A stretch of DNA of 46,632 bases, taken from positions 1-46,632 of the forward strand of contig JAHFLF010000005.1 of the NCBI GenBank assembly GCA_023255625.1. The letters are read 5' to 3'. The translations under genes were made by a program, and so were the position numbers. Positions 1 to 46,632 of the stretch are shown one piece after another (position 1 is the first letter of the stretch; each line of letters opens with the position of its first letter). A model generated the notes under the pieces. It saw only the letters and a program-made list of their open reading frames with translations, did not search any database and was not told where the DNA came from. The DNA comes from Candidatus Harrisonbacteria bacterium. Its GTDB lineage: Bacteria > Patescibacteriota > Minisyncoccia > UBA6257 > 1-14-0-10-44-23.

Positions 1-44
1 TGCGATAGCGGGATTCGGTAGCATCAGGTACTATAGGTAGTATC

Positions 45-677
45 ATGCGTTTTGCACTTTTGAAGTTTTTTAAGGATATCGGGAGGATCTTTAGCGGCAG
101 AAATTTAATTTGGCACGGGGTGGCGATAATCGCGACTTATCTTTTAGTTATCTCCGGTTTTGATTGGTGGATCGTGACCACTTTCCGCGGCACCGAGCTG
201 CGCGTCTTGGCGGGCGGCGGCGGTTCGCTGGGATTTTTAGTACCGGTTGTACTGCCGCTGTGCATGCTGGCGATCGGTTGGGTGCGGCGGAATCGCGAAC
301 TGATCAGAAACGGCTGGCTGCTGGCGCAGGCGGAGATCACCGCGGTGCTGCTTTCATTTTTTTATAAAGCGTTCACGGGGCGCCCGGGGCCGCACGGCGG
401 ACTAATCGACAATAGTCATGTATTTCAGTTTGGGTTTCTGCGCGGTGGGGTTTTTTGGGGCTGGCCGTCCTCGCACATCATCGTCGCGGTTGCCGGCATG
501 GTCGCGCTGATGGTGCTATATCGCCGCAACGCGTTAGTTAAATATCTATGCTTGGCCTATGCGATCTACATCGGGCTGGCCGTTTCGATAACTTTTCACT
601 GGTTTAGCGATGGCGTTGCGGCGGCAATACTCGGAACGGTCGTAGGTTTGACAGTAGTGCGCGCTCGCAAAAACTAG
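45..677 (+). CDS. PAP2-like membrane phosphatase, degenerate motifs
   Basis: A 210-aa protein with five or six hydrophobic segments that resembles the PAP2 (phosphatidic acid phosphatase type 2) superfamily, whose members remove phosphate from lipid phosphates such as undecaprenyl diphosphate. Seen: K108..GRPGP (family KxxxGRPRP), PSSH at about 141-144 (family PSGH), and HWFSD at about 185-189 carrying the catalytic His and Asp. Odd: the conserved Arg of the RP pair is Gly, and the Arg of the SR motif is not evident, so catalysis may be altered or lost. Its stop lies 3 nt before the following flavoprotein start, so the two are probably co-transcribed. Family is moderately certain, substrate unknown. 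Confidence 0.7.
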   Translation: MRFALLKFFKDIGRIFSGRNLIWHGVAIIATYLLVISGFDWWIVTTFRGTELRVLAGGGGSLGFLVPVVLPLCMLAIGWVRRNRELIRNGWLLAQAEITAVLLSFFYKAFTGRPGPHGGLIDNSHVFQFGFLRGGVFWGWPSSHIIVAVAGMVALMVLYRRNALVKYLCLAYAIYIGLAVSITFHWFSDGVAAAILGTVVGLTVVRARKN

Positions 678-679
678 TT

Positions 680-1986
680 ATGAATACTGCGCCACGATCG
701 AAGAAGGTTTGGGATGTGATCGTGATCGGCGGTGGGCCGGCCGGGATGATGGCCGCCGGACGGGCGGCAGAGCTTGGCCGGTCGGTTTTATTGCTGGAGA
801 AAAATTCCGGTTTAGGCAAAAAACTTTTGATTACCGGCGGCGGCAGGTGCAATGTGACTAACGCGGAACCGAACTTGCGAACGCTCGTCAGTAAATATAA
901 AGGCAGCGATCAATTTTTGTTTTCTGCATTTTCACAGTATGACAACAACTCTGGATTAGCATTTTTTAATACTCGCAATATGCCGACAAAAATTGAAAAT
1001 GAGGGGCGGGTTTTTCCGGTCTCTGACACTGCCCGTTCGGTGTGGGAGGTGCTCACGCGTTATATGGAGCAGGGAAAGGTTCAGGTTCAAACTGATGCTG
1101 CAGTTATCGAGTTGGTATTATCATTTAACAATTTCGCGAAATTGTTAAATGATAATGTGAGTAAAGAGAATAGAATCCAGGCGGTGCGGCTGGCAGACGG
1201 GTCGCAGCTCGAAGCCAAGTCTTTTGTAATCGCTACGGGCGGCAATTCGCGGCCGGAGACTGGCTCGACCGGCGACGGATTTAAGTGGCTAAAAAAATTA
1301 GGGCACAGAATTATTCCGACTAACCGCGCCCTTGTACCCATTGCACTTAAAGACGCGTGGGTCAAAAAACTGGCCGGTGTTACGCTCCAGGGGATTAAAT
1401 TAACGACGATTCTTGACGGAGAAAAGCAGTCGGTGCGCAAAGGGAAAATTTTGTTTACGCATTTTGGCGTGACGGGGCCGACCGTGCTTAATTTAAGTCG
1501 AAGTATCGGTGAGTTACTTCCGTACGGGGAGGTTGTGCTCCTGCTTGATTTACTCCCACAATTTGATCATGGCGCTCTCAAGGCAAAGTTGCATTTTTTG
1601 CTGACGAGCGAGAGTAACAAAAAAATAAAAAATAGTTTAGCTAGTTTAATTCCAGCCGACTTGTATCGGTTGTTTTGGCGCGGGTCGGAATAGATGGAGA
1701 GATTTTTAGCCATAGCGTCAGTCGCGAAGAGCGCATTAAGTTAATCGCAACGATTAAGCAAATTCCCTTGCATGTGAAAGAACTGCTTGGCGAGGACAAG
1801 GCCGTTGTTTCCTCCGGTGGCGTTGATTTAAGCGAGATCAATTTTAAAACAATGCAGTCTCGGCTGATTCCTAACTTATATATTGTCGGCGATGTGCTGA
1901 ATGTTGATCGTCCCTCCGGCGGTTATAGTTTGCAGCTTTGTTGGACGACGGGGTTTGTGGCTGGTTCTAGCGCTGCAGCCGCTTGA
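680..1986 (+). pseudogene. BaiN/HI0933-family flavoprotein, frameshifted
   Basis: Two adjoining reading frames together make one NAD(P)/FAD-dependent oxidoreductase of the HI0933/YhiN/BaiN family. Frame 1 (680-1693) has the FAD-binding GGGPAGMMAAGRAAELG near residue 13 and the family motif GGGRCNVTN near 53. It stops early at 1691. The C-terminal third continues in the -1 frame (about 1660-1986), with SSGGVDLSEINFKTM and LYIVGDVLNVD..GGYSLQ, both typical family blocks. The shift lies between about 1655 and 1680, in a stretch containing a T4 run, consistent with loss of one base. It could be a true mutation, a sequencing indel or recoding; I see no strong slippery heptamer. The gene also carries an in-frame 40-bp palindrome (1117-1156). 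Confidence 0.8.
1117..1156. repeat. 40-bp perfect palindrome inside the flavoprotein gene
   Basis: Every base pairs with its mirror partner around the centre between 1136 and 1137 (TTCG|CGAA), with no loop. It is translated in frame as roughly LSFNNFAKLLNDN, in a stretch where the family has no conserved motif that I recognise, so it looks like an in-frame insertion of a palindromic element. Confidence 0.85.
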
Positions 1987-1988
1987 GG

Positions 1989-3275
1989 TTACAATGAATT
2001 TAGATATGCTCGGGTTAGCGGGCCGAAATAGCCAACCGCTGGGAAGATGCCCATTCTATTTTGATATTCAGCAAGGGCAGCTCGGGTAATTCCGCCAAAG
2101 TAACCGGTTGCGCCAGAGCGCGCCAGATACTGCGCCGCCGGCCCCGCATTTGCACTGATGAGAAATGCCTGCAGCCAGACTACCTCTCCACTACGCGCAC
2201 CGATAGTGAGATTGGAAGTTGGCACTGAACTGGTTGATGACGCCGGCAGAGTTGCTTGCCCTGAACCCGCCCAAGGGGGAGTTACAATAGGCGAAGTGCC
2301 GCGGTATTCATTCAGGGCATTTTGGGTGATTGCGCCGAAGTAGCCAGTTGCTCCGGCACGGGCCAGAGTTTGTGCAGCCGGGCCTTTATTTTGCAGTATC
2401 AAAAAGTTTTGCATAGCAACCACCTCCTCGCTGCGCGCACCAAAGGTCAGATTAGTAAATGCTGCCGCCCCGGTCGCTCGTTCATTAGCCACCCGCTGCA
2501 TTTCTTGCTCAATGTCGGTGGGCAGCGTGACGGCTGAACTTTTTGCCGTGCCAAGCTCTGAACCATAGGTCGCGACCAGAAATCTAACCAGTGATACCCT
2601 GTCAGGACTACGCGAGAGAATTTTTTCAGCGAACTTAATCTTTTCAGCGAGCGCTAAGTCCTGGGTAAGCCGGGGCAGAGGGTCTGTCGCCACATTATTT
2701 TTACGAATTTCAAAATGCAGATGCGTGGCTCCGCCCGCTGCGTTGCCGGTGTTACCGACAAAGCCAATCAGGTCGCCCGGCTCAAGCAGATCGCCAGAGT
2801 TGAGCGCAGAGGGCTGATCTAGATGCATGTAGACAAAGGTTTCTCCGCCGGGGTTGGCCGTGGAAACATAGTTACCCGCACCAGCCCAAACCCCACGACC
2901 GAGTACAACTGCCGCGGTTGGTGAGACAATCAGTGCGCCGCGCGGGGCCATAATATCTAAGCCCTCATGCGTGCGTCCGCCGGAGCGGGGGTCGCCAAAA
3001 TTTGCGGTAAGGTTAGACCGCGTAACTCCGAAAAGAATTGGAATCGGTAGACTAGCTTGTGGCTCTGCGGAAAGCTGTTCAACACGGGTACGGACCATGT
3101 TTGAAGAGCTGCGCCAGTTTGATTTTTGCTGTTCTTCTTGTGGTGTCAAAACTGGCAGGCCCTCGCTTGAGGTTGCGGTTGTTGAATCAGTTTGCTGCGC
3201 AAAAACAGAAGAGCCCCCAAAATAGCCCATGGCAAGGATAGCAAAGCATGCCGCGTACATGGCCGTGTGTTTCAT
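1989..3275 (-). CDS. Secreted M23 (LytM) peptidase with two peptidoglycan-binding domains
   Basis: 428 aa. A signal peptide covers about residues 1-27 (ending near SSVFAQQ). The M23/LytM zinc peptidase domain has HEGLD (about 103-107) and HLHFE (about 185-189), which supply the metal ligands. Two C-terminal repeats beginning NLTFGARSEEVVAMQ and NLTIGARSGEVVWLQ, each with a GATGYFG block, are PG_binding_1-type domains. Together these indicate a cell-wall endopeptidase acting outside the membrane. I chose ATG at 3275 because it starts directly before the signal peptide; an upstream TTG at 3299 would add eight residues. No clear Shine-Dalgarno precedes it. It is convergent with the flavoprotein, with a 2-nt gap. 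Confidence 0.9.
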   Translation of the reverse strand: MKHTAMYAACFAILAMGYFGGSSVFAQQTDSTTATSSEGLPVLTPQEEQQKSNWRSSSNMVRTRVEQLSAEPQASLPIPILFGVTRSNLTANFGDPRSGGRTHEGLDIMAPRGALIVSPTAAVVLGRGVWAGAGNYVSTANPGGETFVYMHLDQPSALNSGDLLEPGDLIGFVGNTGNAAGGATHLHFEIRKNNVATDPLPRLTQDLALAEKIKFAEKILSRSPDRVSLVRFLVATYGSELGTAKSSAVTLPTDIEQEMQRVANERATGAAAFTNLTFGARSEEVVAMQNFLILQNKGPAAQTLARAGATGYFGAITQNALNEYRGTSPIVTPPWAGSGQATLPASSTSSVPTSNLTIGARSGEVVWLQAFLISANAGPAAQYLARSGATGYFGGITRAALAEYQNRMGIFPAVGYFGPLTRAYLNSL

Positions 3276-3348
3276 GTATATATAGACGCAGGAGCGCAAC
3301 CATACTTACACGATATTGGTTTAAGTATACCAATTTGATTGAATACGG

Positions 3349-3354
3349 TAGAAT
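3349..3354 (+). promoter_or_regulatory. -10 box TAGAAT, leaderless geometry
   Basis: TAGAAT followed by exactly 6 nt and then ATG at 3361. Transcription would start at or next to the start codon. No good -35 is visible. Confidence 0.55.
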
Positions 3355-3360
3355 ATTGGC

Positions 3361-3897
3361 ATGAATAAATCACTTAAAGCGGTTCTAGTGCTGGTAGTTT
3401 TGCTGATTGCGGGTTATTTGGTTATGAATTTTTCTGGCGACAAGGCACAGCCGCCGGTTGCCGCTCCTGACTACAAAAATATTGAGTATGTTATTGAAGG
3501 CGAGCGAGTGCATCTTACGGATGATGACATTAGTTATTTCGGCAACGGACTCAAAACCGATTTGAATGGTGATGGGCGCGAGGATATCGTTTTTCTTATC
3601 ACGAGCAACCCCGGTGGCACGGGCACTTTCTTTTACGCGGTCGCGGCTTTGAATACCGAGCAGGGGTATGTCGGCTCGGACGGATACTTTTTGGGTGACC
3701 GAATCGCGCCTCAAACAACCGAGGTCAGTCAGAATCCGCGGCACAAAAATGTGATTGTGGTTAATTACGCGGACCGCGCCGAGGGCGAACCGATGGCCGC
3801 GCAACCTTCTGTGGGCAAGAGTGTCTATCTGAAACTTGATGCAGCAACTATGCAGTGGGGAATTGTTGAGCCGGATTTTGAGGGCGAGTCGCGGTAG
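3361..3897 (+). CDS. Membrane-anchored secreted protein with a DxNGDG-type loop
   Basis: 178 aa with one N-terminal membrane anchor (about residues 5-24: LKAVLVLVVLLIAGYLVMNF), then an extracytoplasmic domain. The stretch DLNGDGREDIVFL at about 69-81 is a calcium-binding-like loop of the kind found in FG-GAP and dockerin repeats. No enzyme family recognised. It has its own leaderless-type promoter. Its 3' end overlaps the 3' end of the convergent DUF817 gene by 50 bp. Confidence 0.75.
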   Translation: MNKSLKAVLVLVVLLIAGYLVMNFSGDKAQPPVAAPDYKNIEYVIEGERVHLTDDDISYFGNGLKTDLNGDGREDIVFLITSNPGGTGTFFYAVAALNTEQGYVGSDGYFLGDRIAPQTTEVSQNPRHKNVIVVNYADRAEGEPMAAQPSVGKSVYLKLDAATMQWGIVEPDFEGESR

Positions 3898-4657
3898 CTG
3901 CTTTAAAGTACTTTAGATAGGCGACGATAATGAAGGAGATGATGACCAGCAGAAACCAGGAGGTGATTTTGTGGAAGGAGACGATTTGCCAAACATGGAT
4001 TTGGGAAGGGTACTGCCACGCGCCGTAAAAAGTTGCGATGTTTTCGGCGATCCAGACAAAGAGTGCGATTAGCACAAAGCCCAGTCCCAGGGGCATCCGA
4101 TATGTTTTTGTGCGAGGTGTAAATTCTACCCAAGTCTTTCGGTACAAAGCAAAGATTACGGCGATTAAAAACAGTCGGAAGTCGTAGATAAAATGGTTCG
4201 TGAAAAAGTTGATGTAAATCAGCGAGCCCAGAACGATGCTGTAAAGATAATGTGGATAATTGATGAGTTTAAGATTAAATCCTTTCCAGGCGTTGGCAAT
4301 ATAACTGCCGACCGAGGCGTACATAAATCCGCTGTACAGTGGAACAGAAAAAATTTTTAAATATCCAGTTTCCGGATATGCCCACGAACCGATGGCCGGA
4401 TTGGTTTTATAAATTTCCAGAACTAATCCAATAATATGAAAGAGGACAATTGTTTTGGCTTCGTCGATTGTCTCAAGTTTGAAGATGAGCATAATAATTT
4501 GGATCGCCACTGCGGCCAGAAACAAAAAATCATACCGGGGAAGTCCGGGAATTGAGAAGTGGGTGGAAGCGAAGATCAAAAAGAGAAAGGCGCCGCCAAA
4601 TAACGCCGCCCTTGCCTGCTTAAGAGTAAAAGCAAGTAGGTCTTTGAGCAGGATCAT
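3848..4657 (-). CDS. DUF817-family integral membrane protein
   Basis: 269 aa, almost entirely hydrophobic, with about eight predicted membrane segments. The pattern IGSWAYPETGYLKIFSVPLYSGFMYASVGSYI and IAENIATFYGAWQYP matches my memory of DUF817 (YbjO-unrelated multi-pass proteins of unknown function). I start at ATG 4657, which overlaps the TGA of the preceding small membrane gene as ATGA and implies translational coupling; a longer frame runs back to 4705. Function unknown. Confidence 0.75.
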   Translation of the reverse strand: MILLKDLLAFTLKQARAALFGGAFLFLIFASTHFSIPGLPRYDFLFLAAVAIQIIMLIFKLETIDEAKTIVLFHIIGLVLEIYKTNPAIGSWAYPETGYLKIFSVPLYSGFMYASVGSYIANAWKGFNLKLINYPHYLYSIVLGSLIYINFFTNHFIYDFRLFLIAVIFALYRKTWVEFTPRTKTYRMPLGLGFVLIALFVWIAENIATFYGAWQYPSQIHVWQIVSFHKITSWFLLVIISFIIVAYLKYFKAATATRPQNPAQQFPTA

Positions 4658-4962
4658 CGCCACATCTGTGTTACAAAAATCACCGCAAGAATTACAAGCA
4701 TCCACGCGACGGTGTAGCCAAAGAATGCAACCGCTGCTGCTTTGTGGCCATCAAGATACAGCAAAATAGGTCGGCCGAGAACTAGTGCGCCCATCACCGC
4801 CGCTGACAGTACGAAGAGCATCAGAAAAGCGATCGGGCCCCAGAAGCTCTTATCATTTCCAAAAATCTGCTGCCCGCTGTGCATAACGATAGAGACCAGC
4901 GCGATATATATAAAGACAAGCACAGCGTGTCCGAAGCTCTGTAGTACCGGGTTATTTTTCAT
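4654..4962 (-). CDS. Small three-helix membrane protein
   Basis: 102 aa with three hydrophobic helices (about 11-27, 40-62 and 79-98) and little else. Not recognised as a named family; similar small proteins are common in CPR genomes. First gene of a two-gene unit with the DUF817 protein: its stop overlaps that start by 4 nt. A TATACT box sits exactly 6 nt before its ATG. Confidence 0.75.
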   Translation of the reverse strand: MKNNPVLQSFGHAVLVFIYIALVSIVMHSGQQIFGNDKSFWGPIAFLMLFVLSAAVMGALVLGRPILLYLDGHKAAAVAFFGYTVAWMLVILAVIFVTQMWR

Positions 4963-4968
4963 TCTAGA

Positions 4969-4974
4969 AGTATA
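4969..4974 (-). promoter_or_regulatory. -10 box TATACT, leaderless geometry
   Basis: On the minus strand TATACT is followed by TCTAGA (6 nt) and ATG at 4962. No convincing -35. Confidence 0.55.
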
Positions 4975-5148
4975 TAACGATAATAGTATATTGTAACGCT
5001 ATAGATATCAAAGCAGATCCGATGATGAAATATTTGCATCCCATTTTTGTATTAATAATTGCTCAAGGGATTCGTCATCCCGGGCCCATATATGAAGATG
5101 GGTGTAATTAAGAGCGCGTATTGTCAGTAATCCTAATTAAAAAATTTA

Positions 5149-5685
5149 ATGAAAATAAAACCTAACGCAAAGAAATATCTGTTTTCAGCGGCTGCCGCAC
5201 TGGCACTCATCGGCGGCACCGTCGGTATCGCCAGTGCTCATATGGGTATGGGCGGGGGCAAATCTAGTGCCGAGTTCGCAAAGGCGATTGCCACTCGTTT
5301 TAACCTGAATCAGCCAGATGTGGAAACTTTTCTGACCCAGCAGCAGACTGCTCGCATGGAACAGATGCATGCGCAGATGAAGACAAAAATAGAGGCGCGT
5401 CTTACGCAGGCGGTTGCCTCTGGCAAGATTACCGAGCAGCAGAAACAGCTCATAATTACTAAGGGAGCTGAAGTTGAGCAAAAAATTATTGCTCTTGCTG
5501 CGGTAACTGATAAGACAGCGCGTCAGGCCGCGATGAAGGCGATCCAGGCCGATCTAAATGGCTGGGCCACGCAGAATAATATTCCGACCAACTTTATTCA
5601 GGGTGCAGGTCCGCTGAAAGGTTTCGGTGGATTTGGTCACGCTGGCGTAAAGGGTATGAAAGACAAAGCTCCGAAGACCAATTAA
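5149..5685 (+). CDS. Secreted small helical protein, unknown function
   Basis: 178 aa. A clear signal peptide occupies about residues 1-30 (positive MKIKPNAKKY, hydrophobic AAAALALIGGTVGIA, then SAHM). The mature part is helical and Gln/Ala/Lys-rich with a Met/His-rich start (HMGMGGG) and many Met-His pairs (RMEQMHAQM). The tail is Gly/Phe-rich (LKGFGGFGHAGVKGMK). The composition suggests a Spy-like or metal-binding periplasmic protein, but I cannot assign it. Monocistronic: preceded by a 186-nt gap and followed at once by a strong terminator. Confidence 0.75.
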   Translation: MKIKPNAKKYLFSAAAALALIGGTVGIASAHMGMGGGKSSAEFAKAIATRFNLNQPDVETFLTQQQTARMEQMHAQMKTKIEARLTQAVASGKITEQQKQLIITKGAEVEQKIIALAAVTDKTARQAAMKAIQADLNGWATQNNIPTNFIQGAGPLKGFGGFGHAGVKGMKDKAPKTN

Positions 5686-5700
5686 CTAATATTATTAATT

Positions 5701-5740
5701 AATCAAAAAAGCTCCTGATCTAGCAGGAGCTTTTTTGATT
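5701..5740. terminator. Bidirectional intrinsic terminator
   Basis: A 17-bp perfect stem with a 6-nt loop (ATCTAG). The GC part is GCTCCTG/CAGGAGC, followed by T6 on the plus strand and preceded by A6, so it works both for the secreted-protein gene and for the convergent Ldh_2 fragment. Confidence 0.9.
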
Positions 5741-5810
5741 TTAGAGAATTTCATGGTCGGGCTTGCGTTGTGTTGGAACTTTTTTGATATGCGGTAGCGC
5801 GTTTTGATCT

Positions 5811-6350
5811 CTACTTTCTCTCAATAAAATCACAAAGCTTTTGCCACACACCATCGGCAATTTCAATCTCGCCAGTTTCTTCAGCATGTTTGGCGCGTCG
5901 GTCGCCCTTTTCACCCGGTAACACTACCTCCTGACCAGGAATAGGCCTAGCTGACTTAATATGGTCTACCAGTTCTCGACTTCGCTTCATATATTCTAAT
6001 TTTCCTGCCAGCAGGCCCGGATCTATTGCTAACACAAATGTACCTCCCCCATCTTCTTCGTGAGCACCTGGAATTCCAGCAAGAGAGAACGCGCTTCCCA
6101 TCAACTGCACAAAGAGAGACAGCCCAAAACCTTTGTGGCCAGCGAATGTTTTGATTGCACCGCCTACCGACTCACCATCTCCCTTGCCAATTACTTCATT
6201 TGCGTCGGTAGTGGGCTCACCCCTTGCGTTAATTGCTACACCCTCAGGCAGCGGCTCACCCTTGAGCATTGCTTGAACCACGCCGAAGTAAGCTATAGCG
6301 GCCGTTGCGTTGTCGAAGACAACTTCACCGCCTTCATAAGGAGTTGACAA
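5811..6350 (-). pseudogene. Truncated malate/L-lactate dehydrogenase (Ldh_2 family)
   Basis: 179 aa corresponding to the C-terminal half of the Ldh_2 family (NAD(P)-dependent 2-hydroxyacid dehydrogenases, usually about 330-350 aa). Seen: VVFDNATAAIAYFGVVQAM, then LPEGVAINARGEPTTD, and GHKGFGLSLFVQLMGSAFSLAG, all in family order. The N-terminal half with the catalytic and most cofactor residues is missing. Upstream of about 6375 the frame continues without similarity and meets a stop near 6460. The only in-frame starts are non-ATG (TTG at 6350). The break lies beside the left 29-bp direct repeat, which suggests that an insertion or deletion removed the front. Confidence 0.75.
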
Positions 6351-6437
6351 GGCATTTATTTTTTTAACTATATAGTTTATTTCTAGGAGGCTTACCCGAT
6401 GATTTCTTTGAGATTTAGATATATAAGCGTATTTGAT

Positions 6438-6466
6438 GGGTCGTGGTAGGCGTCACATAGATGTTG
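6438..6466. repeat. 29-bp direct repeat, left copy
   Basis: Matches 8771-8799 at 26 of 29 positions; shared core TCACATAGATGTTG. The right copy abuts the 3' end of tRNA-Gln. On the minus strand both copies can be read as QHLCDAY(H/R)DP, so they may instead be relics of a common coding sequence. Confidence 0.7.
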
Positions 6467-6538
6467 ACCACGTCGGTCGTGGACCTTTAGCTATAAGACA
6501 GTATAAGGGTTTGTTGGAGGTCGGGCTAGGGAAGGGAC

Positions 6539-7285
6539 TTAAGGGTCTCGGTCGCTAGTAGTTGTGGCTGCGCCCATTAGTACGGGGTCGGCGATAAGAG
6601 CATAGATTCTGAAAGTATCCCATATGGTAACCACATAGAAGACGCTTAAAGGGTCTTCGGTTGATCGCAACCTTTTAATTTCAAAGCCTGGGCCAAGTGG
6701 TGCGAGAGGTGAAGCATTCTGCGAAACTTCTTCGAAAGCTGCAGTTGAGGCCGAATCGAACATCCTTAACTCATAGGGAGGATCTATGTATCTTTTACTA
6801 CCCATTATGTACTCGCATCCATGGATAATTTTTCGATATACTCTTTCTAACACTTCGCCTTTTATGGGCATTGCTGGCCCATGCGACGGAGAGACATTTA
6901 CCGTCGACGCGATTCTTTTGTGTTCTCCGCAAAAGCTATTAATTTCTTCTACGATTTTTAGTCTATATTTTTCTCGCCGAGCAAGTTCTTTCGGATCTTT
7001 AGATTTGGCTCTAACGCCAAAAATACGTAACGCACGATTTGCGAGACCCGATGAAGCAGGGATGTCGGGGCGCGCACTTAATGCCAACCGAGAAAATAAA
7101 AAATCTTCATCGTTTCCGAGTTTAGTATTACATTCGATACAGCTTGGTGCTGTCCACTTTGTGATGTTGGGTGGCGTAGTGTCCGGATACCAAGAATCGG
7201 GGAATACGTGATCCTCATTGGTAACAGCACTTTCTTCAAGGCAATGAATGCAGCGCATTCCAAAAAGATAATGCAAAGAAGACAT
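6539..7285 (-). CDS. HNH-like zinc-ribbon protein
   Basis: 248 aa. Near the N-terminus CIHC (about 12-15), NEDHVFPDSW and then CIEC-N (about 49-52) form the paired-cysteine frame and central Asp-His of HNH/His-Me finger nucleases; a conserved GNDEDFLFSRLALSA follows. The rest is not recognised. Such proteins are usually DNA endonucleases of mobile elements or defence systems, but activity here is inference. I kept ATG 7285; an internal ATG at MRCIHC is an alternative start. It lies between two direct repeats with Nudix and HEPN genes, which suggests an acquired island. GC content is lower than in the core genes nearby. Confidence 0.65.
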   Translation of the reverse strand: MSSLHYLFGMRCIHCLEESAVTNEDHVFPDSWYPDTTPPNITKWTAPSCIECNTKLGNDEDFLFSRLALSARPDIPASSGLANRALRIFGVRAKSKDPKELARREKYRLKIVEEINSFCGEHKRIASTVNVSPSHGPAMPIKGEVLERVYRKIIHGCEYIMGSKRYIDPPYELRMFDSASTAAFEEVSQNASPLAPLGPGFEIKRLRSTEDPLSVFYVVTIWDTFRIYALIADPVLMGAATTTSDRDP

Positions 7286-7434
7286 GGGGTCAAATCGCTC
7301 CTTATATTTGGTGAGCTAACCAATAATAGCGCCGCAACTCCATATTTCGGTAAGCTTCAGTAGACACGATAGACACCATAAAAAGGCGTTCTTATGGTCT
7401 GAAGGCGAGTTTTCGCATTCGTTTATTTAAGACG

Positions 7435-7510
7435 CGAAAACGGGGTCAGCCACCATAAATATGCGCGCCATTAAACTCAGTGGGGAAAACGGTGGCTGAC
7501 CCCGTTTTCG
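7435..7510. repeat. Long inverted repeat, 20-bp perfect stem, 36-nt loop
   Basis: Arms 7435-7454 and 7491-7510 are exact reverse complements and include GGGGTCAGCCACC. It lies in the spacer between the convergently placed Nudix 3' end and the HNH gene's upstream side. No T-run follows, so it is more likely a REP/REPIN-like element than a terminator. Confidence 0.85.
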
Positions 7511-7529
7511 TTTTCATAGTTTGATTTTA

Positions 7530-7967
7530 TTAGATAGCGATTCCGTAAGCAACCCTTAGGCATTCATCAAAGTCGTGCATGAAATCTAGTTTCAAAAGCG
7601 CTTGAGGCGCCAACCACTGAAATGCTCGATGCTCCTTAGGATTGATTTGGACAGTTGGTTTATCTGCTAGCGGTAAACGGTACAGATAGTACACCAGATC
7701 ATATTCAGGAATTCTCATGTAGAGCTTTTTGACCAAAACGAGACTGCCATAGTCAGTTGTTAAGCCGGTTTCTTCTTTGAGCTCACGAGTAATTGCTTGT
7801 TCCGGAGTTTCTCCGGCATCAATCTTTCCTGCAGGCATGCCCCATTTCCCGCCGTGCGATTTTGTTTCAAGGCGCTTGAGTACCAGAATGTCGCCCTCGC
7901 ATTCTACGAGGCAACCCGTAATTTCAAAGCGGGGTTTAAAATTTTCTGGTGGTTCTTGAAAAGTCAT
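7530..7967 (-). CDS. Nudix hydrolase
   Basis: 145 aa with a complete Nudix box at about 47-69: GKIDAGETPEQAITRELKEE followed by TGL, fitting GX5EX7REUXEEXGU. This motif binds the metal and cleaves nucleoside diphosphate-linked substrates; MutT/ADP-ribose-type substrates are possible but not determined. Starts at ATG 7967. Single gene within the tRNA-linked patch, between the HNH-like and HEPN genes; three other Nudix domains lie at 22-25.6 kb. Confidence 0.9.
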   Translation of the reverse strand: MTFQEPPENFKPRFEITGCLVECEGDILVLKRLETKSHGGKWGMPAGKIDAGETPEQAITRELKEETGLTTDYGSLVLVKKLYMRIPEYDLVYYLYRLPLADKPTVQINPKEHRAFQWLAPQALLKLDFMHDFDECLRVAYGIAI

Positions 7968-8003
7968 GTGTTGAAGGCGTGGGACGATGTTGAAACTTAC
8001 TGA

Positions 8004-8678
8004 TTAGTTTTTTTCAAAGTTAGTAATCAAATTTATTAGTGTCCCGTAGAGTATACCAAAATATTTTTTCATATCTAGGTTGAACTTTTCCCCAATGGGT
8101 ACAGGCGAATTGATAAAACCTTTCATTTCCTTGCTGAATTTTGAATTTGTCTTACTTCCTGAGTGCAGGATAATGTTTCTGATTGAATTCAATGCTTTTA
8201 GCTTAATCAGATCTTTTTTGCTTTTAAAAATATTTAAGCCAAATTTCTGGTGTAAAAAATCAGTCCAACTTTCAATATCATAAGATTTTTCAATTGCCAC
8301 TGAATCAATAAAATAATCTTTTATATCTTTTACCTTCTTAAAATGTTTTATATCTTCAAATTTTATAATTTTCTCCGGCGCAAAGGATCCAGGGTATCTT
8401 TTAAATAAATCTTTCAATATTTCGAACATGAAACACTCAAAATTTGCGAAAAGAGCTATAAATCCTAGCTCATATAATTTCCTCATTTGCCCCTCGCTAA
8501 TTTCAAGGTATTTTCTGAATTTTTCGTATTCCGGACTTTCTTTCGCCTTTGTAAATTCCAAGACGGCTTCAGCGGCAGCCATCTGTGCTTCTAGGGCATG
8601 TATTAATGTGTGGGTTTCATCTAGTTCTCTCTTAAAATTTTCCAGTGACTTCAGGGATAAGAAAAATATTTTTTTCAT
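8004..8678 (-). CDS. HEPN-domain protein (putative RNase)
   Basis: 224 aa, helical and Lys/Phe/Ile-rich. The motif RNIILH at about 178-183 fits the HEPN Rx4-6H signature used by many toxin and abortive-infection RNases, and ELGFIALFANFECFMFEILKDLF resembles the first long helix of the MAE_28990/RiboL-PSP HEPN groups. ATG 8678 precedes MKKIFFLSLKSL; the frame extends upstream into repeat and tRNA-flanking DNA, which I exclude. It is clearly more AT-rich than its neighbours, which favours transfer. No antitoxin (MNT or other) is adjacent, so a stand-alone defence or toxin role is only a guess. Confidence 0.65.
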   Translation of the reverse strand: MKKIFFLSLKSLENFKRELDETHTLIHALEAQMAAAEAVLEFTKAKESPEYEKFRKYLEISEGQMRKLYELGFIALFANFECFMFEILKDLFKRYPGSFAPEKIIKFEDIKHFKKVKDIKDYFIDSVAIEKSYDIESWTDFLHQKFGLNIFKSKKDLIKLKALNSIRNIILHSGSKTNSKFSKEMKGFINSPVPIGEKFNLDMKKYFGILYGTLINLITNFEKN

Positions 8679-8698
8679 GATGTTATATTTTTTGTTGT

Positions 8699-8738
8699 GG
8701 CACCGGTACCCCGAAAAGCAAGAAAGGTGCCAGGTACC
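8699..8738. repeat. REP-like palindromic pair around GGTACC
   Basis: GGCACCGGTACC and GGTGCCAGGTACC sit 15 nt apart. Outer GGCACC/GGTGCC pair, and each half contains GGTACC. Similar short palindromes accompany REP-associated (RAYT) transposases elsewhere, but no transposase is here. Weak. Confidence 0.4.
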
Positions 8739-8770
8739 TTTTTGACCATCCGGTTGGTATTTCAAATTAA

Positions 8771-8799
8771 GGGTCACGGTAGGCATCACATAGATGTTG
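8771..8799. repeat. 29-bp direct repeat, right copy, abutting tRNA-Gln
   Basis: Partner of 6438-6466 (26/29 identical). Its last bases overlap the 3' terminus of the tRNA-Gln gene, the usual position of an integration (att) site. Confidence 0.65.
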
Positions 8800-8867
8800 G
8801 GGGACTAGGAATCGAACCTAGATGCCAGCCTTCAAAGGGCCGTGTCCGACCATTAGACGATCCCCCA
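8797..8867 (-). tRNA. tRNA-Gln (anticodon TTG)
   Basis: Folds as a full cloverleaf on the minus strand: acceptor TGGGGGA/TCCCCCA with the U1-A72 pair typical of tRNA-Gln, D arm GTC/GAC with GG, anticodon stem CGGCC/GGCTG and loop CTTTGAA (anticodon TTG), a 4-nt variable loop, and T arm CTAGG-TTCGATT-CCTAG. Discriminator A. CCA is not encoded (the DNA reads ACA after A72), so it must be added after transcription. Confidence 0.93.
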
Positions 8868-8945
8868 GCGATAAGTAAATTCTACCGATTTTTTGTGGGT
8901 TTGGCAATTTTAACCGTACACCTAACTCATACATGGTTCCCTGGA

Positions 8946-8979
8946 CTATGTTACAGCGTACTAGTACGCTGTAACATAG
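8946..8979. repeat. 34-bp perfect loopless palindrome, copy 1
   Basis: Half-site CTATGTTACAGCGTA, centre CTAG, then the exact reverse complement. Identical to 16309-16342. Intergenic, between tRNA-Gln and the 3' end of dnaX. Confidence 0.95.
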
Positions 8980-9034
8980 CATTGGAATGAATTTTGAGAG
9001 GATACTTTCGATCAGATATCCTAGCGGTTTTTAT

Positions 9035-10138
9035 TTATTTCAAATGCTCTATTAACGCTATCTCTAAAGGAATTGTGGCGAAGGGCGAATAGCGCATCTG
9101 TGAGTACGCCGTAATCATAGATTTGAGCAGAGGGATATATTTTTTGTCGTCAAAAAGTTGGATGTGTGCCTTCAGCTGCTCAAGTTCTTTTGTGGTCAGT
9201 TCGTGTCTAAACATTTCTTCCAGATCAGGGTTGTATTTTAGAGTCAGTACGCGGCGGAAATAGTGGATGAGTTCTTTGGTAAGATCGGTTACATTGTGTC
9301 CGCCGGCATTTAGTTCCTGGAGATACGCGAGCGATGATTTCAGATCCCCATTCAGTATTTTTTCAGCCAGAGCAATTACGCGCGTAAAGCCAACCGCGCC
9401 GAGGTGCTCTTCAACGATTTCGGTTGTAACTTTTTCTGCCAGAGATGTAACTTGGCCGAGCAGACTCTCGGCGTCCCGGAAACTGCCCTCGGCGAGCGCA
9501 GCAATCAGTTCCAGCGCCGCGTCGTCAATCTTTAACTTTTCAGTTTTGGAGATTGTTTTTAATTTGCCAATGATGATGTCCAGCGGCAATTTTCGGAAAT
9601 GAAACCGTTGTGCGCGGCTGGCGATGGTTGCCGGCACTTTGTCGTATTCAGTCGTGGCTAAGATAAACAGCGCATGAGCCGGCGGCTCCTCCAGAGTTTT
9701 CAGCAGCGCGTTAAAGGCCCCCTTAGAGAGCATGTGCACCTCATCAAAGATGATTACCTTCATCGGATAGCTAGATGGGGCCAGCCGGACACCCTCGATA
9801 ATATCTCGCACATTATCCACGCCAGTGTTACTGGCGGCATCAATCTCGATTACATCAACGGCGCGGCCGGCGTCAATCTCGTTACAAGCCAAACACTCGT
9901 TGCAGGGTTCGCCTTTGGCCCGGAATTCTTTTTTGTCCCGACGGGTGCTGCAGCAGGCGAGTTTGGCCAGGAGTCGGGCGGCGGTTGTCTTGCCGCTGCC
10001 GCGCGGGCCGAAAAATAAATAAGCATGACCCAGCTTACCTGTAGCCGCCGCATTTTTGAGCACGGCCGTAACCTGTTCCTGCCCCAGGAGTTCATCTAAG
10101 GTTTTCGGCCGATATTTTCGGTAGAGGGCGAGAGACAT
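9035..10138 (-). CDS. dnaX: DNA polymerase III gamma/tau subunit
   Basis: 367 aa AAA+ clamp-loader ATPase that helps load the sliding clamp during replication. Seen: N-terminal LYRKYRPKTLDELLGQ, Walker A GPRGSGKTTAA (about 44-54), a zinc module with Cys pairs (LACC...GEPCNECLAC), Walker B IIFDEVHMLS, and the sensor stretch ILATTEYDKVPATIASRAQRF. The protein ends soon after the clamp-loader collar, so it matches a gamma-like length and lacks the long tau C-terminus that contacts helicase and polymerase. No recR or nucleoid protein gene follows, unlike the usual dnaX neighbourhood. Confidence 0.95.
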   Translation of the reverse strand: MSLALYRKYRPKTLDELLGQEQVTAVLKNAAATGKLGHAYLFFGPRGSGKTTAARLLAKLACCSTRRDKKEFRAKGEPCNECLACNEIDAGRAVDVIEIDAASNTGVDNVRDIIEGVRLAPSSYPMKVIIFDEVHMLSKGAFNALLKTLEEPPAHALFILATTEYDKVPATIASRAQRFHFRKLPLDIIIGKLKTISKTEKLKIDDAALELIAALAEGSFRDAESLLGQVTSLAEKVTTEIVEEHLGAVGFTRVIALAEKILNGDLKSSLAYLQELNAGGHNVTDLTKELIHYFRRVLTLKYNPDLEEMFRHELTTKELEQLKAHIQLFDDKKYIPLLKSMITAYSQMRYSPFATIPLEIALIEHLK

Positions 10139-10145
10139 GGGAGAA

Positions 10146-10261
10146 GAGTTGCTTAGTTAGTTTGTTGGCTAGTTAGTTGGAGATTGAAGAAATACTATCA
10201 GATATAGCTTATCGCGTGTTTCCATACTAAGCAACTAATTAACCAAGTAACCAACTAACTC
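10146..10261. repeat. Inverted repeat built of short 'CAACTAACTAA' words
   Basis: Spacer between dnaX and the divergent DUF4015 gene. The left arm (about 10146-10180) is made of TTAGTTAG/GTTGG words and the right arm (about 10226-10261) of their complements. The same word family fills the gap at 33310-33345. Confidence 0.7.
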
Positions 10262-10285
10262 TTTCCGTAGTACAATGAATGTATT

Positions 10286-11581
10286 GTGATCAAAAGATGG
10301 CGTGGAACAGCTATTATGGTTTGCGCAACCGTCATGCTCTTTGTAGCAGCCGGTATTTTTTTATTGACATTTCCTGACGCGAGCTCGCTGCTGATCGGTA
10401 ATTTAGCGCCGGTTTCTGAAAAAATTCAGCTTGATCCGAGCGCAGATATTGATCCGCAAAAACCGCTGGCAATCCCGCCACACCCTATCAAGGCGATTTA
10501 TTTGACTAGCTGGTCTGCTGGCAGTTCAAATACGGTTGATCGCGCAATTAGTTTAATCGGTGCGACTGAACTAAATGCAGTCGTGATTGATATTAAAGAT
10601 TATACGGGCATGGTTAGTTATCGGCCGGATGTTGCGCAGGTTCTTGAGTACGGTAGCTTTGAAAATCGAATTAAGCGGATAAATGCAATGATAAAACTTT
10701 TCCATGACTCGGGTATTTATGTCATCGGTCGCATCGCTGTATTTCAAGACCCGCAGCTAGTCCGAGCTCGTCCGGAGTTTGCCTTAAGAAGTAAGAAAAC
10801 CGGCCGGCCCTGGGGTGATGCAAAGGGGATTACCTGGCTGGACGCGGCTGCTCCGGCAGTCTGGGATTACAATCTGGAGATTGCCAAGGATGTACTCGCC
10901 CGCGGTTTTGACGAGGTTAATTTCGATTATATTCGTTTTCCCACTGACGGTGATTTAGGGGATGTGCAATACGCATTTTACAATCCAGCGACAGAGCAGA
11001 AACATCAGGTTATCCAGGATTTTCTAAAGCATGCCAGGCAAGAACTGCCGTCGGCAAAAATTTCAATTGATATTTTCGGCGAGACGACTTTTATTGATCA
11101 GGATTCGGGCATCGGTCAGAAATTTGAAGACGGCTTTCTTTATGTTGATGCTGTGTCGCCGATGATCTATCCCTCGCATTTCGGAAAAGGATTTATTGGT
11201 TTTGCAAATCCGGCGGCATATCCATATGAGGTTGTGAAATATGTTACTGACAAGTCATTTGCAAAGATGAAGGCGCTAACAAATGCAATTTTAAAAGAGC
11301 CGGTAAATTCAACAAGCACAATGCCGGCCGCGCCTCCGGCGATTGCCGAGTTGCGCCCTTGGTTGCAGGATTTTGACCTAGGCGTTGATTATGACGCAGT
11401 CAAGGTCAGAGCACAGATAACAGCACTGAATGATTCGGCCCGTGCGGCAGCCGGCTGCCCATCTTCCATTAAAAATCAGCAGGAAAAACTGCAACTTGCG
11501 CCGTGTCCACAGGGAGAAATCGGCTGGATGCTTTGGAGTGCGGCAAATTCGTATACAAGAGCCGCGCTCGCACCGCAGTGA
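10286..11581 (+). CDS. Membrane-anchored putative glycoside hydrolase (DUF4015)
   Basis: 431 aa. One N-terminal membrane segment (about 9-29) is followed by a TIM-barrel-like domain of the DUF4015 putative glycosyl hydrolase family: IKAIYLTSWSAGS, LNAVVIDIKDYTGMVSY, GIYVIGRIAVFQDP, TWLDAAAPAVWDYN, GFDEVNFDYIRFPTDG and VDAVSPMIYPSHF. The acidic residues of the strand-end motifs are present. It probably acts on an extracellular polysaccharide or the cell wall. Start is GTG 10286; a TACAAT box lies 9 nt upstream, so the leader is very short. A perfect long hairpin follows the stop. Confidence 0.85.
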   Translation: MIKRWRGTAIMVCATVMLFVAAGIFLLTFPDASSLLIGNLAPVSEKIQLDPSADIDPQKPLAIPPHPIKAIYLTSWSAGSSNTVDRAISLIGATELNAVVIDIKDYTGMVSYRPDVAQVLEYGSFENRIKRINAMIKLFHDSGIYVIGRIAVFQDPQLVRARPEFALRSKKTGRPWGDAKGITWLDAAAPAVWDYNLEIAKDVLARGFDEVNFDYIRFPTDGDLGDVQYAFYNPATEQKHQVIQDFLKHARQELPSAKISIDIFGETTFIDQDSGIGQKFEDGFLYVDAVSPMIYPSHFGKGFIGFANPAAYPYEVVKYVTDKSFAKMKALTNAILKEPVNSTSTMPAAPPAIAELRPWLQDFDLGVDYDAVKVRAQITALNDSARAAAGCPSSIKNQQEKLQLAPCPQGEIGWMLWSAANSYTRAALAPQ

Positions 11582-11597
11582 TTTGAGATATTGCAGA

Positions 11598-11668
11598 GCA
11601 TTGCCGGTTTTGTTTTTAAAGCCGGGTTCACCGTAAACGGATGGCTTTAAAAACAAAACCGGCAATGC
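11598..11668. repeat. Conserved-loop hairpin H1: 26-bp perfect stem, 19-nt loop
   Basis: Arms 11598-11623 and 11643-11668 are exact reverse complements. Loop 11624-11642 reads GGGTTCACCGTAAACGGAT. The loop is nearly identical to that of H2 at 32396-32414, while the stems share no sequence. No T-run after the stem. Confidence 0.95.
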
Positions 11669-11690
11669 CTTATGGTATTCTTCTATATAT

Positions 11691-12416
11691 ATGTTTGAAC
11701 TGCGCCATGACTACTATGTCGGCCCAATGGAAAAGCTGCTGCAGCTTGTTGAAGAGCGCCAGCTGGAAATTTCGCGAGTAAATTTAGCCGCAGTTACGGC
11801 TGATTTTATTGCTTATGTACAGCAGCTGGGCGAGACGGCGACCGCCGAGCTTCTTTCTGATTTTATTGTCGTTGCCGCACGGCTTTTAGTTATTAAATCT
11901 AAAGAGCTTGTACCAGATCTGACTCTGACCGATGAAGAAGAGTCGCAGATTATTGATCTTGAGTATCGGCTAAAATTGTATCGCGAGTTCAAAGCAGCTG
12001 GAGTGGAGCTTAAAAAAATGTGGGACGGAAATAGGCAATTATTAGTGCGGCCATTTCTTTCAGGAACAAAAGACGCCTCTGTTTTTTACCCATCGGCGCA
12101 GATTACGCAGCAGTCGCTGCACGGCGCGCTTGAGCAGCTTTTACGAGTGATGGCGGATTTAGCACCGGAGACGCGAACGGTTGCAGCTGGCGGAATGGTC
12201 ACGCTTCAGCAAAAAATGGCCGAGCTTACGGATCGGCTGAAGCAGCAGATGAGTTTTACGATTCAAGGTAGAGTTACCAAAGAGCAAAAGCAGGAGGTGA
12301 TTGTTCTTTTTTTGGCCGTTTTGCATTTACTGGCCGGTCGGTTAGCCGAGGTCAGTCAGGAGGATCAGTTTGGCGAGATAACCGTTTCTGCGGCTGTGTC
12401 CGCAGAAAGCGAATGA
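11691..12416 (+). CDS. scpA: Segregation and condensation protein A (kleisin)
   Basis: 241 aa. ScpA is the kleisin that links SMC heads and binds ScpB during chromosome condensation. Seen: an N-terminal block with GPMEKLLQLVEERQLEISRVNLAAVT, then FIVVAARLLVIKSKELVP, then EYRLKLYREFKAAGVEL, all family hallmarks in order, and a C-terminal winged-helix-like region (EQKQEVIVLFLAVLHLL). Immediately followed by scpB. A TATTCT box lies 9 nt before the ATG, giving at most a few bases of leader. Length is normal. No smc gene lies in the window. Confidence 0.93.
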   Translation: MFELRHDYYVGPMEKLLQLVEERQLEISRVNLAAVTADFIAYVQQLGETATAELLSDFIVVAARLLVIKSKELVPDLTLTDEEESQIIDLEYRLKLYREFKAAGVELKKMWDGNRQLLVRPFLSGTKDASVFYPSAQITQQSLHGALEQLLRVMADLAPETRTVAAGGMVTLQQKMAELTDRLKQQMSFTIQGRVTKEQKQEVIVLFLAVLHLLAGRLAEVSQEDQFGEITVSAAVSAESE

Positions 12417-12435
12417 CGCGGGCCGTTTTTTCTGC

Positions 12436-12441
12436 TACTGT
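12436..12441 (+). promoter_or_regulatory. Extended -10 (TGC-TACTGT), decides scpB start
   Basis: TGCTACTGT stands exactly 6 nt before ATG 12448. That geometry, repeated across the window, favours 12448 over the ATG at 12442, which would lie directly against the -10 box. Confidence 0.5.
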
Positions 12442-12447
12442 ATGGGA

Positions 12448-13059
12448 ATGGAGCCGTTATCAAAAGATCAGAATAGTCTTGTAGCTCGCCTTGAGGCGCT
12501 TTTATTTGTTTATGGAGACCTGCTTTTGGCTAAAAAAGCCGCCGATGTTTTGGGGGTGAAAAAAGATGAAGTAGAAACAGCGGCAGCATCTCTGTGCGAA
12601 CAGTTAGAGCAGCGGGCTAGCGGGCTGACGCTCCTGTCGCACGACGGCTCATTTCAATTGGTCACCCGCAGCGAGCATGCAAACTTGCTACAGACGGTTT
12701 TGAAGCAAGAAATGAATGAATCTCTGACGCCCGCATCGCTAGAAACGCTGGCCATCATTACTTACGCGGCTCCGGTTTCGCGAGCCGAGATAGACTATAT
12801 CCGCGGCGTGAATTCGAGTTATACTGTACGCGCACTGGCGCTGCGCGGTTTAATTAATCGAGAACAAGATTCGCAGCGGGCCAATGCATATATTTATAGT
12901 CCTAGCGCTGATTTGATCCGCTCTTTAGGTGTTGCCCGCGTCGAAGAATTGCCGGATTACAATCGGCTAAGAGAGGTGGCGTCGAAAATCAAACAGCCGT
13001 CAGTGGTTGAGCCGGTTTCGGAGCAGTCGACATCAGCCAATGCTGTAGCGGGCAGTTAA
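12448..13059 (+). CDS. scpB: Segregation and condensation protein B
   Basis: 203 aa. Partner of ScpA in the SMC-ScpAB condensin, built of two winged helices. Seen: LVARLEALLFVYGDLLLAKKAADVLGV at the N-terminus, then the strong family block LTPASLETLAIITYAAPVSRAEIDYIRGVNSSYTVRALALRGLI. The tail is short and Ser/Ala-rich. I prefer ATG 12448 to 12442 because an extended -10 box sits exactly 6 nt before it. Gap to scpA is about 30 nt. Confidence 0.92.
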   Translation: MEPLSKDQNSLVARLEALLFVYGDLLLAKKAADVLGVKKDEVETAAASLCEQLEQRASGLTLLSHDGSFQLVTRSEHANLLQTVLKQEMNESLTPASLETLAIITYAAPVSRAEIDYIRGVNSSYTVRALALRGLINREQDSQRANAYIYSPSADLIRSLGVARVEELPDYNRLREVASKIKQPSVVEPVSEQSTSANAVAGS

Positions 13060-13067
13060 TTTTTTCT

Positions 13068-14123
13068 ATGAACGGTCACAAACAGATACAACAGGTGGCG
13101 CAAGAGATTCGACATGCGCTCGGACAGAATCGTTTTGTCCGAGCCACTTCGGCGCAAGGATTTTCTATCCGGCGTCTGCTGGGCGTTTTCGCTGTAGTTG
13201 TTTTAGCGGTGATTATCCTTGCCGTCCGAGGCGGCGGTGAAAATCAAAAAACTGTAGCGGCGGGTATTGCCGATCCAAGTCATTCGCTGACCGAAAGCGG
13301 GTTGGCCAGTGCCCGGATTCAATTTGATGATCCGCTGCCGACTGATCGTGGACTGCCAGACATTCATGTTACAGCCGCTCTTGTTAAAGAACTTGGAGCG
13401 CAAAATTCTATCTTTACATATCGGCCAAGGGCTCGTTGGCCGATTGCCTCGATTACTAAACTCATGACCGCAATGGTTGCGATGGATGAGCTTGGCCCGG
13501 CTACGATTGTTGATATTTCGCAGGAGGCGGCCGATACGGAGGGGGACTCCGGCAATTTGAAAGCCGGTGAAAAGTATAGCGTGAACGATTTAATTCGGGC
13601 TATGCTGGTCGTTTCCAGTAACGATGCGGCGGTAGCGCTGGCGCAGGCCTATGACAGTCGGCAGCTTGGCAAGGATGCTTACGAAAAAGCGATCAATAAG
13701 ACCGCCTTATTTACTGCGCTGATGCAGCAGCGGGCGCGCAGTTTCGGTATGCCGGAGACTTATTTTGGCGATCCGAGCGGACTGTCGATGGTCAATCAGT
13801 CAGTTGTCGGCGACTTAGCTATTTTAGTTGATCGCGTCCTTGCCTTGCATCCTGAATTATTTGATACAACCCGGCAAAAATCAACGACAATCTTAGAACG
13901 AGTTAAGTGGTCGAAGCGGACTCTGGTAAATATTAATCAATTTGCCGGGCAAAAAGATTTTCTGGGCGGAAAAACCGGATTTACGACTGAAGCCGGCCAG
14001 AATCTTATTACTGTGTTTGAATACGCCGGTAAAAAATATCTGATTATTGTGCTTGGCACTGAAGATCGTTTTGGTGAGACCAGCAAACTTTATGAATGGT
14101 TGAAAGTTCAGAAATTACCCTAA
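13068..14123 (+). CDS. dacA: D-alanyl-D-alanine carboxypeptidase (S11 family)
   Basis: 351 aa. Trims the terminal D-Ala from peptidoglycan stem peptides outside the membrane. Seen: one N-terminal membrane anchor (about 28-46), then the three penicillin-binding motifs SITK (in RWPIASITKLMTAMV, about 127-130), SSN (in MLVVSSNDAAVAL) and KTG (in LGGKTGFTTEAGQNL). Followed 2 nt later by mraY, so it belongs to a wall-synthesis unit. The long N-terminal cytoplasmic stretch before the anchor is unusual for DacA, which normally begins with a signal peptide. The symbol denotes the family; the paralogue is not certain. Confidence 0.9.
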   Translation: MNGHKQIQQVAQEIRHALGQNRFVRATSAQGFSIRRLLGVFAVVVLAVIILAVRGGGENQKTVAAGIADPSHSLTESGLASARIQFDDPLPTDRGLPDIHVTAALVKELGAQNSIFTYRPRARWPIASITKLMTAMVAMDELGPATIVDISQEAADTEGDSGNLKAGEKYSVNDLIRAMLVVSSNDAAVALAQAYDSRQLGKDAYEKAINKTALFTALMQQRARSFGMPETYFGDPSGLSMVNQSVVGDLAILVDRVLALHPELFDTTRQKSTTILERVKWSKRTLVNINQFAGQKDFLGGKTGFTTEAGQNLITVFEYAGKKYLIIVLGTEDRFGETSKLYEWLKVQKLP

Positions 14124-14125
14124 AT

Positions 14126-15178
14126 ATGGCCGCGACGATTGTTTTTCAGGCAGTTAGAGTCATCGGGCTGACTATGCTCGGATTCGTTGTGGCGATGGCT
14201 ATCACGCCTCTTGTTCTTAAAATCATCGACAAATACGGAGTTAAGAAGCAGATTCGGTCTGCGGAACAGGCGCCGGTTTTTGCAAAACTGCATGCCGGTA
14301 AAGCCGGTACGCCGAATATGGGCGGCATTATTATCTGGGGCACTGTGCTGTCGCTGGCGATTATTCTTTTCGTTCTTTCCGGAATTTTTGAAGGTTTTTT
14401 CAGTTACTTGAATTTTGTGGATCGCGCCCAAACTTATTTGCCACTTTTCGCGATGTTCATCGCGGCGGCGGTTGGACTGCTCGACGATATCTTAAACGCC
14501 CGCCGGATCGGGCCTCGCGGCGGGGGGCTCTCAATGCGTTACCGTTTTATCGGGCATATTTTGATCGCGCTGGCCGGCGCACTTTGGTTTTACTTTAAGC
14601 TGGACTGGAATGTTATTTCCGTGCCCCTCGTCGGTACTTTTACTATCGGCTGGTGGTACATTCCGATTTTTATTTTTGTGATTGTCGCCAGCGCTTTTTC
14701 CGCCAACGAAACCGACGGACTGGACGGGCTGGCCGGCGGCGTCTCTTTATTTGCCTTTGGCGCCTTGACAGTTGTGGCCTTTGTTTTAGGTCGTTTTGAT
14801 CTGGCTACTCTGGGCGGCGTGGTTATCGGCGCGCTTCTAGCATTTCTGTGGTTTAATGTTTACCCGGCGCGATTTTTTATGGGCGATAATGGCAGCATGT
14901 CGCTGGGGATAACAATCGGCGTGATTGCCATGCTCACCGACACTGCATTGCTCCTGCCTTTTTTCGTCCCGATTTTTATCATAGAATCCGGATCAGTTAT
15001 TCTGCAGTTATTCTCTAAAAAATTTCGCGGGAAGAAGATTTTCCTGTCCAGTCCAATCCATCATCATTTCGAGGCGCGTGGGTGGCACGAGACTAAAGTA
15101 ACGATGCGTTTTTGGATTGTCTCCATAATTGGCGTTTCGCTCGGGCTCGTAGTTTTCTTTCTGAACCGGTTCCTTTAG
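14126..15178 (+). CDS. mraY: Phospho-N-acetylmuramoyl-pentapeptide transferase
   Basis: 350 aa, about ten membrane helices. Transfers phospho-MurNAc-pentapeptide to undecaprenyl phosphate to form lipid I. Seen: TPNMGGIIIWG near the N-terminus, the first Asp pair in AVGLLDDILN, NETDGLDGLAGG, FFMGDNGSMSLG and the HHHFE stretch (SSPIHHHFEARGW), which are the catalytic and Mg-binding motifs. I take ATG 14126 just after the dacA stop; a 30-nt longer frame would overlap dacA. Not accompanied by other mur genes in this window. Confidence 0.95.
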   Translation: MAATIVFQAVRVIGLTMLGFVVAMAITPLVLKIIDKYGVKKQIRSAEQAPVFAKLHAGKAGTPNMGGIIIWGTVLSLAIILFVLSGIFEGFFSYLNFVDRAQTYLPLFAMFIAAAVGLLDDILNARRIGPRGGGLSMRYRFIGHILIALAGALWFYFKLDWNVISVPLVGTFTIGWWYIPIFIFVIVASAFSANETDGLDGLAGGVSLFAFGALTVVAFVLGRFDLATLGGVVIGALLAFLWFNVYPARFFMGDNGSMSLGITIGVIAMLTDTALLLPFFVPIFIIESGSVILQLFSKKFRGKKIFLSSPIHHHFEARGWHETKVTMRFWIVSIIGVSLGLVVFFLNRFL

Positions 15179-15190
15179 CAGGTTGCGTGA

Positions 15191-15199
15191 TGCTATAAT
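15191..15199 (+). promoter_or_regulatory. Extended -10 (TGC-TATAAT), leaderless geometry
   Basis: TGCTATAAT ends exactly 6 nt before ATG 15206. Perfect consensus -10 with the TG extension, which can replace a -35. Confidence 0.7.
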
Positions 15200-15205
15200 C
15201 ACTTT

Positions 15206-15982
15206 ATGAAAAGGACTCAGAAACAGGTCGTCTATGGTCTATTCTATGCTTGCGTATGGGCGGGTATATTTTTCGGTTTTTGGGCCGTTTTTGTCAAACC
15301 GGCGCCAAGTTGCACTGACAATTTGAAAAACCGCGATGAGGTTGAAACAGATTGCGGCGGACAATTTTGTGTCGGCTGCGAAATAAAACGGCTGCCGCCG
15401 CTGCAAATTTTGCCGGTGCAGATTCTCTCCGGTATTGATAGCGCGCACTCAATGGCTGTCGTTGAATTGCGCAATCCAAATTCAACTTACGGCACTCCAA
15501 AGTTGACCTATGATCTGACGATTTTCAAGTCAAATCCTAAGCAAATTGCATATTCGGAAAGAGTTGATCTGCCGATGTATCCCTCTGAAGTTAAATATCG
15601 AATCGCGGTTAATGTTCCGATTCCGTTCAGCGAGATTACCGGCGGCTCGGCGGTGCAATCCGGCGAAGCGATTGCTTGGCGAACGGCCGATGTGTTTGCT
15701 AAACCACAACTGCCGATTCGAGAGATTAAGACGATTGTAACCGCTGACCGAATAGTGGTGAATGGTTTGGTCAAAAATGATAATCCGTATCAAATGAGGC
15801 GCGTTACCGTGAATGTGCTTTTCGAAGATGCAGCCGGAAAAATTCAGACTGCCTCTAAAACGGTCGTCAATGATGTTATCGCTTTTGAGGAGCGGTCTTT
15901 CCAGGTCGTGCTTCCGCTGCCAGCTGGTTTTTCCGCCGGCTCTTCTTCTTTGCCACGCGTGGTTGTCGATGGTGAACGCTAA
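15206..15982 (+). CDS. Membrane-anchored protein with Cys-rich 'DxDCGG' segment
   Basis: 258 aa. One N-terminal membrane helix (about 9-30), then CTDNLKNRDEVETDCGGQFCVGC, a compact cysteine motif seen at the N-terminus of several CPR surface proteins, and then a beta-rich extracytoplasmic domain of about 190 residues. No enzyme motif. It lies between mraY and rodA, so a wall- or envelope-related role is plausible but unproven. It has its own leaderless-type promoter. Confidence 0.75.
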   Translation: MKRTQKQVVYGLFYACVWAGIFFGFWAVFVKPAPSCTDNLKNRDEVETDCGGQFCVGCEIKRLPPLQILPVQILSGIDSAHSMAVVELRNPNSTYGTPKLTYDLTIFKSNPKQIAYSERVDLPMYPSEVKYRIAVNVPIPFSEITGGSAVQSGEAIAWRTADVFAKPQLPIREIKTIVTADRIVVNGLVKNDNPYQMRRVTVNVLFEDAAGKIQTASKTVVNDVIAFEERSFQVVLPLPAGFSAGSSSLPRVVVDGER

Positions 15983-16005
15983 TCATAATCCTTGCTCCAT
16001 ATTCT

Positions 16006-16272
16006 ATGCAGATCAAACCCGGATTATATCAGCATTTTAAAGGGAATCGATATAAAGTAATCGGCGTTGGTTTTCATACTGAAAATTTGCAGGAGCTGGT
16101 TGCGTATCAGGGGTTGTATCACGACAAGGAATATGGCGAGCATCCGATTTGGATTCGGCCGGTTGAAATGTTTTATGATCATGTAAGCCGAGACGGTTAT
16201 GTTGGCCCGCGATTTCAGCTTTTGTCAGAGCATGGCCCGTTTGTTTGTAAGGATTGCGGTAAAGAAATCTAA
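16006..16272 (+). CDS. DUF1653 domain protein
   Basis: 88 aa. Matches DUF1653 from start to end: PGLYQHFKGNRYKVIGVGFHTE, then ELVAYQGLYHDKEYGEHPIWIRPVEMFYDHV. The C-terminus adds a small CKDC tail (FVCKDCGKEI), as if half of a zinc ribbon. Function of the family is unknown. TATTCT abuts the ATG. Confidence 0.85.
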   Translation: MQIKPGLYQHFKGNRYKVIGVGFHTENLQELVAYQGLYHDKEYGEHPIWIRPVEMFYDHVSRDGYVGPRFQLLSEHGPFVCKDCGKEI

Positions 16273-16308
16273 GAGTTCTTCAGCTTCTCTTTCAATTTCA
16301 TAATCTAG

Positions 16309-16342
16309 CTATGTTACAGCGTACTAGTACGCTGTAACATAG
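16309..16342. repeat. 34-bp perfect loopless palindrome, copy 2
   Basis: Base-for-base the same as 8946-8979, with unrelated flanks. Intergenic, between the DUF1653 gene and rodA. Confidence 0.95.
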
Positions 16343-16372
16343 TATTTTAAGGTTTCCGCTTTGTGTTTTTTG

Positions 16373-16410
16373 ACTATAAACTATAAACTATAAACTATAA
16401 ACTATAAACT
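16373..16410. repeat. 7-bp tandem repeat (ACTATAA x5)
   Basis: Five exact copies of ACTATAA plus ACT, ending 6 nt before the rodA ATG. It replaces the place where a promoter or Shine-Dalgarno would be expected. Confidence 0.9.
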
Positions 16411-16416
16411 TTTCCG

Positions 16417-17502
16417 ATGCAGACCTTCACTCTTTTCAAGCGGCAGGATTGGTGGCTCAATGCCGCTATTTTTGGCATGATTGGCGCCAGCTTAGTCATG
16501 CTTTTGAGTATTTCGCGCCAACTATTCATTCAACAGCTGGCCTGGGCGACAATCGCAATTTTGGTTATTTTCATCTTTGCGCATATTGACTGGCGCGGAC
16601 TGGTGGCTTATCGCTGGATTATTGCCTGTATTTATCTCCTTTCGGTTTTCCTGCTGATCCTCGCCTATTTTTTCGCACCAGAAATTCGAAATACGCGGGC
16701 CTGGCTGGTGCTCGGCCCGATTCAGTTTCAAGTTTCCGAATTCGTGAAAGTCGCCTTAATAATTTTTTTCGCCTATTTTTTCAGCAAACGCCATGTTGGC
16801 ATTGCCCGTCTTTCTAATATTTTCCGGCCATTTGTTTATTTTTTAATTCCAGCCATCTTTGTTTTTTTACAGCCGGATATGGGTACAGTGGTCGTACTCT
16901 TTTGTATCTGGGCGGGTTTTCTAATTGTTTCCGGCCTGCCGTGGAAACATATCGTAACAGGATTTTTAATTGTGGCAGTAGTAGTTACGGCGGGCTGGTT
17001 TACAGTTTTAAAAACTTATCAAAAACAGCGCGTCATCGGGCTTTTCGATGCGACTTATGATCCGCTCGGCGTTAATTACAGCACGATTCAGTCTAAGGTT
17101 GCGGTTGGTTCCGGCGGCTGGTTTGGTAAAGGATTCGGCCAGGGGACGCAGGTGCAACTTGGCTTTTTGCCGGAGCCAGGCACAGATTATATTTTTGCCT
17201 CGATTACTGAAGAGTGGGGACTCCTTGGCGGTACACTTGTGCTAATTCTGCTTGGTTTGGCGCTGGTTAGGATTATCAAAATTGGTTTTCATGCTGAAAG
17301 TAATTTTTATCGTTTTCTTTGTCTGGGCACCACGATTATGTTTTTGATACAAGTTGCGATCAATGTCGGTTCGGCGCTTGGAATTTTCCCGGTGATTGGC
17401 ATCACCTTTCCGTTTTTAAGCTATGGTGGCAGTAGTTTGCTGATTAATGCTATGCTGATAGGAATAGTTCAGAGCGGAGCAGTGTATCGGTCGCTTAGTT
17501 AG
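16417..17502 (+). CDS. rodA: Rod-shape SEDS glycosyltransferase RodA
   Basis: 361 aa, about ten membrane helices. SEDS-family peptidoglycan polymerase that elongates the wall from lipid II, working with a class B PBP. Seen: LVLGPIQFQVSEFVKVALIIFFA, LQPDMGTVVVLF, then the RodA-type loop YQKQRVIGLFD..DPLGVNYSTIQSKVAVGSGGWFGKG and LPEPGTDYIFASITEEWG, and FPFLSYGGSSLL near the end. The QSKVAVGSGG/GTDYIFA pattern fits RodA better than FtsW. No PBP2 or mreB nearby. Confidence 0.9.
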   Translation: MQTFTLFKRQDWWLNAAIFGMIGASLVMLLSISRQLFIQQLAWATIAILVIFIFAHIDWRGLVAYRWIIACIYLLSVFLLILAYFFAPEIRNTRAWLVLGPIQFQVSEFVKVALIIFFAYFFSKRHVGIARLSNIFRPFVYFLIPAIFVFLQPDMGTVVVLFCIWAGFLIVSGLPWKHIVTGFLIVAVVVTAGWFTVLKTYQKQRVIGLFDATYDPLGVNYSTIQSKVAVGSGGWFGKGFGQGTQVQLGFLPEPGTDYIFASITEEWGLLGGTLVLILLGLALVRIIKIGFHAESNFYRFLCLGTTIMFLIQVAINVGSALGIFPVIGITFPFLSYGGSSLLINAMLIGIVQSGAVYRSLS

Positions 17503-17586
17503 AGGCGGCTTTCTATTTTGCGTAATATTTTGTATGATTCAGCGTAGTATGTAGTATTGAGTATCATCATTTAAGATTTAAAGTAT

Positions 17587-17988
17587 ATGAAAATTATCAT
17601 CAGGACAAAAGATTTGGAATTAACCGAACCGCTGAAAGTCTATATTGATGATAAAATTGGCGGACTAGAAAAATTTTTGCAGCGGTTTGAAAATAACGGA
17701 GAGCTTCTTTGCGAGGTAGAGGTTTCGCGAATGAGTAAGCATCATCATAAAGGAGATGTATTTTATGCAGAGGCGCATGTAAATCTTCCTGGCCGCCGGC
17801 TACGGGCTAAAGATCACGATTTTGATGCACGGGTATCGATTGATAAGGTGCGGTCAATGCTTGAAAGAGATATAGAAAAGTTTAAGGAAAAAGGCGGCTG
17901 GACGGGCAAGGCGGCCCGCCATGTGGCGCACATGAGCCGTTCTGCAGTAAGGTCTGCGCAGAAGATTTTGTGGTGGAGGAACAAATAA
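17587..17988 (+). CDS. hpf: Ribosome hibernation promoting factor (HPF/RaiA), short form
   Basis: 133 aa. Binds the decoding centre of idle 30S subunits to protect ribosomes. Seen: MKIIIRTKDLELTEPLKVYIDDKIGGLEKFL, ELLCEVEVSRMSKHHHKGDVFYAEAHVNLPGRRLRAK, then DFDARVSIDKVRSMLERDIEKFKEK. This is the beta-alpha-beta-beta-beta-alpha domain without the C-terminal dimerisation domain of long HPF. The basic tail (about 105-133) ends in WWRNK. The stop codon lies inside the left arm of a 118-bp structured inverted repeat. Confidence 0.88.
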   Translation: MKIIIRTKDLELTEPLKVYIDDKIGGLEKFLQRFENNGELLCEVEVSRMSKHHHKGDVFYAEAHVNLPGRRLRAKDHDFDARVSIDKVRSMLERDIEKFKEKGGWTGKAARHVAHMSRSAVRSAQKILWWRNK

Positions 17989-18098
17989 TCGGTTTGCCGC
18001 AGATCGGCACCGGCTGTCTTTTTCTGCTGAAAAAGCGCCTGCTCTCGGCCCTCTTCGGGCCTGCGAGAGTGCCGCCTAGCGGCAAACCGATTATTTGT
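17981..18098. repeat. Large structured inverted repeat S1
   Basis: Outer arms 17981-18000 and 18079-18098 are perfect 20-bp complements. The 78-nt interior can form CGGCAC/GTGCCG and two hairpins (CTTTTT/AAAAAG and CTCTCG..CGAGAG with GGCCC/GGGCC inside). The left arm contains the hpf stop codon. The interior ends in CCGCCTA before GC, as in S2 at 40575-40689. Confidence 0.8.
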
Positions 18099-18120
18099 TG
18101 CGCTTTCCCTGCGTTTACTC

Positions 18121-18163
18121 TCAAAAATCGACGAGGCCCGGGTGGAAGATCCACCCGGGCCTC
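18121..18163 (-). terminator. GC-rich terminator of the 251-aa cassette gene
   Basis: 13-bp perfect stem (GAGGCCCGGGTGG) with a 5-nt loop. On the minus strand a T5 run follows a few bases later. Confidence 0.9.
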
Positions 18164-18182
18164 TCGCTGTTCATCTGCAGGA

Positions 18183-18938
18183 TCAGCGACGCCGTTCGGC
18201 GTCGTCCTGTAGGGATTCGAGCTGCTCTTCTCGAAGTCCTTCTTCCTCCTGCGCGACTTGGTCGGCGATCTCGGCCGACCTGATGCTCTCTGCCGTGCAG
18301 GTGGGACAATCGTTCCACTGGACGAAGAAGGGCTCTTTCCCGCCCGTCCGGATCGCCCAGTCCATGGCCCTCTCTGCGGTCTCGGTTCCCGCAGGTGCGG
18401 GGTTGCTGTGATCATCGGCGCAGATGATCGGGTAGCAGCTCCGACCTTCGTAGTTCAGGCACGCAGGGCAGTCGTGCTCATGGAGCATTTCCTGTTCGAT
18501 CCGCCCCATCCGCAGACAGTCCGCCAGGAGTTGCGTCTCCTGCCAGGTGTTGACGGGAGCGAACCCTTCGCATCCCTTCATGCAGCGGAAGGTGAACACG
18601 GGTGTGACGCGCGGTTCTTCCCGCGTAAAACCCGTGTCGGAGCTGTAGCTGAAGACCAGGATGTGATCCTGGTCCGGACCGCCACCGACCGGCTTGATCA
18701 GCGTCAGCACCAGCACCACCTTCTCGATGTTGAAGCCATCCTCGCGCAGATGGTCCCATCGGTAGGTGACCATCGCTCGGAACTTCTGGTCGAGATCGGT
18801 ACGACCCTCGAAGCACCTTTGAGTCGAGTCGCAGTGCCCCCACTTGACCTGACTCACCAGATGACCCACCGTAAGCGCAACGAGCGCCAGGCGAGCCCCT
18901 TCAACTGCCAGCATGTCCTTTGTAGCCCACGTCGCCAT
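18183..18938 (-). CDS. GC-rich cassette gene: Cys-rich protein of unknown function
   Basis: 251 aa, not recognised. It has four cysteine clusters: HCDSTQRC (about 35-42), FRCMKGCEGF, HDCPACLNYEGRSC and NDCPTC. These would suit zinc-ribbon or treble-clef knuckles. A Glu/Arg-rich, probably coiled tail ends in DDAERRR. Codons end mostly in G or C, unlike rodA or secA on either side. It has its own promoter (19003-19031), a 5'-UTR hairpin GGGGCGG/CCGCCCC, an AAGGAGG Shine-Dalgarno just before ATG 18938, and a strong terminator. It therefore looks like an autonomous, recently acquired monocistronic unit. Function unknown. Confidence 0.75.
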   Translation of the reverse strand: MATWATKDMLAVEGARLALVALTVGHLVSQVKWGHCDSTQRCFEGRTDLDQKFRAMVTYRWDHLREDGFNIEKVVLVLTLIKPVGGGPDQDHILVFSYSSDTGFTREEPRVTPVFTFRCMKGCEGFAPVNTWQETQLLADCLRMGRIEQEMLHEHDCPACLNYEGRSCYPIICADDHSNPAPAGTETAERAMDWAIRTGGKEPFFVQWNDCPTCTAESIRSAEIADQVAQEEEGLREEQLESLQDDAERRR

Positions 18939-19002
18939 TCTCTCCTCCTTGGGAGATGGGGCGGCCTATTCCGCCCCAACACCACCTTGGGTGTGTGAAT
19001 AT

Positions 19003-19031
19003 ATTACAGCACATATTATATAAAAAATCAA
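19003..19031 (-). promoter_or_regulatory. Sigma70-type promoter of the 251-aa cassette gene
   Basis: Minus strand TTGATT, 17-nt spacer, TGTAAT. The transcript would carry a leader of about 60 nt with a 7-bp hairpin (18958-18977) and the AAGGAGG site (about 18943-18949). Confidence 0.65.
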
Positions 19032-19072
19032 TAGCTCTAGCAAAAATCAGGATTTTCAGGTAAGATGCAAGT

Positions 19073-19106
19073 CTTATTCGTACTTTCGTAACTAATTCGT
19101 TATTCG
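19073..19106. repeat. 'TTCGTA' word repeat before secA
   Basis: CTTATTCGTACTTTCGTAA followed by TTCGTTATTCG. Same word family as the repeats before atpF, atpH and atpA. Confidence 0.7.
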
Positions 19107-19113
19107 TAGATCT

Positions 19114-21528
19114 ATGTGGAAAATATTCGGAAAATCCTCAATTGAAAAGCAATTCAAGCCGGTCGTTGCGCAGATTGGCGCTCTTGAACCAGAGATTAAG
19201 GCGCTCTCGGACGCAGACTTAAAAGCAGAAAGTAAAAAGCTGCAAATTTTGCTTGCAGATGTTCCTGATGAGAAAAAGCGTGAAAAATTAGACGAGCTTT
19301 TGCCGCGTGGTTTTGCGCTTGTACGAGAAGCTGCTCGTCGTACGCTCGGGCAGCGGCATTACGATGTCCAGCTGATGGGCGGTTATGCTTTACATTTTGG
19401 CTCGATCGCCGAGATGCGTACCGGTGAGGGTAAGACGCTTGTGGCGACTTTGCCGACCTATTTGAATGCTTTGGTTGGCAAGGGTATGCATGTGGTAACG
19501 GTCAACGAATATTTGGCCAAGCGCGACACGGTTTGGATGGGCCAGGTGTATCAGATGCTGGGGCTTAAGGTTGCGTGCCTGGTTCATAATGGGGCGCTTA
19601 TGTATGATCCTGCTTTTAAGATTCCGGCGGCGGATAGCGGTGAGGGCTCAATGATAGACAAAGAACGAGATACAACCGGGGCATTTTTAGTACAGACAGA
19701 ATTTTTGCGGCCTTGCTCGCGTAAAGAGGCCTATGCTGCCGACATCACGCATGGCACAAATCATGAGTTTGGTTTTGATTATTTGCGGGATAATTTAGTG
19801 GCCAGTGAGGAGCATCAGGTTCAGCGCGTTCCATATATGGCGCTTATCGACGAGGTAGACTCGATTTTGATTGACGAGGCGCGCACGCCGCTGATTATCG
19901 CCGCGCCAGACGAGGAGAGCAGCCAAGCGTACAAGAATTTTGATCGGATCGTTGGCCGGCTCGAGAAAGAAAAACATTATACTATTGATGAAAAATTAAA
20001 GTCTGTCAGCATTACGCAGGAGGGCATTGATAAAGTTGAGGAGCTCTCCGGCATCAAAAATATTTATGCGGCGGAGAATATCCGGCTCACGCATTATTTG
20101 CAGGAGTGTTTGCGCGCTCACGGATTGTATCTGCGCGATCGCGATTATGTGATTAAGGACGGTCAGGTGATTATCGTCGACCAGTTCACCGGCCGGATGA
20201 TGCATGGCCGTCGGTACAATGGTGGGCTTCACCAGGCGATTGAAGCCAAAGAGGGCGTGAGTGTGCGTGAGGAGAGTCGGACATATGCGCAGATTTCAAT
20301 TCAAAATTATTTCCGTTTATATAAACGATTAGCCGGAATGACCGGTACGGCGCAAACATCCGCCGAGGAGTTTCACAAGGTTTATGGATTAGAGGTAGTC
20401 AGTATTCCGACGCACCGGCCGATGGTGCGCAATGACGAGAAAGATTTTATTTATAAGTCGATTGATGCAAAGTACAACGCGATTATCGCCGATATTAAAG
20501 CCCGTCATGAAAAAGGTCAGCCGATTTTGATCGGTACGGTTTCGATTGAAAAAAATGAAGAGTTGGGCCGGCGGCTAGCGCAGGCCGGTTTGCCGCACGA
20601 GGTTTTAAATGCCAAAAATAACGAGCGCGAAGGATCGATAATCGCGCAGGCCGGTCGGCCAGGCGGGATTACGGTGGCGACCAATATGGCCGGCCGCGGC
20701 GTGGACATTGTTTTGGGTGGTAACCCGTCTTCGATTTTGGATCAGCAGAAGGTAAAAGAAGCCGGTGGTTTGCATGTTATAGGGACAGAACGGCACGAAA
20801 GTCGCCGTATTGATAACCAGCTGCGCGGTCGCGCCGGGCGTCAGGGCGACCCGGGTTCATCGCAATTCTTCTTGTCGGTCGAGGATGATCTGGTGCGTGT
20901 GTTCGGCGGCGATCGCATCCGTTCAATGATGGAGCGGTTAAATATTCCAGAAGATATGCCGATTCAGGCGGGAATTTTGAGCAAGGCAATTGAGCAGGCG
21001 CAATCAAAAGTTGAGGGGCATAACTTTGATGCCCGTAAACACCTGCTTGATTATGACGATGTGCTGAATAAGCAGCGGCTGGCGATTTACAAAAAACGCC
21101 AAGATTTGTTAATGCAAAAATCGCTGACGCCGATTTTAGGTATGCTCGACACCCTTTGGATGAACCATCTCGAAGACATGGAGCAGCTCCAAGATTCAGT
21201 GCGTTTGCGTGCGGTTGGCCAACACGACCCGCTGGTTGAGTACCGCCGCGAGGGGCATGAATTGTATCAGCAGATGCTCGCAAATTTTGACGAGTGGCTC
21301 GCGGCAAATAAAGAAAAGATTGAACAGCAGCAGCTTGCAACGCAAACTGTGCGGCAGGCAACTCCCGTTGGTTCGATGAAAATAGTAGAAAATCTTGCTG
21401 CTCCAGTTGCGCAGGGCGACGCCAATGTCTCTGGCAACTTAGCGCATGCCGCCCACGCCAAAGTCGGCAGAAATGATCCGTGCCGGTGTGGAAGTGGGAA
21501 GAAATATAAAAAGTGCCATGGACAGTAA
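19114..21528 (+). CDS. secA: Preprotein translocase ATPase SecA, helical wing domain missing
   Basis: 804 aa. Motor that pushes unfolded proteins through SecYEG. Seen: Walker A MRTGEGKTLVATLP (about 105), DEVDSILIDEARTPLI (Walker B), the cross-linking domain YAADITHGTNHEFGFDYLRDN, TNMAGRGVDIVLGGNP, and QLRGRAGRQGDPGSSQFFLS. The C-terminus has the zinc tail CRCGSGKKYKKCHG. Two oddities: about 25 extra residues near 150-185 (MYDPAFKIPAADSGEG...), and a jump from YDDVLNKQRLAIYKKRQDLL straight to LTPILGMLDTLWMNHLEDM, where other SecA proteins have roughly 100 more residues (helical wing and part of the scaffold). The frame is open across the junction. Confidence 0.95.
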   Translation: MWKIFGKSSIEKQFKPVVAQIGALEPEIKALSDADLKAESKKLQILLADVPDEKKREKLDELLPRGFALVREAARRTLGQRHYDVQLMGGYALHFGSIAEMRTGEGKTLVATLPTYLNALVGKGMHVVTVNEYLAKRDTVWMGQVYQMLGLKVACLVHNGALMYDPAFKIPAADSGEGSMIDKERDTTGAFLVQTEFLRPCSRKEAYAADITHGTNHEFGFDYLRDNLVASEEHQVQRVPYMALIDEVDSILIDEARTPLIIAAPDEESSQAYKNFDRIVGRLEKEKHYTIDEKLKSVSITQEGIDKVEELSGIKNIYAAENIRLTHYLQECLRAHGLYLRDRDYVIKDGQVIIVDQFTGRMMHGRRYNGGLHQAIEAKEGVSVREESRTYAQISIQNYFRLYKRLAGMTGTAQTSAEEFHKVYGLEVVSIPTHRPMVRNDEKDFIYKSIDAKYNAIIADIKARHEKGQPILIGTVSIEKNEELGRRLAQAGLPHEVLNAKNNEREGSIIAQAGRPGGITVATNMAGRGVDIVLGGNPSSILDQQKVKEAGGLHVIGTERHESRRIDNQLRGRAGRQGDPGSSQFFLSVEDDLVRVFGGDRIRSMMERLNIPEDMPIQAGILSKAIEQAQSKVEGHNFDARKHLLDYDDVLNKQRLAIYKKRQDLLMQKSLTPILGMLDTLWMNHLEDMEQLQDSVRLRAVGQHDPLVEYRREGHELYQQMLANFDEWLAANKEKIEQQQLATQTVRQATPVGSMKIVENLAAPVAQGDANVSGNLAHAAHAKVGRNDPCRCGSGKKYKKCHGQ

Positions 21529-21790
21529 AGACGAAATTAAAAAGCGATTAGTAGCAGCGGGATACGAGAAGATCGTTGAGTATAACGATCCGCCACATGA
21601 ATTTTTTGCTGACCATGACCACGAGAAAGACCAGGTTATATATATATTTAAAGGCAGCATGCTTGTGAATATGCAAGGTAAGGAGTATTCGCTTAAAGCA
21701 GGCGATGAATTATTTTTTCCGGCGAAAGTAATTCACAACGCAAAGATTGGCGTTGAAGGATGTGAGTATTTTGACGGGGAGAAGGTATAA
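21518..21790 (+). CDS. Small cupin protein
   Basis: 90 aa single-domain cupin (beta barrel). Seen: FFADHDHEKDQVIYIFKGSMLVNMQGKEYSLKAGDELFFPAKVIHNAKIG, with the metal-type His-X-His (HDH) and a later His (IHNAK). Starts at ATG 21518 inside the secA 3' end (11-nt overlap, different frame) and ends 8 nt before the SET-Nudix gene, so it is probably translated from the secA transcript. A role as a small-molecule binding or isomerase barrel is possible; substrate unknown. Confidence 0.85.
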   Translation: MDSKDEIKKRLVAAGYEKIVEYNDPPHEFFADHDHEKDQVIYIFKGSMLVNMQGKEYSLKAGDELFFPAKVIHNAKIGVEGCEYFDGEKV

Positions 21791-21797
21791 AAATACT

Positions 21798-22670
21798 ATG
21801 GGGAATAACGGGTTAGAAAGAAAACCTTCCAAGATTCATGCATTTGGGCTTTTTACGACTCGTGATTTTAAAATCGGAGAACGAGTATATGTTTATCCTG
21901 TTGGTAGAAAAGTCTTTGCAGCAGAGGTTGCGTCATTAAGTGCAGAGGAGCAGGATCGGCTTGAGAAAAGAGGTGAGGGTGTGTATGAATTAATGCAGCC
22001 GCCCGCCTGTTTTGTGAACCATTCCTGCGACCCGAATGTTACTGAAAAAGATCATGATGCATATGCTCTGCGTGATATTAAAGTAGGCGAGGAGATAACT
22101 GCAGATTACAGTGAGGGCATGGAGGGCAGTATGCAGTGTAATTGCGGCAACAAGAATTGTAAGAAAATTATTGGTGGTATAGTTCGCACCATCATCGTTG
22201 ATGAGAATGACAAAGTGGTAGGTTACAAAAATCGTGATGAGATAGAGCTTTCGGATATTTATCGTGTTATGGGGCTGTGGATTACAAATAGCAAGGGAGA
22301 TATTCTCCTCGCGCAGCGGTCAATGAACAAAAAGAACGACCCAGGAAGGTGGGGTCCGGCGGTTGCTGGCACAGTAGAGGAGGGCGAGACCTACGACTCA
22401 AATATTGTGAAAGAGGCTTTTGAGGAGTTGGGGCTTAAAGATGTGCAGCCCATGATTGGCCCAAAGGTTCGCATGTCGGGTATGCATCAGTACTGGTTGC
22501 AGTGGTACTCGCTTGTTGTTGATAAGCAGATTGAATATTTTAAGCCCGAGCCAAAAGAAGTCATGGCAATCAAGTGGTTTGTGCCGAGCGAGCTAAAAAG
22601 AGATTTTGAAAAGGATGCCACGCTTTTTTTGAAGGGCGCACCAAGGTGGATAGAATTATTTTGTAAGTAG
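21798..22670 (+). CDS. SET-domain / Nudix fusion protein
   Basis: 290 aa. Residues about 8-135 form a SET lysine-methyltransferase-type domain: SKIHAFGLFTTRDFKIGERVYV, CFVNHSCDPNVT (the NHSC pseudoknot core), DIKVGEEITADY and a post-SET-like CNCGNKNCKK. Residues about 155-290 form a Nudix domain: GLWITNSKGDILLAQRS, WGPAVAGTVEEGETYDSN and KEAFEELGL, with Lys in place of the usual Arg of REUXEE. The WGPAVAGTVEEGE stretch resembles IPP isomerase/YfcD-type Nudix proteins. ATG 21798 fits the SET start. I know of no established function for this pairing. It heads a region rich in nucleotide-cleaning genes. Confidence 0.88.
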   Translation: MGNNGLERKPSKIHAFGLFTTRDFKIGERVYVYPVGRKVFAAEVASLSAEEQDRLEKRGEGVYELMQPPACFVNHSCDPNVTEKDHDAYALRDIKVGEEITADYSEGMEGSMQCNCGNKNCKKIIGGIVRTIIVDENDKVVGYKNRDEIELSDIYRVMGLWITNSKGDILLAQRSMNKKNDPGRWGPAVAGTVEEGETYDSNIVKEAFEELGLKDVQPMIGPKVRMSGMHQYWLQWYSLVVDKQIEYFKPEPKEVMAIKWFVPSELKRDFEKDATLFLKGAPRWIELFCK

Positions 22671-22810
22671 GTATAGATTGAAACAGATTTTTTTCTGGCT
22701 CGTTGTATTATGTACAACTCATTATGTTTTTGATTTTTTGTGAAATAACCTGCTCGTCTACGCGCACTCATAGCTAGTGGCGTGTTTTGCATACTGACGA
22801 TGCGATATTC

Positions 22811-22840
22811 AAAACCCCGCTACTTTCGGCGGTTTTTTTA
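22811..22840 (+). terminator. Probable terminator after the SET-Nudix gene
   Basis: AAAACCCCGC..GCGGTTTTTTT: short CCGC/GCGG stem with A and T runs outside and a bulge. T7 on the plus strand. Confidence 0.5.
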
Positions 22841-22886
22841 TTCTCCCTTTGCTAAAGGGAGTACCGCTTCTAGCGGGGAGGGATTT
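22841..22886 (-). repeat. REP-like element, intergenic copy R1
   Basis: Read on the minus strand it begins AAATCCCTCCCCGC and ends CTCCCTTTAGCAAAGGGAGAA, with two small hairpins inside. It differs at only a few positions from 44211-44256 in atpG, and is also related to 45786-45830 in atpD. Confidence 0.9.
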
Positions 22887-22930
22887 GTGTTTTTTGAGTT
22901 TTCCCATCAAGTTCATGTTTGTGGATTTTC

Positions 22931-22963
22931 CGGAGCACTCAAACGCGTGGTTTGGGTACTCCG
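22931..22963 (+). promoter_or_regulatory. 5'-UTR hairpin before the ProC-like gene
   Basis: 14-bp stem with two G-U pairs and a GCGTG loop, ending 25 nt before ATG 22989. A possible promoter TTGAGT lies upstream but its -10 is poor. Confidence 0.5.
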
Positions 22964-22988
22964 AAAACTTTTTCTGGGGGTAGAGAAT

Positions 22989-23723
22989 ATGTTCGAGAAA
23001 GATGTGTTGGTCGTCGGTCCTTCGCGCCGCGTGATCGCGGTTCTGGAGGGGCTCGTCGGTGCGAAGTTCATCAATCCCAACAGGATCAGCATCGGCGATT
23101 CGGTTCGCGAGACCATCGGTTGCGCGGAGAGCTGGGCAGTTCACTTCCACTGCGCCGTCTGCGACAACGCGATCCCCGATGATCAGGACGGGCTCATCAT
23201 TCTGGACTTCTGCAGAGACGGTAGGGAGGGGATGGTCGAGACGCTCGAGAAGATGAAGGGCAGGGTGCCCGAGGGAGCGCTCGTGATCTCACTCATGGAG
23301 TGGTGCTCCATCGGCTACGTCCAGAAGCTGCTCACTCACCAGGCGGTGGTTCGAATGCTGCCGAACACTGCAGCGCAGTTCGGCGAGAGCATGACCTTCT
23401 GGGCTTCGGATCCGAGTCTCTCTCCCGCGCATGTCGCCCTCATGGCTTCCCTTGTTTCCGCAATCGGCGGCGGATACCGGTGCAACGGAAGTCGAGAGTA
23501 CACCGAGAATGAGGGCCGGGCCAAGGCTCTCGCTGGTCTGGTCGGTACTCTCGGCATGCTCGTCCAGAACTGCGTCATGTGGTTTCTCGCGAGCGTTCCG
23601 GAACACTTCTTCAGCGGACGACTCACGTGCGACACCGGCATCACGAAGCAGGACATGCGTACCTTCGTGGCAAGGACGCTCGTTGGCATCGCCGCCGCCG
23701 TCCAGAAGGAGAAGTTGCAGTAG
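22989..23723 (+). CDS. GC-rich cassette gene: pyrroline-5-carboxylate reductase-like protein
   Basis: 244 aa. Resembles ProC (NAD(P)H-dependent reductase of the last proline step): VVRMLPNTAAQFGESMTFWA matches the MPNTPA..G.. block, and AKALAGLVGTLGMLVQNCVMWFL with ITKQDMRTFVARTLVG resembles the C-terminal dimer helices. The nucleotide-binding start VLVVGPSRRVIAVLEGL lacks the GxGxMG motif, so cofactor use is doubtful and it may have another role. Codons are GC-rich and unlike the native neighbours. ATG 22989 is preceded by a weak purine-rich leader and a hairpin; a GC-rich hairpin follows the stop. No other proline genes are present. Confidence 0.65.
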   Translation: MFEKDVLVVGPSRRVIAVLEGLVGAKFINPNRISIGDSVRETIGCAESWAVHFHCAVCDNAIPDDQDGLIILDFCRDGREGMVETLEKMKGRVPEGALVISLMEWCSIGYVQKLLTHQAVVRMLPNTAAQFGESMTFWASDPSLSPAHVALMASLVSAIGGGYRCNGSREYTENEGRAKALAGLVGTLGMLVQNCVMWFLASVPEHFFSGRLTCDTGITKQDMRTFVARTLVGIAAAVQKEKLQ

Positions 23724-23730
23724 CACAATT

Positions 23731-23764
23731 CCACCTGCCCCGCGGCTTGCCACGGGGCAGGTGG
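23731..23764 (+). terminator. GC-rich hairpin after the ProC-like cassette gene
   Basis: 12-bp perfect stem CCACCTGCCCCG with a 10-nt loop, 8 nt after the stop. Followed by CAGAATTT rather than a long T-run, the same bases that follow the hairpin at 35686-35720. Confidence 0.75.
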
Positions 23765-23784
23765 CAGAATTTAAAATGCGATGA

Positions 23785-23790
23785 TATGCT
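23785..23790 (+). promoter_or_regulatory. -10 box TATGCT, leaderless geometry
   Basis: TATGCT, 6 nt, ATG 23797. No clear -35. Confidence 0.45.
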
Positions 23791-23796
23791 TGCAGC

Positions 23797-24183
23797 ATGC
23801 GTCAAATCACTAAACGATTTCTGAAAGGCCAAGATTTTCGGACAGAAACAGAAAAATTTGTTAAAGATGAGAATATTAAGGCCGGCGTCATTGTCTGCGC
23901 GGTTGGGTCGCTTGAGCCGCTGCGACTGCGCATGGCTGGCGCAAAAATTGTGCGTGAGTGGCCGGGTGAGTTTGAGATAACCTCCATAACCGGTACCGTT
24001 TCTGTAAACGGTAATCATATCCACATGACCGCGTCAGATGTGGACGGCAAAGTCTACGGTGGGCATTTGAAAGAAGGGTGTATCGTCAGAACAACGGTTG
24101 AATTTGTCGTGTTAGTTTTTGATTATGTTGAGTATAAACGGGTAAAAGATCCAGAAACTGGATTTGAGGAGCTAAGTTTTTAA
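23797..24183 (+). CDS. PPC/DUF296 domain protein
   Basis: 128 aa, a single PPC (DUF296) domain: IKAGVIVCAVGSLEPLRLRMAG, EFEITSITGTVSVNGNHIHMTASD, then GKVYGGHLKEGCIVRTTVEFVV. The HIH and GGH histidines that can bind metal are present. In plants this domain is joined to AT-hooks; bacterial members are stand-alone trimers of unknown function. No AT-hook here. Leaderless-type promoter; likely first gene after the GC-rich cassette. Confidence 0.85.
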   Translation: MRQITKRFLKGQDFRTETEKFVKDENIKAGVIVCAVGSLEPLRLRMAGAKIVREWPGEFEITSITGTVSVNGNHIHMTASDVDGKVYGGHLKEGCIVRTTVEFVVLVFDYVEYKRVKDPETGFEELSF

Positions 24184-24187
24184 CAGA

Positions 24188-24216
24188 TTGAATGGTCTTA
24201 TCTTTTGGTATATACT
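24188..24216 (+). promoter_or_regulatory. Promoter of hicBA, leaderless geometry
   Basis: TTGAAT, 17-nt spacer, TATACT, then 6 nt to ATG 24223. The best complete example in the window. Confidence 0.75.
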
Positions 24217-24222
24217 AAAAAT

Positions 24223-24468
24223 ATGCTGACTGAATTCTTACTAAAAACGCTTAATAAGGCACGATATAAGCTCCTCAAAGACGGAAATTATTTTGGTTCA
24301 GTTGTTGGATTGCCCGGTGTGTGGGCGATCGCAAAAACACGCGCCGCATGCCAAATCGAGCTTAGAGAGGTGCTTGAGGAGTGGCTGCTACTCAAAGTTC
24401 GGCAGCATGAGCGGGTGCCGGGTTTTCGCTTGAGAGTTGATCGGCGTTCGCTTGTTCGCAATGCCTAA
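24223..24468 (+). CDS. hicB: HicB-type antitoxin
   Basis: 81 aa. The short HicB form: KLLKDGNYFGSVVGLPGVWAIAKTRAACQIELREVLEEWLLLKVRQHERVP, matching the partial RNase H-like HicB domain. It would bind and neutralise the downstream HicA mRNA interferase. No separate DNA-binding domain is visible, so autoregulation may need another factor. Order hicB-hicA (the reverse of the E. coli hicAB) with an 8-nt overlap. Start ATG 24223 chosen from the promoter spacing; an upstream GTG-type start at 24205 is less likely. Confidence 0.9.
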   Translation: MLTEFLLKTLNKARYKLLKDGNYFGSVVGLPGVWAIAKTRAACQIELREVLEEWLLLKVRQHERVPGFRLRVDRRSLVRNA

Positions 24469-24673
24469 AAATATTTCGTGGAGAAAATTAGTTCAGAGAT
24501 TTCGCGCGCTTGGTTTTGACGGACCGTATTCCGGGGGTCGGCATTTGTTTATGGTTAAAGGTACTTTCAAGCTGCATATTCCAAATCCACATCACGGTGA
24601 TATTTCTAAGCATCTTGTGGCAGAGATTTTACGACAGGCAAATATTAAAAACAGTGAGTGGGAGGGATTTTAG
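24461..24673 (+). CDS. hicA: HicA-type mRNA interferase toxin
   Basis: 70 aa. The dsRBD-like HicA fold: SWRKLVQRFRALGFDGPYSGGRHLFMVKGTFKLHIPNPHHGDISKHLVAEILRQANI. The catalytic His is the one in GGRHLFM. Overlaps hicB by 8 nt, so the pair is translated in coupling. Stop is 3 nt before the next Nudix gene, so toxin and housecleaning genes may share a transcript. Confidence 0.92.
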   Translation: MPKNISWRKLVQRFRALGFDGPYSGGRHLFMVKGTFKLHIPNPHHGDISKHLVAEILRQANIKNSEWEGF

Positions 24674-24676
24674 TTT

Positions 24677-25120
24677 ATGGAACTGAAGAAGGGAATTGAT
24701 TACATCGGGGTGAATGTTGTTTTCTGGTGCCACGACGGCAATGGCAATATTCTTTTTAGTAAACGCAGTCAAAAATGTAAAGATGAGCAGGGCCGCTGGG
24801 AGTGCGGCGGTGGTTCTATGGAATTCGGCGAATCGTTTGATGATGCCGTAACTCGCGAACTTATGGAGGAGTATTGCACGAAGCCGCTCAAAATTGACTA
24901 TGTGGCAACGCAGAATATGATTCGGACCCACGAAGGCAAAAAGACGCATTGGATGAATAATATCCATTGCGCGCTCGTTGATCCAAAAACAGTTCGCATT
25001 GGCGAGCCGGATAAAATTGACGAGATTGGCTGGTTTCCGATAGATGCGTTACCCACGCCGCTGCATTCCCAAATTATTCATGAGGTGCCAGTCATAAAAA
25101 AGTTTTTCAGTAAAAAATAG
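24677..25120 (+). CDS. Nudix hydrolase
   Basis: 147 aa. Nudix box GSMEFGESFDDAVTRELMEE at about 57-76 is intact except that the usual Gly after EE is not present (EEYCTKP). Preceded by GVNVVFWCHDGNGNILFSKRSQKCKDEQGRWECGGG, the typical strand pair. Likely cleaves a nucleoside diphosphate derivative; substrate unknown. First of a packed run (gaps 3-6 nt) with another Nudix, CYTH and small membrane protein. Confidence 0.9.
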   Translation: MELKKGIDYIGVNVVFWCHDGNGNILFSKRSQKCKDEQGRWECGGGSMEFGESFDDAVTRELMEEYCTKPLKIDYVATQNMIRTHEGKKTHWMNNIHCALVDPKTVRIGEPDKIDEIGWFPIDALPTPLHSQIIHEVPVIKKFFSKK

Positions 25121-25123
25121 ACC

Positions 25124-25573
25124 ATGGAAAATAAAGATCTTTATTTTGTTGCCCTTAAAGTTTTCCTTCGTGATGCGAAGGGCAATGTGCTGCTGACAAA
25201 AGATAGATTCGGTGACTGGGATATACCCGGCGGGCGGTTGCGTGAAGGTGACTTTGAAGTGCCATTAGATCAGGTTATTGCACGCAAAATGAAAGAAGAG
25301 TTGGGAGTTGAATGTGCCTTTAAGTTGGGAGCTCCCGCTGTGTATATGCGGCATGAGCGCAACGAGATTTTAGCTGACGGCACGCGCGAGAAAAGGAGGA
25401 TTTTTGCAATCGGTTACGATGCGGAGTATCAAGGAGGCCCGATTGCGCTCGGGGAAAATCATGAAAAATATGAGTGGATTTCAGCTACTGACCCTAAGCC
25501 AGAAAATTATTTAACTGGTGGATGGTTGAAGGGTATGCAGGAGTACATTCAATTGTTTAGTAAAGAGAAATAA
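25124..25573 (+). CDS. Nudix-fold protein with a degenerate box
   Basis: 149 aa. Nudix fold is visible (YFVALKVFLRDAKGNVLLTKDRFGDWDIPGGRLREGD), but the box is altered: the helix reads ARKMKEELGV, with Lys in place of the Glu in REUXEE, and the spacing from G to R is longer than the standard 13 (EGDFEVPLDQVIARKM). Metal binding may be weakened or use other residues. Sits 3 nt after a canonical Nudix gene, so a regulatory or partner subunit role is possible. Confidence 0.8.
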   Translation: MENKDLYFVALKVFLRDAKGNVLLTKDRFGDWDIPGGRLREGDFEVPLDQVIARKMKEELGVECAFKLGAPAVYMRHERNEILADGTREKRRIFAIGYDAEYQGGPIALGENHEKYEWISATDPKPENYLTGGWLKGMQEYIQLFSKEK

Positions 25574-25579
25574 TGCATT

Positions 25580-26167
25580 ATGATTGAAGTTGAGAAAAAA
25601 TTTGCAATGAGCGAGGAGGATGCAAGGCGCGTATTAGATGGCGCGACATTTGTGAAGGAGGTTGTTATGGTTGATTCATATTACGACTTGCCTGACCGGA
25701 GACTTTCACTTAGGGATTCATGGCTACGAGACCGCAATGGAAGGTTTGAATTAAAGGTTGCCTCGTATGCAGGGGAATGGAAGGACCAGGTTGTTAATCA
25801 GTATAAGGAGTTGGAAACTGATGAGGAGATTAGTAAGGCGCTGGGGCTGGCAGGGCCCGGTTCATTGCGTGATGCCTTGAAGACTGCTGGGTATGCACCG
25901 TTTTCGACTATCAAGACGACGCGCCGGAAGTATATAAAAGACGGATTCACGATTGATATGGATGTCATGGATTTTGGCTATACAATAAGCGAGATAGAGC
26001 TCATGGTTTCAGATGAGTCACAGATGCAGGAGGCAGTGAACAAAATTATGGCTTTTGCAAAATCCCATGGACTCTCAACCGCGCCGGTATTCGGAAAGCT
26101 GCTTGAGTTTTTGCGTCTTCATGATAAAGATTTTTTTGATAAACTAGTTGCGGCAGGGGCACATTAG
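25580..26167 (+). CDS. CYTH-domain triphosphatase
   Basis: 195 aa. Begins MIEVEKKFAM, the ExExK signature of CYTH (adenylate cyclase IV / thiamine triphosphatase) proteins. Further on: VDSYYDLPDRRLSLRDSWLRDRNGRFELKVA, IKTTRRKYIKDGFTIDMDVMDFGYTISEIELMV, supplying the tunnel's Arg/Lys and acidic metal ligands. The YYDLPDRRL pattern is closer to thiamine triphosphatase than to cyclases. Product likely an inorganic or organic triphosphate hydrolase. Tightly packed in the operon. Confidence 0.85.
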   Translation: MIEVEKKFAMSEEDARRVLDGATFVKEVVMVDSYYDLPDRRLSLRDSWLRDRNGRFELKVASYAGEWKDQVVNQYKELETDEEISKALGLAGPGSLRDALKTAGYAPFSTIKTTRRKYIKDGFTIDMDVMDFGYTISEIELMVSDESQMQEAVNKIMAFAKSHGLSTAPVFGKLLEFLRLHDKDFFDKLVAAGAH

Positions 26168-26170
26168 CAT

Positions 26171-26425
26171 ATGAGTATAGAAGAGCGGCTGCAAAAAATT
26201 GAAGAGCGGAATGCACGGGTGGAGGCAGACAAGGATTGGGAAACGAGTTGGACCCGGCGCGCCTTATTGATGCTTTTTACCTATCTGGCGATTGGGATTT
26301 ATATGTGGGCGATTGGTATCGGGCGGCCTTGGCTAAACGCAATCGTCCCAGCAGTTGGATTTTTGCTCTCAACACTGACAATGCCGTTTTTCAAAAAGAT
26401 GTGGCTAAAAAAGTATGGCCGATAA
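26171..26425 (+). CDS. Small two-helix membrane protein with charged N-terminus
   Basis: 84 aa. A charged, coiled-coil-prone start (IEERLQKIEERNARVEADKDWETSW) is followed by two membrane helices (about 32-50 and 55-72) and a basic end. Comparable small proteins occur in many CPR and archaeal genomes; function unknown. Its end overlaps the start of the alpha/beta hydrolase by 11 nt. Confidence 0.75.
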   Translation: MSIEERLQKIEERNARVEADKDWETSWTRRALLMLFTYLAIGIYMWAIGIGRPWLNAIVPAVGFLLSTLTMPFFKKMWLKKYGR

Positions 26426-27198
26426 ATTATTCATTAAAAATCGGAAGGGGCAGAAGATCTCTGTTCTTATAGAAAAACCAGAGCATCCAACGGGCTTAGT
26501 TTTTTATTATGCATGGACTTAGTGGTATTAAAGAGCGTCCACATCTTGACGCATTTGCGCAAGCATTTATTGAGTATGGATATACTGCAGTTCGTTTTGA
26601 TAGTACCAATACGTTCGGTGAAAGTGATGGGAAATATGAAGATGCTACTCTAACTAATTCTTTCGAGGATTTAGAAGATGTTATTAAGTGGGCAAAAACT
26701 CAAGAATGGTATATTGAACCGTTTTGTCTTTGTGGTCACAGTCTGGGGGCAATTTCTGGCGCCTTATTTGCTGAAAAAAATCCAGCTTTGGTTAAAGGAT
26801 TGGCACCCGTTTCAACTATTGTCTCCGGTGCTCTATGGATCGAAGCCGAAAAGAAAAGTCGTCCTGCAGAGTATGTAGAGTGGGAGCGTACAGGGTGGAG
26901 AATTGCTTCTAGTGAATCCACGCCTGGCCTCGTGAAAAGACTTAAGTGGAGCCCATTTAAAGAGGATATTCTAAAATATGATCTCTTGCAGAATGTGGAT
27001 AGATTGACGATGCCGGTTCTGTTGATTACCGGCGAGAATGATGGGATTGCACCCGCAGAGCATCAAGAGATTTTTTATAAGGCACTTCCTGGTAGAAAAG
27101 AATTGCATATTATAAAAAATGGCCCGCATACTTTTTGCGATTTTGGACAACTTGCTGAAATAAAAGGAATTTTTGCTCAATGGATTAAGATTTTATGA
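26415..27198 (+). pseudogene. Alpha/beta hydrolase with a +1 frameshift in a T6 run
   Basis: The product would read MADKLFIKNRKGQK...GLVF(I)MHGLSGIKERPHL, but at about 26498 a T6 run shifts the frame and an early TAG follows (26517). Removing one T restores the frame through 27198. Catalytic triad visible in the second part: nucleophile GHSLG (in CLCGHSLGAISG), Asp in GENDGIAP, and His in GPHTFCD. The oxyanion block is HGLSG, right at the shift. A serine hydrolase of esterase or lysophospholipase type is likely. The downstream part alone (from ATG 26509) lacks the first strand. Overlaps the Ham1 gene as ATGA. Confidence 0.85.
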
Positions 27199-27740
27199 AA
27201 CAACTTATTTTCGTCACTTCAAACGACGGTAAGGCGCGGGAGGCCGCGGCGGTTCTGGGTACTACAATAAAGCGGGTCAAATTGAATTTAGACGAGTTGC
27301 AGTCGGTTGATCTGCGGGCAATCGTTGAGCATAAAGTGCGAGGAGCATACGCGCAGCTTAAGCAGCCGGTTATTGCCGAGGATGTTTCGTTTGCCATAAA
27401 GCAGTTAAATGGATTGCCCGGCCCGCTTATCAAGTGGTTTGAGGAGGGCATTGGGTCGCAGGGAGTGGCGGATATGCTTTCAAAACCAGATAGGAGTGTT
27501 CGCTGGATTGTTGCGTACGGATTTTTTGACGGCAAAACTTTCTTTTACGCTGAAGGCGTGACAGACGGAACAGTTGCTAAGAAAGTGAAAGGTAGCGAGG
27601 GCTTTGGTTTTGACACGATTTTTATTCCCAAGGGCTATACAAAAACAACGGCGCAGCTTGGCGTTGCAGAGAAAATCAAATTTGGCTCGCGCACAAAAGC
27701 CCTTCTGAAGCTGAAAAAAATTCTCAATGCCCGCACTTAA
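27195..27740 (+). CDS. Ham1/RdgB-like non-canonical purine NTP pyrophosphatase
   Basis: 181 aa. Removes ITP, XTP and dITP from the nucleotide pool. Seen: IFVTSNDGKAREA (family TxNxxK), VIAEDVSFAIKQLNGLPGPLIKWF (family EDSGL..LNG.PG), and GFGFDTIFIPKGYTKTTAQLG (family GFGYDPiF.p.g...t.AEl). The spacing is shorter than in E. coli RdgB (197 aa). The start overlaps the hydrolase stop by 4 nt, so they are co-translated. Confidence 0.88.
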   Translation: MKQLIFVTSNDGKAREAAAVLGTTIKRVKLNLDELQSVDLRAIVEHKVRGAYAQLKQPVIAEDVSFAIKQLNGLPGPLIKWFEEGIGSQGVADMLSKPDRSVRWIVAYGFFDGKTFFYAEGVTDGTVAKKVKGSEGFGFDTIFIPKGYTKTTAQLGVAEKIKFGSRTKALLKLKKILNART

Positions 27741-27786
27741 TCTTTACTTGAGTGCTTATTCGCACGAATTAGCAGCCAAGTAAAGA
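27741..27786. promoter_or_regulatory. 46-bp imperfect palindrome, candidate ArsR operator 1
   Basis: Core TGCTTATTCGCACGAATTAGCA is read as its near mirror on the other strand, and TCTTTACTTG/CAAGTAAAGA extends it. It starts 1 nt after the Ham1 stop and overlaps the -35 region of arsR. It could also act as a terminator or palindromic repeat. Confidence 0.65.
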
Positions 27787-27793
27787 TTCGTGG

Positions 27794-27799
27794 TAGGAT
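27794..27799 (+). promoter_or_regulatory. -10 box TAGGAT of arsR, leaderless geometry
   Basis: TAGGAT, 6 nt, ATG 27806. The operator palindrome covers the -35 position. Confidence 0.55.
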
Positions 27800-27805
27800 T
27801 AAAAT

Positions 27806-28066
27806 ATGAGGGAATTGGAGAAAAGCTACAAAGCTCTTGCAAACAGGCGGCGACTCGCGATTTTAAAATATCTAAAAGCCGGCAGAGAACATTCGGTGGG
27901 GCAGATCGCTAAAGAGATTGAGCTTTCGTTCAAGTCTACATCGAGGCATCTGGCAGTTTTGCGCGCTGCTGGTATTGTCGAAAGAGATCAAATTGATTTG
28001 TTGGCATACTATCGGTTAGTTCCTGTCCAGAATACTGTTACTAAGCACGCTCTTTCGCTTCTCTAG
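27806..28066 (+). CDS. ArsR-family transcriptional regulator
   Basis: 86 aa winged-helix regulator: LEKSYKALANRRRLAILKYLKAGREHSVGQIAKEIELSFKSTSRHLAVLRAAGIVERDQIDLLAYYRLV. The HTH is at about 32-55. The alpha-3 CxC metal site of classical ArsR/SmtB is absent, so it is not an obvious metal sensor. Near-identical palindromes lie directly upstream and downstream, the downstream one in front of the HD gene, so I infer autoregulation and control of that gene. Confidence 0.88.
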   Translation: MRELEKSYKALANRRRLAILKYLKAGREHSVGQIAKEIELSFKSTSRHLAVLRAAGIVERDQIDLLAYYRLVPVQNTVTKHALSLL

Positions 28067-28095
28067 CGGAGACAGCTTGGCCATTTGATTTTTGT

Positions 28096-28129
28096 CTTGG
28101 GTGCTTATTCGCACGAATTAGCACTCAAG
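28096..28129. promoter_or_regulatory. 34-bp near-perfect palindrome, candidate ArsR operator 2
   Basis: Contains the same TGCTTATTCGCACGAATTAGCA core (over 20 nt identical to operator 1, here flanked by CTTGGG and CTCAAG). It lies 26 nt before the -10 of the HD gene, at the -35/upstream position. Confidence 0.7.
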
Positions 28130-28154
28130 AGTTTTGAAAAGTAACCGGATGTGT

Positions 28155-28160
28155 TAGGGT
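28155..28160 (+). promoter_or_regulatory. -10 box TAGGGT of the HD gene, leaderless geometry
   Basis: TAGGGT, 6 nt, ATG 28167. Confidence 0.5.
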
Positions 28161-28166
28161 AATACT

Positions 28167-28775
28167 ATGAAAGATCGTGATATTCAATTGCTTTTTGAAA
28201 TCAGCGCATTTCGGCATTTTGATCGTGCCTGGAAGCATTGGCTGGGGCCGGACACGGCTAATCACGCCGAGCATAGTTTTCGCGTTGCATTGTATGCCCT
28301 CATGATTGCGAAGCAGGAGAAAAAGGGGAATCATGAGAAGATTTTAAAAATGGCGCTGCTGCATGACTTGCCGGAGAGTCGGTGTACGGATGTAGACCAC
28401 ATTCAGCGGCAGTATGTGCAGCGCGACGAGGAGATGGCAACCGAGGATATTTTTAGCGGCACTGTGCTGTACGAAGAGGCGATACCATTGCTGAAAGAGT
28501 ATCATGATCGCAAGTCAATTGAATCAAAAATTGTCAAAGACGCGGATTTGATTGATGCTGATGTGGAGTTTCGCGAGGTTATTGTCGCCGGCGCTACAAT
28601 GCACAAGAAACATTTAGCAAAGCGTCGTGCGGGCGTTGTGCCAAAGATGTTTACTAAAACCGCCCGCGCGCTCTTTGAGCAGATTCACAAAGCAGATCCG
28701 AACGATTGGCACTTGAAGTCGCTGCGCAATCGTTTCAATGGAGGAGATTGGCAGAAAGCTAATAAAGAGAAATAA
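28167..28775 (+). CDS. HD-domain phosphohydrolase (YfbR-type)
   Basis: 202 aa. HD metal motif: HAEHSFRVALYALMIAKQ (first His), LLHDLPESRCTDV (HD pair), and VKDADLIDADVEFRE (last Asp). The pattern fits YfbR/HDDC2 5'-nucleotidases that act on dNMPs. Together with Nudix, Ham1 and CYTH genes it suggests nucleotide pool upkeep. It has its own promoter with an ArsR-type palindrome upstream. Confidence 0.85.
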   Translation: MKDRDIQLLFEISAFRHFDRAWKHWLGPDTANHAEHSFRVALYALMIAKQEKKGNHEKILKMALLHDLPESRCTDVDHIQRQYVQRDEEMATEDIFSGTVLYEEAIPLLKEYHDRKSIESKIVKDADLIDADVEFREVIVAGATMHKKHLAKRRAGVVPKMFTKTARALFEQIHKADPNDWHLKSLRNRFNGGDWQKANKEK

Positions 28776-28798
28776 AATCAAGAAATTCAAAATCCTGG

Positions 28799-28821
28799 AT
28801 TCCGGATCTGCTGTCCGGAAT
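28799..28821. repeat. Short palindrome ATTCCGGA..TCCGGAAT
   Basis: 8-bp stem, 7-nt loop, in the gap before the 122-aa gene. The 'GGATTCCGG..CCGGAATGAC' pattern is dispersed in several other bacterial genomes; only one copy here. Confidence 0.5.
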
Positions 28822-28839
28822 GACAGAAGGGGAGGATGA

Positions 28840-29208
28840 ATGACAAACATTATGATTTATACCGGAACGGTAATTGCCGAAAGTCTGCACGATGAATCAG
28901 TATTTCATTTTGTTGAAAATATAAAGCGCGAGCACGCGCAGCTGGTTGACGCACTTGCTGGTCAGGAGAAAAATGTCACCATTGTTACATTTACAGTGCA
29001 GGATGAGCTCGTCGGGGCCGTGGTTGACGAGCTTTCTCGGCTGATTAAACCGAGCCATTGGTACGCAGATATAAAATACGAGTTTGATAATTATGTGATT
29101 TTCCCTGGCAAGATTTTTCATTTCACGCCAAAAGAGATTGATAAACGACAGAAGGCGTATGACTATGCTAAGACACTCGGGATTCCTGAGAAGCAGATAG
29201 ACTTCTAA
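28840..29208 (+). CDS. Conserved-looking hypothetical protein
   Basis: 122 aa, soluble, not recognised. It alternates beta strands and helices (IMIYTGTVIAESL, VTIVTFTVQDELVGAVVDEL, YVIFPGKIFHFTPKEID). A GGGGAGG Shine-Dalgarno stands 4 nt before ATG 28840, one of few native genes with one. It lies between the HD gene and ribE. Confidence 0.7.
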   Translation: MTNIMIYTGTVIAESLHDESVFHFVENIKREHAQLVDALAGQEKNVTIVTFTVQDELVGAVVDELSRLIKPSHWYADIKYEFDNYVIFPGKIFHFTPKEIDKRQKAYDYAKTLGIPEKQIDF

Positions 29209-29219
29209 GGCATAAATTT

Positions 29220-29316
29220 TTAATTCTCAATTTTTAATTTTTAAACAATTTCCAATTTAGGAATTTTGAAATTAACACATTGTTTGAAAATTGAAACTTA
29301 GAAATTGAAAATTAAT
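29220..29316. repeat. AT-rich inverted repeat before ribE
   Basis: Arms built of CAATTTTTAATTTTTAAACAAT and its near complement (about 29220-29250 and 29280-29316). It could fold in mRNA just before the ribE start. No FMN riboswitch core is present. Confidence 0.65.
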
Positions 29317-29322
29317 AGTTTC

Positions 29323-29901
29323 ATGTTTACAGGCATCGTTCAAAAAGTTGCACAGATAAAAAATGCGGAGCGGCGCGGTGGTGGTTTGATTTTGTATATT
29401 GCAACGCCGGGCGGCTGGAAAATAAAGGCCGGGCAGTCAATCGCAACTGACGGCGTTTGTCTGTCGGTTGAGAAGGTAAGTAAAGCGTATTATCAGTGTC
29501 GGATGATGCCGGAGACGCTAAGCAAGACAACTTTCGGAATTGTCATCCCTAAGCAGGTAAATCTTGAGCTGTCGCTCATATTGGGTGAAAAGATTGACGG
29601 ACACTTTGTTACCGGTCATGTTGATACGGTTGGGAAGATTGTGAAAGTAGTTGCGAGTAGCGAGTCACGAGTATACGAGGTTCAGTTTCTTCGCAAGTTT
29701 AAGAAGTTAATTGCGGAGAAGGGATCGGTCGCTGTTGACGGCGTGAGCTTGACGGTTGTGGATGTAGGACGACACTCATTTACAATTTCCCTCGTGAAGT
29801 ATACATTGGAGCATACGACGCTTGGCCACAAAGGCGCCGGCGATGTCGTAAATTTAGAATTTGATATCTTGGCAAGGTATATTGCTGCACAAACAAAGTA
29901 A
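29323..29901 (+). CDS. ribE: Riboflavin synthase, alpha chain
   Basis: 192 aa. Converts two 6,7-dimethyl-8-ribityllumazines to riboflavin. Two lumazine-binding barrels: MFTGIVQKV..GQSIATDGVCLSV (barrel 1), then GHFVTGHVDTVGKI, EKGSVAVDGVSLTVVDV, TISLVKYTLEHTTLG (barrel 2). ATG 29323 gives the family start MFTGIV. Between the barrels, VVASSESRVYEV is encoded by a 20-nt repeat shared with atpG, so that linker may be a repeat insertion. Followed 8 nt later by ribH. No ribBA or ribD in this window. Confidence 0.93.
   Translation: MFTGIVQKVAQIKNAERRGGGLILYIATPGGWKIKAGQSIATDGVCLSVEKVSKAYYQCRMMPETLSKTTFGIVIPKQVNLELSLILGEKIDGHFVTGHVDTVGKIVKVVASSESRVYEVQFLRKFKKLIAEKGSVAVDGVSLTVVDVGRHSFTISLVKYTLEHTTLGHKGAGDVVNLEFDILARYIAAQTK
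29654..29673. repeat. In-frame copy of the 20-mer CGAGTAGCGAGTCACGAGTA
   Basis: The exact reverse complement occurs in frame in atpG at 44562-44581. Confidence 0.85.
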
Positions 29902-29909
29902 CTAACACT

Positions 29910-30386
29910 ATGACGCGAACACAGTATAACGTCGCACATCAACCACTCCATATTTTTGATGCGTCAAAATATCGCATTGGCATTGTTGTGGCGCAGTTTA
30001 ATTCAGGCATAACCAAGCAGCTTCTTGATTCGGCGGAAGGCGTTGCAACGCAGTTCAAAATTCCAGCAAAAAATATCACGGTGCGCCATGTTGCCGGCAG
30101 CGTTGAAATACCCGTTATTTTGCAGGCGATGGCCAAGACGAAAAGATACGATGCCTTGCTCGCACTTGGCGCTATCATTCGCGGCGAGACGGCTCATTTT
30201 GATTATGTGGCAAAGATGGCAAGCGAGGGTGTCCTGCGCGTGATGCTTGATCATGGCATCCCGATTGGTTTTGGCATCTTGGCCTGCTTTAGCCAGGAAC
30301 AAGCGCAACAGCGCGTGCATGGAGGCGGCGAGGCGCTGGCGGCAGCGCTCCACTGCGCAAAAATTATTCGGGAGAACGAAAAGTAA
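29910..30386 (+). CDS. ribH: 6,7-dimethyl-8-ribityllumazine synthase
   Basis: 158 aa. Supplies the lumazine substrate for RibE. Seen: RIGIVVAQFNSGITKQLLDSA, HVAGSVEIPVILQAMAK, ALGAIIRGETAHFDYVAKMAS (the GET/H motif with catalytic His), and IPIGFGILACFSQEQAQQR. Complete length. An N-terminal extension of about 20 residues precedes the core. Operon with ribE; the HAD gene follows after 8 nt. Confidence 0.95.
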   Translation: MTRTQYNVAHQPLHIFDASKYRIGIVVAQFNSGITKQLLDSAEGVATQFKIPAKNITVRHVAGSVEIPVILQAMAKTKRYDALLALGAIIRGETAHFDYVAKMASEGVLRVMLDHGIPIGFGILACFSQEQAQQRVHGGGEALAAALHCAKIIRENEK

Positions 30387-30394
30387 TTTTGCGC

Positions 30395-31015
30395 ATGATC
30401 ATTTTTGATTTTGACGGGGTGATAGTGAATACCTTTGATCTTCTGCGTGATTTGACGCGGCGATTTGACGGCGTTGATGTTGCAGTTGATGAGTATAAAT
30501 CATTTTTTGATGGGCATCTTTTTGAACATCCCCGCCGCGCAGAATTTAAATCATTTGATGACCCTGTCTTAAAGAAGAAGTTTTATGACGGGTACCGGGC
30601 GGAACTTCCAATGCATAACCTAGTATCTGGAATTGATCATGTTATTTCCGGTCTTGCTGCGCAGCACTCTCTTCATATTGTGACGAGTGGAGACGAAAAA
30701 AGTATCAGTCTGTATCTGGCACAGCAAAACTTGCTGCCTCATTTTAAGAGCGTGCTCGGGTGGCAAACCTCCGAAAGTAAGGTTGAGAAATTTCGGCTAT
30801 TGGGCGTTGATACGAAAACAGCGCATGAACATTTTTTTGTTACTGATACGCTTGGTGACTTGCTCCAAGCGGCACAGATCGGATTGCCTTCAATTGGCGT
30901 TTCGTGGGGATTTCATGATGAGGTGCGGCTTGCCCGTGGCAATCCGCTGGCGGTTGTGCATACGCCAGAGCAACTTATCGCTACGCTTGCACGCCACTAC
31001 GCTAATAGCTCGTAG
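30395..31015 (+). CDS. HAD-family hydrolase
   Basis: 206 aa. HAD motifs: I DFDGVIVNT (about 5-13; the second Asp is the DxD acid), II VTSGDEKS, III Lys in SESKVEKF, IV TDTLGDLLQA. The cap helices lie between I and II, like phosphoglycolate phosphatase-type enzymes. Its position after ribE-ribH might point to the riboflavin-pathway phosphatase step, but that is inference. ATG 30395 is preferred over TTG 30389. Converges with the next small gene, with a 14-nt overlap. Confidence 0.87.
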   Translation: MIIFDFDGVIVNTFDLLRDLTRRFDGVDVAVDEYKSFFDGHLFEHPRRAEFKSFDDPVLKKKFYDGYRAELPMHNLVSGIDHVISGLAAQHSLHIVTSGDEKSISLYLAQQNLLPHFKSVLGWQTSESKVEKFRLLGVDTKTAHEHFFVTDTLGDLLQAAQIGLPSIGVSWGFHDEVRLARGNPLAVVHTPEQLIATLARHYANSS

Positions 31016-31196
31016 AACTACCGTTTGGCAAAGTCACAGTGACATTGACGCCGGGCTGGTTAGTCTCCGACTGCTTGGCCGGTAGATAGCGCCAGAGCAA
31101 AAATCCTGCTACGGCAATAACAATAATTAAGACAACAACCATCAGCGCGTTGCTGCTGGAGTCGCCCTCGTGAATTTCGTGAATAACATCCGCCAT
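31002..31196 (-). CDS. Small single-pass membrane protein
   Basis: 64 aa. Polar start (MADVIHEIHEGDSSSN), one membrane helix (about 18-35: LMVVVLIIVIAVAGFLLW), then a Thr/Val-rich end (GVNVTVTLPNGS). Common CPR architecture, no named family. Convergent with the HAD gene. Confidence 0.65.
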   Translation of the reverse strand: MADVIHEIHEGDSSSNALMVVVLIIVIAVAGFLLWRYLPAKQSETNQPGVNVTVTLPNGSSTSY

Positions 31197-31297
31197 AATA
31201 ATGATTTGTTTAACTTGATAACTGTCTAATAGATATGACGCATGAAGCCGGCTGTATGTTACAGTGATATACTCAAGAATATACTTCAGGTAATCTT

Positions 31298-32368
31298 ATG
31301 AAACCAAGCTGGAAATTTTATTTGACTGGCAAGGCCGCGCAGCATGCGATGCTCAAGGCCTGCAAGCTCGCGCAGAAGTCAATTGATATTGAGCAGTATA
31401 TTTTTGAAGATGATGAGATTGGCAGATCCTTCGCCACTGTTTTGATGGAAAAAGCAAAAGCCGGCGTGCGGGTGCGTTTACTAGCCGATGTGGTCGGCAG
31501 CCACTCTCTTTTTGTTTCTGATCTTTCAACCGAGCTTTCAAATTCGGGAGTGCAGATACAATTTTTTAACGAGATACAAGCATGGTTGCCGCATAAAGTT
31601 TCGAACTGGTTTTTACGGGATCACCGTAAGTTAATGCTGATAGATGAGGCAGAGGGCTGGACCGGCGGTGTTGGAATCAGTATTTTCATGTCTGCATGGA
31701 GAGATACGCATGTCATGGTTACCGGCGCCGTTGTGGCGCAAATGATTCAGTCTTTTGACAAGATGTGGATTATGACTCGAAGAGGCAGACGCTCGGTTAG
31801 TTTGGAGCCGGCGGCATCGGCAGGCGCCATGCAGTTTCTTGCAAATGCACCGAAACGGCATCAGCGTTTTATTTATTATGCAATCTTAGATGCGATTAAA
31901 AATGCCAAAGAATATATATATTTGGCAACTCCATATTTTATTCCCAATCGTAAATTATTTAGAGCGTTAAAGCGTGCGCGTAAGCGCGGCGTAATTGTAA
32001 AATTGATAGTTCCCAAGGATTCTGACCAGCCATTGGTTGACCTGGCCTGCCGTTCTTATTTTTGGTTGACCCTACGGGCCGGCATGCAAATTTTCCAATA
32101 TGAACCATCTATGATGCACGCCAAAACAATTGTTGTGGACGGCGCGTGGAGCATGATTGGCAGCTGTAACCTAGATAATTTAAGTCTTCTACTGAATTAT
32201 GAAGATGCCCTCATCGTCAAAGAAAAAAAATTTATAAATGAGTTGCGCAAGCATTTTGAAGAAGATCTAAGGAACGCTACTGAAATAAAGCAGGAAGGTT
32301 GGCATGACCGGCCGCTCGGGGATAAGTTTTTGGAGGGGCTGACCTGGCCGCTTCATCGGCTGATGTAA
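31298..32368 (+). CDS. Phospholipase D / cardiolipin synthase family protein
   Basis: 356 aa with two HKD motifs: HRKLMLIDEAEGWTGGVGIS (about 109) and HAKTIVVDGAWSMIGSCNLD (about 275). These form one active site for phosphatidyl transfer. It lacks the N-terminal membrane helices of ClsA and resembles ClsB-type enzymes. Likely makes cardiolipin or a related lipid at the inner membrane face. The stop overlaps the left arm of the H2 hairpin. Confidence 0.9.
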   Translation: MKPSWKFYLTGKAAQHAMLKACKLAQKSIDIEQYIFEDDEIGRSFATVLMEKAKAGVRVRLLADVVGSHSLFVSDLSTELSNSGVQIQFFNEIQAWLPHKVSNWFLRDHRKLMLIDEAEGWTGGVGISIFMSAWRDTHVMVTGAVVAQMIQSFDKMWIMTRRGRRSVSLEPAASAGAMQFLANAPKRHQRFIYYAILDAIKNAKEYIYLATPYFIPNRKLFRALKRARKRGVIVKLIVPKDSDQPLVDLACRSYFWLTLRAGMQIFQYEPSMMHAKTIVVDGAWSMIGSCNLDNLSLLLNYEDALIVKEKKFINELRKHFEEDLRNATEIKQEGWHDRPLGDKFLEGLTWPLHRLM

Positions 32369-32443
32369 ACACGGGGCCGAATTATATTTTTGACAGGGCC
32401 CACCGTAAACGGATTGTCAAAAATATAATTCGGCCCCGTGTTT
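32367..32443. repeat. Conserved-loop hairpin H2: 29-bp perfect stem, 19-nt loop
   Basis: Arms 32367-32395 and 32415-32443 are exact complements. Loop 32396-32414 reads GGGCCCACCGTAAACGGAT, differing from H1 at two bases only. The left arm includes the last two bases of the PLD-gene stop codon. Confidence 0.95.
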
Positions 32444-32506
32444 GCGCGTTACCTTATTCCGCATTATGCTGAAATAAAAAAGATTAAATATGGTAGTATA
32501 TATGAC

Positions 32507-33304
32507 ATGCCGATTATAGAAGTTGAGAATCTCGTTAAGAAGTTTGGTGATTTCACAGCGGTGAATGACATCTCGTTTTCGGTTGAGCCGGGCGAGATTT
32601 TTGCATTTCTGGGGCCGAACGGCGCCGGTAAATCAACGACGATTAAAATGCTTACGACAATTTTGAAGCCGACAAGCGGCAGTGCAAAGGTTGCCGGGTA
32701 TGATATCTCGACACGGCGTGATGCTGTGCGCCACTCATTCGGTATTGTTTTCCAGGATCCGAGCGTTGACGACGAACTGACTTGCTGGGAAAACATGGAT
32801 TTTCACGGCATTTTGTATGGGATGCCAAAAGAGCTACGGCACAAACGGATTACAGATATGCTCGGGCTGATTGAACTTTTGGATCGGAAAGATGATTTGG
32901 TAAAAACATTTTCCGGCGGTATGCGCCGGCGCTTAGAGATTGCGCGCGGGCTCGTTCATCACCCAAAAATTTTATATTTGGACGAGCCGACAATTGGTCT
33001 TGATCCGCAGACTCGTAACCATATCTGGAGTTATATAAAGAAAATCAATGAACAGGAGGGGATGACAATCTTTTTTACGACGCACCACATGGAGGAGGTG
33101 GAACGGGCAGCTCACAAAGTCGCGATTATTGATCATGGCGCAATTGTTGCTCGGGGCACACCGGCAGAGTTAATTGCGCAAACAAAAACCACGACTCTTG
33201 AAGAGGCATTTCTGAAGTTGACCGGGCACGGCATTCGCGAGGAGGAGGCGAGTGGCACTGATGCGGCGCGCCGCCAAAGACAGATGTGGAGCGGCCGTCG
33301 CTAA
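32507..33304 (+). CDS. ABC-2-type exporter, ATP-binding subunit
   Basis: 265 aa. Walker A GPNGAGKSTT, Q-loop FQDPSVDD, signature FSGGMRRRLEIARG, Walker B ILYLDEPTIGLD, H-loop TTHHMEE. The spacing and the DrrA/CcmA-like sequence (VAGYDISTRRDAVRHSFGIVFQDP) mark a drug- or lipid-exporter ATPase. The start at ATG 32507 gives MPIIEVENLVKKFG. The C-terminus is Arg-rich (RRQRQMWSGRR). Partner permease 48 nt downstream. Confidence 0.93.
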   Translation: MPIIEVENLVKKFGDFTAVNDISFSVEPGEIFAFLGPNGAGKSTTIKMLTTILKPTSGSAKVAGYDISTRRDAVRHSFGIVFQDPSVDDELTCWENMDFHGILYGMPKELRHKRITDMLGLIELLDRKDDLVKTFSGGMRRRLEIARGLVHHPKILYLDEPTIGLDPQTRNHIWSYIKKINEQEGMTIFFTTHHMEEVERAAHKVAIIDHGAIVARGTPAELIAQTKTTTLEEAFLKLTGHGIREEEASGTDAARRQRQMWSGRR

Positions 33305-33309
33305 TTTTG

Positions 33310-33345
33310 ACCAACTAACCAGCCAACTGACTAACCAACTAACTA
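33310..33345. repeat. 'CAACTAACTAA' word repeat
   Basis: ACCAACTAACCAGCCAACTG followed by ACTAACCAACTAACTA between the two ABC genes. Same family as 10146-10261. Confidence 0.65.
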
Positions 33346-33351
33346 CACCCT

Positions 33352-34098
33352 ATGTCCGCAATCTATGTACTCTGGCTTCGGCAGTTAAAGCGATATTGGC
33401 GCTCGCCTATGCGCATCATTGGTTCGCTTGGTCAGCCGGTGCTGCTGCTTGTTGCACTTGGGTTTGGTCTGGGGCCGGTTTTTGAAAAAGCGGGTACAAG
33501 TAATTATCTGCAGATGCTTGCTCCGGGTGTTATCGCCGGCGGCATTCTGTTTACCGCCGTCTTTTCCGGCGTTGAATTGATTATGGATCGCCAGTTTGGA
33601 TTTTTGAAAGAAACACTCGTAGCGCCGGTTTCACGGTTTAACATTATGTTTGGGCGAACACTGGGGGGAGCAACGGTTGCAGTGTTTCAGGGTATCGCTG
33701 TTTTTATTCTCGCGCTTCTCATCGGATTCCGGCCAACAAGCGTGTGGGAGATTTTCCCGGCACTTCTCGTGATGATGCTCATCGCCATTTTCTTTGCCGC
33801 ATTTGGCACAGCGCTCGCGAGTAAGATGCGAGACATGCAGGCCTTTCCGCTGATTATGAATTTTCTTATTATGCCCTGCCTGTTTTTGTCCGGCGCGTTC
33901 TTTCCGATTGACGGGCTGCCGGCGGCCATGAAAATTGTTGTAAAGTTTAATCCGCTGGCCTATGGTGTCGATGGTCTACGCGCATTTTTTACCGGCCAGA
34001 GCTATTTTGGGCTCGGGCATGACATCATAGTTCTTGTGGTTCTGGGCGCTATATTTTTGACTATTGGGGCAGTGCTATTTGAGAAGATTGAGGCATAG
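33352..34098 (+). CDS. ABC-2-type exporter, permease subunit
   Basis: 248 aa, six membrane helices. Family block: FNIMFGRTLGGATVAVFQGI, MPCLFLSGAFFPIDGLPAAMKIVVKFNPLAYGVDGLRA, the ABC-2 permease signature. Works as a dimer with the upstream ATPase; substrate (drug, lipid or glycan) unknown. Confidence 0.93.
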   Translation: MSAIYVLWLRQLKRYWRSPMRIIGSLGQPVLLLVALGFGLGPVFEKAGTSNYLQMLAPGVIAGGILFTAVFSGVELIMDRQFGFLKETLVAPVSRFNIMFGRTLGGATVAVFQGIAVFILALLIGFRPTSVWEIFPALLVMMLIAIFFAAFGTALASKMRDMQAFPLIMNFLIMPCLFLSGAFFPIDGLPAAMKIVVKFNPLAYGVDGLRAFFTGQSYFGLGHDIIVLVVLGAIFLTIGAVLFEKIEA

Positions 34099-34174
34099 CG
34101 ATAGTTATTCTGAAAAGCTGTTGTATAATTATTTGATAGCCGTTAGCGCAGTTTTTCTGCGCTATAAATTATTT

Positions 34175-34882
34175 ATGAGTCCTTTTGAATTTACTGGTTC
34201 GCAGACAGTTGAAACACATACTGGCCGCCTAAGACGGCTTCTTGAGGCATACAGCGAGCGATATAGTGCTTGTTTGGATGCTTTTTGTGATCGCGCAAAT
34301 TCGACGCTGGATGATTTGTATGCAGTTTTTTGGGAGGGCGGGATTATTGACCGGCTCTCTCCGGAAAATCACGAAGAAAGAGTGGCGCGTCGTTCTCTGG
34401 GTAAAGATGTTTTCGAGGGAGACAAAGATGCTCCAGAATTATTTTGGCGGCTTTTGTATGTCTGCGCCCAGGTTGATCATGTTGGTAGAAGCGGGATTGG
34501 CGAACGATCAACTTGGTTTAGCCGACCGGTTGAATTTACTGTCCAGAAATTACTTAATGTCGATCATGATTTATTTGATTCGCTTTTTGGAACTGAAGAG
34601 GACAGGAAAAATCCGGACGAGGTTTTGCTGCAGGCCACCAGAGAGCGGGCGATTCGGGCTCTGGAGCTGCTTGGCGAAATCCCGCATTTAGAATATTTGC
34701 CAATTGGTGCTCGCGGGCAATACGCTGGAATTCCAGTTGAAATACACGGGTATACACCGGACGGACTAGTAGTTTTGCATACGCAGGATAAGCAGGACTA
34801 TGCCACTTTGATCAATAAAAATCCGCGCCGAAGCAGCGCGGTAGTAGCTTGTGATTTAGATGCAGCGGCCTTTGTCGGTTAG
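34175..34882 (+). CDS. Hypothetical soluble protein
   Basis: 235 aa, not recognised. Helical and charged N-terminal half (THTGRLRRLLEAYSERYSACLDAF), middle with RERAIRALELLGEI, end with beta strands (GIPVEIHGYTPDGLVVLHT). The start ATG 34175 follows a small hairpin AGCGCAG/CTGCGCT (34145-34163). It precedes the PurH-like cassette. Confidence 0.65.
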   Translation: MSPFEFTGSQTVETHTGRLRRLLEAYSERYSACLDAFCDRANSTLDDLYAVFWEGGIIDRLSPENHEERVARRSLGKDVFEGDKDAPELFWRLLYVCAQVDHVGRSGIGERSTWFSRPVEFTVQKLLNVDHDLFDSLFGTEEDRKNPDEVLLQATRERAIRALELLGEIPHLEYLPIGARGQYAGIPVEIHGYTPDGLVVLHTQDKQDYATLINKNPRRSSAVVACDLDAAAFVG

Positions 34883-34893
34883 CTTGCTGCTGC

Positions 34894-34922
34894 TTGACGC
34901 TGGTTTTTGGGAGGCGTAGGGT
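34894..34922 (+). promoter_or_regulatory. Promoter of the PurH-like cassette gene
   Basis: TTGACG, 17-nt spacer, TAGGGT; about 40 nt of leader with AGGGAGG 8 nt before the GTG at 34970. Confidence 0.6.
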
Positions 34923-34969
34923 AAGCGTGTTCGCTGGCAATCCGCTGGCGAGATAGGGAGGATGGAAAC

Positions 34970-35665
34970 GTGCACAAGACTGCTCTCCTTGCTGTGGCCG
35001 ACAAGACCGAGATCCGGCGTTTCGCCGAGAACCTGCTTCTGGTAGGCGGAGCCAACCAGATCGTGGCCTCGGACGGAACTGCCAAGGATCTGGCGCGTCA
35101 TACGCGCATGACCGGCAGGAAGAAGCCGGACGGTACGGACGAAGAGGTTCGCATCATTCCCGAGGGGGTGCTGATGCGCGTCCAGGACATCACTGGAGTC
35201 CCGCCCATGCTCGATCATCGGGTGGTGACGCTGCACCACAAGATTCACGCGGGTGTCCTGGCCCGTCGCGACCAGCGCGAAGAGCTCGAGGCCACCGGTG
35301 GGCGCTGGATCGACGTGGTCTGCGTCGACCTCTACCCGCTCGCGCCACGTGTGGCCGAGGCCAAGCAGAAGTTCATCTCCGGCGAACTCACGGCTGAGGC
35401 CGCTGGGAAGTCCGTCATGGAGAAGATGGACGTGGGTGGCCCGACGCTGATCCGCGGTGGAGCCAAGACCGCAGTCGAGGGGAGGTACGTGCTCACGAGT
35501 CTGGACCATCGGCGGCGTTTCCTCGACCATCTCCGATGCGGTTCCCCGCGTGACCTTTCCTTCCGCATGGACCTGGCGGAGGAGGCGATCGCCTACGCCC
35601 AGCGGTACGACGACGAATGGCTTGCGTTCCTCCGCAGCCTCAACCAGGCCGGCGCCTTCGTCTAA
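34970..35665 (+). CDS. GC-rich cassette gene: PurH N-terminal (IMP cyclohydrolase-like) protein
   Basis: 231 aa matching the MGS-like IMP cyclohydrolase domain of PurH: ALLAVADKTEIRRFAENLL, ASDGTAKDL, ITGVPPMLDHRVVTLHHKIHAGVLARRD, VVCVDLYPLAP, and EKMDVGGPTLIRGGAKT. The AICAR transformylase half is missing. Several family residues differ (SVSDKT to AVADKT, GRVKTLHP to HRVVTLHH, AAKN to GAKT), so it may bind ligand without full catalysis. No other purine genes are near. GC-rich codons, own promoter, GGGAGG site before GTG 34970 and GC-rich terminator: same build as the other cassettes. Confidence 0.78.
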   Translation: MHKTALLAVADKTEIRRFAENLLLVGGANQIVASDGTAKDLARHTRMTGRKKPDGTDEEVRIIPEGVLMRVQDITGVPPMLDHRVVTLHHKIHAGVLARRDQREELEATGGRWIDVVCVDLYPLAPRVAEAKQKFISGELTAEAAGKSVMEKMDVGGPTLIRGGAKTAVEGRYVLTSLDHRRRFLDHLRCGSPRDLSFRMDLAEEAIAYAQRYDDEWLAFLRSLNQAGAFV

Positions 35666-35685
35666 GCGCCACAGAAGTAGCACTT

Positions 35686-35720
35686 GCGGGGCGGCCTGGT
35701 CGACAGACAGGCCGCCCCGC
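35686..35720 (+). terminator. GC-rich terminator of the PurH-like cassette gene
   Basis: 13-bp perfect stem GCGGGGCGGCCTG, 9-nt loop, then AGAATTTT. Confidence 0.85.
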
Positions 35721-35739
35721 AGAATTTTCTATTCTCTGC

Positions 35740-35768
35740 TTGAAACTTATTCGCATGATTTTTGTAAT
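35740..35768 (+). promoter_or_regulatory. Promoter of glmS
   Basis: TTGAAA, 17 nt, TGTAAT, giving about 55 nt of leader. No glmS ribozyme core in this short leader. Confidence 0.6.
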
Positions 35769-35828
35769 AAAATATGTGATATAGTTGATGGATTAAAAAG
35801 TGATCAACCCAATTTTTACTAAATTTTC

Positions 35829-37679
35829 ATGTGCGGAATTGTCGGCTACATAGGTAAAAGAGATGCCCTGCCGATTTTGATTAACGGGCTTAAGCGACTG
35901 GAGTATCGGGGTTATGACTCCTCGGGCGTGGTTGTGCTGGACGAAAAGACAAACGTGTATGTTAAGCGGGCAGTTGGTAAAGTTGCCGAGCTGGAAAAAT
36001 CAATCAATGGTTCTGATTGGTTGAGACCCGGGCTGGGTATTGCTCACACTCGCTGGGCAACACATGGTGAACCTAGCGAACGCAATGCTCATCCTCATGC
36101 AGATACCGACAATAATTTTTGGGTAGTGCATAACGGGATTATTGAAAACTACAAAGAGCTCAAAGATGAACTAATTTCAGAAGGAGTTGATTTTCGATCT
36201 GATACTGATACTGAAGTGTTGGCTCATCTGATTGCAAAGTATTATAACGGTCAGCCGAGCAGTCCCGGGCGTTTTTTTGATGCAGTTAAAAAAACTTTGC
36301 AGCGCGTACGCGGCACTTACGGTATTGCCGTTGTCAGCAAATTTGAACCGGATAAGATTATTGCCGCGCGTAATAGTAGTCCGCTACTCATTGGTATCGG
36401 CGATGGCGAGCACATGGTGGCCTCTGATGCCTCGGCGATTATTCACCTGACTAAGAGCGTGATTTATCTGGATGATCATGAGATCGCCGAAATTCGGCGT
36501 GATGGATTTAGAATTGAGACACTCGATGGCAACTCTACGACTCGTAAGCCGTCGCTTTTAGAGTGGGATGCGGCAAAAATTGAAAAACTTGGACACGACC
36601 ACTTTATGCATAAGGAGATTTTTGAAATTCCCGAGGTTATCGAAAATTCGATTCGTGGGCGGCTGATTTTAGATGAGGGTCGGGCCAAACTTGGCGGCAT
36701 CGAAGACGCGAAGGACACACTTCGCAAAATTGAAAGGATCATTATCGCTGGCTGCGGTACGGCCAATGTTGCCGGCCGCGTGACCGAATATATGTTGGAA
36801 GAGTATGCAGGAATTCCGACCGAGGTAGATGCTGCTTCAGAATTTCGATACCGCAAACCGGTTTTTACGAAAAATAATTTGCTTCTGGCCATTTCTCAAT
36901 CCGGAGAAACAGCTGATACTTTGGCGGCTATTAAAGAGGCAAAAGAAAAGGGCATATCTACTATGGGTATAGTGAACGCAGTCGGAAGTTCGATTGCGCG
37001 CGACACTGATTTTGGTATTTACAATCATGCCGGGCCAGAGATCAGCGTCGCCTCAACCAAGGCCTTTGTTTCGCAGCTTGTCGTTGCTGCTCTTTTTACA
37101 ATTTTTATGGGTCGGCAGCGCGAGATGTCTTTGACAATGGGAAAGAGAATTGGCGAACAGCTCAAGGAATTGCCGAATTTAGTGAAAAAAGTACTGGCAC
37201 AAGAAAATATAATTATTGAAATTGCCAAGAAGTATAAAGACATGCCGGCAATTTTAACTCTTGGCCGAAAATATAATGCGCCGCTGGCCACCGAAGCGGC
37301 AATAAAGTTCAGAGAGATTTGTTATGTGCCGGCGATTGATCTGCCGGCTGGCGAGATGAAGCACGGCACCATTGCTCTCATTGATGAAAAATTTCCAAGT
37401 CTTGTCATAGCACCGCAGGACAGTGTGTATGAGAAGATACAATCAAACATCGAGCAGATTTCCGCTCGCCGCGGGCCGATTATTGCGATTACCACCGAAG
37501 GCAACGAGGAGATAAAGAAGTTTGCGCAGGATGTTATCTACATTCCGAAGACGCTGGAGATGTTGACACCTATTTTAGCCGTTGTTCCAATCTATCTTTT
37601 GACTTATCACATCGCCCGGCTCAAGGGACACGAGATAGATAAGCCAAGGAATCTTGCGAAAAGTGTTACTGTGGAATAA
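35829..37679 (+). CDS. glmS: Glucosamine-fructose-6-phosphate aminotransferase
   Basis: 616 aa. Makes glucosamine-6-phosphate from fructose-6-phosphate and Gln, the first step to UDP-GlcNAc for peptidoglycan. N-terminal glutaminase MCGIVGYIGKRDALPILINGLKRLEYRGYDSSG with catalytic Cys2; HTRWATHGEPSERNAHPH follows. Two SIS isomerase domains: IIAGCGTANVAGRVTEYMLEEYAGI and LTLGRKYNAPLATEAAIKFREI. C-terminus DKPRNLAKSVTVE is the family end. Full length. Confidence 0.97.
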   Translation: MCGIVGYIGKRDALPILINGLKRLEYRGYDSSGVVVLDEKTNVYVKRAVGKVAELEKSINGSDWLRPGLGIAHTRWATHGEPSERNAHPHADTDNNFWVVHNGIIENYKELKDELISEGVDFRSDTDTEVLAHLIAKYYNGQPSSPGRFFDAVKKTLQRVRGTYGIAVVSKFEPDKIIAARNSSPLLIGIGDGEHMVASDASAIIHLTKSVIYLDDHEIAEIRRDGFRIETLDGNSTTRKPSLLEWDAAKIEKLGHDHFMHKEIFEIPEVIENSIRGRLILDEGRAKLGGIEDAKDTLRKIERIIIAGCGTANVAGRVTEYMLEEYAGIPTEVDAASEFRYRKPVFTKNNLLLAISQSGETADTLAAIKEAKEKGISTMGIVNAVGSSIARDTDFGIYNHAGPEISVASTKAFVSQLVVAALFTIFMGRQREMSLTMGKRIGEQLKELPNLVKKVLAQENIIIEIAKKYKDMPAILTLGRKYNAPLATEAAIKFREICYVPAIDLPAGEMKHGTIALIDEKFPSLVIAPQDSVYEKIQSNIEQISARRGPIIAITTEGNEEIKKFAQDVIYIPKTLEMLTPILAVVPIYLLTYHIARLKGHEIDKPRNLAKSVTVE

Positions 37680-37691
37680 ATAGAAAGTGAG

Positions 37692-37725
37692 AGCCCCGCG
37701 CGTGCCAACTGGCGCGCGCGGGGCT
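37692..37725. terminator. GC-rich terminator shared by glmS and the 70-aa gene
   Basis: 15-bp stem with one G-U pair (AGCCCCGCGCGTGCC), AACT loop, 12 nt after the glmS stop. In the minus direction it closes the 70-aa gene. Confidence 0.8.
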
Positions 37726-37753
37726 TCGGCTAGAGCCGCCAGAGAAGAAGATG

Positions 37754-37966
37754 CTAGGCGGCTCCGCTGGGAGAAGTGGGGCGGCAGCGACAGCCCCGGT
37801 CGTAGGCGATGTCCTGGTGTTGCGGCAGCAGGAGGCAGCCCTCGGGGATCGGGGGTTTCGGATCGCCGCGCCTTCCGGCGATCCAGGCCGCGGTGAGAAC
37901 CGCGCTCACCGCATACATAGGCGGCAGGACATCCCGTTCCTCGGGGGTCAGGACTAGTTCGTGCAT
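37754..37966 (-). CDS. GC-rich cassette gene: 70-aa protein of unknown function
   Basis: 70 aa: MHELVLTPEERDVLPPMYAV, then a short hydrophobic stretch (SAVLTAAWIAG), a Pro-rich segment and CRCRPTSPSGAA. Not recognised. It has GGAGGT 5 nt before the ATG, a TTGCAT-17-TATTCT promoter, GC-rich codons and a shared GC-rich terminator, so it is likely real despite its size. Confidence 0.6.
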   Translation of the reverse strand: MHELVLTPEERDVLPPMYAVSAVLTAAWIAGRRGDPKPPIPEGCLLLPQHQDIAYDRGCRCRPTSPSGAA

Positions 37967-37983
37967 GATGCACCTCCATTTTC

Positions 37984-38012
37984 AGAATACAGCGCTCTCA
38001 AAATTGATGCAA
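37984..38012 (-). promoter_or_regulatory. Promoter of the 70-aa cassette gene
   Basis: Minus strand TTGCAT, 17 nt, TATTCT, 17 nt before the ATG with GGAGGT between. Confidence 0.6.
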
Positions 38013-38018
38013 CAGTGT

Positions 38019-39014
38019 TTACAAGTCGATGATTTTCTTGAGAACTGACAGAACTTTTTTTGGATCGGCCCGAAAGGGACCGCTATCAGTGTTCCAATTG
38101 GCAAGTATCGGGCGGACATGTTTTGGAAAATTTTGAGTGTCCGGTTTTGCGAATCGTGGATTGATTCGCGCGAACTGCTTGAGCGCCGAACTTCGGACGC
38201 TTTGAGTAACAATCGCAACATCTATGACGGCTGTGCCGGCTTGCCCGTCCTTTGGCGAGGCATATCGCTCAAAAGTTTTTACAAAATCGCTGGCCGCAAA
38301 TCCGTCCGACTCGCCGCGCTTAGTTACGGAATTTACAAACATAATAACTTTTGCTTTTGTTTTTTGTAGTGCTTCTGGCATACCCCTAATAACTAGATTA
38401 GCGATGATTGAGGAATAGATGTCGCCGACACTTACCAAAACAAAGTCTGCCTGCGCAATGGCTTTCTTGACGCGAGGGTGAATCGTTGCCACCGGGTCGG
38501 TAAAAAGGCGTTTGATTGGCGCGCGTTTTCCGGATGGGATATCAATATGCGTCTCTCCGCAGATAACGCTACTGTCTTCAAGTTCTGCGCAAAGTGTGGT
38601 TAATTTTTTAGTAGCCGGATAAATTTTATCGCGCACATCCAGCATCTGCGCGGCCATCGCAATAGCTTCATCAAAGTCACCGGTCTCTTCAAAGAAAGAG
38701 GCGATGGCAAGGTTGCCCACGGTCTGACCCTTCATTTCGCCTGACGGATAGCGGTACAAGAAATTTTCTTTGAGTTTTTTATTTTTTGAACCCGCCCCGG
38801 CGGGTAAATATGACAAAGCGACAAGTGCACGGCGAAAATCACCGGGTGCGATCATATTGAATTTTTCACGGCACCAGCCGCCGCTCCCGCCATCATCAGT
38901 TGCGGGTAGAATTGCGGTGATGTTGGCGCGTCCACGTAGTACCGATAGTAATTCAGACCCGCCGGATCCGCCGCAGAGCACAACGATTTTTTTCAGTTTT
39001 CTCTTTTGAGTCAT
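38019..39014 (-). CDS. YvcK/CofD-like protein (gluconeogenesis factor family)
   Basis: 331 aa. YvcK-type protein that binds UDP-sugars and links carbon metabolism to wall synthesis and shape. Seen: VVLCGGSGGSELLSVLRG, ITAILPATDDGGSGGWCREKF, APGDFRRALVAL, MKGQTVGNLAIASFFEETGDF, and KVIMFVNSVTKRGESDGF. LPAGAGSKNKKLK, between two conserved blocks, is encoded over a perfect GC hairpin (38791-38804) and may be an insertion. Placed beside glmS, which makes the precursor of the sugar it senses. Leaderless-type promoter. Confidence 0.88.
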   Translation of the reverse strand: MTQKRKLKKIVVLCGGSGGSELLSVLRGRANITAILPATDDGGSGGWCREKFNMIAPGDFRRALVALSYLPAGAGSKNKKLKENFLYRYPSGEMKGQTVGNLAIASFFEETGDFDEAIAMAAQMLDVRDKIYPATKKLTTLCAELEDSSVICGETHIDIPSGKRAPIKRLFTDPVATIHPRVKKAIAQADFVLVSVGDIYSSIIANLVIRGMPEALQKTKAKVIMFVNSVTKRGESDGFAASDFVKTFERYASPKDGQAGTAVIDVAIVTQSVRSSALKQFARINPRFAKPDTQNFPKHVRPILANWNTDSGPFRADPKKVLSVLKKIIDL

Positions 39015-39020
39015 TGGAAT

Positions 39021-39026
39021 ATAGTA
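39021..39026 (-). promoter_or_regulatory. -10 box TACTAT of yvcK, leaderless geometry
   Basis: Minus strand TACTAT, 6 nt, ATG 39014. Back to back with the promoter of the 38-aa gene. Confidence 0.5.
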
Positions 39027-39041
39027 GCTTATTTCCAGAAT

Positions 39042-39070
39042 TTGACTAGAGATGGGGATCGTTGTAGTCT
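39042..39070 (+). promoter_or_regulatory. Promoter of the 38-aa cassette gene
   Basis: TTGACT, 17 nt, TAGTCT. Confidence 0.65.
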
Positions 39071-39088
39071 TGAGATAAGGAGGCAGCG

Positions 39089-39205
39089 ATGCTCGTCAAG
39101 ATTGTCATCGTGGTCGTGGTCATCCTGGTGGCGTGGGTCGTCGTGACAGGCTTCATCAAGTGGCTCTTCCCGACGCCGAAGGGGGAGAAAGACAGGGGTC
39201 AGTAG
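39089..39205 (+). CDS. GC-rich cassette gene: 38-aa single-pass membrane peptide
   Basis: 38 aa, too short for most gene finders. MLVKIVIVVVVILVAWVVVT forms one membrane helix, then GFIKWLFPTPKGEKDRGQ. A perfect AAGGAGG stands 5 nt before the ATG, a TTGACT-17-TAGTCT promoter upstream and a 14-bp GC-rich hairpin downstream. The codons are GTC/ATC/GTG-rich, as in the other cassettes. Role unknown; small hydrophobic peptides can be toxins or complex subunits. Confidence 0.7.
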   Translation: MLVKIVIVVVVILVAWVVVTGFIKWLFPTPKGEKDRGQ

Positions 39206-39226
39206 CGCAACTTGGCCCAGCATGTC

Positions 39227-39258
39227 CGCGTTCGCTCCTGCGCGCAGGAGCGAACGCG
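39227..39258 (+). terminator. GC-rich hairpin after the 38-aa gene
   Basis: 14-bp perfect stem CGCGTTCGCTCCTG with a CGCG loop. No T-run. Confidence 0.75.
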
Positions 39259-39281
39259 ACAATCAGTTATCCACACTGCAT

Positions 39282-39310
39282 TTGCTAAAAATCAAGAATT
39301 TTGCTAAAAT
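39282..39310 (+). promoter_or_regulatory. Promoter of the atp operon
   Basis: TTGCTA, 17-nt spacer, TGC-extended TAAAAT. The leader of about 130 nt (39317-39444) contains an imperfect AGTAATA inverted repeat and a GCGCT/AGCGC hairpin just before the atpB ATG. Confidence 0.7.
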
Positions 39311-39444
39311 AGCATCATCATTGAAATAGTAGTTCAGCGCACAAGTAATAGGTATTGGGTTACTAGTTACGAAGCGGTCGGTAGTAAGCACAGAGCCCCT
39401 GTATTTACTACTTATTACTTCATTGCGCTATACTTTAAGCGCAT

Positions 39445-40186
39445 ATGCTAGAAATCGTCTTACATGGCGAGCCAATCGCCCACATTGGTAGTTTTCCGAT
39501 AACCAACACAATGGTCTATTCGTCTTTTGTGACCCTAATTTTGGTTGGGATTGCGTCGCTCATCCGCACAAAAACCGCAATGGTGCCGAGCCGTTTTCAG
39601 GGTGGCGTTGAAGCTATAATCGGCGGCGCATATGATTTTGTTGCTGATACGCTTGGCAGTGTAAAAAATGCCAAAGCATTTTTTGGTTTCATCGCAACTT
39701 TATTTTTCTTTATTCTGATGAACAACTGGCTGGCACTTTTACCGTTTACATCTCTGGGAATTTGGGAACAGACAGAGCATGGGCAGATTTTGGTGCCACT
39801 GCTTCGCACAACGCATAGTGATCTTAACAACACGCTTATTTTGGCGGTTCTCGCGGTTTTCATGATTCAATTTTTCGGCATTGCGACTATCGGGTTTTTC
39901 AAATATGCGCACAAGTTTTTTGTGAATCCTTTTAAGAACCCGATCGGCGCGTTTATCGGCATTCTGGAGCTGGTTTCCGAGGTTGCTAAAATGATCTCGT
40001 TTTCCTTCCGTTTATTCGGCAATATTTTCGCCGGTGAGGTTTTACTCACGATTATTGCCTATCTTTTGCCATACGGAGCACCCTTGCCGTTTATGTTCCT
40101 GGAACTTTTCGTCGGGTTGATTCAGGCGGTGGTTTTTGCTACGCTCACACTCGTGTTCGTTAAAATCGCAACGGTCGAACATCATT

Positions 40187-40188
<2 letters not shown>
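39445..40188 (+). CDS. atpB: ATP synthase F0 subunit a
   Basis: 247 aa, about six membrane helices. Forms the proton half-channels beside the c-ring. Seen: NNWLALLPFT and the essential Arg in FSFRLFGNIFAGEVLLTII (about 188-206), then LFVGLIQAVVFATLTLVF. First gene of the operon; no atpI precedes it. Confidence 0.95.
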
Positions 40189-40689
<501 letters not shown>

Positions 40690-40725
40690 TGTGCTGTTTA
40701 GAGAATTCGTTGACTGATTTCTTTT

Positions 40726-40762
40726 TAGATTCGTACTTTCGTAAAAGATTCGTAATTCGTTG
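40726..40762. repeat. 'TTCGTA' word repeat before atpF
   Basis: GATTCGTACTTTCGTAAAAG followed by ATTCGTAATTCGTTGATCT, directly before ATG 40767; the same words precede secA, atpH and atpA. Confidence 0.7.
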
Positions 40763-40766
40763 ATCT

Positions 40767-41270
40767 ATGAATACATTTGTAGAAAAATTTGGTCTTGACT
40801 GGAAGCTGATGCTCGCGCAGCTGATTAACTTTGGCATTATCTTTTTTGTGTTGCGCGCCTTTGTGTATAAACCGATTCTCGGTGTGCTGGACAAGCGCCG
40901 TAAAAAGATTGAGGAGGGGCTAACCTTTGCCGAGAAGGCAAAGAGCGAGCTTGCTGGAATTGAAACATTGAAGGCGGAGGAGGTAACCAAGGCACAAAAG
41001 CAAGGAATGGAAATAGTGAAAACTGCCGAGGCATCGGCCGGCAAGGTTCGTGACGAAATAGTCGCGGGCGGTGAGATTGAAAAGCAAAAACTCATTGCAA
41101 CCGGAAAGGCGCTTCTTTCTGAACAAAAATCACGCATGGAAAAAGGCGTTTATGAGCAGGCGGTCGCGTTAGTTGAGCAGGCGCTCGGCAAAGTGTTGAG
41201 CAAGAAAGAGTTTAAGCAGGAAGAGCGCGAACTGATCGCCCAGACAGTATCAGAAATAAAAATAAATTAA
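40767..41270 (+). CDS. atpF: ATP synthase F0 subunit b
   Basis: 167 aa. One N-terminal membrane helix (LMLAQLINFGIIFFVLRAFVYKPIL, about 14-38), then a long charged coiled coil (DKRRKKIEEGLTFAEKAKSELAG...). The peripheral stalk of F0F1. End is DREL-like (EERELIAQTVSEIKIN). Confidence 0.93.
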   Translation: MNTFVEKFGLDWKLMLAQLINFGIIFFVLRAFVYKPILGVLDKRRKKIEEGLTFAEKAKSELAGIETLKAEEVTKAQKQGMEIVKTAEASAGKVRDEIVAGGEIEKQKLIATGKALLSEQKSRMEKGVYEQAVALVEQALGKVLSKKEFKQEERELIAQTVSEIKIN

Positions 41271-41273
41271 TGA

Positions 41274-41363
41274 CTTACGAACATACGAAAATAAACGAAA
41301 ATACGAATGGTTTGGTTATGTTGTATTATTTCGTATTTTTGTATAAATTCGTACTTTCGTAAG
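41274..41363. repeat. 'TTCGTA' inverted repeat between atpF and atpH
   Basis: 34-nt arms (41274-41307, 41330-41363) with few mismatches. The right arm supplies part of the AAGGAG Shine-Dalgarno of atpH, so folding could hide it. Confidence 0.8.
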
Positions 41364-41369
41364 GAGAAT

Positions 41370-41759
41370 ATGAAATATTCTGCAAAACAATACGCAACCG
41401 CCCTATACGAATCTTTGAGTGAGGCCAAACCTTCGCAACAAGACGCGGTTATTAAAAGTTTTGCGCAAATTTTGGTCAAAAATTATGATCGCTCGCTATT
41501 TTCAAAGATCGCCATGCAGCTGAAGAAGCTGGAGCGGTCGCACGCCGGTAGCCATGAAGTGGTGGTCACTTCGGCGCGGCCTTTGGAAGTGAGCGTGCTT
41601 AAGCAGATCGGCGAAAAGGTCGGCAAGAACAGTCGCATCAAAGAGGTGATTGACCCTTGGGTTCTCGGCGGGATGAAGGTCTTAATTAACGACGAGCTGG
41701 TGATTGATGGCACCTACCGCGCGCGAATCGGTAGAATGGTCGAACAGGTTATTAAGTAG
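41370..41759 (+). CDS. atpH: ATP synthase F1 subunit delta
   Basis: 129 aa, shorter than usual (about 175-180). Starts MKYSAKQYATALYESLSEA (family YA.AL), and ends VIDPWVLGGMKVLINDELVIDGTYRARIGRMVEQV, the conserved C-terminal block (family GGl.v.igd.~~DgSv...L). The middle is reduced. AAGGAG 4 nt before ATG 41370. Confidence 0.87.
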   Translation: MKYSAKQYATALYESLSEAKPSQQDAVIKSFAQILVKNYDRSLFSKIAMQLKKLERSHAGSHEVVVTSARPLEVSVLKQIGEKVGKNSRIKEVIDPWVLGGMKVLINDELVIDGTYRARIGRMVEQVIK

Positions 41760-41761
41760 GT

Positions 41762-41855
41762 TTACGAAAATACGAAAATGAACGAAAATACGAACAAGAA
41801 AAAATTACGCTTTTTGTTCCATTTCGTATTTTCGTATAACTTCGTACTTTCGTAA
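41762..41855. repeat. 'TTCGTA' inverted repeat between atpH and atpA
   Basis: 33-nt arms 41762-41794 and 41823-41855 are close complements, starting 2 nt after the atpH stop. Confidence 0.8.
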
Positions 41856-41879
41856 GAATATTTAGTAAAAATAAAAAAC

Positions 41880-43412
41880 ATGAATGACAGCATTGTTGAA
41901 AAGTTAAAAAGAGAAATTGCGGGCGTGAGTGTCGGCGTGAAACAGGAGGTGGTTGGCAGGATTGTGGAGATTGGCGACGGTATTGCCAAGGCGTCGGGCT
42001 TGCCGCTCGTTAAAAGTCAGGAGATGCTTTCTATTGAGACGAGCAAGGGTATAGTTTCAGGTATTGCCTTCAACTTGGAAGAGGATTTGGTGGGTATCAT
42101 CATTCTGGGCGAAGCTCTGCATGTTAAAGAGGGTGATTTGGTGAAGACCACGGGCACGATTTTATCTTTGCGCGTTTCCGAAAAAATGATCGGCCGGGTG
42201 GTCAACCCGCTCGGCGAACCGGTGGACGGCCGTGGGCCGATATTTAGCGATGCTGAAAAGCCGGAAGAAAGAAGGCCGCTCGACTTTTTAGCTCCGGGCG
42301 TTCTGCCGCGCAAATCAGTATCTGTACCGGTGCACACCGGTATCAAGTCCATTGACGCGATGATCCCGATTGGCCGCGGACAGCGCGAGCTCATTATCGG
42401 CGACCGCCAGACCGGCAAAACAGCGATTGCGCTGGACGCCATCATCAACCAAAAGCATGAGGCCGGCAAGAAATTGATTTGCATCTATGTTGCCATCGGC
42501 CAGCGCGAAAGCAAAGTGGCGCGTATTGTTGAACAGCTCCGCCAGGCCGGCGCGCTCGAGTACACGATTGTGGTTTCCGCTCCGACGTCGTCTCCGGCCG
42601 CGTTCTGGTATCTGGCTCCGATGGCCGGCGCCGCCATCGGCGAGTACTTTATGTATAAGGGAGGGGACGCGATGGTAGTTTTTGATGACTTGTCTAAGCA
42701 CGCGACCGCCTATCGTCAGATCTCACTGCTTCTGCGCCGCCCGCCGGGCCGCGAAGCCTACCCGGGCGACATCTTCTATCTGCACTCCCGTTTACTGGAG
42801 CGTTCGGCGCGTTTGTCTGACGCGCTTGGTGGCGGTTCTTTGACCGCTCTGCCGATCATCGAAACCCAGCTCGGCGACGTCTCGGCCTACATTCCGACGA
42901 ACGTGATCTCCATCACCGACGGTCAGATTTATCTTCAGCCGGAGCTTTTCAACCAGGGCATCCGCCCGGCCGTGAACGTGGGTATTTCCGTTTCCCGCGT
43001 CGGTTCGTCGGCGCAGACCAAGGCCATGAAAAAAGTGGCCGGTACGCTCCGCCTTGAGATGGCGCAGTTCCGCGAACTCCAGGCTTTTGTGCAGTTTGCC
43101 TCTGACTTGGACGCCGGCACGCGCGCTCGTATTTCGCGCGGTATCGTACTCACTGAAGTCTTGAAGCAAGGAGAATTAATGCCGCTGCCGTTTGAAATGG
43201 AGGTGCTCTCAATCTACTTTGGCATCAAAGGCCACCTGGACGGCACGCCGAAAGAAAAAGTCGGCGAAACCCTGTCCGCGATGCTCGACTACGTCAAAAA
43301 AATGCACGAAAACGACATCCTCAAACCCCTCCGCGAAACCAAAGAACTCAAAGACGAAATCGTAAAGGCAATTGAGGCTGCGGTCGCAAGCTTCAAAGCG
43401 ACGAATAAATAG
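41880..43412 (+). CDS. atpA: ATP synthase F1 subunit alpha
   Basis: 510 aa. Regulatory nucleotide-binding subunit of the F1 hexamer. P-loop GDRQTGKTAIALD (about 171-183), then IYVAIGQRESKVARIVEQL, AYRQISLLLRRPPGREAYPGDIFYLHSRLLERSARL, and the Arg finger stretch GISVSRVGSSAQTKAMKKVAG. Full length, no visible insertion. From about 42280 the codon use becomes more GC-rich than in the neighbours, probably from high expression. Confidence 0.98.
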   Translation: MNDSIVEKLKREIAGVSVGVKQEVVGRIVEIGDGIAKASGLPLVKSQEMLSIETSKGIVSGIAFNLEEDLVGIIILGEALHVKEGDLVKTTGTILSLRVSEKMIGRVVNPLGEPVDGRGPIFSDAEKPEERRPLDFLAPGVLPRKSVSVPVHTGIKSIDAMIPIGRGQRELIIGDRQTGKTAIALDAIINQKHEAGKKLICIYVAIGQRESKVARIVEQLRQAGALEYTIVVSAPTSSPAAFWYLAPMAGAAIGEYFMYKGGDAMVVFDDLSKHATAYRQISLLLRRPPGREAYPGDIFYLHSRLLERSARLSDALGGGSLTALPIIETQLGDVSAYIPTNVISITDGQIYLQPELFNQGIRPAVNVGISVSRVGSSAQTKAMKKVAGTLRLEMAQFRELQAFVQFASDLDAGTRARISRGIVLTEVLKQGELMPLPFEMEVLSIYFGIKGHLDGTPKEKVGETLSAMLDYVKKMHENDILKPLRETKELKDEIVKAIEAAVASFKATNK

Positions 43413-43414
43413 TT

Positions 43415-43846
43415 ATGGATATGAAAAAATTATCAAAAATTTTCATAGTCCAGCGCGATGAAATAAATAACAAATGGTGGCATCGTTTAGCTCAGGTTTT
43501 AATTTGTGGAAGCACTATCTTTTTACTCGTTGGAGTATTGATAGCCGGTCTTTCAGAATGGAGACAATCAAGCCGTGAGATTGGTGCATACGAATATAAC
43601 CGTGGTTATGAGTTCAACGATTCTGGGTCTCTTTTTGGTCGAAACAACCAAAAACCCAAGTTTCTCTCTGTTGCGGATTTAGCAAAAGTTGTGGCAGAGA
43701 AAAAAAGCAAAAATAATCACCAGTTCTTTTATGGCACACTACTTACATTTGGTGTCGCCATTGGCTGGCTTATTCTCTTAGAATCAGTTATTTATAGGGC
43801 AATAATTTATATTATTTACGGGAAAAATCATAAAACGAGTAATTAG
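43415..43846 (+). CDS. Orphan two-helix membrane protein inside the atp operon
   Basis: 143 aa, not recognised. Two membrane helices (about 25-47 and 103-125) flank an extracytoplasmic loop of about 55 residues (EWRQSSREIGAYEYNRGYEF...). Starts 3 nt after atpA and ends 6 nt before atpG, so it is surely co-transcribed. Not a known ATP synthase subunit. More AT-rich than atpA. Confidence 0.75.
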   Translation: MDMKKLSKIFIVQRDEINNKWWHRLAQVLICGSTIFLLVGVLIAGLSEWRQSSREIGAYEYNRGYEFNDSGSLFGRNNQKPKFLSVADLAKVVAEKKSKNNHQFFYGTLLTFGVAIGWLILLESVIYRAIIYIIYGKNHKTSN

Positions 43847-43851
43847 TTTCT

Positions 43852-44841
43852 ATGAAATCAGCCGCAGATATCAAAAAACGAATAAAGTCGGTTGCCAACA
43901 CCCAGCAGATTACGAAAGCGATGGAGGTGGTTAGCGCGACCAAGATGCGGCGCTCGCAGGAGTTGGCGCTGAAGGCTCGTCCTTACGCTTTTGCAGCATT
44001 CGAGTTGTTAGCAGCAGCTACAACTCGCCCCGCCGTTGGCGGGGTGTCGGCAACAAAGTTGCCTCCACTTTTGACCGGCAACAATTCTAAAAAGACTTTG
44101 GCGGTGATCATTGCTTCTGATAAAGGTTTGGCCGGGTCTTTGAATGCGAATGTGATGAGGACTGCTTCCTCCTTTGTTAAAGGAGGTGGCCAGCAGGCCG
44201 GAGGATTTCGAAATCCCTCCCCGCCAGAGGCGGTACTCCCTTTAGGAAAGGGAGAAGTAGACATCGCCACCGTCGGCAAGAAAGGCCGCGAATACTTCGG
44301 TTATCGCGGATACAATATCGTCAAAGAGTTCACTGGCCATGGCGATTATGTGGACATTACTGAAATGAACGAACTGCACGATTTTATCAGTGCCAAGTTT
44401 TTGGATAGCACCTATGGCAAAGTCGTTTTTGTATATACTAACTTTTTAAGTACGCTCCGCCAGGAGCCGGTGGTGCGCGAAGTTCTGCCAATCAAGCGCG
44501 AAAATTTACTCAGCATGATTGAAGGGTTAACACCAAAGACTGGTAAGTTCTCTGAACTCGCTACTCGTGACTCGCTACTCGTGGCTGAATACCTTTTTGA
44601 ACCTTCCCGTGAAAAGGTAATTCAGCAACTTGTCGACAGGTTATTCCGCATGCAGCTCTATCACATCCAGCTTGAGAGCAACGCATCCGAGCACAGCGCC
44701 AGGATGGTAGCGATGAAGACGGCGAGCGACAACGCGGGCGAAATTGTGGACGACTTAACGCTGATATATAACAAGGGTCGACAAGCCAAGATTACGCAGG
44801 AAATCATGGAAATAACAGCCGGGAGTGACGCAATCGGATAA
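43852..44841 (+). CDS. atpG: ATP synthase F1 subunit gamma with repeat-encoded insertions
   Basis: 329 aa against about 285-295 usually. Central rotor shaft. Conserved ends: MKSAADIKKRIKSVANTQQITKAMEVVSATKMRRSQ and NASEHSARMVAMKTASDNAGEIVDDLTLIYNKGRQAKITQEIMEI. Between them three extra segments map onto repeats: RPAVGGVSATKLPP (hairpins 44001-44063), VKGGGQQAGGFRNPSPPEAV plus LPLGKGE (44168-44256) and ELATRDSLLVA (44556-44585). The reading frame stays open throughout, so all are in-frame insertions that the protein seems to tolerate. Confidence 0.95.
   Translation: MKSAADIKKRIKSVANTQQITKAMEVVSATKMRRSQELALKARPYAFAAFELLAAATTRPAVGGVSATKLPPLLTGNNSKKTLAVIIASDKGLAGSLNANVMRTASSFVKGGGQQAGGFRNPSPPEAVLPLGKGEVDIATVGKKGREYFGYRGYNIVKEFTGHGDYVDITEMNELHDFISAKFLDSTYGKVVFVYTNFLSTLRQEPVVREVLPIKRENLLSMIEGLTPKTGKFSELATRDSLLVAEYLFEPSREKVIQQLVDRLFRMQLYHIQLESNASEHSARMVAMKTASDNAGEIVDDLTLIYNKGRQAKITQEIMEITAGSDAIG
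44001..44063. repeat. Three abutting hairpins inside atpG
   Basis: CGAGTTGT/ACAACTCG (8 bp), CCCCGCC-GTT-GGCGGGG (7 bp, 3-nt loop) and GGCAAC-AAA-GTTGCC (6 bp) follow one another in coding sequence. Confidence 0.75.
44168..44256. repeat. REPIN-like inverted pair of REP elements inside atpG (R2)
   Basis: R2a (44168-44208, minus) and R2b (44211-44256, plus) stand head to head. Both are built as AAATCC, hairpin 1, CTCC(C)TTT, hairpin 2, AAAGG(G)AG. R2b nearly equals R1 at 22841-22886. Translated in frame. Confidence 0.88.
44556..44585. repeat. 14-bp tandem repeat ACTCGCTACTCGTG x2 inside atpG
   Basis: Two exact units in coding sequence; its reverse complement carries the 20-mer also found in ribE. 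Confidence 0.85.
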
Positions 44842-44847
44842 AAATAT

Positions 44848-45639
44848 ATGCGAGAAGATTACGGGGCCGAAAATCTTAATAAGCCAATACCATCTCCTGA
44901 AGCTCAAGGGCTTTCGCCAGAGGTTCTTAATCTTGTTATGGCTAAAGTGCAGAGCATCGATACAGAGGGTGTGGGCTTCCATTCAATTTTAGGTGACCAT
45001 AAGGGTAAAGAAGACAAGGAAAGCGTTAAGCAGGTCTTAAAAGATGGTCTATTGGGGGGTCCATGGGCAGATAATAAAGGACTCTGGGCATCAATGGCTC
45101 GTACGCAACGGAAAGGCCCATTGTGGTTTAATATTGTCGGTAGGGCCAGTGACGGGGGGTCTGTAGCCGAAGCTAGGTGGTCACGATATAAAAAATTTAC
45201 TATTTTATTTAATCTAGATAGTTTTCAGGAAGTTAAAGTTCCTTCAGGACGAGCGCTTAAGGAAGCGAAAAAGAAAGATGTTTCCACGGCGAGTTTTGCT
45301 CATTTGCAGAGTCATGAATATAGCGCAGACCCCGATGGATTGTGGCGAGGCGAAAAAGATCCTAATTCAAACTGGGGGTTTATTTTACAATACAGAGTTG
45401 CGCCAAGATTTTTCACCGGAGTTGTTCTAGGGCCGGGTAGCTCCGATGGTCAAACTCGCAATCTAGCCGGCGATTTTAATGAAAAAGATTTAGAGGAACT
45501 CATTGGTACGATGATGGCTGCTGATAAAGATAACCCAGGGTTGTTGTTGCCAATATACGATTTACGAGGGAATTTGCTCTGGCCGCAAAGCATGAGTTAT
45601 GAAGAGGTAAAAAAGAAAGTCGAAGAAAATAAAAAATAA
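44848..45639 (+). CDS. Orphan soluble protein inside the atp operon
   Basis: 263 aa, not recognised. Notable stretches: GVGFHSILGDHKGKEDKESV (about 41-60), KQVLKDGLLGGPWADNKGLWASM, KKFTILFNLDSFQEV, WGFILQYRVAPRFFTGVVLGPG. The HxxL...L..GL.GG arrangement recalls proteins with ADP-ribosyltransferase-like folds, but I cannot support that call. Starts 6 nt after atpG and ends 32 nt before atpD. Confidence 0.75.
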   Translation: MREDYGAENLNKPIPSPEAQGLSPEVLNLVMAKVQSIDTEGVGFHSILGDHKGKEDKESVKQVLKDGLLGGPWADNKGLWASMARTQRKGPLWFNIVGRASDGGSVAEARWSRYKKFTILFNLDSFQEVKVPSGRALKEAKKKDVSTASFAHLQSHEYSADPDGLWRGEKDPNSNWGFILQYRVAPRFFTGVVLGPGSSDGQTRNLAGDFNEKDLEELIGTMMAADKDNPGLLLPIYDLRGNLLWPQSMSYEEVKKKVEENKK

Positions 45640-45659
45640 GAAACTAAAAAAGAAAATAA

Positions 45660-46632
<973 letters not shown>

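Follow-up and report, generated by a model that had tools for sequence, protein, structure and literature searches.

REP/BIME palindromes (PMC2817692) and the ERIC, PU-BIME and NEMIS families covered in the SLS survey of Cozzuto et al. 2008 (PMC2267715) are short, multi-copy, extragenic stem-loops that are lineage-restricted and mostly intergenic. They were defined by similarity of the repeat sequence. Hairpins and inverted repeats maintained by template switching have been described for rRNA and microRNA genes and for inverted repeats in yeast coding sequences (PMC8794818; PMC8604942). Monttinen and Loytynoja (2022, PMC8794818) describe hairpin-primed template switches that correct stems whilst the loop sequence is retained, and exceptionally stable hairpin motifs are enriched at the template switches (PMC8794818).

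The hairpins H1 and H2, found in a 46,632-nucleotide stretch of DNA from a Candidatus Harrisonbacteria bacterium (the window), are almost certainly members of a dispersed family of extragenic stem-loop repeats, here called F1. The family resembles the REP/BIME and SLS repeats in the properties named above but differs in that most of its stem is unconserved. Perfect stems, two-sided changes and a retained loop are shared with the template-switch hairpins, whereas F1 is a dispersed repeat in a reduced bacterial genome. What is new is a family held together by its tip and layout, with a mostly unconserved yet near-perfect stem. Our preferred reading, to which we assign a probability of roughly 0.55, is that F1 is a repeat of the REP/ERIC/SLS kind with arms kept perfect by hairpin-primed template switching, perhaps aided by selection.

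H1 (positions 11598-11668, forward strand) has 26-bp arms and a 19-nt tip, GGGTTCACCGTAAACGGAT (11624-11642), that carries the mini-hairpin CCGTAAACGG at 11631-11640. The strand is that on which the motif GGGCYCA is read, and the flanking genes lie on the same strand. A T-rich block in the 5′ arm, TTTTGTTTTT (11608-11617), has its complement in the 3′ arm and is a feature of the family layout. The gene before H1 (10286-11581, forward strand) is assigned by Pfam to the DUF4015 putative glycosyl hydrolases and its stop lies 16 nt before the hairpin; the gene after it is scpA (11691-12416, forward strand, Pfam). H2 (32367-32443, forward strand) has 29-bp arms and a 19-nt tip, GGGCCCACCGTAAACGGAT (32396-32414). 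It lies between a gene for a PLD-domain, cardiolipin-synthase-like protein (31298-32368, forward strand, Pfam) and one for an ABC transporter ATPase (32507-33304, forward strand, with the start set at the ATG at 32507). The H2 arm opens within the stop codon of the preceding gene (TAA, 32366-32368) and takes in its last two bases, in agreement with an earlier note on this DNA. The same note described both stems as free of mismatches and the tips as equal in length; the arms are indeed 100% complementary over 26 and 29 bp, and the tips differ at just two positions. Folding energies are 8-9 standard deviations below those of dinucleotide shuffles. In two rounds of Markov shuffling of 118.5 kb of the source genome our scan met no hairpin with a score of 13 or above; chance is thus far from accounting for stems of 26 and 29 bp.

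The source genome of the window (G000; 0.93 Mb, 12 contigs, 95% complete) holds a third copy with the exact core, H3, at C1:10452-10529. A covariance model, R1, built from these three copies picked up additional hairpins, without the CCGTAAACGG core but otherwise alike, and a second model, R2, built from 16 copies and searched genome-wide, places F1 at no fewer than 21 distinct sites, essentially all between ORFs. The hairpins thus belong to a family of at least 21 copies, as had been proposed, and F1 is by this count a multi-copy extragenic palindrome as REP/BIME is. Coverage of the whole genome comes from R1 and R2; a model-free hairpin scan spanned about 305 kb of stretches, partly picked around known F1 copies, which biases the density of other families seen there.

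The F1 unit is about 70-80 bp long and folds as a single long hairpin with a conserved, structured and asymmetric tip, AGCC-GGGCYCA-[mini-hairpin]-AT-GGCT. Its 5′ arm runs from a GC-rich outer stem through TTT, two free bases, TTTTT and two further free bases to AGCC, and on the 3′ side GGCT is followed by the mirror of this arm. T occupies positions -7 to -10 in 16-19 of 19 copies, and since this T-run layout is shared the arms are not wholly free to drift. Sequence information at the outer stem positions is slight or absent. Four main forms of the mini-hairpin occur, all of them paired (CCCTNCGGG, TCGCAAGCGA, CCGCGAGCGG and CCGTAAACGG), and these interchange with compensation. The conserved part is therefore the centre and not the ends, in keeping with the original description, but CCGTAAACGG, which that description had taken as the invariant, is confined to H1, H2 and H3 and is one of several interchangeable forms. 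Arm similarity within tip types was not significant (p 0.24). In two copies, C8:263715-263793 and C8:597801-597875, the mini-hairpin is interrupted at the same point by an insertion of the palindrome CCTGCC(TGCC)GGCAGGCAGG. F1 also occurs as two close pairs, with only 7 nt separating the hairpins, in the same orientation and with unrelated stems, at C8:450549-450712 and C8:306835-306983.

On the model favoured in the earlier note, the core belongs to an element that makes or needs an inverted copy of the adjacent host DNA, from which the arms would derive. The arms are mostly unrelated between copies, stop-codon bases lie within the H2 arm, and the H3 stem runs 4 bp beyond the part shared with H1, all of which would fit such a model. 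It is nevertheless very unlikely to be correct. The arms have a T-run/GC layout of their own, the outer arms are 64% GC as against 41% in the flanks, and H1 and H3 have clearly homologous stems (CATTG(G)CCGGTTTTGTTTTT) at unrelated sites whose flanks lack similarity. A weaker argument is that relatives' syntenic spacers, too diverged to decide the matter, display no arm precursor. The accompanying statement that the stems have no similarity is nearly true of H1 and H2, the two hairpins to which it referred, but the family as a whole has a shared layout and the stems of H1 and H3 are homologous.

The manner in which the stems change carries most of the argument for our preferred reading. In the 16-copy alignment 98.3% of cells are paired, and two-sided stem changes outnumber one-sided changes by 113 cells to 1. 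As had been suspected, ordinary point mutation does not suffice to explain the perfect arms. Covariation scores 0.833, compared with 0.180 for shuffled alignments and at most 0.145 for slid structures. G-U pairs make up 3 of 513 F1 stem pairs (0.6%) but 9 of 289 (3.1%) in 14 tRNAs taken from the same stretches of the genome (p 0.011); read on the other strand the F1 count is 6 of 513 (p 0.06), and the asymmetry involves too few cases to point to a transcribed strand. Arm lengths vary from 21 to 31 bp over 19 copies with no bulge, therefore indels are matched in both arms. The same is seen directly between H1 and H3, where CATTGCCGG and CATTGGCCG differ by a one-base indel with the matching change in the opposite arm, as expected if one arm is copied from its partner. 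Two-sided changes far in excess of one-sided ones, matched indels and unbulged stems of 21-31 bp are what template-switch-maintained hairpins display.

On this basis we suggest that new copies form when the entire unit, with its arms, moves or is duplicated, as H1 and H3 indicate, and that after spreading the arms change quickly yet in concert. A nascent strand may fold at the stable mini-hairpin, self-prime and copy one arm from the other; such an intrastrand template switch would write a change in one arm into its partner in a single event and leave the tip untouched. The tip, together with the T-rich/GC-rich layout, would then be what selection or mechanism retains. We hold this account of the changes to be a little better than an even proposition; strong selection for pairing alone could likewise yield two-sided changes.

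Such selection is the essence of another explanation, that F1 is a structured RNA element (a 3′-end stabiliser, RNase III site or insulator) under ordinary pairing selection with no special copying. This is possible, though we judge it rather unlikely. At co-directional sites most of the hairpins begin between -3 and +16 nt relative to the stop codon of the gene upstream, GGGCYCA reads along the genes at 11 of these 12 sites (p 0.006), and H1 has a stop codon on one side and, on the other, a spacer of promoter size ahead of scpA. The mini-hairpins swap with compensation, and RNase III is encoded in the genome, so that a transcribed copy should be cut. Flanking genes here are simple longest-ORF calls, with Pfam checks on the neighbours of H1, H2 and H3. 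Against this explanation one-sided (G-U) states are almost absent, and some copies (C8:209029 and C8:306839/306916) lie between divergent genes, thus F1 cannot simply be a set of 3′-UTR elements. Nor does any Rfam family match: at gathering score the whole window gave tRNA only, the loci of three further copies gave no match and the locus of the relative G097, considered below, gave tRNA only, in line with the original remark that no described family fits. Sub-threshold microRNA models were discounted, as they match any long hairpin.

The orientation itself is open to a second interpretation. In contig C8 the GC skew changes sign at about 385 kb, and the ORF starting at C8:385707 and the one that follows we take, from their sequences, to be dnaA and dnaN. 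Relative to this origin, with the copies on C1 and C4 assigned a fork direction by their own skew, the GGGCYCA reading follows the fork in 18 of 21 copies. Orientation is therefore no proof of transcription. Genes are 68% co-oriented with the fork and the bias of F1 beyond that is marginal (p 0.06); on these 21 copies the gene-direction and fork-direction rules are inseparable. At the RNA level, which is the least certain step of our preferred reading, a unit just behind a stop codon, in most cases read along the gene, might serve as an mRNA 3′-end or insulator hairpin and would be a likely RNase III substrate. We place any particular cellular function well below even odds.

Ordinary intrinsic transcription terminators, which include inverted DNA-uptake-sequence pairs, are likewise intergenic inverted repeats after stop codons, and F1 hairpins do lie behind stop codons, some of them between convergent genes. 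F1 differs in its far longer perfect stem, its structured tip and its mere 21 copies. A U-tract does not consistently follow the stem, whichever strand is read; the T-run is within the 5′ arm and the A-run within the 3′ arm. A terminator scan, limited to loops of 3-8 nt, calls none of the F1 hairpins, and short canonical terminator-like hairpins are present elsewhere, for example at window positions 5701-5740. That F1 copies are terminators of this type is scarcely credible.

Fork-related orientation also bears on the notion that F1 is a DNA-level mobile element, moving as a single-stranded hairpin in the manner of REP or IS200-like elements with the tip as recognition site. F1 is multi-copy and lineage-restricted, H1 and H3 look like the result of a whole-unit move, the GGGCYCA reading runs with the fork in most copies, and the occurrence of neighbouring copies whose stems are unrelated hints at preferred sites. 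The mini-hairpin loops read on the reverse strand are GNA, CTTG and TTTA, which are stable small loops in single-stranded DNA. However no Y1 transposase (PF01797) was detected in the source genome or in two relatives with related hairpins (G097 and G168), although 5 of 14 control genomes were positive; the fork bias is marginal once gene co-orientation is allowed for; and neither a target-site duplication nor a fixed flanking motif was seen. We therefore consider this quite improbable. Target-site duplications were sought at H1, H2 and H3, where the ends of the unit are not sharply defined. Classification as REP/BIME with its own RAYT (Y1) transposase was set aside on two grounds: F1 stem sequence is not conserved beyond the layout, and there were zero PF01797 matches in the 95% complete source genome, G097 and G168. 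A RAYT can act in trans. MITEs are, as F1 is, short, non-coding, multi-copy inverted repeats, but their ends are conserved whereas those of F1 are the variable part; with no conserved terminal inverted repeats F1 was not assigned to them.

The distribution of F1 is narrow. With up to two mismatches allowed, the tip was present in the source genome only among 380 genomes of the phylum, and a search with R2 in 384 genomes of the class, where stricter filters for large sets can lose weak members, likewise returned the source genome alone. G097, which belongs to another family of the same order, has one F1 member, located 5 nt ahead of a tRNA; the tip of this copy is identical and its perfect 25-bp stem is different. 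In G168, a congener of G097, there are long hairpins that have related variant tips and the same T-run. The tip is thus found beyond the window, and no sister genome carrying conserved stems at both loci was found. A candidate match in G042 has a similar T-run and GGCC near the tip. Amongst 100 relatives the exact loop pattern was matched in G017 and G067 outside hairpins, and we attribute these to chance, as we do the scattered matches of the full 18-nt loop pattern in unrelated organisms (seven in the GTDB collection and two in IMG/VR). The two other F1 tip types had no match in IMG/VR, and blastn found no F1 in phages and plasmids. Our literature search yielded no paper that describes families of this kind in Patescibacteria or the Candidate Phyla Radiation.

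The DUF4015-scpA pair around H1 is kept together in several relatives. In G001 (two loci), G005 and G007 the spacer is approximately 35-68 nt and has no F1 hairpin. The window spacer is 109 nt, and removal of the 71-nt H1 leaves 38 nt, close to one of the loci in G001, a member of the same genus; judged from these lengths the difference is consistent with a clean insertion of H1. The spacer before scpA in G004 is about 350 nt long (L105 1153-1500); within it lie zero-loop palindromes, next to one another, that are all centred on CGG|CCG but have unrelated arms.

A bolder proposal sees the tip as a hairpin that primes its own replication, a selfish core continually rewriting its arms by fold-back synthesis. 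We think this unlikely. Were it true, F1 would persist and spread with a fixed centre and ever-changing perfect arms, and the G004 palindromes, together with the F2, F4 and zero-loop palindromes described below, would be parallel families. Repeat families are usually found via sequence similarity, whereas F1 is visible mainly through its tip and perfect complementarity, and F1-like families have therefore probably been missed. The family is a many-copy natural record of stem evolution within one genome and, given strain data, its copies could separate template switching from stepwise compensatory mutation directly.

Other palindromes in the same genome are also of note. The F2 hairpins (C8:333213-333367, 394546-394615, 498577-498648, 593319-593402 and probably 342648-342718) have the tip GATGRRCAGGGATACCTTTTACTGYYCCCT, a compensated mini-hairpin and long near-perfect stems unrelated between copies, the same phenomenon as F1 with a different tip. 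F4 comprises two perfect hairpins of 27-28 bp (C8:200845-200911 and 360179-360243) that have an 11-nt tip, ACGGGGTTCTA, in common, inverted in one of them, but differ in their stems. A zero-loop perfect palindrome, CTATGTTACAGYGTACT|AGTACRCTGTAACATAG, occurs at window positions 8946-8979 and 16309-16342 and at C8:295440-295473 and 448629-448678. Further zero-loop centres are CAG|CTG, TTTCG|CGAAA (window 1117-1156) and GACGG|CCGTC, the last with a matched Y/R change.
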